From: Ignavibacteriales bacterium
GTDB lineage: Bacteria; Bacteroidota; Ignavibacteria; Ignavibacteriales; SURF-24
DNA: 64,000 nucleotides
Assembly: GCA_026390815.1 (NCBI GenBank)
Contig: JAPLFH010000047.1
Span: 1-64,000 of the forward strand
Direction: 5' to 3'
In this document: positions 1-64,000 of the stretch, in pieces
Layout: each line of letters starts with the position of its first letter
Position numbering within the stretch: the first letter of the stretch is position 1
Program-made: the position numbers and the translations under genes
The notes under the pieces: model-generated
What the model saw: the letters and a program-made list of their open reading frames with translations, nothing else
Databases searched by the model: none
Told to the model about the DNA's origin: nothing

Positions 1-70
1 CCGTGGCTGTCGTATAAGAAAATGAACTCATTAAATAATCTGTGTACAGTTCTAAGAGTTCTTTTTTCAT
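1..70 (-). CDS. Transposase, N-terminal fragment (cut by the window edge)
   Basis: Reading leftward from an ATG at 68-70 gives MKKELLELYTDYLMSSFSYT and runs off the window without a stop. The ELLELYTDYL..SSF.YTTAT start resembles the N-terminus of DDE transposases of IS4/IS701-like elements; that match is from memory, not from a search. An AGAGGT ribosome-binding site lies just upstream of the ATG. Only 23 residues are visible, so the catalytic domain and inverted repeats cannot be checked. If correct, an insertion sequence borders this region on the left. Confidence 0.5.
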   Translation of the reverse strand, partial: MKKELLELYTDYLMSSFSYTTAT

Positions 71-290
71 CGCATACCTCTGATTTTTGTCACCAGAAAT
101 TTAATACCTTTCTTTCTCTTTGCGTAAGGTGAGTTAATAATTGAATTGGATTTTGGTGCAATTAAATATTAAATGTTTCATGTTTATAAAATACTTTTAA
201 CTCCTCTATAGTCCCACAAAAATTGCCCTTGACTATAAATTGAAAAGTGATAAATATATATGTATCAACTAACATGAAAGGAATGCATAT
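71..290. promoter_or_regulatory. Divergent intergenic region with a sigma70-like promoter
   Basis: This gap separates the transposase fragment from the FAD oxidoreductase. TTGACT at 229-234 and TAAATA at 251-256 are 16 bases apart and would serve the oxidoreductase. An AAAGGA ribosome-binding site follows just before its ATG. No other gene or clear repeat is visible. Confidence 0.3.
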
Positions 291-1730
291 ATGAATAACA
301 GGAAAGTACAAACAAAAAGTGGTTCTATTTTAGATGAAGCAAAAATTGAAGAATTTAAATCAGCATTGCGCGGGCAATTAATCAGACCCGGGGATGATAG
401 TTACAATTCTACCCGAAAAATTTGGAATGCAATGATTGACAAATATCCCTCTCTGATTGTAAGAAGCTCGGGTGTATCTGATATAATTCATTCAGTAAAT
501 TTTGCAAGGAATAATAATTTAATAGTGGCAGTTAGAGGAGGCGGGCATAATATTGCTGGAAATGCAATTTGCGATGGAGGTCTTGTAATTGATCTTTCAT
601 TAATGAAATCCGTAAGGATTGATGCGTCATCCAAAACAGCTCGGGTTGAAGCTGGAGCAACTTTAGGAGATTTTGATCATGAAGCTCAATTATTCGGTTT
701 TGCAACTCCGTTAGGAATTAATTCAACTACTGGTGTTGCGGGGCTTACTCTTGGTGGTGGTTTTGGATGGTTGAGCAGAAAGTATGGGTTATCAATCGAT
801 AATCTAATTTCAGTTGAAGTCGTTACTGTTTCAGGTAAATTAATTAAAGCCAGCAAATCTGAAAATTCAGATTTGTTTTGGGCTATCAGGGGTGGGGGTG
901 GAAATTTTGGAATTGTAACTTCTTTTGAATTCCAATTACACAATGTTGGACCAGAAGTACTTGCTGGATTAATTATTCATCCAATTAATGCTGCAAGGGA
1001 TACACTCCGATTTTATCGCGATTTTATTAAATCTACTCCTGATGATTTTGTTTGTTGGTTTGTATTAAGAAAAGCGCCTCCTTTACCTTTTCTTGCACCA
1101 GAATGGCATGGAAAAGAAATTCTTGCACTTGCAGTTTGTTATTCCGGAAAAGTTGAACAAGGGGAACGAATTGCCAAACCTCTAAGGTCATACGGTAGAC
1201 CTCTGGCAGATATAATTGGACCGATGCAATATAAAAATTGGCAGACAGTGCTTGATCCTTTGCTAACACCTGGAATGCGTAATTACTGGAAGTCTCATGA
1301 CTTTCTGGAATTAAGTGATGGACTTATTGATACACTGATTGAATACGCGCGTAAAATACCGGACCCACAAACTGAGATTGCTATGGCACAGCTTGGTGGT
1401 AAAGTAAGTAAAATTCCAATTGATGCGACCGCTTATACTCACCGTGATGCACAATATATTATGAATGTACATGGAAGATGGGAAGATTCAGCTAAAGATG
1501 AAGCATGCATTGCCTGGGCACGGGGACTTTACCAGGCTGTTACTCCTTATGCCACAGGTGGTGTATATGTAAACTTCCTTACACAGGAAGAGCAGGATCG
1601 GGTTCATAATGCTTACGGTTCTAATTATAATAAACTTGTTGAAATAAAAATTAAATATGATCCGAATAATTTTTTCAGCATTAATCAAAATATTTCACCA
1701 ACCTATGAATATGTGGAAGACGATGAATAA
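291..1730 (+). CDS. FAD-binding (BBE-like) oxidoreductase
   Basis: A 479-residue flavoprotein of the PCMH/berberine-bridge-enzyme family, which oxidises alcohols, sugars or amines using covalently bound FAD. The FAD-binding region covers roughly residues 50-220. It includes RGGGHNIAG, whose His86 is the usual 8-alpha-histidyl FAD attachment site, and GVAGLTLGGGFGWLSRKYGL near 148-167. The C-terminal BBE segment ends with YDPNNFF. The second attachment cysteine of bicovalent members would fall near GINSTTG, where this protein has Asn144, so a single covalent link is expected. There is no signal peptide, so it is probably cytoplasmic. It stands alone, with its own promoter and a terminator downstream. 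The substrate cannot be read from the sequence. Confidence 0.88.
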   Translation: MNNRKVQTKSGSILDEAKIEEFKSALRGQLIRPGDDSYNSTRKIWNAMIDKYPSLIVRSSGVSDIIHSVNFARNNNLIVAVRGGGHNIAGNAICDGGLVIDLSLMKSVRIDASSKTARVEAGATLGDFDHEAQLFGFATPLGINSTTGVAGLTLGGGFGWLSRKYGLSIDNLISVEVVTVSGKLIKASKSENSDLFWAIRGGGGNFGIVTSFEFQLHNVGPEVLAGLIIHPINAARDTLRFYRDFIKSTPDDFVCWFVLRKAPPLPFLAPEWHGKEILALAVCYSGKVEQGERIAKPLRSYGRPLADIIGPMQYKNWQTVLDPLLTPGMRNYWKSHDFLELSDGLIDTLIEYARKIPDPQTEIAMAQLGGKVSKIPIDATAYTHRDAQYIMNVHGRWEDSAKDEACIAWARGLYQAVTPYATGGVYVNFLTQEEQDRVHNAYGSNYNKLVEIKIKYDPNNFFSINQNISPTYEYVEDDE

Positions 1731-1797
1731 ATATGAACAAGTTCAGATTCTATTTCTTCCAAGCTGAATAAATTGTATTAGAATATCAATTAAAAAT

Positions 1798-1827
1798 CAG
1801 GCAGGGAATAATACCTGCCTGTTATTT
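1798..1827 (+). terminator. Rho-independent terminator after the FAD oxidoreductase
   Basis: Perfect 8-bp stem, CAGGCAGG (1798-1805) and CCTGCCTG (1814-1821), with an 8-base loop, followed by TTATTT. It lies about 70 bases past the oxidoreductase stop codon. The rest of 1731-2035 holds no gene. A TATATTTG at 1927-1934 resembles the Bacteroidota -7 element TAnnTTTG and may belong to the acyl-CoA ligase promoter, but no -33 box stands at the right distance. Confidence 0.8.
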
Positions 1828-2035
1828 CTCCAATTACTTTAATTGTTTAATCCGCCCAAAGATTCATCCCATTATTTTAAATTATATTGAATGCTATATT
1901 GTTAGCCAATTAATCACATTTGTTTCTATATTTGCACATCAGAATTAACTTTTTAAGAGTTTCAAGTAAACACATTTTGTATTCTTTCATTTTTATAATT
2001 AGTCAAGTATTTTCCACACAATATTTGGAGAAAAA

Positions 2036-3859
2036 ATGCCTGTAATTAGACCATTTAAAACAATTCCCGAATTGTTTGTTATACTTAGCGAAGAGTATAG
2101 TAAAGTTGCTGAACATCCATTAATGAAATATAAATCCGGTAATGAATGGAAAGGAATTAGTTACGCACAATTTGGAGAGGAAACAGAAATATTTGCTCTT
2201 GGATTATCAACGCTTGGGATAAAACGTGATGATAAAATTGCAATCATTTCAGAAAACCGTCCGGAATGGGTGTACTCAGATATGGCAATCATCGGATTGG
2301 GTGCCGTTGATGTACCGCTTTATCCATCCTTAACATCTGATACAGTTGAATTTATATTAAATAATTCGGAATCAATTGGTATCATTGCCTCGAATAAATT
2401 TCAGTTAAATAAAATTTTAAAGATCAAAAAGAATTGTAAGTATCTAAAGTTCATTATAATTCTAAATGAAAAAGATATGCTTTCCGGCGAACCTAACTTG
2501 TACACTTTTAAGGAAGTTCAGGAAAGAGGAAAAGAATTCAGAAAAAATAAACCGTTCCTCTTTAAAGAAAATTTGAAACTTGCAAAGGAAGATGATCTAT
2601 GTACCATTATTTATACTTCAGGAACTACCGGCGAACCAAAAGGAGTAATGCTAACTCATAAGAATATTGTTTCCAATGTATTAGCTGCAACAGAAGCAAT
2701 TCCTTTTTCTAAGGATGATCTTTTCCTTTCATTCCTACCATTATGCCATATATTTGAGCGAATGGCTGGATATTATTCAGCTTTTTCTGCCGGGGCAGGT
2801 ATCGCGTATGCAGAAAGCATTGAAGCAGTTGCGCAAAATATGATAGAAGCGAAACCAACTATTATTACAACTGTTCCAAGGTTGTTCGAAAGAATTTACA
2901 GTAAAATAAAAAAGAATGTTGATAGTCAGCCGGAGAAAAAACAAAAAATATTTAATTGGGCTATTAAGATTGGTAGAGAATATGCTCAGGCTAAAAAAGC
3001 AGATAAAGTTTCTTTAGCGTTATCTATAAAGCATAAAGGTGCAGACACTTTAGTTTTTAAAAAATTACGCGAAAAGACTGGTGGAAAACTAAGATTTTTT
3101 GTTTCCGGTGGTGCCGCATTACCAAGAGAATTGGGTGAATTTTTTGAAGCAGTTGGCATTACAATTATTGAAGGTTATGGGTTAACTGAATCATCCCCTG
3201 TAATTGCTGCAAACAGAGTTGATGATTACAAATATGGAACTGTTGGAAAAATTTTTCCAGGTGTTGAAGTAAAAATTGCGTCTGATGGAGAAATACTTGC
3301 CCGCGGTCCAAATATTATGCAGGGATATTACAAAAATAAAAAAGAAACGGATGCTGTTTTAAAAGATGGTTGGTTGTACACCGGAGATATTGGTGTGTTT
3401 GATGCCGAAGGATTCCTGATGATTACCGATAGAAAGAAGCATCTCTTCAAAACATCAACTGGAAAATACATTGCTCCAACTCCAATTGAAAATCTTTTTC
3501 TTGGCAGTAAATATATTGATCAGTTTGTTCTGATCGGCGATAGAAGAATGTTTTTAAGTGCGCTTATCGTTCCAGATTTTGAGGCAATTAAAGAATATGC
3601 TGATTCGAATAATATTCCTTATTCCAGTATTGAAGATTTATCTGACAAGAAAGAAATTTATGATTTAATTCAAAAAGATCTGGAACAATTTCAGAAGCAG
3701 CTTGCTAATTTTGAGAGAGTTAGGAAATTTGTTCTGTTAGATAAACCATTTACATTGGAAACAGGAGAAATAACTCCAACTCTGAAATTGAAAAGAAAAG
3801 TAATTGAAGAAAGATATGGCAGCTTAATTGATGAAATGTATAAGAGTTTGGAGAAATAA
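2036..3859 (+). CDS. Long-chain fatty acid--CoA ligase (AMP-binding)
   Basis: A 607-residue adenylate-forming enzyme that activates fatty acids with ATP and CoA. The P-loop-like AMP-binding signature YTSGTTGEPKGVMLTH starts at residue 193. GYGLTESSP (about 380) and YTGDIG (about 450) are the other conserved motifs. The length and the insert after the signature fit the bacterial FadD15/long-chain ACSL type rather than acetyl-CoA synthetase. GGAG sits seven bases before the ATG. It is monocistronic and convergent with nrdJ, with a shared hairpin between them. Probable roles are membrane lipid recycling or beta-oxidation; no other fatty-acid genes are in view. Confidence 0.92.
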   Translation: MPVIRPFKTIPELFVILSEEYSKVAEHPLMKYKSGNEWKGISYAQFGEETEIFALGLSTLGIKRDDKIAIISENRPEWVYSDMAIIGLGAVDVPLYPSLTSDTVEFILNNSESIGIIASNKFQLNKILKIKKNCKYLKFIIILNEKDMLSGEPNLYTFKEVQERGKEFRKNKPFLFKENLKLAKEDDLCTIIYTSGTTGEPKGVMLTHKNIVSNVLAATEAIPFSKDDLFLSFLPLCHIFERMAGYYSAFSAGAGIAYAESIEAVAQNMIEAKPTIITTVPRLFERIYSKIKKNVDSQPEKKQKIFNWAIKIGREYAQAKKADKVSLALSIKHKGADTLVFKKLREKTGGKLRFFVSGGAALPRELGEFFEAVGITIIEGYGLTESSPVIAANRVDDYKYGTVGKIFPGVEVKIASDGEILARGPNIMQGYYKNKKETDAVLKDGWLYTGDIGVFDAEGFLMITDRKKHLFKTSTGKYIAPTPIENLFLGSKYIDQFVLIGDRRMFLSALIVPDFEAIKEYADSNNIPYSSIEDLSDKKEIYDLIQKDLEQFQKQLANFERVRKFVLLDKPFTLETGEITPTLKLKRKVIEERYGSLIDEMYKSLEK

Positions 3860-3869
3860 TTAATAAATG

Positions 3870-3891
3870 AAAAGGGGCTTAAAGCCCCTTT
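3870..3891. terminator. Bidirectional terminator between acyl-CoA ligase and nrdJ
   Basis: AAAGGGGCTT is followed almost directly by AAGCCCCTTT, a GC-cored inverted repeat flanked by A and T runs on either side. It lies 12 bases after the ligase stop and 22 before the nrdJ stop, so it can end both convergent transcripts. Confidence 0.75.
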
Positions 3892-3912
3892 CGATTAACA
3901 GTTAAATTAAGT

Positions 3913-6900
3913 TTAGCTGCAGCCTGAAGTTGAACCGCAAGTCATACATTTTAAACACGTTCCATTCCTAACCATTGTTATGCTTCCGCACTCCGAACAA
4001 ACATCTCCCGTGTAACCTTTTTCCCGCGCCTGCTTAATTTTTTCTCCTTCGGGATTGTATACTTTGGCTAATGGTTTTATTTTCAATTCAGTTTTTGACT
4101 TGAAAGTTTTTGCATCCGTTCTATCCAGTTCGATCATTTTTTCACTAATAACTTCTTCGCTCACGTATTCGTCATTCGATATTCCGCTTATTGTATCGCG
4201 TGTTGTTTTGTTATTCATTCCATCTGAAGGCACGTGGGCAAGATCATTTCTGCTTAAATACGTTACGGCAAGTTCGCGAAAAATATAATCGATTACCGAA
4301 GTTGCCATTTTAATTTTTTCGTTTCCATTTACAATTCCGCTTGGTTCAAACCTAGTGAATACAAATGCATCAATAAATTCTTCAAGCGGTACGCCGTGTT
4401 GCAATCCAAGTGAAATAGAAATGGCAAAACAGTTAAGCAAACTTCTGAATGCTGCTCCTTCACGATGCATGTCTATGAATATTTCACCAAGCTGTCCGTT
4501 GTCATATTCACCCGTTCTGATATAAACTGATTGCCCGTTGATTTTAGCTTTTTGTGTGTAGCCGGTTCTTCTATCCGGTAATCTTCTTCTCTTTGCAATG
4601 TAACGATGAATAATTCTTTCAGCAATCTTAACAATATCGTTGGAAGCTTTATCTTCAATTATGCTTTCATATTCTTCAACTGCAATTGTATTAAGCGGTT
4701 GAGAAAGTTTGGAGCCATCTCTGTACAACGCATTTGCCTTCAATCCAAGTTTCCAGGATTCCATATAAGCATTTTTAATGTCATCAATTGAAGCATGATT
4801 TGGTAAGTTGATAGTTTTAGAAATTGCTCCGGAAATAAATGGTTGAGCCGCCCCCATCATCTTTATATGTGCATTAGCTTTAATGAACCTTGTTCCTCTC
4901 TTACCGCATTTGTTCGCACAGTCGAAGACAGGGTAATGCTCATGCTTTAAGAAGGGAGCACCTTCAATTGTCATTGCACCGCATACGTAATCATTCGCTG
5001 TTGCAATTTCCTGTTTAGAAAATCCGAGCAAAGAAAGCATATCAAAATCCCAGGCATTCAATTGCTCTTTTGTAAAGTCTAATTTCTTAATGCAAAATTC
5101 TTCGCCAATAATAAATTTGTTAAATGCAAAACTAATTTCAAATACTGATGGAAGAATTGCTTCAATTTTTTCAAGAACGTCATCAGTAAAACCTTTCGCT
5201 TTAAGTGATTCATAATTAATGTTAGGGCAATTTTTTAAACTGCCGGCGCCTTTGCCATACTTAATTATTTCATTTATCTGTTCTTGATTGTATCCCAATC
5301 TTTTTAGAGCTGGAGGTATGGATTGATTAATAATTTTAAAATATCCACCGCCAGCAAGTTTTTTAAATTTAACCAGTGCAAAGTCCGGCTCAATACCGGT
5401 AGTATCGCAATCCATTACCAATCCTATTGTTCCAGTTGGAGCAATTACTGTTACCTGGGCATTTCTAAAACCATAACTTGTTCCTAAGTCCAAAGCTTTA
5501 TCCGCATCCTCATGCGCCGCTTCCAACAAATCAGATGGGCAATCTTTAGGATTAATACCTACCGGAAAAATTGAAAGCCCTTCGTATTCATCTTTAGGAA
5601 CGTTATACGCTGCTCTGCGATGGTTACGAATTACCCGAAGCATTGATACTTTATTTCTTTCATATGAAGAAAAGGAACCTAATTCTTTTGCCATCTCCGC
5701 TGAAGTAGCATAAGCAGTCATATTAATTATTGCAGAGAGTGCACCACAAATTGCAATGGCAGAATCACTGTCGTATGGAATTCCCTGTAACATTAAAAGA
5801 GAACCAAGATTTGCATATCCAAGTCCGAGTGTTCTGTACTCATAACTTTTTTGTGCAATTTCTTTGCTGGGGAATTGAGCCATCAAAACACTAATCTCAA
5901 GTATTATTGTCCAAATCCTGGTAGCGTGGCGGTATGATGCTATATCGAATTTATATGAATCTACATCATAAAATTTTACAAGATTAAGCGATGCAAGATT
6001 GCAAGCTGTGTCATCCATAAACATATATTCACTGCAAGGATTGGAAGCACGAATTTCTCCATCAGCAATACAGGTGTGCCATTCGTTAATGGTTGTATGA
6101 AATTGTAAACCAGGATCCGCACACGACCAGGCTGCATATGCAATATCATCCCAAAGATCTCTTGCAAGTAAGGTTTTACAAGGTTTAGGTTCTCTATTTT
6201 CTTTTTCGGCACTCTTCTTTTCAACTCTCCAATATAAATTCCAGTCATTATCGGTAATAACTGCGCGCATAAATTGGTTGGTTACGCGAATGGAATTGTT
6301 GGAGTTCTGACCAGACACAGTTACATATGAATCTGAGTTCCAATCTGTATCGTATACCGGAAATTCAATGGAAGTGAATCCAAGTTTTGCTAAATGAATT
6401 ACTCTTTCAATATAATTATCCGGAACCATCGCTTTCCGAGCATCAAGAACAGCTTGCTTTAATTTTTGATTTAACTTTTTATTGAATCTATCATTTTCCG
6501 GGTGCTCTTCGTAGCAGGACTGGATTATTCTATTTAAATGATAATTGCAAATTTTTGAACCGGTAACAAGTGAAGCTACTTTTTGTTCTTCAATAGATTT
6601 CCAATTAATAAATTCTTCAATGTCCGGATGATCCATATCCAGAGTAACCATTTTAGCTGCACGACGAGTAGTGCCACCAGATTTGATTGCACCGGCAGAA
6701 CGATCACCGATTTTTAAGAATGACATTAATCCGGAAGATTTACCACCACCGCTTAAAGGTTCGTTCACACCACGAATGTTTGAGAAATTTGTACCTGTTC
6801 CTGAACCGTACTTAAATAATCTTGCTTCGCGAATCCATAAATCCATAATGCCATTTTCATTTACAAGATCATCTTTAACTGATTGAATGAAACATGCATG

Positions 6901-7488
6901 TGGCTGAGGATGAGTATAAGCGTCTGTAGAAGCCGTAAGTTTTCCAGTTTGATAATCCACATAATAATGACCTTGAGATGGTCCGGAAATTCCGTAAGCC
7001 CAATGCAAACCGGTGTTAAACCATTGTGGGCTGTTTGGTGCTGCCATTTGGTTAGCGAGCATAAATATGGTTTCATCCATAAAAGTATGAGCATCATCTT
7101 CAGAATCAAAGTAACCGGCTTTCCAGCCCCAATAAGTCCAGCATCCAGCAAGCCTGGTAAATACTTGTCGCGCATCAGTTTCGCTTGTAAATCTATCTTT
7201 TTCCGGAAGCTGCTTTAACATTTCTTCATCTGCCTTAGAAGATTGAAGCCAGTCCGGTATACCATCTTCATTAAGCTTAATCAGCAGTTTGGGAATACCA
7301 GCTTTGCGAAAATATTTTTGAGCAATTATGTCTGTTGCAACTTGCGACCAGGAAGTAGGAACTTTAACATCTTCCATCTTAAAAACTATTGAGCCATCTG
7401 GATTTTTTATTTCAGAAATACGGATGGAAAACTCAATTGTGGATAATGGATCTTCTCCTGCTTTAGTAAATACTCGATCTATTTTCAT
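3913..7488 (-). CDS. nrdJ: Adenosylcobalamin-dependent ribonucleotide reductase (class II)
   Basis: A 1191-residue protein reducing ribonucleotides to deoxyribonucleotides with coenzyme B12 as the radical source. The family core is clear: [11 protein letters not shown] near residue 150, the [13 protein letters not shown] loop near 230, [20 protein letters not shown] around 480 and [20 protein letters not shown] around 690. The C-terminus carries a cysteine cluster with CSECG, CLKC and CGSTSGCS, the usual zinc and redox tail of the large NrdJ form. AGGAG precedes the start. No NrdR box or cobalamin riboswitch was recognised upstream. A class II enzyme works with or without oxygen, but the cell must make or import B12. 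Confidence 0.96.
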
Positions 7489-7874
7489 TAAAATCTCCTC
7501 AAACTTTATCTATATGAATGCTGAATCGAAAATCAGCAAGTAGTTGTTCGTCTTCTAAGAATAAATTATTATAACATTTTTTTTTGAAATAACAATAGCA
7601 AATGAAAAATATATTTGTAAAAGAAAATTTTGTGTCATAAGATTTTTTTTGATGGGAATCTTTCATTTTGTTTAGGCTTAAGATAAAATATTTTTTTGAA
7701 ACAAAAAATTTATTTAAAAAATATTTTTGTGGATATTCTCGAAATATTTTTTTTAAAAAGAAAACTCGGGAACTTTCCAGAAAATTTTCCATTCTGTCTA
7801 AGAATTCTTTCAAATTAGATTTTGAATGACTCTTTCTTATTCCATATATTTACACAAAAAAAATGGAGTGAATA
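7489..7874. promoter_or_regulatory. AT-rich divergent promoter region of nrdJ and malQ
   Basis: A 386-base gap, very AT-rich, with long T runs. For malQ a Bacteroidota-style promoter can be proposed: TTTG at 7821-7824, a 20-base spacer, then TATATTTA at 7845-7852 (consensus TAnnTTTG). No similarly good element was found for nrdJ on the other strand. Nothing else is visible. Confidence 0.35.
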
Positions 7875-9407
7875 ATGATAGAGCGTTCTGCAGGAATACT
7901 ACTTCATCCTACTTCTTTACCTGGAAAGTTTGGAATAGGTGACCTTGGCGAGGAAGCTTTTAATTTTGTTAATTTCTTAGTTGCAACAGGACAAAAATTG
8001 TGGCAGGTATTTCCATTAGGTCCAACCGGATATGGGGATTCGCCTTATCAATGCTTTTCTGCATTTGCCGGTAATCCATTGTTGATTAGTCCTCAGGTTT
8101 TACTAAAAGAAAATCTGCTTAAAGAGGATGATTTGCAAGTTATTCCTGAATTCAATCCAGTAGAAATTGATTTTGGTAAAGTGATTGATTACAAATATTC
8201 ATTGCTGAATAAAGCCTATCTAAACTTTAAGAAAAGTGAAAAAAAGTTGAAGAATGAGTTCAAGATATTTTGCGAAGCTAACGAAGATTGGCTGGAAGAT
8301 TACGCATTGTTTATGGCTGCAAAAAGTTACCACGGTGGAGTTGTTTGGACTAAGTGGGCTAAGGAAATTGCTTTTAGAAAGGGAAATGCTGTAAATGAAT
8401 GGAAAGAAAAATTATCTGATGAAGTAAATTTTCAAAAATTCGTTCAATTCAATTTCTTTAAGCAGTGGAAAGCAGTAAAAGAATTTGCCAACAATAAGGG
8501 AATTAAAATCATTGGTGATCTGCCGATCTTTATTGCTTATGACAGTGCTGACTTATGGGCAAATAAAAATTTATTCACAGTTGATGATAAAGGTAAACTC
8601 CAATTTGTTGCTGGTGTACCGCCGGATTATTTTAGTGCAACTGGGCAACTTTGGGGAAATCCGCTTTACAAGTGGAATGAAATGGAAAAGGATGATTTCC
8701 AATGGTGGCGAAAAAGAATTACCAAACTTTTAGATGTAATGGATATAATTCGAATTGATCATTTCAGAGGATTTGATGCATATTGGGAAATTCCTGGTGA
8801 TGCACCAACTGCTATTACAGGAAGATGGGTAAAAGCGCCCGGCGAAAAGTTTTTCAGTACAATTGTAAAATACCTTGGTGAGGTTCCTATCATCGCCGAA
8901 GATTTGGGTGTAATAACAAAATCTGTTGAGAAGTTGAGAGATAAGTTTAATTTCCCGGGAATTAAAATTCTTCAGTTTGCATTTGGAACTGGAATGGAAA
9001 GTAAATTCCTGCCGCATAATCATATTAAAAATTGCGTTGTTCATACCGGTTCACACGATAATGACACTACCCGCGCTTTTTTTGAAAAAGCAAAACACGA
9101 TGGAACGGACATGTATTCCTTTGCCCAAAAATATTTGAATTACTATGGTGAAGAAATTTGTCAGGTGTTGATTAGTTCTGCTTATGCATCGGTTGCTAAT
9201 ATTGTTGTTATTCCAATGCAGGATATGTTGAATTTAGGAACCGAAGCGAGAATGAATTTCCCCGGAACTCTTGGTGGTAATTGGACCTGGAGGTTTACCT
9301 GGGATCAGATACCAAAAGATCTAATCAAGATTTATAAAGAGATGACAATAATGTACGAACGCCCTCCAAAGCCAAAAGAAGAAACTGTAATTGATGTAGA
9401 GAATTGA
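7875..9407 (+). CDS. malQ: 4-alpha-glucanotransferase (amylomaltase, GH77)
   Basis: A 510-residue cytoplasmic enzyme that moves alpha-1,4-glucan segments between maltodextrins. GH77 landmarks are present: LHPTSLPG near the N-terminus, GDSPYQCFSAFAGNP around residue 55, RIDHFRGF around 292 with the catalytic aspartate, EDLGVI around 341 with the acid/base glutamate, and HTGSHDNDTTR around 390. The length is typical. GGAG lies just before the ATG. A debranching enzyme at 18485 could feed it linear glucans, so together they suggest glycogen or starch turnover. Confidence 0.95.
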   Translation: MIERSAGILLHPTSLPGKFGIGDLGEEAFNFVNFLVATGQKLWQVFPLGPTGYGDSPYQCFSAFAGNPLLISPQVLLKENLLKEDDLQVIPEFNPVEIDFGKVIDYKYSLLNKAYLNFKKSEKKLKNEFKIFCEANEDWLEDYALFMAAKSYHGGVVWTKWAKEIAFRKGNAVNEWKEKLSDEVNFQKFVQFNFFKQWKAVKEFANNKGIKIIGDLPIFIAYDSADLWANKNLFTVDDKGKLQFVAGVPPDYFSATGQLWGNPLYKWNEMEKDDFQWWRKRITKLLDVMDIIRIDHFRGFDAYWEIPGDAPTAITGRWVKAPGEKFFSTIVKYLGEVPIIAEDLGVITKSVEKLRDKFNFPGIKILQFAFGTGMESKFLPHNHIKNCVVHTGSHDNDTTRAFFEKAKHDGTDMYSFAQKYLNYYGEEICQVLISSAYASVANIVVIPMQDMLNLGTEARMNFPGTLGGNWTWRFTWDQIPKDLIKIYKEMTIMYERPPKPKEETVIDVEN

Positions 9408-9426
9408 TTTTTAAATATTGAACTTT

Positions 9427-9469
9427 GGATGCCTGATAGACGTAAACTTGTATTTCATATCAGGCATCC
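9427..9469. terminator. Long perfect hairpin between convergent malQ and amidohydrolase
   Basis: GGATGCCTGATA (9427-9438) and its exact complement TATCAGGCATCC (9458-9469) form a 12-bp stem with a 19-base loop. It sits between two convergent genes and probably stops both transcripts, although neither side has a strong T run. Confidence 0.6.
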
Positions 9470-9496
9470 ATTATCCGGTAAAGCTTAAATGTACTT

Positions 9497-18204: not shown

Positions 18205-18337
18205 GAAATTAGAAATTTGAAATTAGAAATTGGAAATTAGAAATTGGAAATTAGGAACTGGAAATTAGAAACTGGAAATTAGAAACCGGAAATTGGAAAT
18301 TAGAAACTGGAAACTGGGAAGTAGAAGTTAGAAAGTT
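18205..18337. repeat. Heptanucleotide tract downstream of the M1 peptidase
   Basis: About nineteen consecutive 7-bp units dominated by GAAATTA and GAAATTG, drifting to GAAACTG, GGAACTG and GAAGTTA at the far end. The register is kept for the full 133 bases. It accounts for most of the 320-base gap between the M1 peptidase and the debranching enzyme; the remaining 140 bases before the next start hold only AT-rich sequence and a presumed promoter. Confidence 0.85.
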
Positions 18338-18484
18338 GATACTGAAGATTGTGGATTTATTTCTCCCATTAATTTACCTCAATACTGATTGATTTTTTTC
18401 GACAATAAAGTTAGAAATTATAAATTTAGAAAGTGAAGCCATCTTTTCCCTTTGAATTTTATTTGCTAAGTTGCTATCATAAAA

Positions 18485-20605
18485 ATGCAGAGTGAAATAA
18501 TGAAAGTAGTTTTTATAATTCTAAATTTCCTTTTACTTTGGTTTTCTAACAATGAAGGTGCAATATTGTTTATAAGTGATGATAACAAGCAGGAAGTTTT
18601 AACTCTTGCTGAATCCAAAGAACTTCTTCAGACAGATTTAAATAGATTCTATTCTAATAAAAGACTCGGCTCTTTTGTTGATGAAGGGAAAACGTATTTT
18701 AGATTATTCGCTCCAAATGCAAAAAAAATTATTCTTGCTACATTTGAAAAACCAGAACAGGAAGTTGGTAAAGAATTTTTAATGCAAATGGATAAAGATG
18801 GTGTTTGGGAATTTGTTTTTGATGGCGAACATTATGGACTTTTCTATGGATTTAAAGTAACTGACGAAGCTGGTAAAGAAAACAGTAAAACTATAGCGCT
18901 CGATCCTTATGCTAAAGCTGTGGCTACTTTTAATACTTATCTAAGTCCACGCAGAGCAATTGTTGTTAAAGAAGGGGATTATAACTGGGAAGGCGATGAA
19001 TGGATTCAACAAGATTGGCGCGATTTAATTATTTATGAAATGCACATCAAAGATCTTACAGCACATTCTTCATCTGGATCTAACCAACCCGGTACTTACA
19101 AAGGTTTAGTTGAAAAAGAAGGTAAAGGTGGAATTAACTACATAAAATCTCTCGGAGTAAATTCAGTTGAACTTTTACCTTCCCAGGAATTTGCCAACAT
19201 TGAAATTCCTTACAAGAAGCATTTAGCTGGAAAATATAACGCCTGGAATCCCTACGAAAGAAATTATTGGGGATATATGACCGCTTCTTTCTTTGCCCCA
19301 GCAGCTTACTATGCGGAGGATTGGAAGGAACTTCAATGGAATACCTGGATGGGAAAAGAAGCAAAGGCAGTAACGCAATTTAAGGACATGGTTAAAGCTT
19401 TCCACAAGGAAGGCATTAGTGTTATGATGGATGTTGTTTACAATCATCTTTCAGAATTTGAACTTGGTAATTTGAAGGAGATAGATTCCAAATATTATTT
19501 CCGTTTTGATGATAAAGGAAATTACAAATCAGAAAGTGGCTGCGGAAATGATATTAAAACTGAAAGACCAATGGCTCGGCGAATGATAATTGAAAGCATT
19601 TTGTATTGGATGAAAGAATATCACATAGATGGATTTAGATTTGATTTAGGAAAATTAATTGATTGGGAAACAATCGAGGAAATAATCCGCGAAGCTAAAA
19701 AAGTAAATCCAAATGTAGTTTTTGTTTGCGAACCCTGGGGTGGCGGATATGATCCTGCCGGATTTTCTTTAAGAGGATGGGGAAGCTGGAATGATCAGAT
19801 AAGGAATGGTGTTAAAGGAGAAAATCCAAACAACGGACAAGGCTGGATATTTGGAAAATGGTATGGTAACAATAATGCTGACAGAATTAAAAGTTATGTG
19901 AACGGAACATTAGTTAAAGATAAACTTGGACTTTTTCAGCAAAAAGAACATTCTGTAAATTATTTAGAAAGCCACGATGGTTATACACTTGGTGATTTTA
20001 TCCGGATTGGAACGGGTGAAGTAAAACCGGATATAAAAATTAAAGATGTGGAAAAGAATGCAGCACTTTCTCCGCTTCAATTGAAGTTGAATAAACTTGC
20101 TTCACTTTTTCTCTTTACTTCCCAGGGAATTACAATGATTGATGAAGGACAGGAATATGCCCGCAGCAAAGTAATTCCTACAACTTTAGAAGTTAAGGAT
20201 TCCTTAAAAGGAACAATTGATCACAACTCTTACAATAAAGATAATGAAACCAACTATCTAAACTTTAACCATGCGGATTTGAACAGAGATTTGGTTAATT
20301 ATTACAAAGGTTTAATTGAGCTTAGAAAAAAATATACTGCTTTCAGAAGAGCAAATTATGAAGATGTAAAATTTATTGAGTTGAAAGGAAAACCTTTTGC
20401 TTTGGGATATTCAATAAAATATGAAGGAACTGAATTTTTAGTATTATTAAATTCCGAGAATAAAACGGAAGTTAGGTTTGATCTGCCAGAAGGTGAGTGG
20501 GATATTTTAGTTAATCCAGAAAAAGCTGGTATAGTTTCTTTAGGAAAAATTCTAAAAACAATTACACTCCAGCCAAAAGATGGGTATGTTTTAATTAAAA
20601 AATAA
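18485..20605 (+). CDS. GH13 alpha-glucan debranching enzyme (pullulanase/isoamylase type)
   Basis: 706 residues with a probable N-terminal signal peptide, so likely periplasmic. MKVVF, five codons in (18500), is an equally good start. A CBM48 domain (FRLFAPNAKKIILATFE, residues 70-150) precedes a GH13 barrel. The barrel has DVVYNH, HIDGFRFDLGKLID with the nucleophile aspartate, VFVCEPWG with the acid/base glutamate, and LESHDGYTL. It cleaves alpha-1,6 branches. Where classical type I pullulanases have YNWGYDP this protein has NYWGYMTASFFAP, closer to GlgX/isoamylase enzymes, while the SGCGNDIKTERPMARR stretch is pullulanase-like; the exact specificity is therefore open. It has no T9SS domain. 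It fits with malQ at 7875. Confidence 0.87.
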   Translation: MQSEIMKVVFIILNFLLLWFSNNEGAILFISDDNKQEVLTLAESKELLQTDLNRFYSNKRLGSFVDEGKTYFRLFAPNAKKIILATFEKPEQEVGKEFLMQMDKDGVWEFVFDGEHYGLFYGFKVTDEAGKENSKTIALDPYAKAVATFNTYLSPRRAIVVKEGDYNWEGDEWIQQDWRDLIIYEMHIKDLTAHSSSGSNQPGTYKGLVEKEGKGGINYIKSLGVNSVELLPSQEFANIEIPYKKHLAGKYNAWNPYERNYWGYMTASFFAPAAYYAEDWKELQWNTWMGKEAKAVTQFKDMVKAFHKEGISVMMDVVYNHLSEFELGNLKEIDSKYYFRFDDKGNYKSESGCGNDIKTERPMARRMIIESILYWMKEYHIDGFRFDLGKLIDWETIEEIIREAKKVNPNVVFVCEPWGGGYDPAGFSLRGWGSWNDQIRNGVKGENPNNGQGWIFGKWYGNNNADRIKSYVNGTLVKDKLGLFQQKEHSVNYLESHDGYTLGDFIRIGTGEVKPDIKIKDVEKNAALSPLQLKLNKLASLFLFTSQGITMIDEGQEYARSKVIPTTLEVKDSLKGTIDHNSYNKDNETNYLNFNHADLNRDLVNYYKGLIELRKKYTAFRRANYEDVKFIELKGKPFALGYSIKYEGTEFLVLLNSENKTEVRFDLPEGEWDILVNPEKAGIVSLGKILKTITLQPKDGYVLIKK

Positions 20606-20694
20606 ATCCCACTATTTTAGTTTCAACTTTGTGGTTCATTCCTTTTGAAGAGCCTAAAGTGATAAATAAGAAAACAAAGTTTAGGTGATAAATT

Positions 20695-21294
20695 ATGAAG
20701 CTACTTTTTCTATTCCTGTTTGTCTCTGCAATTCCTCTTTATTCACAAAGTGATACAGCAATTGTTTTTCTCGGAAGCATCGATTCAACAATTGCTACAG
20801 ATGTAAAGTATGCAACAATTAATAATTTTACTGGCAAAATCCTTTATCCAACACCCAAAGTATATTTAAGAAAAATTGTTGGTAAAAAATTGTCTGAAGT
20901 GCAAAAATATCTTGTTAAAAATTTTAATCTTCGCTTAAAAATATTTGATTGCTACCGTCCGCTTTCAGTTCAGAAAAAAATGTGGGCTATTATGCCAAAT
21001 GAAGATTATGTTGCAAACCCGGCTAAAGGCTCGCGGCATAACCGTGGCGCTGCTGTAGACCTTACTCTTATTGATTCCCTGGGTAATGAAATTGATATGG
21101 GTACACCTTATGATGATTTTACTAAAAAAGCTAACCGCGATTACCTGGATTTACCGGAACTGGTAAAAAAGAACAGAAAGATATTAGAAGTTGCAATGAT
21201 AAAGTTTGGATTCGAACCAATGCGTACAGAATGGTGGCACTATGATTTTAAAGGTTGGTCAAGATTTTCTATTCTGGATGTTGAAATAAAATGA
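20695..21294 (+). CDS. D-alanyl-D-alanine dipeptidase (M15D, VanX/DdpX family)
   Basis: A 199-residue zinc dipeptidase with a signal peptide (MKLLFLFLFVSAIPLYSQ). Zinc motifs are SRHNRGAAVDLTL near residue 118 (His and Asp ligands) and EWWHYDF near 181 (catalytic Glu and His ligand). FDCYRPLSVQ carries the conserved arginine. It hydrolyses D-Ala-D-Ala, giving D-alanine for recycling from cell-wall turnover; the exported, stand-alone setting without van genes argues against a resistance role. It follows the debranching enzyme by 89 bases on the same strand. Confidence 0.92.
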   Translation: MKLLFLFLFVSAIPLYSQSDTAIVFLGSIDSTIATDVKYATINNFTGKILYPTPKVYLRKIVGKKLSEVQKYLVKNFNLRLKIFDCYRPLSVQKKMWAIMPNEDYVANPAKGSRHNRGAAVDLTLIDSLGNEIDMGTPYDDFTKKANRDYLDLPELVKKNRKILEVAMIKFGFEPMRTEWWHYDFKGWSRFSILDVEIK

Positions 21295-21354
21295 AAAGGT
21301 TCACGACTTCCCATTTCTTCCTAATTTAAAGTAAAACTCAATTATTAAATTTTT

Positions 21355-21389
21355 AATTCGTAATTAAAAATTCGTAATTCATAATTAAC
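21355..21389. repeat. Heptanucleotide tract at the hybrid kinase stop codon
   Basis: Five 7-bp units of the type AATTCGT, AATTAAA and AATTCAT. The kinase stop codon (complement of TTA at 21385-21387) lies within the last unit. Confidence 0.65.
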
Positions 21390-24300
21390 TAAACAGCGCT
21401 TTCCTTAATGACTTTTCAATTGCTGTTCTAAGGCTGCTAAGATTAACCGGTTTCTGGAAGATAAATTCAACTCCAATTTGTCGGTATTCTTCCGTAATAT
21501 TTTTGTTTATATCAGCACTTAAAACTATTACAGGTGGTTTGCCTTTAATATCAGAAACCATAATTTTCTTTACCAAATCGTAACCGCTCATCTCCGGCAT
21601 CTTATGATCAGTTATTATTAAAGCCGGTGTTGCCTGCAAAAGTATTGCAAAAGCTTCTCTGCCGTTATTAGCAACATCAATTCTGTATGCAGGAATAATA
21701 TTCTTCAGGATTTTTGTGTAGAGTAATCTATCAGTTTTGTTATCATCAACTAAAAGAATATTAACAGCGGCAACCGGAATAGTAAAATTAAATTCAGAAC
21801 TTCTTCCGTATTCACTTTCCACCCAAATTTTACCGCCATGCTTTTCAACAATATCGTGGACAATCGATAATCCTAAACCACTTCCATGTTCGCCGGCAGT
21901 ACCATTTGTTGTATATTTTGTCTCAACTTTAAAGAGTTTCTCTATGTTTTCTTTCTGAATTCCGGTTCCAGAATCTTTAACAATAAATTGGATTTGATTT
22001 TGACTTAGATTAGGATGTGCAGAGATGACAATATCCCCACCATTTTTGGTAAACTTGATAGCATTGGAAAGAAGGTTATTGAAAACCTGAAGTAGCAGAT
22101 CAGCATCCGCGTGAATAAATACGTTTTGTTTAACTAAGGATTGAATCATAATTTGTTTTTTAAGTGCAATTCCCTGAACAATATTAATTGCCTTCTCAAC
22201 AATATCATTTGCATTCAATCTCTCGGGTTCAAATTTAACTCTTCCGGTTTGTAACCTTGTCCAATCTAAAAGAGAATTAACCAACGCTAACATATTATTA
22301 GAGGATGTCTGGATATGACCTATATATTGATTTCTCTCCACTTCAGAAATATTTTTTTCACTTTGGAGTATTTCTGTAAATCCGAGGATTGAACTAAATG
22401 GAGTACGTATATCGTGAGATATTATTGAAATAAATTTATCCTTTGCATCATTCAATTCTTTTAGCTGCAAGGCAGATTTCTTCAAATCTTCTTCTGCTTT
22501 TTTACTTAAAGAAATATCGCTCACTAACCCATAAATTTTAGATGGCTTACCATCAATATCACGCTTTACATTAATTTTATTTCTAACCCAAACGATGTTT
22601 CCAATTCTATTTACAATTCTAAATTCAATTTCATCGGAAAATCTTGCAGAATCGCTTAACAGCAGCTTTAGTTTGTTCTTTACAAATTCAGAATCATTCG
22701 GATAAATAATTTTAAACCATAATTTAGAATCGCGGATGAATTGTTCTTGTTTGTAGCCAGTTACCTTTTCTATAGTTGATGTATAAAAAACACTTCGTAG
22801 TCTATCGCCAATTCTTTCCGCGGTCCATAAAAAGTCTTCTATATTTTCAGTAATACTTCTGTACTTTTCCTCTGAATCCCTCAATGCTTCCTGGGCACGT
22901 TTCCTTTCAGTAACATCTCTGCAAACAGAAACAATATAAATATTGGATTCCGATTCATACGTAGTAACGGAGGTACCCACAAAAAAAACAGTACCATCTT
23001 TTCTTTTACCAATAAATTCAAAATTTGTTGGCGCTTCTTCTCTCGATTCTCTTAATCCAATATAAGATGCAATACGTGGTCGATCATCTTCGGCTACCAA
23101 TTCTAAAGGGTTCATACCGCTTATTTGATCGGCACTTTCATACCCAAAAATTTTAGCAAAGGAATTATTCACTAAAATTATTTTTTTATTAACTTCAACA
23201 GAAATACCATCGCGGGAGGCTTCGTAAACGGAACGAATCATTAATAAATGTCTTTCAACTTCTTTCTTTTCTGTAATGTCCGAAAAAATTCCGTTAAAAT
23301 ATTTTAGCTGGTTACTATAGTCAAAAACCGGTGAAAAATTTGCTAAGATGAAAAACTTCTTTCCGGATTTAGCTATGCACGGTAATTCTATCGGTTTAGC
23401 TTGTGGCTTTAGAAAATCATCAAGGTTGAAATATTTAAAAATATCAAATGATTCATCAAGCAGATCCTTAAAGAATTTGAAGCGGAGTTCTGCCTCTTCA
23501 TATTCAAACATTTTAATAAAGCTGGGATTTGCAAAAATAATTTTGCCATCTAAATCCATATTACAGATAAATTCATTTGCATTAAGAACAATATTACGAA
23601 ATCTTTCCTCTGAAGTTCTAAGTTCCTTTTCGATTTCAATGCGTTCAGTTACATTAGAGCAAAGCATAACAATCGATTTGAAATTTTCTTCTACCATTAA
23701 CATTACTTTAACAGCAATGTGTTCATCCTTGCCTTGCTTATTTTTAGTCTTTAATTCACTTTGCCAAGGAACGCCCGTTTCAATTTCTACCACAATGCCA
23801 TCAAAATACTTTTTATTGAATGCTTTAATTACCTTTCCAATAAATTTTCCATAAACCTCGCTGCGCGAGTGGTCGAATAATAATTCGGCTGATTTGTTCC
23901 AGAAATTAATGTTGCCATTTAAATCAAGACCAATTAGTGCATCAGAAACTGATGATGTAATTATTTGGTATCGCTTTAACTCTTCAAGTTCTCCTTCGTG
24001 TTTTTTCCTTTCTAAAATTTCTAAAGAAATGTCCTTTATCATTATAAAAAGAAGCTGAGTACTTTTTCTTGCAGGTTTATATGGTAGGATTTTTAATTGT
24101 AAAGTTAGAGTGTTTCCATTTTGGTCCAGTGGCAGGTTTTCTACAACAGGCCGATTTTCTGTTGAATATTTGTCAATAGCCTGCTTAACATTTTGAATAG
24201 AAGCAGCCTGGAAAAGATCAGTTATATTATTGTTTATTATTTCCTTGTCGGCAAATAACTTTTTCCCCAACTCGTTTGATGAAATATATTTGATATTAAA

Positions 24301-24774
24301 GTTAGCATCGGTTATAAAAAAGAAATCGCAATACTCCTTAAGTGTTTTTTCAAAAGCATCATTCTTAAACAGGTTATCCTGGCGGGCATCTGCAGTAACA
24401 CGTAAATCTTCAATTACAAGAATTCCACCGCTGAAAATTTCATTTTCATTAAGCGTCGCGCCCTTTACGATTATTGAAATTTCTCCACCGCCGATTGTTT
24501 TTACACTTTTAATTTCCTTTTCAAAAAATATTCCTTCAGCAAGTCCTAATAATTCATCTTTTATCTTTAAGGAATTGATGGATTTAGTTTCCAGCAAGTT
24601 TTTGCCAAGTAGTGAACCGGATTCCTTTTTATCAAGTATACCAAAGCTGTAAAGATTTTCATTGATATGTTTGATTTCCCAATTTGAATTGAAATATAAA
24701 ATCCCAATTGGAGCTTTTTCTATAATTTGAGCAAATTCTTCTACCAGATTATTCTGGTTGGTTTCTTTTTGCAT
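21385..24774 (-). CDS. Multi-PAS hybrid sensor histidine kinase/response regulator
   Basis: A 1129-residue protein with no clear membrane segment, so probably a cytosolic sensor. About six PAS domains, several with PAC ends such as 'DITEKK' and 'DVTERKRAQEAL', fill residues 10-760. The HisKA dimerisation helix has ISHDIRTPFSSILGF with the phosphorylated histidine near 787. The HATPase domain has NLLSNAIKFT and GSGLGLSIV. A C-terminal receiver has NILLVDDNKTDR and the phospho-acceptor aspartate of IITDHKMP near 1055. There is no output domain, so the signal must pass to another regulator or to an Hpt protein not in view. The input signal is unknown. It is monocistronic. Confidence 0.92.
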   Translation of the reverse strand: MQKETNQNNLVEEFAQIIEKAPIGILYFNSNWEIKHINENLYSFGILDKKESGSLLGKNLLETKSINSLKIKDELLGLAEGIFFEKEIKSVKTIGGGEISIIVKGATLNENEIFSGGILVIEDLRVTADARQDNLFKNDAFEKTLKEYCDFFFITDANFNIKYISSNELGKKLFADKEIINNNITDLFQAASIQNVKQAIDKYSTENRPVVENLPLDQNGNTLTLQLKILPYKPARKSTQLLFIMIKDISLEILERKKHEGELEELKRYQIITSSVSDALIGLDLNGNINFWNKSAELLFDHSRSEVYGKFIGKVIKAFNKKYFDGIVVEIETGVPWQSELKTKNKQGKDEHIAVKVMLMVEENFKSIVMLCSNVTERIEIEKELRTSEERFRNIVLNANEFICNMDLDGKIIFANPSFIKMFEYEEAELRFKFFKDLLDESFDIFKYFNLDDFLKPQAKPIELPCIAKSGKKFFILANFSPVFDYSNQLKYFNGIFSDITEKKEVERHLLMIRSVYEASRDGISVEVNKKIILVNNSFAKIFGYESADQISGMNPLELVAEDDRPRIASYIGLRESREEAPTNFEFIGKRKDGTVFFVGTSVTTYESESNIYIVSVCRDVTERKRAQEALRDSEEKYRSITENIEDFLWTAERIGDRLRSVFYTSTIEKVTGYKQEQFIRDSKLWFKIIYPNDSEFVKNKLKLLLSDSARFSDEIEFRIVNRIGNIVWVRNKINVKRDIDGKPSKIYGLVSDISLSKKAEEDLKKSALQLKELNDAKDKFISIISHDIRTPFSSILGFTEILQSEKNISEVERNQYIGHIQTSSNNMLALVNSLLDWTRLQTGRVKFEPERLNANDIVEKAINIVQGIALKKQIMIQSLVKQNVFIHADADLLLQVFNNLLSNAIKFTKNGGDIVISAHPNLSQNQIQFIVKDSGTGIQKENIEKLFKVETKYTTNGTAGEHGSGLGLSIVHDIVEKHGGKIWVESEYGRSSEFNFTIPVAAVNILLVDDNKTDRLLYTKILKNIIPAYRIDVANNGREAFAILLQATPALIITDHKMPEMSGYDLVKKIMVSDIKGKPPVIVLSADINKNITEEYRQIGVEFIFQKPVNLSSLRTAIEKSLRKALFS

Positions 24775-25262
24775 AGATTTTAAAATGTTTTATAAACTCA
24801 AAAATTCTTTCAGGTTGAATATAAGAAATTTATTTAAGAGGAATTAGTAAAAAAGAATTTGCAAAGAGAAGAAATTTGAAAGAAAAATTATCGCGATGCT
24901 TACATTTTGGTTTAAAGAAATGCGCTCCTATGTTGTTTGGGGTGCTTAGATTTAGATGGTTTATAATTTCTACTTTGGCTCAACTGTAAATAACACTTTT
25001 TGAAGTATTGATGAAATTCTATACTAATTCAGTAAAAATGATAAATGAAATAAATGCAACCTTTGTTAGTGACATTCATTTATGAGTAATTTCCCACCAA
25101 AGACAAAGCTGAAATTTTCTAGAAATAAAAAACATTGTTTATTAAATAATTGTGAGTAAAACATTTTATCACACGATAAATAAGATTAAAGTTAAAACTG
25201 ATTTAATTGTGTTTATAAAACGATTGTTATAAATTGCTTTTGAAAATAAACGCAGGGATGAA
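24775..25262. promoter_or_regulatory. Divergent regulatory region of the hybrid kinase and M28 peptidase
   Basis: A 488-base gap without genes. TTTATC (25165-25170), ACAC, GATAAA (25175-25180) form a perfect interrupted palindrome about 83 bases before the M28 start codon. It could be an operator or a small hairpin. GCAGGGA just before the peptidase ATG is its ribosome-binding site. No convincing promoter boxes were found for the kinase. Confidence 0.3.
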
Positions 25263-27548
25263 ATGAAAGCTATTACCATAAAAGTATTTTGTCTTCATTT
25301 GCTTTTAGCAGGATTTATTGCTTCACAAACAAATCCGATATTTAGTAAATCTTCCAATTCACTATCTACAGATTCACTTATTACAAGTATAGTTTCTGAG
25401 ATAAACAGTGATTCAATCAGAAGCTATATTCAGTCATTGCAGGATTTTAAAACACGTATGGTCATAGCTCCAAATAAAGACTCAGTGGTTAATTGGTTAG
25501 TAAACAAATTTAAAAGCTTTGGGCTTACTGACGTTGAAATTGATACGTGTACAGGTTTGGTTTTAGGAACATATAATATTCCGGCCTTGCAAAAGAATAT
25601 CGTTGCTACTTTAAAGGGAACCGTTGATTCAAATGAGGTATTTGTTATTGGCGGGCATTATGATTCAATGAACAACAAGGGTGCAGATCCAATGATAAGC
25701 GCTCCCGGCGCCGATGATAACGCAAGCGGTGTTTCATCTGTCCTTGAGTGTGCGCGGGTAATAATGGAAAAAGGGTATAAACCCAATGCAACAATTAAAT
25801 TTATTGCATATGATGGTGAAGAATTGTGTCACCCTTCTGGCAGCAAATGCTTTGCAGATAAAATTCTTGGACAAGGGAAGAAAGTTATTTTAGCAATAAA
25901 TAGTGATATGATTGCTAACTCAACTTTACCTTTAAAAAATAGTGCTGTACAGATTTTTTACAATCCCAGTGACTTTTTATTTTATAAAAATCTTTCAGAA
26001 TTTACTGTACAAGGAGTATCAGTTCTTAATGTAATAAGTAAAACTGATATAGTGAGTGCTGATAACGGAGAGTTTTTTAGTAACAAAATACCGACAATTG
26101 ATTTTATGGAAGATCAATTCAACGGAACATTATATCATTCCTCCAATGATCTTGTTGAAAATTATAATATGGAATATTGTACGGAAATAATTAAAATTAT
26201 TTGTGCTACATTAATATCGGCAATAGAGTCAAATTTGCTTCCCAAGCCTATATATATTTTAATCGCTAGACCAAAATTGTACAAAATAGAATTACAGTGG
26301 AGACCTTATAGTGAAACCAGAGTTAATGGATTTAACATTTACAGAGGATTAGCTCTACAAGGGGAAAAAATAAAATTAAACACAGAAGTAATTAAAGATA
26401 CATCATATTTAGATGATACTGCACAAAATGGAATCTATTATTTTTATGAAGTTAAAGCGGTTGATAGTATGGGCAGAGAAAGTAATTTTAATAAAATAGT
26501 AAAAGCAAGAGCAATTTCTTTAGACCAAGGAATCCTAGTAGTTGATGAAACCAAAGATGGTACAGGTGCATTAACTAATCCATCAGATGCACAAGTTGAT
26601 ACTTTTTATAGTCAATTGCTCTATAATTTTAACAAAAAGGATTTTGATATTGTTAAAGATGGATATGTTACTTTATCAGATCTCGGGGCGTTCTCTTCGA
26701 TTCTATGGCATGGCAATGATGATGTAAATTTGCTTGCATTTAAAAATAGTGAGGATATTAAAAAATATTTAGAAGCTGGTGGGAAATTATTGTTTGATAG
26801 TTTTCTCCCTTCAAAAGCCTTGGTAAGCAATATTTTTTATGAAGCAGACTACAATGTGGGAGATTTCATGTACGATGTCTTCAAGATAAAGCATATGGAA
26901 AGAAAGCCAAATACACTCTTTTTTAGTGCAAAGCCAATTGATCTGAGTTATAATTTGTTAGAAGTTGATACAACCAAAACGGCAGCTAATTTAAAATATC
27001 ATTTATTAAATATTGAGAGTATTTCGGCTGCTCCTGGTGGCAAAGAAATATATAATTATGATACTAAATATGATTCAGCATCATCAAAGGGCAGTATGAA
27101 AGGATTGCCGGTAGGAGTAGAATATCTTGGCAGCGATTACAAAGTAATAACACTTAGCTTTCCTCTTTATTATATGAACCAGGAACAAGCAAAAGAACTT
27201 GTGCAAAACATAATGTTAAATAAGTTTAATGAAGCGACCGGAGTAGAACGTAAAGAAGAAAAAGTTGTCCCTGCGGAATATTTTTTATATCAGAATTATC
27301 CCAATCCATTCAATCCTTCGACAACAATACATTATCAAATTCCAGCGGCAGGATTTGTAGTACTTAAAGTTTATGATGTTCTGGGAAGAGAAGTAGCAAC
27401 ATTAGTAAATGAAGAAAAGCCAGCAGGTCGTTATCGAGTAGAATTTAATGCAAGTTCTCGCTCAGCGGGATTTTCAAGTGGTATTTATTTCTACCAGCTT
27501 AGGACAGGTAATTTTGTTTCAACTAAGAAAATGTTAGTGATAAAATAA
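25263..27548 (+). CDS. Secreted M28 zinc peptidase with T9SS sorting domain
   Basis: 761 residues. A signal peptide (to about residue 21) is followed by an M28 aminopeptidase domain with the full set of di-zinc ligands: GGHYDS, GADDNASG, YDGEE, NSDMI and YHSSND, spanning residues 125-300. Next comes a fibronectin-III-like domain (about 320-420: YKIELQWRPYSETRVNGFNIYRG), then a region of about 220 residues resembling a class I amidotransferase-like or ThuA-type fold (GILVVDETKDG to YYMNQEQAKELV; only a guess). The T9SS type A domain begins YQNYPNPFNPSTTI. It probably acts outside the cell on peptides. It opens the lipoprotein/TonB block, 139 bases before the first propeller lipoprotein. Confidence 0.92.
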   Translation: MKAITIKVFCLHLLLAGFIASQTNPIFSKSSNSLSTDSLITSIVSEINSDSIRSYIQSLQDFKTRMVIAPNKDSVVNWLVNKFKSFGLTDVEIDTCTGLVLGTYNIPALQKNIVATLKGTVDSNEVFVIGGHYDSMNNKGADPMISAPGADDNASGVSSVLECARVIMEKGYKPNATIKFIAYDGEELCHPSGSKCFADKILGQGKKVILAINSDMIANSTLPLKNSAVQIFYNPSDFLFYKNLSEFTVQGVSVLNVISKTDIVSADNGEFFSNKIPTIDFMEDQFNGTLYHSSNDLVENYNMEYCTEIIKIICATLISAIESNLLPKPIYILIARPKLYKIELQWRPYSETRVNGFNIYRGLALQGEKIKLNTEVIKDTSYLDDTAQNGIYYFYEVKAVDSMGRESNFNKIVKARAISLDQGILVVDETKDGTGALTNPSDAQVDTFYSQLLYNFNKKDFDIVKDGYVTLSDLGAFSSILWHGNDDVNLLAFKNSEDIKKYLEAGGKLLFDSFLPSKALVSNIFYEADYNVGDFMYDVFKIKHMERKPNTLFFSAKPIDLSYNLLEVDTTKTAANLKYHLLNIESISAAPGGKEIYNYDTKYDSASSKGSMKGLPVGVEYLGSDYKVITLSFPLYYMNQEQAKELVQNIMLNKFNEATGVERKEEKVVPAEYFLYQNYPNPFNPSTTIHYQIPAAGFVVLKVYDVLGREVATLVNEEKPAGRYRVEFNASSRSAGFSSGIYFYQLRTGNFVSTKKMLVIK

Positions 27549-27687
27549 TTTTAATCAACGGTCTTTTACTTTCAACTTTATTAGAATAACTTAAAGGAGA
27601 ACCAACAAAAACAGATCTTTGTGTTAAATATGGAATCTCACAAGCTTGGTATTTAATAACAACTGGCAGTTGTTTTTAGTTTTAAAC

Positions 27688-29148
27688 ATGAAGTATTTAA
27701 AGATACATTTACTAATAATTTCATTATTGTTTTTCTTTTCCTGCAACAAAGAAATAACAGTTGATCCACCAGAAGAACCGGTTCATACTGGAATAATTTT
27801 TATCGCATCGAATCCAACGCACGCGAAAATATTTTTAGAGAATAGAAATACCGGAAAGTTTACTCCCGATAGTATCCGCTGGCTTAAAGAAGGGATATAT
27901 AAAATATTTTTAAGGTTAGAAGGATGGAAAGACAGCGCATTCATTGTTAATGTAAAAGAGCAACAAAGACAAAACTTTAATATTGATTTTTCATATAATC
28001 CAGCAATGTTTGGTGCAATTGAGTGCAAAACTCATCCTGTTGGAGGACAAATTTTTTTGGATGGCAAGGATTTGCGAAAAACCACGCCTTATACAATCTA
28101 TAATTTACTGCCCGGCTATTACAATCTTGGTTTCCATAAAGATAGATATTGGTTTGATACTCTAACTGTAAAAGTGGAAAGCCAAAAAATAACTTCAATT
28201 TACCGTGTATTAGCTGATACTGCTGTGTGGGTCGCTTATAATAAATCTAATAGCTCAATTCCTTCTAATTTTATTCTTAATGCTGCCATAGACAATGAAA
28301 ATATAATATGGATAGGAACTGATGACAATGGATTTGCTTCATTTAATGGAAAGGAATGGACAAATTACAATAAATCAAATTCGCCCTTGCCTGATAATAG
28401 AATAAATGCTTTGTATTTAGATAAAAACAATAACAAATGGATTGGAACTACAAATTATGGCTTAGTAAAATTTGATGGTATTAACTGGACCATTTACAAT
28501 TCCGCTAATTCTGGTTTACCCGGGGATATGATAACAGCAATTACTTCTGATGAGAATAATAATCTATGGATAGGTACCTATAATAAAGGTGTGGCTGTTC
28601 TTAGAGGAAACGATTGGGAAGTTTTTAATACAACTAATTCCGGTTTGCCAAGTAATTTTATTTCAGCAATAATATTCGATAGAGATGGAACCTTATGGAT
28701 TGGAACCGATAGAAGTGGCATAGTAAAATATGATGGTAACAATTGGACAGTTTATAATTCAGCAAATGCAGATTTACCTCCATCAAATATTTGTTCGTCA
28801 TTAGCAATCGATAATAATGGTATTCTATATGCCGGATTTCTTTATGATTTAGGAAGCCAAATTCCAGGTGGATTATCTAAATACGAAGCGGGCAGTTGGA
28901 CATTAATTCAATCAAATTATATTGATATTTCTACATTAACCATTGATAAGTATAATTATATTTGGGCTGGTTCAGCGATAAACGGATTTGGACTTATCAA
29001 TGGAAGATTTGTGTTCAGGGATGTTTTTAATAAACACAATTCACCAATTACCTCAAACATGGTAAACACAATTGCAGTGGATAAAGAAATGTACAAATGG
29101 ATAGGAACCGGCGGCAATGGATTGATCAAGTATAAAAATTATAGATAA
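27688..29148 (+). CDS. PEGA/Reg_prop beta-propeller lipoprotein, copy 1
   Basis: 486 residues from the ATG at 27688; an upstream TTG would spoil the lipoprotein signal. The signal MKYLKIHLLIISLLFFFSC ends in a lipobox cysteine followed by NKE. Two PEGA-like domains (residues about 33-105 and 106-180; IASNPTHAKIFLENRNTGK and KTHPVGGQIFLDG) precede seven blades of about 40 residues. The blade pattern is W..Y...NS.LP.N.I..I..D..N..WIGT...G...FDG..W, as in the two-component regulator propeller (Reg_prop). There is no kinase or membrane helix, so it is a lipid-anchored propeller that may bind a ligand or a partner. It is paralogous to the genes at 30513 and 35574. Confidence 0.85.
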   Translation: MKYLKIHLLIISLLFFFSCNKEITVDPPEEPVHTGIIFIASNPTHAKIFLENRNTGKFTPDSIRWLKEGIYKIFLRLEGWKDSAFIVNVKEQQRQNFNIDFSYNPAMFGAIECKTHPVGGQIFLDGKDLRKTTPYTIYNLLPGYYNLGFHKDRYWFDTLTVKVESQKITSIYRVLADTAVWVAYNKSNSSIPSNFILNAAIDNENIIWIGTDDNGFASFNGKEWTNYNKSNSPLPDNRINALYLDKNNNKWIGTTNYGLVKFDGINWTIYNSANSGLPGDMITAITSDENNNLWIGTYNKGVAVLRGNDWEVFNTTNSGLPSNFISAIIFDRDGTLWIGTDRSGIVKYDGNNWTVYNSANADLPPSNICSSLAIDNNGILYAGFLYDLGSQIPGGLSKYEAGSWTLIQSNYIDISTLTIDKYNYIWAGSAINGFGLINGRFVFRDVFNKHNSPITSNMVNTIAVDKEMYKWIGTGGNGLIKYKNYR

Positions 29149-29262
29149 TTTTTCGGTTGACAATCACCCAAAATTGAGATATATGACTTAGTTTTATAAT
29201 CACAATGCAGCTTATATAATCGTAATATTTATCTAAATAAAAATTAGAACTCATTTTTTTAG

Positions 29263-30270
29263 TTAATTTTTATAACCAAATGATTCAACATATTTCTTAT
29301 CAAAAAAGAAATACTCACTAGAAATCAGAGAGGTACCCAAAATTCCTATTCCACCAGATACGTTTGTGTAAGTTGATTCATCTAACCTGATTGAGTAATC
29401 ATCCAAATAACCGTTGAGGCTGGAGTAATAATTGGAAAGATTGTAATCAAATTCAAGCAATTCAAACTTAACAATATCAATTAAATAATCAGATTTATCC
29501 GGATCGCCCGCAGAAATTTGTACCATTAAAGAATCAATTGCAGAATAATCGTAGCTAACTGAAGATTCGCGACTATAAGATGGATAAACAGGGAGATTTC
29601 CATTAGCCTTCTTTATATAACGCATCGGAATTTCTATTATAAAAGAATTTTTCGGTGGTGGTATAGAATTTTTTGTATAGTACATAATTAATTTAGGAAA
29701 GTATAGGTTTCCTTCTTGTGCATTCCATGAAATAATCCAACTTTTTCCCCATCGCCATTGATCAATCAAAGTAGTAATTCCGTGATAGAAGGGATATGAA
29801 TATTCAAAACCTTTTGATGAAGGAATTCTGGTTTTTGCTTCAAGGATTTTTCCATCTGGAAGTGTTATAGACAAAGAAAGAGCAGCGCCGTATGTTAAAG
29901 TTAATCCTGCTGCATCTGCTAATTTATAGTAAATCTCCGGCATATAAGGTTTAAATTCTCTGGAATCCAGCGTGTCTTCCAAAAAGCTGTATCCATTGCC
30001 AATTCCATTTATCTTCAAGCGAATTTGTGCTCCGGATATGGATGGTGCAGTTTTGTTATCTTTTGGTGGCGTGTAAGTCGGGTTATCATAAGTTTTTGTT
30101 AGCATTACAATAGGATACAACGGGTAGTATAAATATTGATCAACGGCTATAATACAGTAAAGAATATTTCTTTCTTTAAAATCTTCTTTAGGACTAAAAT
30201 TTTCCTCGCAGGAAATGTTTAAAAATGATAAAGTTATTGCAATTATAAATAAGGGAAGATTTTTTTTCAT
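29263..30270 (-). CDS. DUF4249 family lipoprotein, copy 1
   Basis: 335 residues with a lipoprotein signal (MKKNLPLFIIAITLSFLNISC, then EENFSPKEDF). The family is an extracellular beta-rich protein of Bacteroidota usually encoded next to TonB-dependent receptors, so a SusD-like partner role on the cell surface is the working idea. Similarity to the protein at 34260 is clear at both ends: CEEN.SPK.DFKERNIL at the start and YYSSLNGYLDDYSIRLDESTYTNVSGG at the end. It is transcribed against its neighbours, between two propeller genes. Its ligand is unknown. Confidence 0.78.
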   Translation of the reverse strand: MKKNLPLFIIAITLSFLNISCEENFSPKEDFKERNILYCIIAVDQYLYYPLYPIVMLTKTYDNPTYTPPKDNKTAPSISGAQIRLKINGIGNGYSFLEDTLDSREFKPYMPEIYYKLADAAGLTLTYGAALSLSITLPDGKILEAKTRIPSSKGFEYSYPFYHGITTLIDQWRWGKSWIISWNAQEGNLYFPKLIMYYTKNSIPPPKNSFIIEIPMRYIKKANGNLPVYPSYSRESSVSYDYSAIDSLMVQISAGDPDKSDYLIDIVKFELLEFDYNLSNYYSSLNGYLDDYSIRLDESTYTNVSGGIGILGTSLISSEYFFFDKKYVESFGYKN

Positions 30271-30512
30271 AACCCATCTCTTTGTTTTAAAAATAGCAAA
30301 AAAGGAATTAGTAATAAAGAAATTATTGCGAAATCAAAAACTAAGCTGACAGACCAATAAAACGATAAATTGCATATAATGGAATATTCAAACCGGATGC
30401 AAACCTCAATCATAATTAAATTATATTGCTATACGTAAAAAATAGGTTGACTAAGATTTATCCATGTATTAATATGTTTATGGGATTTATAAAAAAACTA
30501 CAATATGAACCA

Positions 30513-31964
30513 ATGAAGAGCTTCAATATAAAATTAAAGTACATAACAATTTTTGTAGTTGCTCTTATCCTCTCCTGCAACAAAGAAGTTTCAGTTAGTC
30601 CTCCTGAAGAACCTATACATACAGGTTTCGTTTATATTGAATCGAATCCTAATTATGCAAAAATTTATTTGAATGGACGAAATACTGGCAAAGTTACACC
30701 TGATAGTTTGCGATGGTTGGAAGCTGGAAAGCAAACAGTAACTCTTAGACTTACAGGATGGAAAGATTCAACACTTCAATTGAATATTATTGAAAGTGAA
30801 AGATTAAACTTTTTTTTTGATTTTACTAAAAACTTAGCAATGTGTGGTTATATTGATTGTAAAACTCATCCAACTGATGCAGATATATTTCTTAATGACT
30901 CAGCTTTAGGGAAGAAAACACCATATCAAATAAGTAATTTATTCCCTGGTGAATATAAGGTTAAATTTAAAAAGGATCGTTACCTGGATGATAGTATTGA
31001 TGTTACCGTTCAAAGCCAAGCTATAACATCAATTTACAAAGTATTAGTAGATACAACTGTTTGGGTAAATTTTAAGACATCCAATTCAGGATTGCCTTCC
31101 AGTTATATCCTAAGCATAGCTGTAGATAAGAATAATTTAAAATGGATTGGAACAGACGGTGGAGGGCTTGCAGTGTTCGATGAAAAAGACTGGATAATTT
31201 ACGCTACTGATAATTCACCATTGCCTGATAACAGAATAAATGTTTTATATATTGACGATGAAGACAATATATGGATAGGAACGACAAGTGCTGGTCTTGT
31301 AAAATTTTATAATAATAGCTGGACAATCTATGACAAAAACAATTCGGGCTTACCAGCGGACATGATAACAGCGCTAACCAAAGATAAAAATGGTAACCTT
31401 TGGATTGGTACTTACAATAAAGGAGTTGCAGTTTTTAACAGTAACAGTTGGAAGGCATATGACATAGATAATTCTGATTTGCCATCAAATTATATATCAT
31501 CTATTGCTATTATCGATACTAATATTTGGATAGGGACAAGAGAGGGCTTGGTCAATTTCAAACCGGAAGGAAAATCTGTTTTTTATAATTCAACTAATTC
31601 TTCAATTCCAAATAGAATATCTGCACTTGCAGTCGGAGTTTTAGGTGAACTTTATATAGGTACAATTTATATGGGGTCAAATGGTATTGCTATTTTGATA
31701 AATAATGAGTTTAAACTTTTGGATAATATTTTTAACAGCGATATTACAACTATCTCAGTGGATAAATTTAATCATGTTTGGATGGGTTCAAGTTTAAACG
31801 GTTTTGGTTTATTGTTTAATAACATTGGTTTTAAAGGCATTTTTAATAAGTATAATTCACCAATTAATGCTGATGGAGTTAATGCAATCGCCATAGATAA
31901 AAATATGTACAAATGGATTGGAACATATGGTGGTGGTTTGGTAAAGTTTAAGAACTTCAGATGA
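30513..31964 (+). CDS. PEGA/Reg_prop beta-propeller lipoprotein, copy 2
   Basis: 483 residues from the ATG at 30513, chosen because the lipoprotein signal (MKSFNIKLKYITIFVVALILSC) starts there. Upstream in-frame codons would add an unlikely 29-residue leader. Domain order is the same as copies 1 and 3: mature start CNKEVSVSPPEEPIHTGF, two PEGA-like domains, then seven Reg_prop blades with WIGT repeats (WIGTDGGGLAVF, WIGTTSAGLVKF, WIGTYNKGVAVF). The fifth and sixth blades are least conserved, which may mark a specificity face. It precedes the TonB receptor by 73 bases on the same strand and may be cotranscribed with it. Confidence 0.85.
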   Translation: MKSFNIKLKYITIFVVALILSCNKEVSVSPPEEPIHTGFVYIESNPNYAKIYLNGRNTGKVTPDSLRWLEAGKQTVTLRLTGWKDSTLQLNIIESERLNFFFDFTKNLAMCGYIDCKTHPTDADIFLNDSALGKKTPYQISNLFPGEYKVKFKKDRYLDDSIDVTVQSQAITSIYKVLVDTTVWVNFKTSNSGLPSSYILSIAVDKNNLKWIGTDGGGLAVFDEKDWIIYATDNSPLPDNRINVLYIDDEDNIWIGTTSAGLVKFYNNSWTIYDKNNSGLPADMITALTKDKNGNLWIGTYNKGVAVFNSNSWKAYDIDNSDLPSNYISSIAIIDTNIWIGTREGLVNFKPEGKSVFYNSTNSSIPNRISALAVGVLGELYIGTIYMGSNGIAILINNEFKLLDNIFNSDITTISVDKFNHVWMGSSLNGFGLLFNNIGFKGIFNKYNSPINADGVNAIAIDKNMYKWIGTYGGGLVKFKNFR

Positions 31965-32037
31965 AAATAAATCCGAATAAATTTTTCTGTTTACCCTCTT
32001 TTAACTAACTTTGCGTTAAATTTTTATATTAATTGAT

Positions 32038-34263
32038 ATGAATAATAACATACATGTTCTCATACTTCTATTCATTACCATCACTGGATTTGTGTCTGCT
32101 CAAACAGGCACTCTCCGTGGTACAGTAGAAGATTCCACCAGCGGTGAATCGCTTGCATACGTTAATATCCTGATTGAAGGAACAAAACTTGGAATTGCAT
32201 CTGATCTGAATGGTAATTTTACTCTTCCTTCCATTCCCGCAAAAAAAGATTTTGTTGTTAAGATTACTCACGTTGGGTACAGAATCAAAAGAATTCCAAT
32301 AAATCTTACAACTGGAAAGATTACTCAAATTACAATTTCGCTCGTTCCAACTAATTATCAATTGGATGAAATTGAAGCGGTTGGCAAAAGAATATCGAGA
32401 GAGAAAGAAACAGATCTTGGTTTGCAAAGAATGACGATAAAGGAATTAGAGCTTTTACCAAAAGGTGTAGAGACCGATGTAATGCGTTCGCTTCAGCTTA
32501 TACCGGGTGTAAAATCCACAGGCGATGTTTCTGCACGTTATTATGTGCGCGGCGGTTCAAGCGATCAGAATCTGGTTCTGCTCAATGGTGTTTCGGTTTA
32601 CAATCCTTTCCACGCGATGGGGTTGTTCAGCGTTATCGATCCTGAAATGATTAACGTAGTTGAGTTTTATAAAGGCGGCTACACAGCAGAGTTTGGTGAA
32701 CGGTTATCTTCTGTATTAAATCTTGTAACAAAAAACGGAAACCGAAACCGCTATACTGGTTCTGCCAATTTAAGCTTTCTTACAACCAAAGCTTCAGTTG
32801 AAGGACCAATTCCAAACGGATCATTTATTATTACCGGTAGAAAAAGTTTGTTCGATAATGTTCTAAAGAAATTCACCAACTACAAAGATGCACCGTTCGA
32901 TTTCTATGATTTTTCTTTCAAAGCAAATTACTCTACGAATGATGATAAAACATTAACCAGAGTTTCTGTGTTTGGTTTTACCAGCAAAGACCGTTTAAAA
33001 AATGATAATAAACTTAAAGAAGATTTTAGCTGGACCAATAACATCTTTGGAGCAAATTGGTTTCAGGCGTGGGAAAGTCCTCTTTACTCCGAGCTTACAC
33101 TTTCCTGGAGCGGTTTTAATGCAGAAGTTTTTCCTAACCAAAGCAGCGCTCTCCCAAGAAAAAATAAAGTTGATGACATAACCTTAAAAATGGATTTTAA
33201 TTACATCTACGATAGCCGTGACGAACTGCGAGTTGGATACTCAATAAAATCTTTTAAAACAGACTATTACTTTGAAAACTTACGGAATGTAAGAACCACC
33301 ATCAGCGATTTTGGAGCGAGCATTTTTGTTTATGGAAAATACCGGCTTCTTCGCTTTGATGAGTTTGTTGCGGACGCTGGTGTTAGAATAAATGCGGCAC
33401 CACTTGCAAGTAATAATAATTCACGGTTCGAACCAAGATTGAATGCAAAGTTTAATATCAGTCCTTTGCTTTCACTTAAAGTTGCCTGGGGAATTTATTC
33501 GCAGGAGATGGTAACTCTTTCTGATGACAACGATATCATTTCACTCTTTGAACCTTGGATAATTGTTCCGGACTATTTGACTGCTCCATCGGCAATTCAT
33601 TATGTTGTTGGCGCTGATGTTAACCTAACAGAAAATCTTTTATTCAATGTTGAGGCATATTACAAATTACTAAGAAACGTAACAGAATTGAATAAGGAAA
33701 AAGTTAGCGCAGAGGATCCGGACTTAATTCCAAGTAAAGGAGAATCATACGGAGCAGAGTTTATGTTTCAGCTTCAGGAGCAAAGAGTAACAGCAATGCT
33801 TTCGTACTCTCTTAGCTGGGCTTATCGCGAAACGAACAAGTGGCTCTACTATCCGCGTTACGATTACAGGCATCAATTAACTTTTAGCGCAAATTATAAT
33901 TTAGGCAACGATTGGAATATAAGTGGTGTGTGGGTTTTAAGTTCGGGTCAACCGTTTACGCAGATTGAAGGATTTTATGATAAACTTTATTTCGATGATT
34001 TATATTCCCAATGGTTTTTATACGAATCTTATCAACCGTATAAAATTCTGGCAGATAAAAATCTGGGCAGGCTGCCATATTATCACAGGCTCGATTTAAG
34101 TTTATCCAAGAAGTTCAGATTGTTTTTTACAAACTTTTCTTTCAGTGCAAGTGTTATAAACGTTTATGACAGAAAAAATATTTTCTATTTTGAAAGAGAT
34201 ACCGGAAAAAGAGTTAATATGCTTCCATTTTTACCAACAGCTTCTATAAGGGTGGATTTATGA
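32038..34263 (+). CDS. TonB-dependent outer-membrane receptor
   Basis: 741 residues. After a signal peptide (to SAQ near residue 22) comes a CarboxypepD-reg-like beta domain (TLRGTVEDSTSGESLAYVNILIEGT...GYRIKR). The plug domain follows (KGVETDVMRSLQLIPGVKSTGD, then YVRGGSSDQNLVLLNGVSVYNPFH), and a beta-barrel of about 530 residues ends in RVDL. It is shorter than SusC proteins (about 1000 residues), matching the receptors typically paired with DUF4249 lipoproteins. It would import a ligand into the periplasm using TonB/ExbBD energy. The next gene overlaps its stop (ATGA), implying coupled expression with the DUF4249 lipoprotein. No ligand can be inferred. Confidence 0.9.
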   Translation: MNNNIHVLILLFITITGFVSAQTGTLRGTVEDSTSGESLAYVNILIEGTKLGIASDLNGNFTLPSIPAKKDFVVKITHVGYRIKRIPINLTTGKITQITISLVPTNYQLDEIEAVGKRISREKETDLGLQRMTIKELELLPKGVETDVMRSLQLIPGVKSTGDVSARYYVRGGSSDQNLVLLNGVSVYNPFHAMGLFSVIDPEMINVVEFYKGGYTAEFGERLSSVLNLVTKNGNRNRYTGSANLSFLTTKASVEGPIPNGSFIITGRKSLFDNVLKKFTNYKDAPFDFYDFSFKANYSTNDDKTLTRVSVFGFTSKDRLKNDNKLKEDFSWTNNIFGANWFQAWESPLYSELTLSWSGFNAEVFPNQSSALPRKNKVDDITLKMDFNYIYDSRDELRVGYSIKSFKTDYYFENLRNVRTTISDFGASIFVYGKYRLLRFDEFVADAGVRINAAPLASNNNSRFEPRLNAKFNISPLLSLKVAWGIYSQEMVTLSDDNDIISLFEPWIIVPDYLTAPSAIHYVVGADVNLTENLLFNVEAYYKLLRNVTELNKEKVSAEDPDLIPSKGESYGAEFMFQLQEQRVTAMLSYSLSWAYRETNKWLYYPRYDYRHQLTFSANYNLGNDWNISGVWVLSSGQPFTQIEGFYDKLYFDDLYSQWFLYESYQPYKILADKNLGRLPYYHRLDLSLSKKFRLFFTNFSFSASVINVYDRKNIFYFERDTGKRVNMLPFLPTASIRVDL

Positions 34264-35504
34264 AAGTAGAAGATATAAAAAGGGAAAGGGGACAAGGGAC
34301 GAGGGAAATGGGACAAGGGTCGAGAGACAGGGGACAAGGGACGAGAGAAAGGGGACAAGGGACGAGGGAAATGGGACAAGGGTCGAGAGACAGGGGACAA
34401 GTGACGAGGGAAATGGGACAAGGGACGAGGGAAATGGGATTGAGGAATGCGGAAATGGAAGATCATTCACTGTTATCGCCCTATAAAAAAATAAAATCAT
34501 TAAGTAAAAAATATTTATTTCATAAACAATCAATAATCAAGCATCAACCATTTTATATATTAATTTTAGTTCTATCTCTTTGTTCACTCTTTTTGTCTTC
34601 CTGCGAAGAGAATGTGAATCCAAAAGCACCTTTTAGGGATAGATATATTTTAAACTTCATTGTACGCGGAGATACTTCCTATCAAATTGCTGTGTTAACA
34701 CATAGCTATACTGTCAACGGAGTTGATCCTTATGAGAATGAAATTGATCCGGCTATTAAAGATGCTGATATAAAAATCTGGTATGATTCAGATGTTTATA
34801 CAATGAGGGATACAACAATCGCACGGAATGATACATCACGCTATAAAAGTCCGGTCTATTATTATTATTTAAAAAACTTTAAACCCGGTGATGATAAATA
34901 TGTTGAAGTTAAGGCTGAATTGACTAACGGAAGAAGTTTATCATCATTAACAAAAATTCCAGCAAAGATAAGTATTGATTCGGTAGACAGAATGATTCCT
35001 TCAGCAGACAAACCGAATTACACTTTTGCCTGGAAAAGTACAGGTACTGGAATTTATTATTTATCAAGATTCAGATTTACTTATACAATCAGGGAAGGTT
35101 CAACAATTACATGGTACAATAAAGAAGTTCCTATTACTTATAATAGAATTGGAGATCAGGATCTTCCTGTCTTTCCATCAATTACAAAAAATTCAGCTAT
35201 AACTTTTGAAAATTCAGCGCTCGATTCTGCCATGAAAGAAATTTCCAAGGGTGAAACTGATAAAAGTAAATTTGAATTAAAGAAGGCAGAATATGAATTG
35301 TTAGTTTTTGATAAGCCGCTTTCAAATTATTATTCATCAATACATGGTTACCTGGATGATTTTTCTGTACGGATTGATGAAAGTGATTATTCAAATGTTA
35401 CTGGCGGATTTGGCATTTTTGCCTCATATTTAAAACAGATCATCAATGTTACATTTAAGGAAAAATATGTTAAATCATTTGGTTACAGGTATGGATTTGA
35501 TTAA
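34260..35504 (+). CDS. DUF4249 family lipoprotein, copy 2, with repeat-derived N-terminus
   Basis: 414 codons if read from the ATG that overlaps the TonB receptor stop. AAGGGTGG stands at ribosome-binding distance and the frame is open throughout. The first 60 or so residues are a translated 21-bp repeat (heptapeptides like GQGTREM), and the lipoprotein signal (HQPFYILILVLSLCSLFLSSC, Cys115) lies far inside. An internal ATG at 34455 would still leave a 50-residue leader. The mature part matches copy 1 (CEENVNPKAPFRDRYIL; YYSSIHGYLDDFSVRIDES). It is probably the partner lipoprotein of the TonB receptor. The true start is uncertain, and export may depend on starting inside. Confidence 0.75.
   Translation: MKVEDIKRERGQGTREMGQGSRDRGQGTRERGQGTREMGQGSRDRGQVTREMGQGTREMGLRNAEMEDHSLLSPYKKIKSLSKKYLFHKQSIIKHQPFYILILVLSLCSLFLSSCEENVNPKAPFRDRYILNFIVRGDTSYQIAVLTHSYTVNGVDPYENEIDPAIKDADIKIWYDSDVYTMRDTTIARNDTSRYKSPVYYYYLKNFKPGDDKYVEVKAELTNGRSLSSLTKIPAKISIDSVDRMIPSADKPNYTFAWKSTGTGIYYLSRFRFTYTIREGSTITWYNKEVPITYNRIGDQDLPVFPSITKNSAITFENSALDSAMKEISKGETDKSKFELKKAEYELLVFDKPLSNYYSSIHGYLDDFSVRIDESDYSNVTGGFGIFASYLKQIINVTFKEKYVKSFGYRYGFD
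34289..34435. repeat. Seven-copy 21-bp tandem repeat (heptamer-based)
   Basis: Seven uninterrupted 21-bp units, each made of three related 7-bp words such as GGGACAA, GGGACGA and GGGAAAT. The units alternate in three variants in the order A, B, C, A, B, A-like, A. A further heptamer (GGGAAAG, 34282-34288) precedes them. Because 21 is a multiple of three, several frames on both strands stay open. It starts 25 bases after the TonB receptor stop. Confidence 0.95.
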
Positions 35505-35573
35505 AAATATAATGCCGATTTAATTTTATTAAACGGTGTAACAGAATTTAAAATTGTCTATCGCAAAAAAAAT

Positions 35574-37031
35574 ATGAAAAAAAGTCTTTACTTTCTATCT
35601 CTATTCATTTCAGCAATTATTGCTGTCTCCTGTAATAAAGAAGTGTCTGTTAGTCCAGAGGATCCTATTATACATACCGGTTATTTATTTGTAGAATCCA
35701 ATCCCACTAAAGCTGCAATATATCTTAATGGAAAAAATACTGGTAAATTTACGTCTGACAGCATTCGTTGGTTAGAATCTGGAGATTACAGGATTACCCT
35801 TCGCTTAAAAGGCTGGCGCGATTCTGTATTCAAAGTATCAGTTAATGAAAAAATTAAAACTAATCTTGCCATTGACTTTACAACAAATCCTTTAATGTGC
35901 GGAGAAATTGCAGTAACATCCTGGCCAGTTGGTGTTGCTGTTTTTATTAATTCAGAAAACACCGGAAAAGTAACTCCAGCAACAATTAAAAATCTTTTAC
36001 CAGGCAGCTATAAAATTAAATTATTTAAAGAAAGATATTGGGAAGATACTCTAACAGTCGGTGTTCAAAGTCAGATGACAACAACTGTTTTTAGGGCACT
36101 GGCAGATACAGCCGTTTGGGTTGCATATAAAAAAGGTAATTGTCCGTTGCCTTCCAATACAATTACAAGTATATCAGTTGATAAAAATAACGTTAAGTGG
36201 ATAGCTACGGATGGTGCTGGAATTGCTACTTTCGATGATAAAAACTGGACAATTTATAATACAAGCAATTCTCCATTACCGGAAAATCGAATCAGTGTTA
36301 TTTATATCGATCCGCAAGACAACAAGTGGTTTGGAACTTCGAACTTTGGCTTGGTTAAATTTGATGGTTCTAATTGGACTACCTATGATACTTATAATTC
36401 CGGATTACCTTCCAATATGATTATTACTTTAGCAACAGATTTGAATGGAAACTTATGTATCGGAACCTACGATAAAGGTATTGTTGTATTTGATGGAGTA
36501 AACTGGAAGGTTTATAATACTTCAAATTCAGGTATACCCAGCAATATAATTACAGCTTTTACAGTTGATCAAAAAGGGAACTATTGGGTTGGTACAGCAA
36601 TGAGTGGTGTTGCTAAATATGATGGTAAAGAATGGCAAAAATTTAATGATGTCAATGCAAATATCCCAATTATAGTAACAGCGTTGGCAACAGATGGATT
36701 AGGAAATGTTTGGGGAGGATTTACTTCATTCGGTTTATATTCCGGTGGCATATTTAAATATGACGAAGTAAAAGGCTGGTCTTTGTATTCCGGTAGTTTT
36801 AGTGACAGACTTTCTTGCATTGTTCCGGATAGCCATAATTATCTTTGGATCGGTTCTTATAACAACGGAATGGGACTTATTGAAGGCAGATTTATTTATC
36901 GCGATATTTTTAATGGTTCAAACTCACCAATACATAATAACATTGTAAATTCAATTGCAGTGGATAATGGTGGATATAAATGGATTGGAACAAGTGCCGA
37001 TGGATTATTAAAATTCAAAAACAAGAGATAG
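35574..37031 (+). CDS. PEGA/Reg_prop beta-propeller lipoprotein, copy 3
   Basis: 485 residues starting MKKSLYFLSLFISAIIAVSC, a clear lipoprotein signal, then NKEVSVSPEDPIIHTGY. It has the same plan as copies 1 and 2: PEGA-like domains at about 33-105 and 106-180 (SNPTKAAIYLNGKNTGK, SWPVGVAVFINSENTGK), then seven Reg_prop blades. One blade has WIATDGAGIATF and another CIGTYDKGIVVF in place of the usual WIGT. It follows the DUF4249 lipoprotein by 69 bases, so the receptor, DUF4249 and propeller genes from 32038 to 37031 may form one operon. Its function is unknown; surface attachment next to a TonB uptake pair is the main clue. Confidence 0.85.
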   Translation: MKKSLYFLSLFISAIIAVSCNKEVSVSPEDPIIHTGYLFVESNPTKAAIYLNGKNTGKFTSDSIRWLESGDYRITLRLKGWRDSVFKVSVNEKIKTNLAIDFTTNPLMCGEIAVTSWPVGVAVFINSENTGKVTPATIKNLLPGSYKIKLFKERYWEDTLTVGVQSQMTTTVFRALADTAVWVAYKKGNCPLPSNTITSISVDKNNVKWIATDGAGIATFDDKNWTIYNTSNSPLPENRISVIYIDPQDNKWFGTSNFGLVKFDGSNWTTYDTYNSGLPSNMIITLATDLNGNLCIGTYDKGIVVFDGVNWKVYNTSNSGIPSNIITAFTVDQKGNYWVGTAMSGVAKYDGKEWQKFNDVNANIPIIVTALATDGLGNVWGGFTSFGLYSGGIFKYDEVKGWSLYSGSFSDRLSCIVPDSHNYLWIGSYNNGMGLIEGRFIYRDIFNGSNSPIHNNIVNSIAVDNGGYKWIGTSADGLLKFKNKR

Positions 37032-37044
37032 ATAGAAAGAGAAA

Positions 37045-37398
37045 TTATATTTCTTTAAAAATATCAACAACTTTATTGAACTCATTTGATTTATCTAAGA
37101 AGTAATCTGCTCCATTATCCATACAAATTTTTTTATACTGCGGATAAGGATAATTTGTAAGAATAATAACTTTAATAGAGTGATTATTATTCTTTATATT
37201 TTTCAGAACATCAATACCGCTGCCTCCGGGCATGCTAATATCCAGGATTACTACATCAGGTTTAAGCTGATTAATTAAATCGATAGATTCCTGTACATTT
37301 TTGGCTTCGCCAATAATATTAATTCCTTTAACTTCATCAAAAATGTGTGCAAGTCTAACACGTACAATTGGCGAATCATCGGATATAAATACGTTCAT
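37045..37398 (-). CDS. Single-domain response regulator (receiver only)
   Basis: 117 residues from the ATG at 37398, where AAAGGA gives a good ribosome-binding site; an in-frame ATG 14 codons earlier lacks one. The whole protein is one NarL-type receiver: FISDDSP near the N-terminus (acidic pocket), phospho-acceptor Asp53 in DVVILDISMPGGSG, the threonine of ILTN and the lysine of FLDKS. There is no DNA-binding domain. It could relay phosphate or act by protein contact. It lies 250 bases beyond the NarL-type regulator on the same strand and converges on propeller copy 3 with only 13 bases between the stops. Confidence 0.88.
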   Translation of the reverse strand: MNVFISDDSPIVRVRLAHIFDEVKGINIIGEAKNVQESIDLINQLKPDVVILDISMPGGSGIDVLKNIKNNNHSIKVIILTNYPYPQYKKICMDNGADYFLDKSNEFNKVVDIFKEI

Positions 37399-37644
37399 AA
37401 ATTTTATTCCTTTCTGAGAATTGCCAAATATATTCTCCATAATAAAACCTAATTATTCAATAATTCATTTGTACTGTAAATTTTCTAAATTCTTTTAAAG
37501 ATTTTGATCAAAAACTTTCTTACTGCACTACTTTGTTCTATTTATACGATAAGAATTAACCTGTTAAGTTCCAAGCCAATTACATTGGATTTTATGTAAG
37601 AAAAATCACCCTTTTTCTGTAAGACAAAATCTTACAAAATATTT

Positions 37645-38274
37645 TTATACTAATTTATTTTGTAGTGCGTACCTGGTTAGTGCAGAATTTGTTTTTAATC
37701 CCATCTTTTCAAGCAATCTTGCCCGGTATGTGCTTACTGTTTTTACGCTAAGAGATAATTCCTCGGCAATTTGTTTTGCAGTTTTACCAGAAGCCATCAA
37801 CCTCATAACTTCAAATTCTCTATCGGATAAATTTTCGTGCAGCGGCTTGGTAGAATCCCGTTCAAAATCAGCTGCTAATAACTCAGCTAATTGACTGTTG
37901 ATATATTTTCTGCCATCAATAATTTTTTTAATTGCAGTAATTAATTCTTCAGGAGCACTATCTTTAGTAAGGTAGCCGGAAGCGCCAGCTTTTATACATC
38001 TTAATGCAAATTGATCACCAGGATGAACTGTTAGCACCAATACCGGAAGTTTAGGTTTATGCTTTTTAATTTCTTTAAGAATCTCTATTCCGTTCATACC
38101 CGGCATAGATATGTCCAGTATTACAATATCCCAGCTTTCTTTGAATATTTTATCCAATACAATCTGACCATTTTCAGCTTCACCACATATAAAGGTATTA
38201 TGCTCTTCCGAAAGAATTTGTTTTAATCCGGAGCGGATAATAGCATGGTCATCACCGATAAGTACCTTAATCAT
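37645..38274 (-). CDS. NarL/LuxR-type response regulator
   Basis: 209 residues. The receiver domain (1-120) has the phospho-acceptor Asp54 in DIVILDISMPGMNG and the switch residues VLTVH and YLTKD. A LuxR-type helix-turn-helix at 145-205 (LSDREFEVMRLMASGKTAKQIAEELSLSVKTVSTYRARLLEKMG) binds DNA. Its start codon overlaps the stop of the kinase gene (ATGA type, 38271-38274), so the pair is translationally coupled and is a cognate two-component system. Target genes are unknown; the TonB/propeller block next door is a reasonable candidate. Confidence 0.94.
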   Translation of the reverse strand: MIKVLIGDDHAIIRSGLKQILSEEHNTFICGEAENGQIVLDKIFKESWDIVILDISMPGMNGIEILKEIKKHKPKLPVLVLTVHPGDQFALRCIKAGASGYLTKDSAPEELITAIKKIIDGRKYINSQLAELLAADFERDSTKPLHENLSDREFEVMRLMASGKTAKQIAEELSLSVKTVSTYRARLLEKMGLKTNSALTRYALQNKLV

Positions 38275-41132
38275 ATTTCCTCATAATCATTATTGATGTT
38301 ATAAGAAGGAATTTTAACAATTACATTTGTCCCAGATTCAGATCCCAAAATTTTAAATTCACCTTCAAGCAATTCAGCTCTTTCATGCATTCCAAGCAAA
38401 CCTAAAGATTTTGTGTTTTGTATTTCGCTTTCTGTAATGCCTCTGCCGTTATCTTTAATTTCCAAAACAATAAAATTTTCATTCACATCTAATCTAATTT
38501 CAACTTCACTTGCCTGTGCGTGGCGGGCAACATTTGTAAGTGTTTCCTGGAAAATACGAAAAATTGCAGTAATCCTATTCTGTGGGATCTTTAATTCCTC
38601 CGGTAAGGATTTAATTTTACAAATTATACCAGTCCTGTTTTGAAAATCCTGCGCCTGCCATTCAATTGCTGCGGGAAGCCCAAGGTAATCCAATACACCC
38701 GGTCTAAGTTCAGAAGATATTTTCCGTACTGTGTTAATTGTTGAATCGATAAGCTGAGACATTGAACCAAGTTTATCAATAAGTAATTGATCGCTTGTTT
38801 CTGTGCTTTTGTATTTTTTCTCAAACCAGGCGATGTCCATCTTAATTCCAGTAAGTGATTGCCCCAATTCATCATGGATTTCCCGGGCAATTCTGGTTCG
38901 TTCTTCTTCTCTTGCAGATTGTAAGTGAGCGGATAGCCTTCTTAATTGTTGTCTTGAGTTGTTAAGTTGAATTTCTGCAGTTTGGATTTTCTGGAAAGCA
39001 AGTGCATTTTGAATTGCTATGGCAGCAATTTGTGCAAGAGAAATTAATTTTTCTACATCCTGATTATTAAAACCATTACTATCATTTTTGTTATCTATTT
39101 TCAGAAAACCAATTACTTCCTTTTGCGAATCAATAATTGGAAGACAAACCGAAGTCTGGATTTTAAATTTATAAACAATACTTTTTAAGCTGAAAGGATC
39201 GCTATCTGCGCTATTTGTTATATATGGTAATTTTGTCTCAAGTACTTTACCTGCTAATCCTTCATGCGGTTGCCAAATATATTCAAAATTGAATGGAGCT
39301 TTATTCTTAAAATATTTTTTACTTACAAAACCTTCCTCAATTCTTAAACCAGCAACACCATGTTCGGCATCTACCAATTTAATTCCTTCAGTAACCAGGA
39401 TATCAATAATTTGATCTACATCGAGTTCTGAGTTTAGCTTTTTGCTAACGTCCATCAAAGTTCTAATTGTAACTTCATCATTCTTTTTTGTTGAAATGTC
39501 TTTTGAATTTACAATTATTCCTTCTATTTGTGGAACGGTAAGTAAATTCTTTATTATACTTTCAAAGTGGCAGTAATTTCCATCTTTCTTTCTAAACCTG
39601 AATTCAAGAATTGTTTTATTATAATCGATATGCAACAAATTTCTTATGTTAGCTATAAATAATGGAAGATCTTCAGGATGAATGTACTGGAAAACTTTAG
39701 AGCCATTAAGTTCCTCCGGTTTGTATCCTAAAACAAATTCAGCGGATGGACTAACAAATTTAAAATACCCGTTTCTGTTAATAATTGTTTTTATGTCGAA
39801 GTCATTTTCAATTAAGGATCTAAAGTAAATTTCGGTCTTCTGAAGTTCTGCATTAATTTTTTTCTGGGCTGTTATATCCTGAGTAATTCCAACCATTTTA
39901 ATAATAGTGCCATCTTCCTGTCTTAACGTGTCACCTCTCGAAATTAAATCGCGAATACTTCCATCTGATCTGATGATTTTAAATTCAACAACAAACGATG
40001 TTTTCTCTTTCAGAACTCGTTCAAGGATTTGTAGTAACTTGTCACGGTCAGCCGGATGTATTGAATTAGATATAGTTTCAATATTAATATTTGCCGTGGG
40101 CTGAATACCATAAATTGAAAATAATCCGTCTGACCAGAAGAAACTTTCCTTTCTATAATCTATTTCCCAATGTCCAGAATGTGTTATTTCTTCTATTTCA
40201 TTTAATAGGATTTCTTTTTCTATTAACCTTTCTTCAACTTTTTTATGTTCAATTAACGATGCGAGATGTTGTGTTATTGTTGTAAGTAATTTTAGTAACC
40301 AATGATTTATTGGATTACTACCAAACTGGAAGAAAGCAAGCGCAGCAACAACTTCCTGGTTGTTAAGTATTGGAATTATCAGGTATGAATTTAAGCCGGT
40401 CTCTTTAATAAAAGATGCTCGCTTAAAATTATTTTCTTGCGATAAATCCTCAATCCAAACTGGGGATTTTGCTGTCCAGGCATTACCAACAATACCTTCC
40501 CCGGGTATTCCTTTGTAATCTTTTGTGCTTTCTGCAAATTCCATTATTGCTTCTGAATTGATATGCCAGGTAGAAATTTTTATTAAAGAATTGCTGATTT
40601 CATTAAGCATCCAGGCTTCTCCAAAAGGCCAACCTGTAAACCTGCATATTTCCCTTAACGTAATGTTTAATGATTCTTTTAGATTTCCAATTTCATTAAA
40701 TGCAAATACTAACGATTCTAATAAGCGAAGTTCTTCTTCAGTTTCTTTTCGGGAGGTTATATCAATTCCAATTGAAAGAATTAATTTTTGCTCGGCATAA
40801 ACTGTTGCATTCCAATATATCCATTTATATTTACCATTTTTACATTTTATCCTAAATTCTTGTCCTTCAGTTGCTTTTCCAATTCCTAAATTCTTAAGCG
40901 CTTTATTTGCTGATGTTAAATCTTCAGGATGAATCAAATCCTGATAATGAATTTTAATTATTTCTTCAGTAGAATAACCAAGAATAGATTCTACTTCATC
41001 GTTAATTAATTTAATTGACCCATCGAATCCGGATATCAAGAATAACTCGTGAGAAACAGAAAAGAATCTGTCTTTTAGAATATCGAAATCGATATTTTTA
41101 TTTGAATTGAAAAAATTCTTTTTCAATTTCAA
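38271..41132 (-). CDS. PAS/GAF sensor histidine kinase (HisKA_3, NarX-like)
   Basis: A cytosolic kinase of about 953 residues. Domain order: PAS (about 20-130), GAF (about 150-300), two or three further PAS domains with PAC ends (310-560), a second GAF (575-715), and the HisKA_3 helix with EEERTRIAREIHDELGQSLTG (phospho-His near 752). An HATPase domain ends in GLLGMHERAELLEGEF. It feeds the LuxR-type regulator that overlaps its end. The start is uncertain: the TTG at 41132 has no ribosome-binding site. An in-frame ATT at 41163-41165 has AAGGA seven bases upstream and would add 11 residues. Confidence 0.92.
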   Translation of the reverse strand: MKLKKNFFNSNKNIDFDILKDRFFSVSHELFLISGFDGSIKLINDEVESILGYSTEEIIKIHYQDLIHPEDLTSANKALKNLGIGKATEGQEFRIKCKNGKYKWIYWNATVYAEQKLILSIGIDITSRKETEEELRLLESLVFAFNEIGNLKESLNITLREICRFTGWPFGEAWMLNEISNSLIKISTWHINSEAIMEFAESTKDYKGIPGEGIVGNAWTAKSPVWIEDLSQENNFKRASFIKETGLNSYLIIPILNNQEVVAALAFFQFGSNPINHWLLKLLTTITQHLASLIEHKKVEERLIEKEILLNEIEEITHSGHWEIDYRKESFFWSDGLFSIYGIQPTANINIETISNSIHPADRDKLLQILERVLKEKTSFVVEFKIIRSDGSIRDLISRGDTLRQEDGTIIKMVGITQDITAQKKINAELQKTEIYFRSLIENDFDIKTIINRNGYFKFVSPSAEFVLGYKPEELNGSKVFQYIHPEDLPLFIANIRNLLHIDYNKTILEFRFRKKDGNYCHFESIIKNLLTVPQIEGIIVNSKDISTKKNDEVTIRTLMDVSKKLNSELDVDQIIDILVTEGIKLVDAEHGVAGLRIEEGFVSKKYFKNKAPFNFEYIWQPHEGLAGKVLETKLPYITNSADSDPFSLKSIVYKFKIQTSVCLPIIDSQKEVIGFLKIDNKNDSNGFNNQDVEKLISLAQIAAIAIQNALAFQKIQTAEIQLNNSRQQLRRLSAHLQSAREEERTRIAREIHDELGQSLTGIKMDIAWFEKKYKSTETSDQLLIDKLGSMSQLIDSTINTVRKISSELRPGVLDYLGLPAAIEWQAQDFQNRTGIICKIKSLPEELKIPQNRITAIFRIFQETLTNVARHAQASEVEIRLDVNENFIVLEIKDNGRGITESEIQNTKSLGLLGMHERAELLEGEFKILGSESGTNVIVKIPSYNINNDYEEI

Positions 41133-41342
41133 TTTATCTTTTGAAGGATTTAGAGATTTTTTAATTGATTTTTCCTTTTACTTAATTAAACAAACTGTTT
41201 ACCTGAATTTTAATCAAATTAAGAGTAATAATCATCCTGATTAAAATTATTAATTGTTGAATATGATTTGAAATAAGTCATTAGAATATTATTCAAACAA
41301 GAAAGAAAGAAGAAAAGTTTAAGAAGATTATTTTTTCTGGTA

Positions 41343-42620
41343 TTAAAAGAACTTATAGATTTCTTTCAGAATCTTATTTGTTGCTCCAGTATTGTCATTT
41401 ACATATCGATAAGCAACACAGCCCATTTCCTTGCGCATATCATTATTACTAAAAAGATTTCTTAGTGTACGGTAAGCCTGACTTTTAGTTTTGATAGTTT
41501 TTGCTCCACCCAACGCAACCAGCTTTTGTGCTTCCTGCGAATTTTCTATTTTTGGGCCAAACAGAACCGGAATACCATAAACTGCTGGTTCCAGAACATT
41601 GTGAATACCTTGCTTAAAACTACCTCCAACAAACGCAACTTGCGCATAATAGTAAAGAGTCAATAATATGCCAATAGAATCGATGATAACTATTTTTTCA
41701 TTTATGTATTCGTTCAAATAAGAAAATCTTATTGATAAAATTTTTCCTGCAAACTGGTTCTCCAATTTTTCCAAACGTTGAATCGTTGGTTCGTGAGGGA
41801 CTAAGAACAAAACAATATCTGTTTGGTATTCTATCAATTTAAGAAAGGCGGGGATAAAAATTTCTTCATCTGATTCCCAGGAACTGCCCATAACAAATAT
41901 TTTTTTACCTTTAAACAATTCTTCCTTAAATAATTTTTTTTCTTTTGCGGCAATACTTTTTTGAAATACCCGGTCAAACCGCGTATCTCCAACAGAACTG
42001 ATTTTATTATCTGGAATATTAAAATCTTTAAAATTATTTAAATCAGTTTCTGATACAGTTAGGATTTTAGTTAAATCCTTGTAAAGAGATTTGTGAAAAC
42101 TTTTAGAAATTGGGAGTTTCCGGCTTGAATCGCTTCGCATAGTTGCATCGACTAAAAGACAGGGAATATTGCTTTCTTTCATTGCCCAAATAAAATTTGG
42201 CCAGATATCATAACGCATTATAATTGCTAAATCGGGTTGGACAGTCTTAATAAATCTTTTTGCCAGAGAAGGAGTATCAAATGGAATGTAAGAAACAACA
42301 TCTGCAAAAGGGTAATTCTTAGAGTTTTCATATCCCGAAGGTGAAAAAAATGTAGCTAAAATATTTACTTCTCTTTCAGCCTTAAGCTGCTGGATTATTG
42401 GTTTCGCCTGCTCAAATTCTCCCATCGAAGATGAATGGAACCATATAAGTTTCTTTTTTTTATCCAAGGCAATTAATGCAAGAACCAAATCTTCATACAA
42501 TCTTTTCCTATCTCTAATTCCTTTCCTTATTTTGGGATTAAACAAGGAACCAATTTGAAGTCCTACAAAAAGCAGAGGAATAAATATTCCGTTATATATT
42601 AAAAACCAAATTTTTTTCAT
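41343..42620 (-). CDS. waaA: 3-deoxy-D-manno-octulosonic acid (Kdo) transferase
   Basis: A 425-residue membrane-anchored glycosyltransferase that adds Kdo from CMP-Kdo to lipid A on the inner face of the inner membrane. An N-terminal hydrophobic anchor (MKKIWFLIYNGIFIPLLFVGLQIG) is followed by LIWFHSSSMGEFEQAKPII with the catalytic glutamate. The family motif 'RYDIWPNF' is present, with GSSWESDEE and FVGGSFKQGIHNVLEPAVYG in the nucleotide domain. It overlaps the heptosyltransferase gene by four bases (ATGA), so the two form an LPS-core operon. This supports a Gram-negative envelope with Kdo-lipid A. Confidence 0.95.
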   Translation of the reverse strand: MKKIWFLIYNGIFIPLLFVGLQIGSLFNPKIRKGIRDRKRLYEDLVLALIALDKKKKLIWFHSSSMGEFEQAKPIIQQLKAEREVNILATFFSPSGYENSKNYPFADVVSYIPFDTPSLAKRFIKTVQPDLAIIMRYDIWPNFIWAMKESNIPCLLVDATMRSDSSRKLPISKSFHKSLYKDLTKILTVSETDLNNFKDFNIPDNKISSVGDTRFDRVFQKSIAAKEKKLFKEELFKGKKIFVMGSSWESDEEIFIPAFLKLIEYQTDIVLFLVPHEPTIQRLEKLENQFAGKILSIRFSYLNEYINEKIVIIDSIGILLTLYYYAQVAFVGGSFKQGIHNVLEPAVYGIPVLFGPKIENSQEAQKLVALGGAKTIKTKSQAYRTLRNLFSNNDMRKEMGCVAYRYVNDNTGATNKILKEIYKFF

Positions 42621-43609
42621 ATTGTAATTAAAAAATCATTAATCATTTTTAAAGTGTATTCTGGTGTAAGATCAATCATACATTTAAAATGTTTCTTCGG
42701 GCAATCTTTTCTTCCTATATGAGAACAAGGTCTGCAAGATAATGAATTGTTCTCTAAAATTAAATTTTTGTTTTTATATGGAATGAAACCAAATTCTTTA
42801 ACTGTGGATCCCATTATCATTACAACCGGAACTTTAAGAGCGCAAGCCAGATGTGTAAGACCGGAATCGTTACATATAACCGCTTTGCAATTTTTCATCT
42901 CTGTTGCTGTTTGAAGCAAATGGTTTTCATTGCTTAAATTAATTGAAGAAGGAATTTTTTTTGCGATTTTTTCACAAATTACTTTGTCATCTTTGCCACC
43001 AAACAATGCTATTTTATATCCATTTTTTGAAAGTGCAATTCCCAATTGAATAAAATATTCCGCAGGCCACATTTTTGTAAAATGTTTAGATCCAGGACAG
43101 AGACCAATATAATTATCTTTCTTTCTTATTTTTTGCGGAAGATTATTTGGAAGAAATATTTCAAGTCCTAAATCATCTAATTCAAATTGAGATACTGTAT
43201 TAGCATATCGGATGGGTATCGGAGGCAAATCCGTCATCCTGTTTATTTTAAACTTAACCAGAAGAAATTTATCAATTGTTTTTTTGTGGAATCGCACTGA
43301 TTCAATTCCAAGAGTTCTTACAATTTTATTACTGCGCAAATTGTTCTGAAGATCAATAATTAAATCATATTTTTTACTTTTCAGTTCTTTCACCAATCTT
43401 TCATCATTTTGATTTTCATAAAGGAAGAGATCTGAAATGTGCGGACTATTAGAATAAACATCCCGGTATTCCATGCGCAGCAAAAAATCAATCTCTGTAT
43501 TCCATTGATTTTTTAATGATCGTACCAACGGAGTTGATAATAGAATATCACCAAGTGAGCTTAAACGAATAATTAAAATTCTTTTCGGTTTATTCAATTT
43601 AATTTCCAA
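42617..43609 (-). CDS. Glycosyltransferase family 9 (heptosyltransferase-like)
   Basis: A 330-residue GT-B enzyme of the ADP-heptose:LPS heptosyltransferase family. N-terminal RILIIRLSSLGDILLSTPLVRSLK and C-terminal CPGSKHFTKMWPAEYF and CNDSGLTHLACALKVPVVMIMGST are diagnostic. It transfers heptose (or a related sugar) to the LPS inner core in the cytoplasm. It is the first gene of the pair with waaA, with a four-base overlap. Whether it is heptosyltransferase I, II or III cannot be settled from sequence alone. Confidence 0.92.
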   Translation of the reverse strand: MEIKLNKPKRILIIRLSSLGDILLSTPLVRSLKNQWNTEIDFLLRMEYRDVYSNSPHISDLFLYENQNDERLVKELKSKKYDLIIDLQNNLRSNKIVRTLGIESVRFHKKTIDKFLLVKFKINRMTDLPPIPIRYANTVSQFELDDLGLEIFLPNNLPQKIRKKDNYIGLCPGSKHFTKMWPAEYFIQLGIALSKNGYKIALFGGKDDKVICEKIAKKIPSSINLSNENHLLQTATEMKNCKAVICNDSGLTHLACALKVPVVMIMGSTVKEFGFIPYKNKNLILENNSLSCRPCSHIGRKDCPKKHFKCMIDLTPEYTLKMINDFLITI

Positions 43610-43804
43610 AACCTGTTCTAAAGAAATGTGCGAATGAGAATAATGTGACTGAATCTTTGCTTTTCTGACTTCATTTCAACTTTCAACATTTATTTCAACG
43701 GTAAATTTAGTTAAATAAGAATTGTCCTTCCAATAAAAGTTAATTGTAGTTTAAGCAACAGTTAATTATTTTTAGGAAGCAATTTTAAAGTGAAAGGAAA
43801 TTAA

Positions 43805-44080
43805 ATGACATCATTACCACCTCCATCAACTAAGAAATTTTCAGAAGATACAACTGAAAAAAAAGTATATAATATTGTTGAAAAATTATCTGGAAACATT
43901 CCTGTTCCAAATGACAGAAACCGGTTAGGTTATTGCCTTTATAAATTTGTAAAAGGGGAAGGGGATAATCCTGAGATTCTTGTTAAATCTACTAAGATTA
44001 AAATTGTAGAAGTTTCTCCAAAGGAACTTGCCCAAAAATTAAATGAAGAATTAGTTAATGCAAAACTCGTGGAAAAATAA
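43805..44080 (+). CDS. Small conserved-looking protein of unknown function
   Basis: 91 residues starting MTSLPPPSTKKFSEDTTEKK, with no signal peptide or membrane helix and many lysines and glutamates. AAAGGA stands at the right distance from the ATG and codon use matches the neighbours, so it looks real. The middle part (NIPVPNDRNRLGYCLYKFVKG) is the most distinctive. No family was recognised. It stands alone, divergent from the heptosyltransferase and convergent with fbp. Confidence 0.65.
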   Translation: MTSLPPPSTKKFSEDTTEKKVYNIVEKLSGNIPVPNDRNRLGYCLYKFVKGEGDNPEILVKSTKIKIVEVSPKELAQKLNEELVNAKLVEK

Positions 44081-44123
44081 AACTATCCAGTAGTGCTTAT
44101 ATAAAATAAAGGTATTTCTATTT

Positions 44124-45134
44124 TTATTTTGATTCGCCCATTGCCAGAAATTTTTCTACCATTTTAACATCAAATTCACTTCCTATAAAAATCGGGGTTC
44201 TTTCATGCAGTGATTTTGGTTGAATATCTAAGATTCTCTTACAACCATCCGAAGCTTTGCCGCCAGCATTCTCAACAATAAATGCCATTGGGTTGCATTC
44301 ATACATTAAACGCAATTTCCCTTTTGGATTTCTGGAATCCGCTGGATACATAAAGATTCCACCATAAAGAAGATTGCGATGAATGTCTGCACACATTGAA
44401 CCGATATAACGTGAGGCATAAGGTCTTTCAGTTTCTTTGTCTTCTTCCTGCAGGTACTTGATATATATTTTCAAACCCGGATGCCAGTATTTGTAATTTC
44501 CTTCATTGATTGAATAAATTTTCCCTTTCTTAGGAATTTGAATATTTTCATGTGAAAGCAGAAATTCTCCAACAGCAGGGTCCAAAGTAAATCCATGCAC
44601 TCTGTGACCAGCGGTGTACACCAAAATTGTGCTTGAGCCATAAAGAATGTAACCAGCAACTTCTTGCTTAAATCCGCTTTGAAGACAGTCTTCAATTGTT
44701 CCGGCATTTCCGTCATCCGGTGTAATTCTTTTATAAACAGAAAATATAGTTCCGATGCTAATGTTTGCATCAATATTTGATGATCCATCCAGCGGATCGA
44801 AAAGCATTAAGTATTTTCCTCGTTTAAATTTTGGTGGAATGTGGATAATATTTTCTTCTTCTTCCGAAGCCATTACGCATAAATGTCCACCGTGATCCAT
44901 CGCTTTATAAAGCATGTCGTGGGCAAAGATATCTAATTTTTTAACTTGTTCGCCATGGATATTACTGTTACCAGTGTAACCAAGAATATTTACCAATCCG
45001 GCTTTATTAACTTCCAGTGAAATAACTTTTGCTGCAAGAATTAAATCGGAAAGCAATGCTGAAAGCTCTCCAGTTGCTTTGGGATGCAACTTCTGCTGTT
45101 CCAAAATATGACGTTCCAATGTCATAAATCTCAT
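44124..45134 (-). CDS. fbp: Fructose-1,6-bisphosphatase class 1
   Basis: 336 residues. It dephosphorylates fructose 1,6-bisphosphate in gluconeogenesis, in the cytoplasm. Metal and substrate motifs are clear: ASEEEENI, LMLFDPLDGSSNIDANISIGTIFSVY near residue 110, RYIGSMCADIHRNLLYGGIFMYP near 240 and LRLMYECNPMAFIVENAGG near 270. The length is as expected. A start three codons later (MTLERHI) is possible. It is a single gene 96 bases downstream of the ABC exporter on the same strand. Confidence 0.97.
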   Translation of the reverse strand: MRFMTLERHILEQQKLHPKATGELSALLSDLILAAKVISLEVNKAGLVNILGYTGNSNIHGEQVKKLDIFAHDMLYKAMDHGGHLCVMASEEEENIIHIPPKFKRGKYLMLFDPLDGSSNIDANISIGTIFSVYKRITPDDGNAGTIEDCLQSGFKQEVAGYILYGSSTILVYTAGHRVHGFTLDPAVGEFLLSHENIQIPKKGKIYSINEGNYKYWHPGLKIYIKYLQEEDKETERPYASRYIGSMCADIHRNLLYGGIFMYPADSRNPKGKLRLMYECNPMAFIVENAGGKASDGCKRILDIQPKSLHERTPIFIGSEFDVKMVEKFLAMGESK

Positions 45135-45230
45135 GATATATTCGCTCTAATTAAATTTAACGATGTAATTTTATTCCAAATTTGGTTTGATTAGTTTTCA
45201 GATGAACCCCTACAAAAATATAAAAAGTAA

Positions 45231-47024
45231 TTATGCTGTTTTTGAAATTTCCTGATCTTTATACTGAAGTTGATACAATTTATAGTAAATACCTTTCTTA
45301 GCAAGTAATTCCTGATGATTACCCATTTCACGCAATTCACCTTTGTGCATTACAATTATATTATCAGCATTCTGGATGGTTGATAACCGGTGGGCAATTA
45401 CAATTGCCGTTCTTCCCACCAAAAGTTTTTCAATTGCCTGTTGAATTAAAATTTCAGTTTCAGTATCCACGCTTGAAGTTGCTTCATCAAGAATAAGAAT
45501 TTGCGGATTATAAGCAAGCGCTCTTGCAAATGAAAGTAACTGCTTTTGTCCCACACTTAAAGTCGCACCTTTTTCTTTTACAACTTCGTTGTATTGATCT
45601 GGCAAGGACATTATGAATTTATGAGCGCCAACATTTTTTGCTGCTTCAATAATTGTTTCTTCAGTAATGTCAGGATTGTTCAAGCTAATGTTGGATTTAA
45701 TTGTACCGGAAAAAAGAAAAACATCCTGTAAAACGATAGATATATATTTCCTGAGTTCTCTTTTATCAACTGTCTTAATGTCAACTCCATCAACAAGTAT
45801 TTGTCCTTTGTTGATGTCATAAAATCGGGTTAGAATATTTATTAGGCTTGTTTTGCCAGCACCTGTGGCGCCTACAATTGCTATTGTTTCACCTGGATTT
45901 ATTTTGAAAGAAACATTTTTTAAAATATAGTTTTCTGAATTATATGCAAACCAAACATTCTTAAATTCCACCTCACCAGTTACTTTTTTAATTTGAACCG
46001 GAGTTTCAGGATTAAGTACAAAAGTATTATTGTCTAACAATTTAAAAATTCTTTCTGAAGAAGCCATTGCTGTTTGCATTATATTATATTTTTCAGAAAG
46101 ATCCCGGATTGGTCTGAAAAACATTTCTGTGTATTGTATGAATGCAAATAAAACTCCAATTGTCATATATCCCTGAACAATTTGACCGCCGCCATACCAA
46201 ATGATCAGAGCAAATGCGATAGAACTTAGAAATTCAACTCCCGGAAAGAAAACAGCATAATAAAAAATTGATTTTATGTTAGCCTGAGTATGATCATTAT
46301 TAATCGAAGAGAATTTTTGAAGCTCATCCTTTTGTTTATTAAAAATCTGAACAACGTTCATTCCGGTAACATGTTCCTGCATATATGAGTTTAACCTGGC
46401 AAGGTGAAATCTTACATCGCGATAGGTATCTCTTACTTTTTTTCTGAAAAGGAATGTACCATAAAACAGAACTGGCAATACTGATAATGTAACTAAAGCT
46501 AACTGCCAATCCATAAAAAACATAAAACCAAAAATCCATACTATAATGAACAAATCACTAAAGACCATAACGATACCGGAAGAAAACATTTCATTTAATG
46601 ATTCCACATCGTTTGTAACTCTGGTTACTAATCTTCCGATTGGTGTTTTATCAAAGAATTTGAGTGAAAGTTTTTGAATATGAGCAAATATTTTAGTCCG
46701 CAAATCATAAATTATTTTTTGCCCCATATATTCAGTGTAATATGTAAGGTAGTACTGGATTATAGACTGAAGAACGAGTGAACCAATTAAACCAAGAGTT
46801 ATTAAAAGCAAACCATGATAATCTTTATTCTTAATGCTGTCATCAATGGCTATTTTTGTTAAGTAAGGTCTAAGTGGTCCAAGCGCTGCAACAACAACAT
46901 TTAACAGTATAGCAAGGATTACATACTTTTTGTAAGGTCTAACATAACTTAAAAGTCTTTTCATCAACTTGGAATCGTATGCTTTACCTAAAATCTCATC
47001 GTCAGTTTTATAATCTTGGGACAT
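45231..47024 (-). CDS. ABC exporter half-transporter, catalytically complete subunit
   Basis: 597 residues: six membrane helices (about 30-330) fused to an ATPase domain. The nucleotide domain has Walker A GATGAGKTS, Q-loop VLQDVF, signature LSVGQKQ, Walker B ILILDEATSSVD with the catalytic glutamate, and H-loop AHRLST. This is the TM288/BmrD-like partner of the upstream gene, which has a degenerate Walker B. Together they should form a heterodimeric exporter of lipids, drugs or peptides in the inner membrane. The two genes are separated by a 133-base gap largely made of 7-bp repeats. Confidence 0.92.
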   Translation of the reverse strand: MSQDYKTDDEILGKAYDSKLMKRLLSYVRPYKKYVILAILLNVVVAALGPLRPYLTKIAIDDSIKNKDYHGLLLITLGLIGSLVLQSIIQYYLTYYTEYMGQKIIYDLRTKIFAHIQKLSLKFFDKTPIGRLVTRVTNDVESLNEMFSSGIVMVFSDLFIIVWIFGFMFFMDWQLALVTLSVLPVLFYGTFLFRKKVRDTYRDVRFHLARLNSYMQEHVTGMNVVQIFNKQKDELQKFSSINNDHTQANIKSIFYYAVFFPGVEFLSSIAFALIIWYGGGQIVQGYMTIGVLFAFIQYTEMFFRPIRDLSEKYNIMQTAMASSERIFKLLDNNTFVLNPETPVQIKKVTGEVEFKNVWFAYNSENYILKNVSFKINPGETIAIVGATGAGKTSLINILTRFYDINKGQILVDGVDIKTVDKRELRKYISIVLQDVFLFSGTIKSNISLNNPDITEETIIEAAKNVGAHKFIMSLPDQYNEVVKEKGATLSVGQKQLLSFARALAYNPQILILDEATSSVDTETEILIQQAIEKLLVGRTAIVIAHRLSTIQNADNIIVMHKGELREMGNHQELLAKKGIYYKLYQLQYKDQEISKTA

Positions 47025-47068
47025 ATTTATATTATTTTTATAAAATTATCATTCATTAAAAAACAATT

Positions 47069-47159
47069 GTCAAACGTCAAAAGTCAAACGAAAAATGCAA
47101 ATCTTAAAATATCAATCCTCATTTTTCCAGCATCCTTCAACCATCTTACATCAACCATC
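47069..47159. repeat. Heptanucleotide tract between the two ABC genes
   Basis: Thirteen 7-bp units in register. The left part has GTCAAAC, GTCAAAA and GTCAAAC (47069-47089), and the right part has AACCATC, TTACATC and AACCATC (47139-47159). In the sense of the upstream ABC gene the first unit begins at its TGA stop codon and TGATGG-like words repeat onward. Confidence 0.75.
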
Positions 47160-48906
47160 AATTGATTTCTTCCAGTTCCTTTTCGAGTAATTGTTTGTAA
47201 TGCAAATCGGCATAAATTCCGTTTTGTTCAACCAATTCTGAGTGAGTGCCTTGTTCAGCAATCATTCCATCTTCAAGCACAAAAATCCTATCAGCATCTT
47301 TTACGGTGGAAATTCTATGGCTAATAATTATGCTTGTTCTATCCTTCATAAAAGCGTGGAGCATATTTAAGATTTCTTCCTCAGTATGAGTATCAACAGC
47401 AGAAAATGAATCATCAAGAATTAAAATAGCTGGATCTATTGCCAATGCTCTTGCCAGTGATGTTCTTTGCTTTTGTCCGCCAGAAAGAGTAATGCCTCGC
47501 TCACCAAGGATCGTCTCGTATTTTTTAGGAAAGGAATCAACATCTTTATTTAATTGTGCTATTTTGGAAACACTCTCAACTAATTCCATTTTTGTTTCAT
47601 TCAATCCGTATGCAATGTTGTTTGCCAAAGTATCTGAGAATAAAAATGTTTCCTGCGGAACAATACCAATTTGTTTTCTTAAAACATCAAGCGGAATTTC
47701 TTTAACATTTCTCCCATCTATAAAAATTTCACCTTCAGTAACATCATACAATCGTGGAATTAAATTTATAAGCGATGTTTTACCAACACCTGTTTGTCCA
47801 ACTAATGCTACAGTGCTGCCCTCAGGAATTTCAAAACTAATATTATTAAGAACGTTTGGAAGATGCGGAAGATATTTGAATGAAACATTCCTGAATTCAA
47901 TTTTTCCTTTAATACTTTTTAAATCAGAATCAGTTCTTTCTGTGTCATCAATTTCATATTTCTCATTTAGTATATTATTCAATCTTTTCATACTTGCTGC
48001 GGCTTGCTGAATAATATTTGTTACCCATCCAACAGCAATCATTGGCCAGATAAGCATACTAAGATAAATTACAAATGCTGAAATGTCTCCAAGCCGAAGT
48101 TCACCATTAATTACCTTTATACCGCCTAACCAGATTACAAGAATAATTGAAGTACCAGTTACTAAAAACAATGCTGGTTGAAACAGCGCTTGAATTTTAA
48201 CCATTTCCATATTCTTTTTAAGATAATCCAGGCTTTCACTTTTAAATTCTTTTATTTCATTTTCTTCACGTACATACGATTTGATTACTCTAATTCCGGA
48301 AAAATTTTCCTGAGCTTTTGTCGTTAAGTCAGCAAACTTTGCCTGTATAGCATTAAACTTAATATGAATTTGATTCCCAAGTTTATAAACCAGGTAAGAA
48401 AGCATCGGAAGGGGAACAAGGGAATAAAGAGTTAAGCTTGTGCTTAGTGAAAACATAATGAATAAAACGATTACTAATCTTATCCCAGTGTCTATTGAAT
48501 ACATAACAGCTGGTCCAATAAACATTCTTATAGCATTTATATCATTTGTAGCATGCGCCATAATGTTTCCAGTGGAAGTATTCTGGAAATAGCGCATTGG
48601 AAGTTTTTGAATATGCTCCCAGAAATCCTGTCGTATATCAAATTCCATCTCGCGGGAAACAACTATAATTGTCTGGCGAATTAGATATCTGAATATTCCA
48701 CTTATCAACGATGTTGCAACAATCAGTAAAGCATATCTTACTAAGACAGAATTTTCCACTTTTTGCTGAAGTGCATTTATGCTGTCTTTTAACAGCAATG
48801 GAACATAAACTGCTGTTAGATTTGAAATAAGAATAAATAGAAAACCCCACAGGAGTTTCTTTTTGTATCGAATGAAATATTTTTTTAATGAAAGAAGACT
48901 GCTCAT
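47158..48906 (-). CDS. ABC exporter half-transporter, degenerate-site subunit
   Basis: 582 residues, six membrane helices followed by an ATPase domain. Walker A is GQTGVGKTS and the signature is LSGGQKQRTSLARAL. Walker B reads ILILDDSFSAVD, with aspartate where the catalytic glutamate belongs. This is the pattern of TM287/BmrC-type subunits, which form one inactive ATP site in a heterodimer. It is the first gene of the pair and probably cotranscribed with the complete subunit at 45231. The transported molecule is unknown. Confidence 0.92.
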   Translation of the reverse strand: MSSLLSLKKYFIRYKKKLLWGFLFILISNLTAVYVPLLLKDSINALQQKVENSVLVRYALLIVATSLISGIFRYLIRQTIIVVSREMEFDIRQDFWEHIQKLPMRYFQNTSTGNIMAHATNDINAIRMFIGPAVMYSIDTGIRLVIVLFIMFSLSTSLTLYSLVPLPMLSYLVYKLGNQIHIKFNAIQAKFADLTTKAQENFSGIRVIKSYVREENEIKEFKSESLDYLKKNMEMVKIQALFQPALFLVTGTSIILVIWLGGIKVINGELRLGDISAFVIYLSMLIWPMIAVGWVTNIIQQAAASMKRLNNILNEKYEIDDTERTDSDLKSIKGKIEFRNVSFKYLPHLPNVLNNISFEIPEGSTVALVGQTGVGKTSLINLIPRLYDVTEGEIFIDGRNVKEIPLDVLRKQIGIVPQETFLFSDTLANNIAYGLNETKMELVESVSKIAQLNKDVDSFPKKYETILGERGITLSGGQKQRTSLARALAIDPAILILDDSFSAVDTHTEEEILNMLHAFMKDRTSIIISHRISTVKDADRIFVLEDGMIAEQGTHSELVEQNGIYADLHYKQLLEKELEEIN

Positions 48907-49004
48907 ATATTAAAGATATAAATATTTATCAAAATTAAAACTAAAAAAGATAGTTAAAAGTTGCGTATGTAATAAAATAATAAGAAATATATCTTTAAAA
49001 CTAA

Positions 49005-49029
49005 AACTGGACTTGATTAAAGCCCAGTT
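49005..49029 (-). terminator. Terminator after serS
   Basis: In the serS sense, AACTGG and CTT-like arms pair with their complements around a 6-base loop, with one mismatch, followed by a T-rich stretch. It starts 22 bases past the serS stop codon and separates serS from the ABC genes. Confidence 0.55.
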
Positions 49030-49050
49030 AAGCGAAGATTAAATTCACTT

Positions 49051-50328
49051 TTAATCTATAAAATTAAATTCCGTGTATTTTTGGAGAACCTTTGGTACAG
49101 TAATTTTTCCATCTAAAGTCTGGTAATTTTCTAACAATGAAACCATCAGTCTGCTGGTAGCTAAACCAGAGCCATTGAGTGTGTGAACGAATTCGGGTTT
49201 CTTTGTGTCTTCTCTTCTGTAGCGGATATTTGCACGTCTTGCCTGAAAATTCTCAAAGTTACTGCAAGAAGAAGCTTCCAGCCATCGATTCTCTGCTGGC
49301 GACCAGGTTTCAATATCATAACATTTTGCTGCAGAAAAACTTAGATCGCCGGTGCAAAGCAATAATATTCTATAAGGAATCTGCAATGCTTTTAGAATAT
49401 CCTCTGCATCGTTTACTAATTTTTCCAATTCATCAAAAGAGGTTTCTGGTTTTACAAATTTTACCATCTCAACTTTATTAAATTGATGAACGCGCAGAAA
49501 TCCTTTAGACTCTTTACCATAAGAACCAGCTTCTCTTCTAAAGCACGCAGAATAGCCAACGTAACAAACCGGTAAATCTTTCTCTTCAAGTATTTCATTG
49601 CGATGCAAGTTTGTAATGGGTACTTCTGCAGTTGGAATAGGGAAGAGATCATCCAGCCCAATTGTGTACATATCATCAGCCATTTTGGGCAATTGTCCCG
49701 TACCTTCCATTGAAGCGCGGTTTACAAGGAATGGAGGAAAAATTTCTGTATAGCCATGTTTCTTGATATGATAATCGAGCATAAAATTAATTAATGAACG
49801 TTCCAATGTAGCACCTTTTCCTTTGTAAACAGGAAAACCACTTCCGGTAATTTTAGCTCCGCGTTCGAAATCTAAAATATTTAATTTTTTACCAAGAGTT
49901 ACATGATCTTGTTTCTTCTCAATATTTTCAAAAGAGAATCCTTCCGGCATCCATCGTCTTACTTCAACATTTTGTTCCGCTGTTTTTCCAACGGGAACAG
50001 AAGAATGAGGGAGGTTTGGGAGGTACATCAAAATGTTGGTCAACTCTTCTTCAACATTTTTTAACTGAGAATCGAATTCTGAAATTTTATCACCAACCAA
50101 CTTCATCTCAGCAATAACAGCGGAAGCATCCTGACCAGATTTTTTCATCTGCCCAACTTGTTGCGAAACTTGATTTCTCTTCGCTTTTAATTCATCGGTT
50201 TGAATTATTAGTTGTCTGCGTTTCTCATCTAAAGCTACAACTTCATCAATTCTATTCTTTTCATTTTTATTTTCTATTCCTTGCTTAGCAAGTTCCGGAT
50301 TTTCACGAATGAGTTTTAAGTCTAACAT
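49051..50328 (-). CDS. serS: Seryl-tRNA synthetase
   Basis: A 425-residue class II synthetase. The N-terminal coiled-coil arm (about 30-100) binds the long variable arm of tRNA-Ser. Motif 2 is [25 protein letters not shown] near residue 260 and motif 3 is [19 protein letters not shown] near 385. The length is standard. It is downstream of leuS on the same strand with a 71-base gap half filled by a 7-bp repeat tract, so the two synthetases may be cotranscribed. Confidence 0.98.
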
Positions 50329-50367
50329 AAATTCCTTCTATTTATAATGATAGAAATCAGAGCTTTC

Positions 50368-50402
50368 AATTCTGAATTCTGTTTTCTGTATTCTGAATTC
50401 TA
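50368..50402. repeat. Heptanucleotide tract at the leuS stop codon
   Basis: Five exact-register units: AATTCTG twice, TTTTCTG, TATTCTG and AATTCTA. In the leuS sense the first unit is TAGAATT, whose TAG is the leuS stop codon (50400-50402), followed by CAGAATA-like units. Confidence 0.8.
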
Positions 50403-52868
50403 CTTTACTACAATATTATAAATCTTATTCTTTACAAAGATTTCTTTAACAACTGTTTTTCCATCTGTGTGGCGTTTAACTGATTCTTCATTAAAGGCAA
50501 TTTCCTTAACGAACGATTGCTCACTGTTATTCGGTACTTCAAGCGTCGCCCGTAGTTTTCCATTAATCTGGACTGCAATAGTAACTTTATCTTCAACCAA
50601 TGCTGCTTCATCAGGTTGAAAACTTTTTGGTGCTTCAAAGATTGATTTGTCATTTCCAATTAATTTCCAGCATTCTTCGCCAAGATGCGGCGCAATTGGT
50701 GCAAGCATTGCAGCAAATCTTTCCAATGTGTACGCCTGTAAAGATGGATTGCATTTTTCAAGATTCTTTAGCAGCTCGTTCATTAATTCCATTAAAGAAG
50801 CAACTGCTGTGTTAAATCTGAAGTTATCAATCTCTTCATCAAACTTGCGGATGGTTTGATTTATTTTTCTGTAGACGAGTTTTTCATCTTCATTCAAAGC
50901 AGCAATTTCAAATTTTTCTAAGACAAAATTATTCTTTATTATTCCTTCAAACTTAGTAAATAAATCAAAGGAGCGTTGAACAAAACGATCAATACCAACA
51001 ATGCCATGATCGTTCCAATCGCCGCCAAGATCGTATGGACCCATAAACATCATATAAAGACGAAAAACATCAGCTCCATATTTCTCAATAAATATATCAG
51101 GGTTAACAACATTACCTTTCGATTTTGACATCTTTGCGCCTTGATTTGTAATTGTGCCCTGGTGTATCAAGGTGGAAAATGGCTCATTGCTGTTCGTCAT
51201 TCCAATGTCGCGGAGAAATTTGTGGATGAATCTGGCATAAAGCAAGTGCATGGTTGCATGTTCTGCACCGCCAACATACATATCAACCGGAATCCATTGG
51301 TTACCTAAATCCACGTCGAACATCTTTTCTTTGAAGTTTGGATTTAAGTAACGGAAATAGTACCAGGAAGAATCGACAAATGTATCCATCGTATCCGGAT
51401 CTCTATGCGCTTCACCACCGCACTTTGGACATTTTACATCCATAAAACTTTTATTCGTAGTTAAAGGCGATTGTCCTTCTCGCTTAAATTCAACCTGGTA
51501 TGGAAGTTCAACAGGTAATTCGTTTTCACTTACCGGAACTTCACCACACTTTTCACAATGGATAATCGGAATAGGTGTTCCCCAATAACGCTGACGCGAA
51601 ATTAGCCAATCGCGTAAACGATAATTTACTTTCCGCTTTCCTAAATTATTTTGTTCAAGATAATCGGAAATTTTTTCAATTCCATCATCAGAGTTTAATC
51701 CGTTAAAACTTCCTGAGTTTATCATTGCACCTGCTTCAACAAAAGCTTCAGTTAATTCTTCTTCGGGATTTTTACCTTTTTCTAAAATTACTTTTCGTAT
51801 TGGCAAATTAAATTTTTTGGCAAATTCAAAATCACGTTCATCGTGTGCAGGAACAGCCATAACGCAGCCGGTACCGTAAGTAGCAAGTGCATAATCTGCA
51901 ATCCAGATCGGCACACTTTCGCCATTAACAGGATTAATAGCGTTTACACCTATTGGCACTCCGGTTTTTTCTTTTACAGTTGATGTTCTTTCTATTTCTG
52001 TTAAAGATTTAATCGATTCTTTGTATTCATCAACTAATTTTTTATTTGCTGGGGCAGTAAGTTTATCTACAAGTGGATGTTCCGGTGCAAGTACAACATA
52101 AGTTACACCGTAGAGAGTGTCCGGTCTGGTTGTAAAAACAGTAATCTCATCATCAAAACCATCAATCTTAAATTTAACATTTGTTCCAACGCTTCTACCA
52201 ATCCAGTTCTTCTGCATTAATTTGGTTTTCTCGGGCCAATCAATTTTATCTAAATCCCGTAAAAGCTCATCTGCATAATCTGTTATTTTAAAGAACCACT
52301 GGGTAAGATTTTTTTGAATAACTAAAGTTCCGCATCGTTCGCAGGTACCATTTGCAAGTACCTGTTCGTTAGCCAAAACAGTTTGGCAGGAAGGACACCA
52401 ATTTACCGGTGCTTTTTTTCTGTAAGCTAATCCTTTTTTATACATCTGAAGAAATAGCCACTGGTTCCATTTGTAATATTCAGGTAGGCAGGTCATCAAT
52501 TCAGCATCCCAATCATACATACAACCCATATGTTTTAGTTGAACGTGGATGTCTTCAATATTTTTCATTGTACTATCGTAAGGATGAACGCCGGTTTTTA
52601 TTGCATAGTTTTCTGCCGGCAAACCGAAAGCATCATAACCCATAGGTTCAAATACGTTATAACCTTTTAATTTTTTAAAACGTGCCCAGGAATCCGTTGG
52701 ACCGTAATTATACCAATGTCCAATGTGAAGCTTTGCTCCTGAAGGATATATGAACATTACAAGGCAGTAAAGTTTTTTCTCTAACTTAGTCAGATCAGTT
52801 TTGTGAACATTATTGTAAGTCCAGTAAGCTTGCCATTTCTTTTCAATTTCGTGGTGAGGATAACGCAT
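50400..52868 (-). CDS. leuS: Leucyl-tRNA synthetase
   Basis: 822 residues from the ATG at 52866-52868 (MRYPHHEIEKKWQAYW), the normal start of this family; a longer frame begins with TTG and has an unrelated leader. HIGH motif is LHIGHWYNY and KMSKS motif is GAKMSKSKG. Zinc-type cysteines appear in CPSCQ/CERCG and CEKCG/CPKCG. The CP1 editing domain (TTRPDTLYG, then GTGCVMAVPAHDERD) removes mischarged amino acids. No clear ribosome-binding site precedes the start. It reads in the same direction as serS. Confidence 0.97.
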   Translation of the reverse strand: MRYPHHEIEKKWQAYWTYNNVHKTDLTKLEKKLYCLVMFIYPSGAKLHIGHWYNYGPTDSWARFKKLKGYNVFEPMGYDAFGLPAENYAIKTGVHPYDSTMKNIEDIHVQLKHMGCMYDWDAELMTCLPEYYKWNQWLFLQMYKKGLAYRKKAPVNWCPSCQTVLANEQVLANGTCERCGTLVIQKNLTQWFFKITDYADELLRDLDKIDWPEKTKLMQKNWIGRSVGTNVKFKIDGFDDEITVFTTRPDTLYGVTYVVLAPEHPLVDKLTAPANKKLVDEYKESIKSLTEIERTSTVKEKTGVPIGVNAINPVNGESVPIWIADYALATYGTGCVMAVPAHDERDFEFAKKFNLPIRKVILEKGKNPEEELTEAFVEAGAMINSGSFNGLNSDDGIEKISDYLEQNNLGKRKVNYRLRDWLISRQRYWGTPIPIIHCEKCGEVPVSENELPVELPYQVEFKREGQSPLTTNKSFMDVKCPKCGGEAHRDPDTMDTFVDSSWYYFRYLNPNFKEKMFDVDLGNQWIPVDMYVGGAEHATMHLLYARFIHKFLRDIGMTNSNEPFSTLIHQGTITNQGAKMSKSKGNVVNPDIFIEKYGADVFRLYMMFMGPYDLGGDWNDHGIVGIDRFVQRSFDLFTKFEGIIKNNFVLEKFEIAALNEDEKLVYRKINQTIRKFDEEIDNFRFNTAVASLMELMNELLKNLEKCNPSLQAYTLERFAAMLAPIAPHLGEECWKLIGNDKSIFEAPKSFQPDEAALVEDKVTIAVQINGKLRATLEVPNNSEQSFVKEIAFNEESVKRHTDGKTVVKEIFVKNKIYNIVVK

Positions 52869-53172
52869 AAATTTACAATCATTTTGTGAAAAATTAGGTT
52901 TAAACTTATCGAAAAAGGATTGGTTTATCAAGCCAGGATCGGTTTTAGCAGTTACCCGGCAAAATTTCCGAATTGAAAATTGAGAAATGTACAAAACTAT
53001 TTTATTGGATTGCCATAATCTCTTTTTCTTAAGAGTGAATTACAGCAACTTTCCTTCAATCAATTTCTTTCATTTACCCTTATCTTAAAATAAAGTGTTG
53101 ATGAGCTTTATTTTCTTACACAATTACTCTATTTTTACACAAAACTTTCTATCACAAACTGTTTGATATAAA

Positions 53173-54447
53173 ATGAATTTATTGGAATTAGGCTCATTTC
53201 ACTATAAAGAAAAAAAACTTTACTGTGAACAAAAATCAGTTGAAGAAATTGCTGAAACTGTTGGAACTCCGGTTTTTATTTACAGCAAGAATTATCTGGT
53301 TAACCAATACAAAGAATTTGATAAAGCATTTGTAGGGATTAATCATAACATTTTCTTTGCGATAAAATCAAATTTTAATCTCAATGTTATTAAAATACTT
53401 CTCGATCAAGGTTCTGGAGTTGATGTTAATTCTGGCGGCGAATTATACAGAGCATTAAAAGCTGGTGCAACTCCAAATAAGATTTTATTCTCGGGTGTTG
53501 GAAAAACTGCTGAAGAAATTAAGATGGCATTGCAACACGGGGTTAAATTAATTAAAGCTGAATCATTAAGTGAAACGAATTTGATTGACAAGATTGCCGG
53601 TGAGATGAAAAAAACCGCTCCAGTTGCTATCCGGATAAATCCCAATGTTGATGCAAAGACTCATCCTTATATCTCTACAGGATTGGCAGAAAATAAATTC
53701 GGGATCGATTCATCAAAAGCAGAAGAAATATTTCTTGAATGTTCAAAACTCAAAAACATTCGCCTTTGCGGAATTGATATGCACATTGGTTCACAGATTA
53801 CATCCATCGAACCATTTGTAGAAGCAATTGAAAAGATGGCGGAACTTTTTAAGAAATTGAAATTGTCCGGAATTCCATTACAGCATTTTGATATTGGTGG
53901 TGGAATGGGCGTTATGTATAAGGAAGAAAATTTCTTTTCACTTTTTAAGCTAAGCGAAAGAGTTAAAGAAATCCTGCTTCAACTTGATTGCGAAATACTA
54001 TTTGAACCAGGACGTTTTTTAACGGCAAATGCTGGAATTCTTGTGGCTGAAATTCAGTATATAAAACAAAACAGAAATAAAATTTTCTTTATAGTTGATG
54101 CTGCGATGACCGAATTATTAAGACCAACTTTGTACGGCGCATATCATCATATTCAACCTGTTAAGATAAACGACAGAAAAGATATTATCGTGGATGTGGT
54201 CGGACCAGTCTGTGAGAGCGGCGATTTTTTGGCAAAGGATAGAACAATAACCGAATGCATCGAAGGAGAGAAACTTGCCGTGCTGTCTGCCGGGGCTTAT
54301 GGGATGGTTATGTCGTCAAATTATAATGCACGAAGGAGACCACCAGAAGTAATTGTAGATGGTGACAGATTTTTTATTTCCAGAAGCAGAGAATCTTTTG
54401 AACATTTGCTTTGGGATGAAAAAATTATTGATGAGCTTCATACATAA
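53173..54447 (+). CDS. lysA: Diaminopimelate decarboxylase
   Basis: A 424-residue PLP enzyme making lysine from meso-diaminopimelate. PLP lysine is in FFAIKSNFN near residue 60. HIGSQ, GGGMGV and FEPGRFLTANAG line the cofactor site, and CESGDFLAKDR carries the cysteine and glutamate that contact the substrate from the partner subunit. The length is normal. It is divergent from leuS. The gene indicates DAP-type lysine synthesis and therefore likely DAP peptidoglycan. Confidence 0.97.
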   Translation: MNLLELGSFHYKEKKLYCEQKSVEEIAETVGTPVFIYSKNYLVNQYKEFDKAFVGINHNIFFAIKSNFNLNVIKILLDQGSGVDVNSGGELYRALKAGATPNKILFSGVGKTAEEIKMALQHGVKLIKAESLSETNLIDKIAGEMKKTAPVAIRINPNVDAKTHPYISTGLAENKFGIDSSKAEEIFLECSKLKNIRLCGIDMHIGSQITSIEPFVEAIEKMAELFKKLKLSGIPLQHFDIGGGMGVMYKEENFFSLFKLSERVKEILLQLDCEILFEPGRFLTANAGILVAEIQYIKQNRNKIFFIVDAAMTELLRPTLYGAYHHIQPVKINDRKDIIVDVVGPVCESGDFLAKDRTITECIEGEKLAVLSAGAYGMVMSSNYNARRRPPEVIVDGDRFFISRSRESFEHLLWDEKIIDELHT

Positions 54448-54526
54448 TTTAATTTTATAATAGAAATGGAATATTGGAATAATGTAATAGGTTTTCCTGA
54501 TCATTCAATAATTGAAATTTACCATT

Positions 54527-55579
54527 ATGCATCGTAGAAAATTTTTAACGGCAGTTTCAATTGCCTCAACATTTCCTTTTTTGTACAAAGAAGCATTTGC
54601 AAATTCATTTGTTAATCCAAACGAAAATATCATCAAACCCCCAAAATTAAAATTTGGTGATACTGTTGGACTAATAGCACCGGGAAGCAATATAACAGAG
54701 GATGAGTTAAATGAATCTGTTAAGAATCTGGAAGCACTTGGATTCAAAGTCGTTTATCGGAATGATATTTTAGCAAAGCACGGCTACCTTGCCGGCACTG
54801 ATGAGAGGAGAGCATCTGAAATAAATGAAATGTTCAATCGTAAGGATGTAAGCGGAATTATTTGTGCACGCGGAGGATATGGCTGTGCAAGAATTCTTCA
54901 TCTAATTGATTATCAAACGATCAAACAGAATCCGAAAATAATTATTGGTTATAGTGATATAACCGCTTTGTTGTATGCGATTTTTCAGAAAACAGGTTTG
55001 GTAACTTTTCATGGACCTGTAGGAATTTCCACCTTCAACAATTTTTCCAAACAAAATTTTGCTGATGTGTTATTAAATCCTTCTTCAGAATTAATTCTTT
55101 GGAATGCCAAAGATGAAAATGAGAATAACATTAGCAGAAAATCTGCAGTAATAAGGAGCGGAAAAGCCACTGGTAAAATGGTTGGTGGTAATTTATCTAT
55201 CGTAGTATCAATGATCGGAACTGAGTATGATATCGATACTTCTGGTAAAATAATTTTTCTTGAGGAAGTAGGGGAAGAACCATACCGGGTAGATAGGATG
55301 CTAACACAAATGATTCAAGCAGGAAAATTTTCTAAAGCTGCGGGAATAGCTCTTGGTGTATTTGAAAAGTGCGAACCAAAAGAAAAAAATGCGGAATTTA
55401 ATTCTTCTTTTTCATTAACGGAAGTTTTGTTTGATAGACTCTTTAATCTTGGAATTCCAGTTCTTTACGGAATGTCTTTTGGACACATAACTAATAAATT
55501 TACATTACCATTAGGAGTTACTGCCCAACTAAATGTTGATGATCAGACTCTTACGTTGCTTGAAACAGCAGTTCATTAG
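54527..55579 (+). CDS. LD-carboxypeptidase (S66 family)
   Basis: 350 residues from the ATG at 54527 (MHRRKFLTAVSIASTFPFLY), a Tat-like leader with RRKFL, in preference to a TTG five codons earlier. S66 peptidases cut the L-Lys/DAP-D-Ala bond of murein tetrapeptides in peptidoglycan recycling. The serine nucleophile lies in GYSDITALLYA near residue 145, and the His/Glu triad elements in FLEEVGEEPYRVDRML and SFGHITNKFTLPLG. A twin-arginine leader would place it in the periplasm, whereas E. coli LdcA is cytosolic. It follows lysA in the same direction. Confidence 0.9.
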   Translation: MHRRKFLTAVSIASTFPFLYKEAFANSFVNPNENIIKPPKLKFGDTVGLIAPGSNITEDELNESVKNLEALGFKVVYRNDILAKHGYLAGTDERRASEINEMFNRKDVSGIICARGGYGCARILHLIDYQTIKQNPKIIIGYSDITALLYAIFQKTGLVTFHGPVGISTFNNFSKQNFADVLLNPSSELILWNAKDENENNISRKSAVIRSGKATGKMVGGNLSIVVSMIGTEYDIDTSGKIIFLEEVGEEPYRVDRMLTQMIQAGKFSKAAGIALGVFEKCEPKEKNAEFNSSFSLTEVLFDRLFNLGIPVLYGMSFGHITNKFTLPLGVTAQLNVDDQTLTLLETAVH

Positions 55580-55690
55580 AAAGTTAGCAATTGGAAAACT
55601 GCAATCCGTAATTAAAAGTCTTGTTTGCCAAAAATAAATTTGTTAAACTTCTTTTAGTTTTTAAGTAAAATTTAAATTAGCGGGGAAGTT

Positions 55691-56236
55691 ATGAAAATTT
55701 TATCGGTCTTCTCTTTGTTTGTTTTATTCGCGACTTTATCCGGTTGTTTAATCGGGCACAAAATAGTTTACATTGTAGATGTGAACAAATCTGGTCCAGG
55801 CACAGCTACTGTCTGGTATAATAATATCCGATCTGATGCCACTAATGACCAGGAATTTGAGGAAGATAAGAATAATCTTTTCGATTATATGCTAAAGAGT
55901 GATAAATTTATAAAAGATATGAAAGCAGAAGGCAAGACTATCACATCCAGAGAATTGATTATGGAAAAAGAACAGTTGAATGGAAAAGCTGTTTACTATT
56001 TTACTAAACTTAGCGATGTGGAAAATTTATCCTATGAAGAAGGATTTTACTATTTAACACTTGCTCTTGATGACAGCGTTGTTGCAACAAATGGAGAAGT
56101 TATTAAATCGGCTAAATACAAAAGAATTCTTTGGGATGAGTCAATTAATCCATTGAAGTTTGAAATCCTGATTGAACCAACAGAAGGAACAAAGACAAAA
56201 TCATTAGCTGAGTTTTATTCTAAAGGAAATGATTAA
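55691..56236 (+). CDS. Uncharacterised lipoprotein
   Basis: 181 residues. The signal MKILSVFSLFVLFATLSGC ends in a good lipobox (LSGC). The mature part is charged and without transmembrane segments, with alternating strands such as HKIVYIVDVNKSGPGTATVWY and GKAVYYFTKLSDVENLSYEEGFYYLTLALDD. No family was recognised. GGGGAAG precedes the start at ribosome-binding distance. It sits between the LD-carboxypeptidase and priA in the same direction. Confidence 0.75.
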   Translation: MKILSVFSLFVLFATLSGCLIGHKIVYIVDVNKSGPGTATVWYNNIRSDATNDQEFEEDKNNLFDYMLKSDKFIKDMKAEGKTITSRELIMEKEQLNGKAVYYFTKLSDVENLSYEEGFYYLTLALDDSVVATNGEVIKSAKYKRILWDESINPLKFEILIEPTEGTKTKSLAEFYSKGND

Positions 56237-56372
56237 TTGTTTCTTCGAACTGTTTAGGTCGAAGTAAAAGGCAAGGTTTTCCAATATACTTCTCTCATTA
56301 AAATTTAAGAGCGATGATAAAAAATTATTTTTCTACTTATTTCATTCCCGGATAACCGGACTTTTTTTTAAA

Positions 56373-58838
56373 ATGTACGCAGAAATTGTTTTCCCTCTTC
56401 CATTTAGAAATACATTCACGTATTCCATTCCTGATGACCTGATTGATCTTGCAAAGGTTGGTGTTCGGGCAGTTGCGCCATTTGGCAAACGGATTCTAAC
56501 CGGATTTATAATCAATCTTTCTCCAACTACTGATGTTAAAGAAATTATTAAACCGATTCAGGATATTCTTGATACAACTGAAATCTTTACAAAGGATTCA
56601 CTTAAATTCTACGAATGGGTATCAGATTATTATCTGAGCTCATTGGGCGAAGCTTTAAGAAATGCGGTTCCGTATGGAATAGAAGTAGAGACAAAGAAAA
56701 AAATTGTTGGCGATAAAATTATTTGCCAGGAATTACTTCTGTTGGAAAAAAATCAAAAATCAATAAAAGCAAAAATACTTTCTGTACTTGCAGAAAGGGA
56801 AGTTGTTAATTTAGATTATCTGCAAAAAGTGATTAAGAAAAAAAATATTTATTCCGCTTTACGGGAATTAGAAAAGCAAGGAACACTTACAATCCTTAGT
56901 GAATTGGCTAAAGCTAAAGTTGGAATTAAGAAAGTTAAATATGTAAAACTTGCAAAAACTTTAGATGAAGTTTATGAATTCATCCCCGAAATCGAAGGGC
57001 GCTCACCTAAGCAAGTTGTCGTTCTTCTCGAATTGATTTCAAAAAAAAGTGAGGCGATTGCATTAAGTGAACTTCTGAAAAAAACTAAAGCTTCACAATC
57101 TTCTGTTGATAGCCTTGTTCAGAAAGAATTAGTTGAAGTTTTTGACAAAGAAATCGATAGGAAATTTGAAGAAACTTATTCGGAAGATTTTAAGAATTTC
57201 AATCTGACAACCCAGCAGCAAAAAATAATTGATGAAGTTACTGTTAATATAAATCCAAGTACGTTTGCCCCTTACTTACTACACGGCATAACCGGCAGTG
57301 GTAAAACCCAGGTTTATATCGAACTTGCAAAAAAAACTTTGGCATTAGGAAAAAATGTTTTGATCCTTGTTCCGGAAATATCTCTTACGCCACAAATTAC
57401 ATCCCGGCTTTATAACAGTTTTGGAAATCAAATCGCAGTTGTTCACAGCCGCATGTCTTATGGTGAAAGATATGACACCTGGAGAAAAATAATTTCTGGT
57501 GAATACAAAATTGTTGTTGGCGCTCGCTCAGCATTATTTGCCCCATTGGAAAATATTGGTCTTATTGTAGTGGATGAAGAGCACGACTCAAGTTACAAGC
57601 AATATGATCTTGTACCAAAATACCAGGCACGGGATGCTGCTGTTGTAAGGGCAAAAATTTCTAATTGCCCAATCGTTCTGGGTTCTGCTACACCGTCAGT
57701 AGAAAGTATGTACAACGTAAGAACTGGGAAATATAAAATTCTTGAGTTAAAGGAACGGGTAGATGATGCAAATCTGCCGGTAATAAAATTAGTTAATGTT
57801 CTTATCGAGAAGAAAAAGAAACGGATGGAGAATATTTTTTCCAAACTTTTGCTTGATGAAATTGCATTGCGATTGAAAAAGAAAGAAGGAGTAATCATTC
57901 TTCAAAACAGAAGGGGATTTGCAACCAATGTGTATTGCGAGGATTGCGGTGAGATTGAAACCTGCAAAGATTGTTCAGTTCCTATGGTTTTTCACATAAA
58001 CAAAAATACATTGCAATGCCACTATTGCGGCTTTATAAAACCAGTACCTAACGCTTGTACAAATTGCGGTTCGTTAAGTATAAGATATTTTGGAATTGGA
58101 ACTCAGCGCGTAGAAGATGAATTAGATTTCTATTTTCCAGATGCGCGGATAGAAAGAATCGATTCTGATTCAATTTCAAAAAAAGGAGAGCTTGGATTGA
58201 TACTGAACCGATTCCGCAAAGGTGAAATTGATATTCTTGTGGGAACGCAAATGGTTTCTAAGGGACTTGATTTTTCGAACGTAACTTTGGTTGGTGTAAT
58301 TTCTGCCGAAACAAGTTTATGGATGCCTGATTTTCGGGCAGATGAAAGAACTTTTCAACTGCTTACTCAAGTTGCAGGAAGATCCGGTAGAAGTAAAACA
58401 GCAGGTGAAGTCTTAATCCAAACGCAAAATGAAAAACATTTTGTTCTTCAAAAAGTTTTAGCTAATGATTATGAAGGATTCTATCAAAAAGAAATTTTGT
58501 TAAGAGAGCAAATGGGTTATCCACCATTTACAAGAATTTGCTTAATTGAATCTAAAGATGAAAATGAAGACAATGCAAAAGGTGCCATAAATGATTTCTA
58601 TAATCATCTCCTTCAATATAAAAAAGGATTACGAATAACCTCACCATTACCAGCAATAATTGCAAAGCTGAAGAAGAATTATCGCTTTCATATTTTGATT
58701 AAGAGTGATAGAAAAATAGATCCCGGTGGAGCTTATCTTCGGAATGCTGTTCTAAATTCTTTTATTCAGTATAAACAAAAATCCCGTTACAGAAATGTAA
58801 AGTTGTATTTTGATATTGATCCGCAAAGTATTGTTTGA
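56373..58838 (+). CDS. priA: Primosomal protein N' (replication restart helicase)
   Basis: An 821-residue superfamily 2 DNA helicase that reloads the replisome at stalled forks. The N-terminal 3'-DNA-end binding domain begins MYAEIVFPLPFRNTFTYSIP. Walker A is GITGSGKTQ near residue 306 and the DExH box is VDEEHD near 395. A zinc region with paired cysteines (CEDCGEIETCKDC, then CHYCG and CTNCGS, residues 525-570) interrupts the helicase lobes. LVGTQMVSKGLDF and QVAGRSGR are late helicase motifs. The length is slightly above E. coli PriA. A 7-bp repeat tract follows the stop. Confidence 0.96.
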   Translation: MYAEIVFPLPFRNTFTYSIPDDLIDLAKVGVRAVAPFGKRILTGFIINLSPTTDVKEIIKPIQDILDTTEIFTKDSLKFYEWVSDYYLSSLGEALRNAVPYGIEVETKKKIVGDKIICQELLLLEKNQKSIKAKILSVLAEREVVNLDYLQKVIKKKNIYSALRELEKQGTLTILSELAKAKVGIKKVKYVKLAKTLDEVYEFIPEIEGRSPKQVVVLLELISKKSEAIALSELLKKTKASQSSVDSLVQKELVEVFDKEIDRKFEETYSEDFKNFNLTTQQQKIIDEVTVNINPSTFAPYLLHGITGSGKTQVYIELAKKTLALGKNVLILVPEISLTPQITSRLYNSFGNQIAVVHSRMSYGERYDTWRKIISGEYKIVVGARSALFAPLENIGLIVVDEEHDSSYKQYDLVPKYQARDAAVVRAKISNCPIVLGSATPSVESMYNVRTGKYKILELKERVDDANLPVIKLVNVLIEKKKKRMENIFSKLLLDEIALRLKKKEGVIILQNRRGFATNVYCEDCGEIETCKDCSVPMVFHINKNTLQCHYCGFIKPVPNACTNCGSLSIRYFGIGTQRVEDELDFYFPDARIERIDSDSISKKGELGLILNRFRKGEIDILVGTQMVSKGLDFSNVTLVGVISAETSLWMPDFRADERTFQLLTQVAGRSGRSKTAGEVLIQTQNEKHFVLQKVLANDYEGFYQKEILLREQMGYPPFTRICLIESKDENEDNAKGAINDFYNHLLQYKKGLRITSPLPAIIAKLKKNYRFHILIKSDRKIDPGGAYLRNAVLNSFIQYKQKSRYRNVKLYFDIDPQSIV

Positions 58839-58851
58839 AAAACCAAATAAT

Positions 58852-58893
58852 AATTTCCAATTTCCAATTTCCAAATCCCAATTCCCAAATAAA
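58852..58893. repeat. Heptanucleotide tract downstream of priA
   Basis: Six units: AATTTCC three times, then AAATCCC, AATTCCC and AAATAAA. The complement is GGAAATT, the same word as in the tract at 18205, here in the opposite orientation relative to the preceding gene. Confidence 0.75.
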
Positions 58894-59207
58894 TTTTAAA
58901 CAAGTAATACTAATATCCAAGCAACCTCTTTAAGGAGTTTGATGTTTGAAAATTGTTATTTGTTTGTTATTTGGAATTTGGTGCTTAAAAACTTGATCTA
59001 AACTTATTTCAACAACATTCGATTATATATTTAAATTAGAAAGGCTACAAAATTGTACCAATAGCTTTCCTACTGAAAGTGTAAATTGAGCAGCCATTCA
59101 ATTAAATTTCAAAATATTATTTCTTCTAAAGGTTGTTTCGTTTAGTATAACGATTCTAAGAGGGGAAGAACTATATATTTTTAACTCCACAATCTGATTG
59201 AAATTAG

Positions 59208-59238
59208 TGCGACTCTCTAAAAGAGAGTCGCATTTTTT
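59208..59238 (+). terminator. Strong hairpin terminator between priA and the Yip1 gene
   Basis: TGCGACTCTCT (59208-59218) and AGAGAGTCGCA (59222-59232) form a perfect 11-bp stem with a 3-base loop followed by six T. It can end rightward transcripts and, six bases before the Yip1 stop, also the leftward one. Confidence 0.85.
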
Positions 59239-59243
59239 AATAT

Positions 59244-60071
59244 TTACATGTTTAGAAAACTTAAAAACGGTACTGCTTTAGCAATAAAGAAAGTAATCAA
59301 TCCCCAAACTATCCAAATTGAGTAAACAGTAATCAAACTCTTTTTTACATCTTGCGAATTAAACATCTTTGCAATACCAACACCAGTAACATATAATGCC
59401 CAAATTGTTAATGGATCAACTTTTCCTAAAAGAAATCCAGTGTATGTTGATTTGTCCATTCCCATTATTGAAGCAATGCTTAATCCAACAACTAATTTGT
59501 TCATAAGAAATGAAATTATAGTTGTGATAATAATTGTAATTATACTTATATAATAAGGTAAAGCGTTTGCTACCATTGCCGAAGCATATGCACCTTCTCC
59601 TTTTAAGACAGACTTACCAACCAGCAAATAGATAAGTGAAACAATAAAGAAAACAATGAACAAAATAACAATTGTAGAAACAGCTTGAATTGCCATCATC
59701 GCTGCACCCGTGCCACCTTCCATTCGATTCCTTACATTCTCCATTTGTTCATCAGCTTGTTCTTGGGTCATTTGCCCTTTAGCTACAGCATCATCAAAAC
59801 TTTTTTCAACTGTTTTAATCTGCTTATCCATAGCTTCTTGTTTGATGGCAGGATTGCTCATCATAAAAAAGTTGGCAAGGATTGCAATAACTACCATTAA
59901 CATTACTGGAATAAACCAGTCTTTAGTTCTCGGTGGGAATTTGGCAACCTTTTCAAAAGTTTTTGACGGCTCTGTAAAAATGCCAGTCATCTTATCTGTG
60001 TGGCTTAATTCCTGTTCTTCCTGCTCATCTGGTGCTGAAGTAGGAATCTCCGGATTGTAATTTTCGTCCAT
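59244..60071 (-). CDS. Yip1-family integral membrane protein
   Basis: 275 residues from the ATG at 60069-60071, which has GGAG upstream; a GTG four codons earlier overlaps that site. An acidic N-terminus (PEIPTSAPDEQEEQELSH) is followed by TGIFTEPSKTFEKVAKFPPRTKDWFIPV, the usual entry to this family. A charged helix at about 75-110 comes next, then four to five membrane segments. Bacterial Yip1-domain proteins have no firm function; roles in envelope or membrane organisation are proposed. It is divergent from the tryptophanase-like gene. Confidence 0.82.
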   Translation of the reverse strand: MDENYNPEIPTSAPDEQEEQELSHTDKMTGIFTEPSKTFEKVAKFPPRTKDWFIPVMLMVVIAILANFFMMSNPAIKQEAMDKQIKTVEKSFDDAVAKGQMTQEQADEQMENVRNRMEGGTGAAMMAIQAVSTIVILFIVFFIVSLIYLLVGKSVLKGEGAYASAMVANALPYYISIITIIITTIISFLMNKLVVGLSIASIMGMDKSTYTGFLLGKVDPLTIWALYVTGVGIAKMFNSQDVKKSLITVYSIWIVWGLITFFIAKAVPFLSFLNM

Positions 60072-60252
60072 TTTAATCTCCACTTATGTTATTAAAAAGA
60101 TTTTTTTTATGAAGATGAATTACTCGTGAAGCAAAATAAGAATTTATTTCATCTTTGGGAATTAAAATTAATAATATTTTTTTGTCAAATAGACCCAGCT
60201 TGCCAATCAAAATGTAAACGAGTAATTTTCTTGTAAACAATTTAGGAAAGAT

Positions 60253-61626
60253 ATGAAGACAATAATTGAGCCGTTCAAAATTAAATCGGTTGAACCAATT
60301 AGATTTACGACCAAAGCAGAACGAGAAGTAATTATAAAAGAAGCTGGCTATAATCCATTCCTTATTCACGCCGATGATGTTTTGATTGATTTGCTAACAG
60401 ACAGTGGCACTTCTGCTATGAGTGCGAAGCAGTGGAGCGGGATTATGGAGGGCGATGAAGCATATGCTGGTTCAAAAAGTTTTTACCGCTTTGAAGCAAT
60501 GGTAAAAAAAATTACAGGGATGAAATTTGTAATTCCAACACACCAGGGAAGAGCAGCTGAAAAAATATTGTTTTCTATTGTTGGAAAACCGGGTAAATAC
60601 TTTCCAAACAATACACACTTTGATACTACGAGAGCGAATATAGAATTCACCGGAGCAGAAGCAGATGATTTTATTGTTGAAGTTGGCAAACATCCGGAAA
60701 TACGGGCTGATTTTAAGGGAAACATGGATACTGTTGCACTTGAAAAATTTATTGTTGAAAAGGGAAGAGATAACATTCCTCTTTGTATGATTACAATTAC
60801 AAACAATTCCGGTGGCGGGCAGCCAGTCTCCATTCAAAATATAAAAGAAGTAAAAGATGTTTGTAATAAATATGGTATTCCGCTTTTTATAGATGCCTGC
60901 AGGTTTGCTGAGAATGCTTACTTTATAAAAAAGAGGGAAACTGGTTATAAGGATAAATCAATTTTAGAAATTGCCCAGGAAATTTTTTCTTATGCTGATG
61001 GCGTAACAATGAGCGCAAAGAAAGATGGATTGGCAAATATAGGCGGTTTCCTTGCAATGAATGATGATTCTCTTGCAATGAGCTGCAGAAATCTTTTAAT
61101 TGTAACCGAAGGCTTTCCAACATATGGTGGATTAGCGGGGAGAGATCTGGAAGCTATAGCTCAGGGTTTGGAGGAAGTGCTCGATGAGAACTATCTTCAA
61201 TACCGGGTTCGTAGTGTAGAATATCTTGGTGATAAATTAGTGAATGCTGGTGTGCCTATCATCGAACCACCGGGCGGACATGCAATTTATATTGATGCAA
61301 AAAGATTTTTACCTAATGTACCACCCGAAAAATTTCCCGGTCAGGCAATTGTTAGCGAGCTTTATATTGAAGGAGGAATTCGTTCAGTTGAAATTGGAAG
61401 CGTAATGTTTGGTAAGTATGATCAAAACGGAAAGTTAATTCCTCCAGCAATGGAATTGGTGCGGTTAGCAATTCCTCGCCGCGTTTATACTCAGAGTCAT
61501 ATTGATTATGTTTCGGAAGTTGTAATTGATGTTTACAAGAAAAGAGCAAGACTAAAAGGCTACAAAATTATTTATGAAGCTCCGATGCTCCGGCACTTTA
61601 CAGCAAAGTTTGAGATGGTAAAGTGA
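60253..61626 (+). CDS. tnaA: Tryptophanase-like beta-eliminating lyase
   Basis: 457 residues of the PLP family that holds tryptophanase and tyrosine phenol-lyase. The PLP lysine lies in TMSAKKDGLANIGG near residue 255. THQGRAAE near 95 and NNSGGGQPVS near 193 bind the cofactor. Much of the protein is closer in wording to tyrosine phenol-lyase (SGTSAMSAKQW, DEAYAGSKSFY, GGLAGRDLEA, YLGDKL). The residues that set specificity are those of tryptophanase: Val379 and Ile381 in SVEIGS (Met and Arg in the phenol-lyase) and His448 in LRHFTAKF (Phe in the phenol-lyase). Indole, pyruvate and ammonia are the expected products. AGGAAAG precedes the ATG. No TnaC-like leader peptide was seen. Confidence 0.9.
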   Translation: MKTIIEPFKIKSVEPIRFTTKAEREVIIKEAGYNPFLIHADDVLIDLLTDSGTSAMSAKQWSGIMEGDEAYAGSKSFYRFEAMVKKITGMKFVIPTHQGRAAEKILFSIVGKPGKYFPNNTHFDTTRANIEFTGAEADDFIVEVGKHPEIRADFKGNMDTVALEKFIVEKGRDNIPLCMITITNNSGGGQPVSIQNIKEVKDVCNKYGIPLFIDACRFAENAYFIKKRETGYKDKSILEIAQEIFSYADGVTMSAKKDGLANIGGFLAMNDDSLAMSCRNLLIVTEGFPTYGGLAGRDLEAIAQGLEEVLDENYLQYRVRSVEYLGDKLVNAGVPIIEPPGGHAIYIDAKRFLPNVPPEKFPGQAIVSELYIEGGIRSVEIGSVMFGKYDQNGKLIPPAMELVRLAIPRRVYTQSHIDYVSEVVIDVYKKRARLKGYKIIYEAPMLRHFTAKFEMVK

Positions 61627-61633
61627 GTAGATT

Positions 61634-61668
61634 AAAAGGTAAAAAGTTGAAAGTAAAAAGTCGGAAGA
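61634..61668. repeat. Short heptanucleotide tract downstream of the lyase gene
   Basis: Five 7-bp units: AAAAGGT, AAAAAGT, TGAAAGT, AAAAAGT and CGGAAGA, beginning eight bases after the stop codon of the tryptophanase-like gene. Confidence 0.6.
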
Positions 61669-61808
61669 AGAAAAAATTTAGTTAACACCATACCTTGCGT
61701 TTGATTAAAATCTTTTTAATTTTCTAAGCAGATTAGTAACCAAGATTGCAACAAGTTATAATTTCTTTGGTATAAATTATTGAATTACAAACAAAAAAGG
61801 AGTTCATT

Positions 61809-62390
61809 ATGGGCGCAAAGAAAATCTTAATGTTGGTTGGCGACTTTGTAGAGGACTACGAAGTTATGGTTCCTTTTCAAATGTTACTTATGGTTGGGCA
61901 CAAAGTAGATGCTGTTTGTCCGGATAAAAAAGCTGGTGACAAAGTTAGAACTGCAATTCACGATTTTGAAGGAGACCAGACATACAGTGAAAAACCGGGG
62001 CACAATTTTGTTTTAAACGCAACCTTTGAATCAGTTAAAGCAGAAGATTATGATGCATTGGTAATTCCTGGTGGACGCGCACCAGAGTATCTTCGATTGA
62101 ATACCAAAGTGTTAGATATAGTAAAGCATTTTGCAAACGCTAAAAAACCGATTGCGGCAATTTGTCATGGTCCTCAAATTCTTGCTGCAGCGGGAGTATT
62201 ATCTGGTAAAAGCTGCTCAGCTTATCCGGCAGTTGGACCAGAAGTTACTGAAGCTGGTGGGAAATTTCAAAACATTCCAGTTGATAAAGCATTTGTGGAT
62301 GGTAATCTTGTAACCGCACCAGCCTGGCCAGCGCATCCGGACTGGATTGCCAAATTCTTAGAAGTACTTGGAACAAAGATAGAGTTGTAA
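61809..62390 (+). CDS. DJ-1/PfpI family protein
   Basis: A 193-residue cytosolic protein. The nucleophile elbow [15 protein letters not shown] near residue 118 carries the reactive cysteine and adjacent histidine. The conserved glutamate is in [13 protein letters not shown] near residue 15, and [13 protein letters not shown] precedes the elbow. Members are proteases of the PfpI type, glyoxalases/deglycases or chaperones; which one applies here is not clear from sequence. A strong AAAGGAG precedes the ATG. It follows the lyase by 182 bases and ends in its own terminator. Confidence 0.92.
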
Positions 62391-62393
62391 GAA

Positions 62394-62437
62394 AATAATT
62401 TCCTCCTCCTTATTGGAGGGGGAAATTATTAATTTTT
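62394..62437. terminator. Strong terminator between the DJ-1 gene and the glycosidase
   Basis: A 16-bp stem, AATAATTTCC and TCCTCC paired with GGAGGG and GGAAATTATT, with one G-T pair and a 5-base loop, followed by AATTTTT. It lies four bases after the DJ-1/PfpI stop and can serve both convergent genes. Confidence 0.88.
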
Positions 62438-62468
62438 ATTTATCCAAAGATGGATTCACATCAGATAT

Positions 62469-64000
62469 TCATTTTACTAATTGCATTTTTTTAGAGAATG
62501 ATAAATCACCTGCAATTAATTTGTACAGGTAAACTCCGGATGAATGCTTGGATGCATCCCATTCAATTTTATAAATTCCAGGTGAATGTTCTTTCTTAAT
62601 AAGAGATTCAACCTTCTTACCAAGAATATCATAAACGGCAAGCTCCACTTCAGCATATTGTGGAACGGAGTATTCAATTATTGTATTCGGGTTAAAAGGA
62701 TTTGGGTAATTCTGTTTCAGTCCGAATTTTTCAGGAAGCAAGTTGTCTTTATCACCTTTAACATCAGTTGAAATAAAATGAACTTTCAAATCATCAAAAA
62801 AGAGAGTTCCTTTATCTTTCTTAAGATCGCTGGTTTCTGCAAGATAGATGCGGAGAACCGAAATTGGGAAAGTTAAAGTTGCACTTGGGTTAGCCCAGCT
62901 TGGAATCGCCTTATCAAGTGGTACTTCCAAATATTCCCATCTATCAGTCCAATCAATTCCGGGCGTTGCAGAAGTTAAATCCAACAAGAATTTATTATTA
63001 TTCTTATCCTTTAGTTCACATCTAAGCCAATGACCTTTTCCATCACCATAAACATTAATACCAATTGCTTCCGGGGTTCCGGAGATTGGAATATCACAGC
63101 CCAGGTTTAAATTAGTTGTTCCGCCGGTTGCCAGGGAATATTCTAATTTACCGCTCATTGGAACAGAAACATATTTGCTGTTATCAAAACTAAATGAACA
63201 TTCGCTTAAATTTATTTTGGTCCCGGAAATTGTATAAGTTCTTGCGCCCGAAAAGTCATCTAGAATAAAATATTGTTCAACACCAATCTTTACATCTACA
63301 GTATCAGCAGCTTCCTCGTATTTCGCAATAATTTTTCCTTCGCCTGTTTTTTCTGCAGTAAAAATCCCGCTGTTTGTAATTGTTCCTATATCTCCAGTTA
63401 ATGTCCATTCATAATTTGCTTTTGAAATTTGCACACTGTTGCCATATGAATCGAACGCACTTGGGAGCATTTCCTGAACCTGTCCGATTTGAAGAACAAC
63501 CGGATCTGGCGTTAAAATAATTTTTGTTATAGATGAGATATGAACTAATACTGAATCTTTAATTGAATTAAGTTGGACAAAAACATAGCCATTAGCGGAG
63601 GAATCCGTTGTGGATAAATTTCCCGTAGCATCAATTGAACCAAGTTGATGATCGCAACTCCAGGTAATTGAACTACCTGATGTACTTAATGGATTATAAT
63701 ATTCATCGTATGCTGAAGCAGAAAATTTTATGTTTCCCCCTTTTATAACAAAAACTTTTTTTGGAGATATTACAACATGTGCAAGGGGACCGGTTGGTGC
63801 TGTGCTAACAATAAAAACTCCATTAGCAACCGTTCTTTCACCACCTCCATCTGATGGTTTATTTTTGAGTGCACCTCGAACCACCATTGTTGTAGAACCT
63901 CCGCCATCCAAATTTATTCCCTGGTAAACATTCCATTTATCTTTCATATATTTCCCAAGTTCATAGTAAGACATTCCAACTGACCAACCGGGCTGTCGTC
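62469..64000 (-). CDS. Phosphodiester glycosidase family protein with T9SS domain (5' end missing)
   Basis: At least 509 residues; the frame stays open to the window edge, so the start lies beyond it. The visible N-terminal part ends a phosphodiester glycosidase (NAGPA/DUF2233) domain: RQPGWSVGMSYYELGKYM, then GINLDGGGSTTMVV and ERTVANGVFI. Next come bacterial Ig-like domains (about 75-240; AHVVISPKKVFVIKGGNIKFSASAYD), a carbohydrate-binding-like beta domain (about 240-410; FILDDFSGARTYTISG) and a T9SS type A domain beginning QNYPNPFNPNTII. It is probably a secreted enzyme acting on sugar-phosphate polymers outside the cell. Confidence 0.88.
   Translation of the reverse strand, partial: RQPGWSVGMSYYELGKYMKDKWNVYQGINLDGGGSTTMVVRGALKNKPSDGGGERTVANGVFIVSTAPTGPLAHVVISPKKVFVIKGGNIKFSASAYDEYYNPLSTSGSSITWSCDHQLGSIDATGNLSTTDSSANGYVFVQLNSIKDSVLVHISSITKIILTPDPVVLQIGQVQEMLPSAFDSYGNSVQISKANYEWTLTGDIGTITNSGIFTAEKTGEGKIIAKYEEAADTVDVKIGVEQYFILDDFSGARTYTISGTKINLSECSFSFDNSKYVSVPMSGKLEYSLATGGTTNLNLGCDIPISGTPEAIGINVYGDGKGHWLRCELKDKNNNKFLLDLTSATPGIDWTDRWEYLEVPLDKAIPSWANPSATLTFPISVLRIYLAETSDLKKDKGTLFFDDLKVHFISTDVKGDKDNLLPEKFGLKQNYPNPFNPNTIIEYSVPQYAEVELAVYDILGKKVESLIKKEHSPGIYKIEWDASKHSSGVYLYKLIAGDLSFSKKMQLVK

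What the first reader, a model, noticed from the sequence alone, without database searches (positions are those of the whole stretch)
27688..37031. Three PEGA-propeller lipoproteins woven around a TonB/DUF4249 uptake pair
Three paralogues of 486, 483 and 485 residues share a lipobox, the mature start CNKE, two PEGA-like domains and seven Reg_prop blades. They lack the membrane helix and kinase that Reg_prop propellers normally serve in hybrid two-component sensors. Here they are detached, lipid-anchored and placed beside two DUF4249 lipoproteins and one TonB receptor; a secreted M28 peptidase opens the block and a two-component system closes it. This looks like a surface sensing or binding module in which the propellers act as ligand-binding or lid proteins for the receptor. 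The repeated copies with divergent fifth and sixth blades suggest differing specificities. I know of no description of this gene arrangement.
Basis: partly seen in the sequence, partly recalled or inferred. Interest (0 to 1): 0.8.

Follow-up and report, generated by a model that had tools for sequence, protein, structure and literature searches.

The report
Propeller partner of a TonB transporter
The three lipoproteins belong to a family of seven-bladed propeller proteins that many Ignavibacteriales bacteria encode directly behind one particular outer-membrane transporter and its DUF4249 partner, so they are probably a surface-bound capture or lid subunit of an uptake system whose ligand is unknown.

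Summary
Three paralogous lipoproteins (two PEGA domains plus a seven-bladed Reg_prop propeller, predicted at pLDDT 91) lie around a TonB-dependent transporter (TBDT) and two DUF4249 lipoproteins. A second cluster in the same genome has 2 TBDT, 3 DUF4249 and 3 propellers. Across 164 genomes of the order (Ignavibacteriales) the canonical operon is TBDT-DUF4249-propeller. Of 139 full-length propeller genes, 122 lie next to TBDT/DUF4249, 10 stand alone and 7 are undeterminable. 93 of 95 propeller-bearing genomes also have DUF4249, and 93 of 95 have the TBDT. Propeller linkage follows the TBDT tree (7 changes against 19.3 when shuffled), while propeller-less TBDT-DUF4249 paralogues coexist in the same genomes. 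The M28 peptidase and two-component system are not conserved neighbours. A citrate-lyase/acs flank looked like a ligand clue, but that block stays together in genomes without the operon, so it is ancestral synteny. Best reading: a third, surface-anchored subunit of a lipoprotein-assisted TonB uptake system, working like BtuB-BtuG or XusA-XusB but with a propeller of another family, built on the DUF4249 pair. Ligand, surface exposure and lid geometry are untested. New variant of a known kind.

The parts
27688..29148 (+). PEGA-propeller lipoprotein 1 (P1), 486 aa, lipobox ending FFSC
29263..30270 (-). DUF4249 lipoprotein, 335 aa, divergent from P2
   Evidence: 26.5 bits, just under cut-off; 38% and 33% identity to another copy
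30513..31964 (+). PEGA-propeller lipoprotein 2 (P2), 483 aa; 90% identical in DNA to a copy in the second cluster (contig C55), except at the signal peptide and blade 5
32038..34263 (+). TonB-dependent transporter, 741 aa (CarbopepD_reg_2 + Plug), of the DUF4249-linked subfamily
34260..35504 (+). DUF4249 lipoprotein, overlapping the TBDT stop (ATGA); predicted fold two Ig/FN3-like domains
34281..34439 (+). 21-nt (3x7) tandem repeat at the junction, read in frame ahead of the DUF4249 signal peptide; probably not functional protein sequence
35574..37031 (+). PEGA-propeller lipoprotein 3 (P3), 485 aa, in the canonical place behind DUF4249

Best explanation
This is a tripartite outer-membrane uptake system. 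The TBDT is the channel. DUF4249 is a lipid-anchored, Ig-like accessory; a DUF4249 protein is already known to work with its TBDT in B. theta. The PEGA-propeller is a second lipid-anchored accessory, tethered by its N-terminal cysteine and linker, with the two PEGA domains as a spacer or docking arm. Its propeller captures the ligand and delivers it to the TBDT, as a lid like BtuG or XusB. Shown here: the gene content, the conserved T-D-P order, its co-inheritance with particular TBDT lineages, the predicted propeller and the lipobox. Inferred: surface exposure, physical contact with the TBDT, ligand binding and lid motion. Extra propeller copies in one locus would offer alternative capture subunits for the same transporter.
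For: T-D-P order: 76 propellers lie directly 3' of a same-strand DUF4249, median gap 41 bp; the order is seen in most of the 96 loci surveyed. Adjacency: 122 of 139 copies, 10 solo, 7 at contig ends. Co-occurrence in 164 genomes: P with DUF4249 93/95 (Fisher 2e-24), the same for TBDT; the reverse does not hold, as 17 genomes have TBDT and DUF4249 without P. Genomes are related, so the p-values are descriptive. On the TBDT tree linkage to P needs 7 changes against 19.3 shuffled, 0 of 500 as low; propeller-less T-D paralogues exist beside T-D-P in the same genomes, including this one (contig C7). Partial Mantel T-P given a syntenic control gene 0.47-0.59, p=0.0005. A second T-D-P cluster in the same genome. 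Mature start C-[D/E/N]-K-[E/D] (K at +3 in 33 and D/E at +4 in 43 of 52), near the C. canimorsus export signal C-X-K-(D/E)2-X (PMC5080379). Precedents: BtuG and XusB are seven-bladed propeller lipoproteins that cap TBDTs (PMC10404256, PMC13142918), and BT2172/BT2173 is a TBDT-DUF4249 pair with matching mutant effects (PMC11003636).
Against: No interaction, localisation or ligand data exist. The propeller's nearest sequence relatives are sensor ectodomains and PorZ, not BtuG/XusB. Ten copies have no TBDT/DUF4249 of these families in the fetched flanks, so some may act alone or in trans. The export signal of Ignavibacteria has not been tested, and the motif here has one acidic residue at +4, not two in a row. 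Shared operon inheritance alone would also give co-divergence, although a syntenic neighbour is controlled for.
Confidence: 0.6

Rival explanations
1. Sensing module: the propeller is a detached sensor that reports ligand to the neighbouring two-component system or to a hybrid sensor elsewhere, rather than assisting transport.
For: The closest solved relatives are ectodomains of hybrid two-component sensors BT3049, BT4663 and BT4673 (best Z 35.5, rmsd 2.4 over 291 residues). Kinase and response-regulator genes flank both clusters in this genome.
Against: Kinase and regulator genes neighbour only 3 of 96 loci, all in this genome and its near relative G163. There is no Y_Y_Y domain or kinase in the lipoprotein. 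Linkage follows TBDT lineage.
Confidence: 0.15
2. Binding or scaffold protein unrelated to uptake: the propeller helps surface assembly (PorZ-like, type IX secretion) or adhesion, and sits in the operon only for co-expression.
For: PorZ is a profile relative (E 8.8e-17; 65.7 bits, far below its cut-off of 260). Ten copies stand alone.
Against: PorZ is a larger protein (748-758 aa; two propellers and a C-terminal domain, from general knowledge); here there is one propeller, two PEGA domains and a lipid anchor. 122 of 139 copies lie beside TBDT/DUF4249.
Confidence: 0.15
3. Citrate (or metal-citrate) uptake system, because citrate lyase, PrpD, aconitase, isocitrate dehydrogenase and acetyl-CoA synthetase flank the operon in many genomes.
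For: citF within 15 kb of T/D/P in 35 genomes; citF beside 28 and acs beside 29 of 89 surveyed genomes, 13 genera each.
Against: The acs-citF-citE-prpD-acn block stays together in six genomes without T-D-P (G005, G006, G048, G079, G092, G136), and acs lies one gene from citF in this genome, where T-D-P lies elsewhere. citF is in 116 of 164 genomes, with weak association to P (p=0.009). One ancestral site explains the link.
Confidence: 0.1

Closest known systems
BtuB-BtuG (vitamin B12 uptake, Bacteroides; PMC10404256)
   Same: A TBDT and a seven-bladed propeller lipoprotein encoded in one operon; the N-terminal linker is the anchor and the propeller is the lid.
   Different: No sequence relation found; PEGA arm and DUF4249 partner are extra; ligand unknown; another lineage.
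XusA-XusB (xenosiderophore uptake, DUF4374; PMC13142918)
   Same: A seven-bladed propeller surface lipoprotein beside a TBDT, with specificity differing between homologues.
   Different: XusB is DUF4374 with a hook loop; a PepSY reductase was not looked for here; no sequence relation found.
BT2172-BT2173 (TBDT-DUF4249 pair; PMC11003636)
   Same: A TBDT subfamily almost always encoded next to DUF4249, with similar mutant effects.
   Different: No propeller partner is described there; the propeller family was found only in this order in the genomes sampled.
Reg_prop ectodomains of hybrid two-component sensors (BT4663, BT3049) and PorZ
   Same: The same propeller family by sequence and fold.
   Different: Those are larger, with kinase or secretion domains; here one propeller, PEGA domains and a lipid anchor.

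Membership tests
BtuG/XusB propeller lid lipoproteins | seven-bladed beta-propeller | tested here: met
   seven blades, pLDDT 90.8
BtuG/XusB propeller lid lipoproteins | lipoprotein signal | tested here: met
   lipobox in 52 of 72 homologues by a strict pattern
BtuG/XusB propeller lid lipoproteins | encoded with a TonB-dependent transporter | tested here: met
BtuG/XusB propeller lid lipoproteins | sequence membership of BtuG or DUF4374 | tested here: not met
   profile search of PDB chains finds sensors and PorZ but no BtuG/XusB at E<=0.01; no DUF4374 in the Pfam scan
BtuG/XusB propeller lid lipoproteins | caps the TBDT and binds the ligand | not testable with these tools
   no complex prediction or experiment available
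DUF4249-linked TBDT pair | DUF4249 directly behind a TBDT of one subfamily | tested here: met
   D and T co-occur in 109 genomes, 2 and 2 discordant
Hybrid two-component sensors with Reg_prop | Y_Y_Y and kinase domains in the same chain | tested here: not met
   only PEGA and Reg_prop above cut-off
SusC/SusD | SusD-family lipoprotein partner | tested here: not met
   partner is DUF4249, no SusD match; TBDT matches the SusC model only weakly (61.7 against 368)
PorZ (type IX secretion) | full-length match to the PorZ family | tested here: not met
   65.7 bits against cut-off 260; one propeller, two PEGA domains

The most novel reading that the evidence does not exclude
The propellers are exchangeable specificity subunits. 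A single TBDT-DUF4249 channel is served by several propeller lids, and cells move propeller genes between uptake operons by gene conversion while blade 5, in the most variable part of the propeller, is kept or swapped, changing the ligand.
Probability: 0.2. Interest if true: 0.75.

Novelty: new variant of a known kind. Interest (0 to 1): 0.5.

Why it matters
It points to a third component of the DUF4249 transporters, a conserved but barely studied pair, and suggests that propeller-lid uptake arose from a different propeller family in Ignavibacteriales, outside the gut Bacteroides. It gives a defined, testable operon and an evolutionary contrast (T-D with and without propeller in one genome).

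Tried and rejected
1) Citrate as ligand from flanking citF/citE/prpD/acn/acs: rejected as evidence because the block is conserved without the operon. 2) Two-component system and M28 peptidase as module parts: 3 and 2 of 96 loci. 3) Virginiamycin-lyase-like enzyme: good fold match (Z 31), but no invariant histidine in the propeller among the paralogues; not pursued. 4) DUF4249 fold: two Ig/FN3-like domains at moderate confidence (pLDDT 78.8); matches all weak (best Z 7.2). 5) BtuG/XusB do not appear among the listed fold matches; that list is filled by other propellers and proves nothing. 6) A Bacteroidetes-type promoter motif (TTTG...TAnnTTTG) gives one hit, inside a gene. 8) Literature: one paper mentions DUF4249; one unrelated paper holds PEGA domain, lipoprotein and propeller together.

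Full report
What is there. Three ORFs of 486, 483 and 485 aa (27688-29148, 30513-31964, 35574-37031) share a lipobox, the mature start CNKE, PEGA domains and Reg_prop repeats. AlphaFold2 on a 13-sequence alignment gives two PEGA beta-domains and a seven-bladed propeller closed by strand 182-185, pLDDT 90.8. The TBDT (32038-34263) is followed by DUF4249 with a 4-bp overlap and by the third propeller about 70 bp on; a further DUF4249 lies on the minus strand at 29263-30270.

A second cluster in the same genome. On contig C55, one strand reads T-D-P-P-D-(T9SS-tailed protein)-P-D-T. A third locus, on C7, has T-D-D without a propeller.

Order-wide survey. In 164 genomes of the order (named relatives are Ignavibacteriales, Ignavibacteriaceae and Melioribacteraceae) full-length propellers occur in 95, DUF4249 in 111 and the TBDT subfamily in 111. 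P occurs with DUF4249 in 93 of 95 genomes and with TBDT in 93 of 95, while 17 genomes have T and D but no P. I pasted the listed coordinates and measured distances. Of 139 full-length propellers, 112 lie within 15 kb of a listed T or D. The 27 others were fetched and scanned: 10 are adjacent after all (the hit lists had been cut at 150), 7 run into a contig end, 10 are solo in the flanks seen. Four propeller-only hits in longer ORFs were left out. With about 2-4 T-D loci in 4 Mb, chance adjacency would be about 1% (my estimate). Samples of 395 phylum and 294 class genomes give no full-length member outside the order, only propeller-only matches.

Which transporters carry the propeller. On a tree of 103 TBDTs (FastTree) the label 'propeller downstream' changes 7 times against 19.3 in shuffles, none of 500 as low. 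Two clades are almost wholly propeller-less and include paralogues from genomes that also have T-D-P. The link is therefore a property of the transporter lineage, not only of the genome. T, D and P distances correlate beyond a syntenic control gene (partial Mantel T-P 0.47-0.59, p=0.0005).

What is not part of it. The M28 peptidase and the kinase/regulator genes neighbour 2 and 3 of 96 loci.

A ligand clue that failed. Acetyl-CoA synthetase and citF-citE-prpD-aconitase-icdh flank the operon in up to 29 of 89 genomes each (36 of 89 for any gene of the cit block). But citF is in 116 of 164 genomes, and acs and citF stand side by side in genomes without the operon, and one gene apart in this genome, where the operon lies elsewhere. 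The operon sits in, or was lost from, one ancestral intergenic site. The ligand is unknown.

Propeller evolution. P2 here and a copy on C55 are 90% identical in DNA, while flanks are unrelated (47-49%) and the TBDTs of the two clusters are 68-71% identical. Identity falls to 45% at the signal peptide and to 71-72% in codons 361-400 (blade 5), in silent and replacement sites alike. That suggests gene conversion of the body, with an older blade-5 patch; it does not by itself show selection. Across 72 homologues the loops leading into blades 5 and 6 are the least conserved (0.21-0.29 against 0.43-0.49 for blades 1-3).

Location. Homologues start C-[D/E/N]-K-[E/D]-V, near the Capnocytophaga surface-export signal C-X-K-(D/E)2-X (PMC5080379); DUF4249 starts C-[E/D]-[E/D]. 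Surface exposure is inferred.

Mechanism and comparison. Propeller lipoproteins BtuG and XusB cap their TBDTs (PMC10404256, PMC13142918), and DUF4249 works with its TBDT in B. theta (PMC11003636). The anatomy here combines both, with a propeller of another family: by sequence it is nearest to hybrid-sensor ectodomains and PorZ. It works like BtuG/XusB, if the inference holds, but is not a member of either. I found no paper describing the arrangement; the library holds open-licence papers only.

Noticed in passing
window 18200-18334, 21347-21388, 34281-34439, 58852-58888: Tandem repeats with a period of 7 (or multiples) recur at four places; the one at 34281 is read in frame ahead of the DUF4249 signal peptide as RGQGTREMGQG repeats.
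   Followed up: partly
L021 (contig C55) 2923-16468: Second cluster with 2 TBDT, 3 DUF4249, 3 propellers and a T9SS-tailed protein of unknown function (7998-9098) between them.
   Followed up: partly
L264 (contig C6) and many relatives: acs facing citF-citE(ACP-fused)-prpD-homoaconitase-type aconitase-icdh is a conserved block in the order, with or without the transport operon between.
   Followed up: yes
L022 5396-7362: Two neighbouring PEGA lipoproteins on the same contig (251 and 381 aa) whose C-terminal parts are near-copies and do not look like propellers.
   Followed up: no
L134, L135, L138, L139, L142, L145, L150, L152, L154, L157: Solo PEGA-propeller lipoproteins with no TBDT/DUF4249 of these families nearby; partners unknown.
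   Followed up: partly
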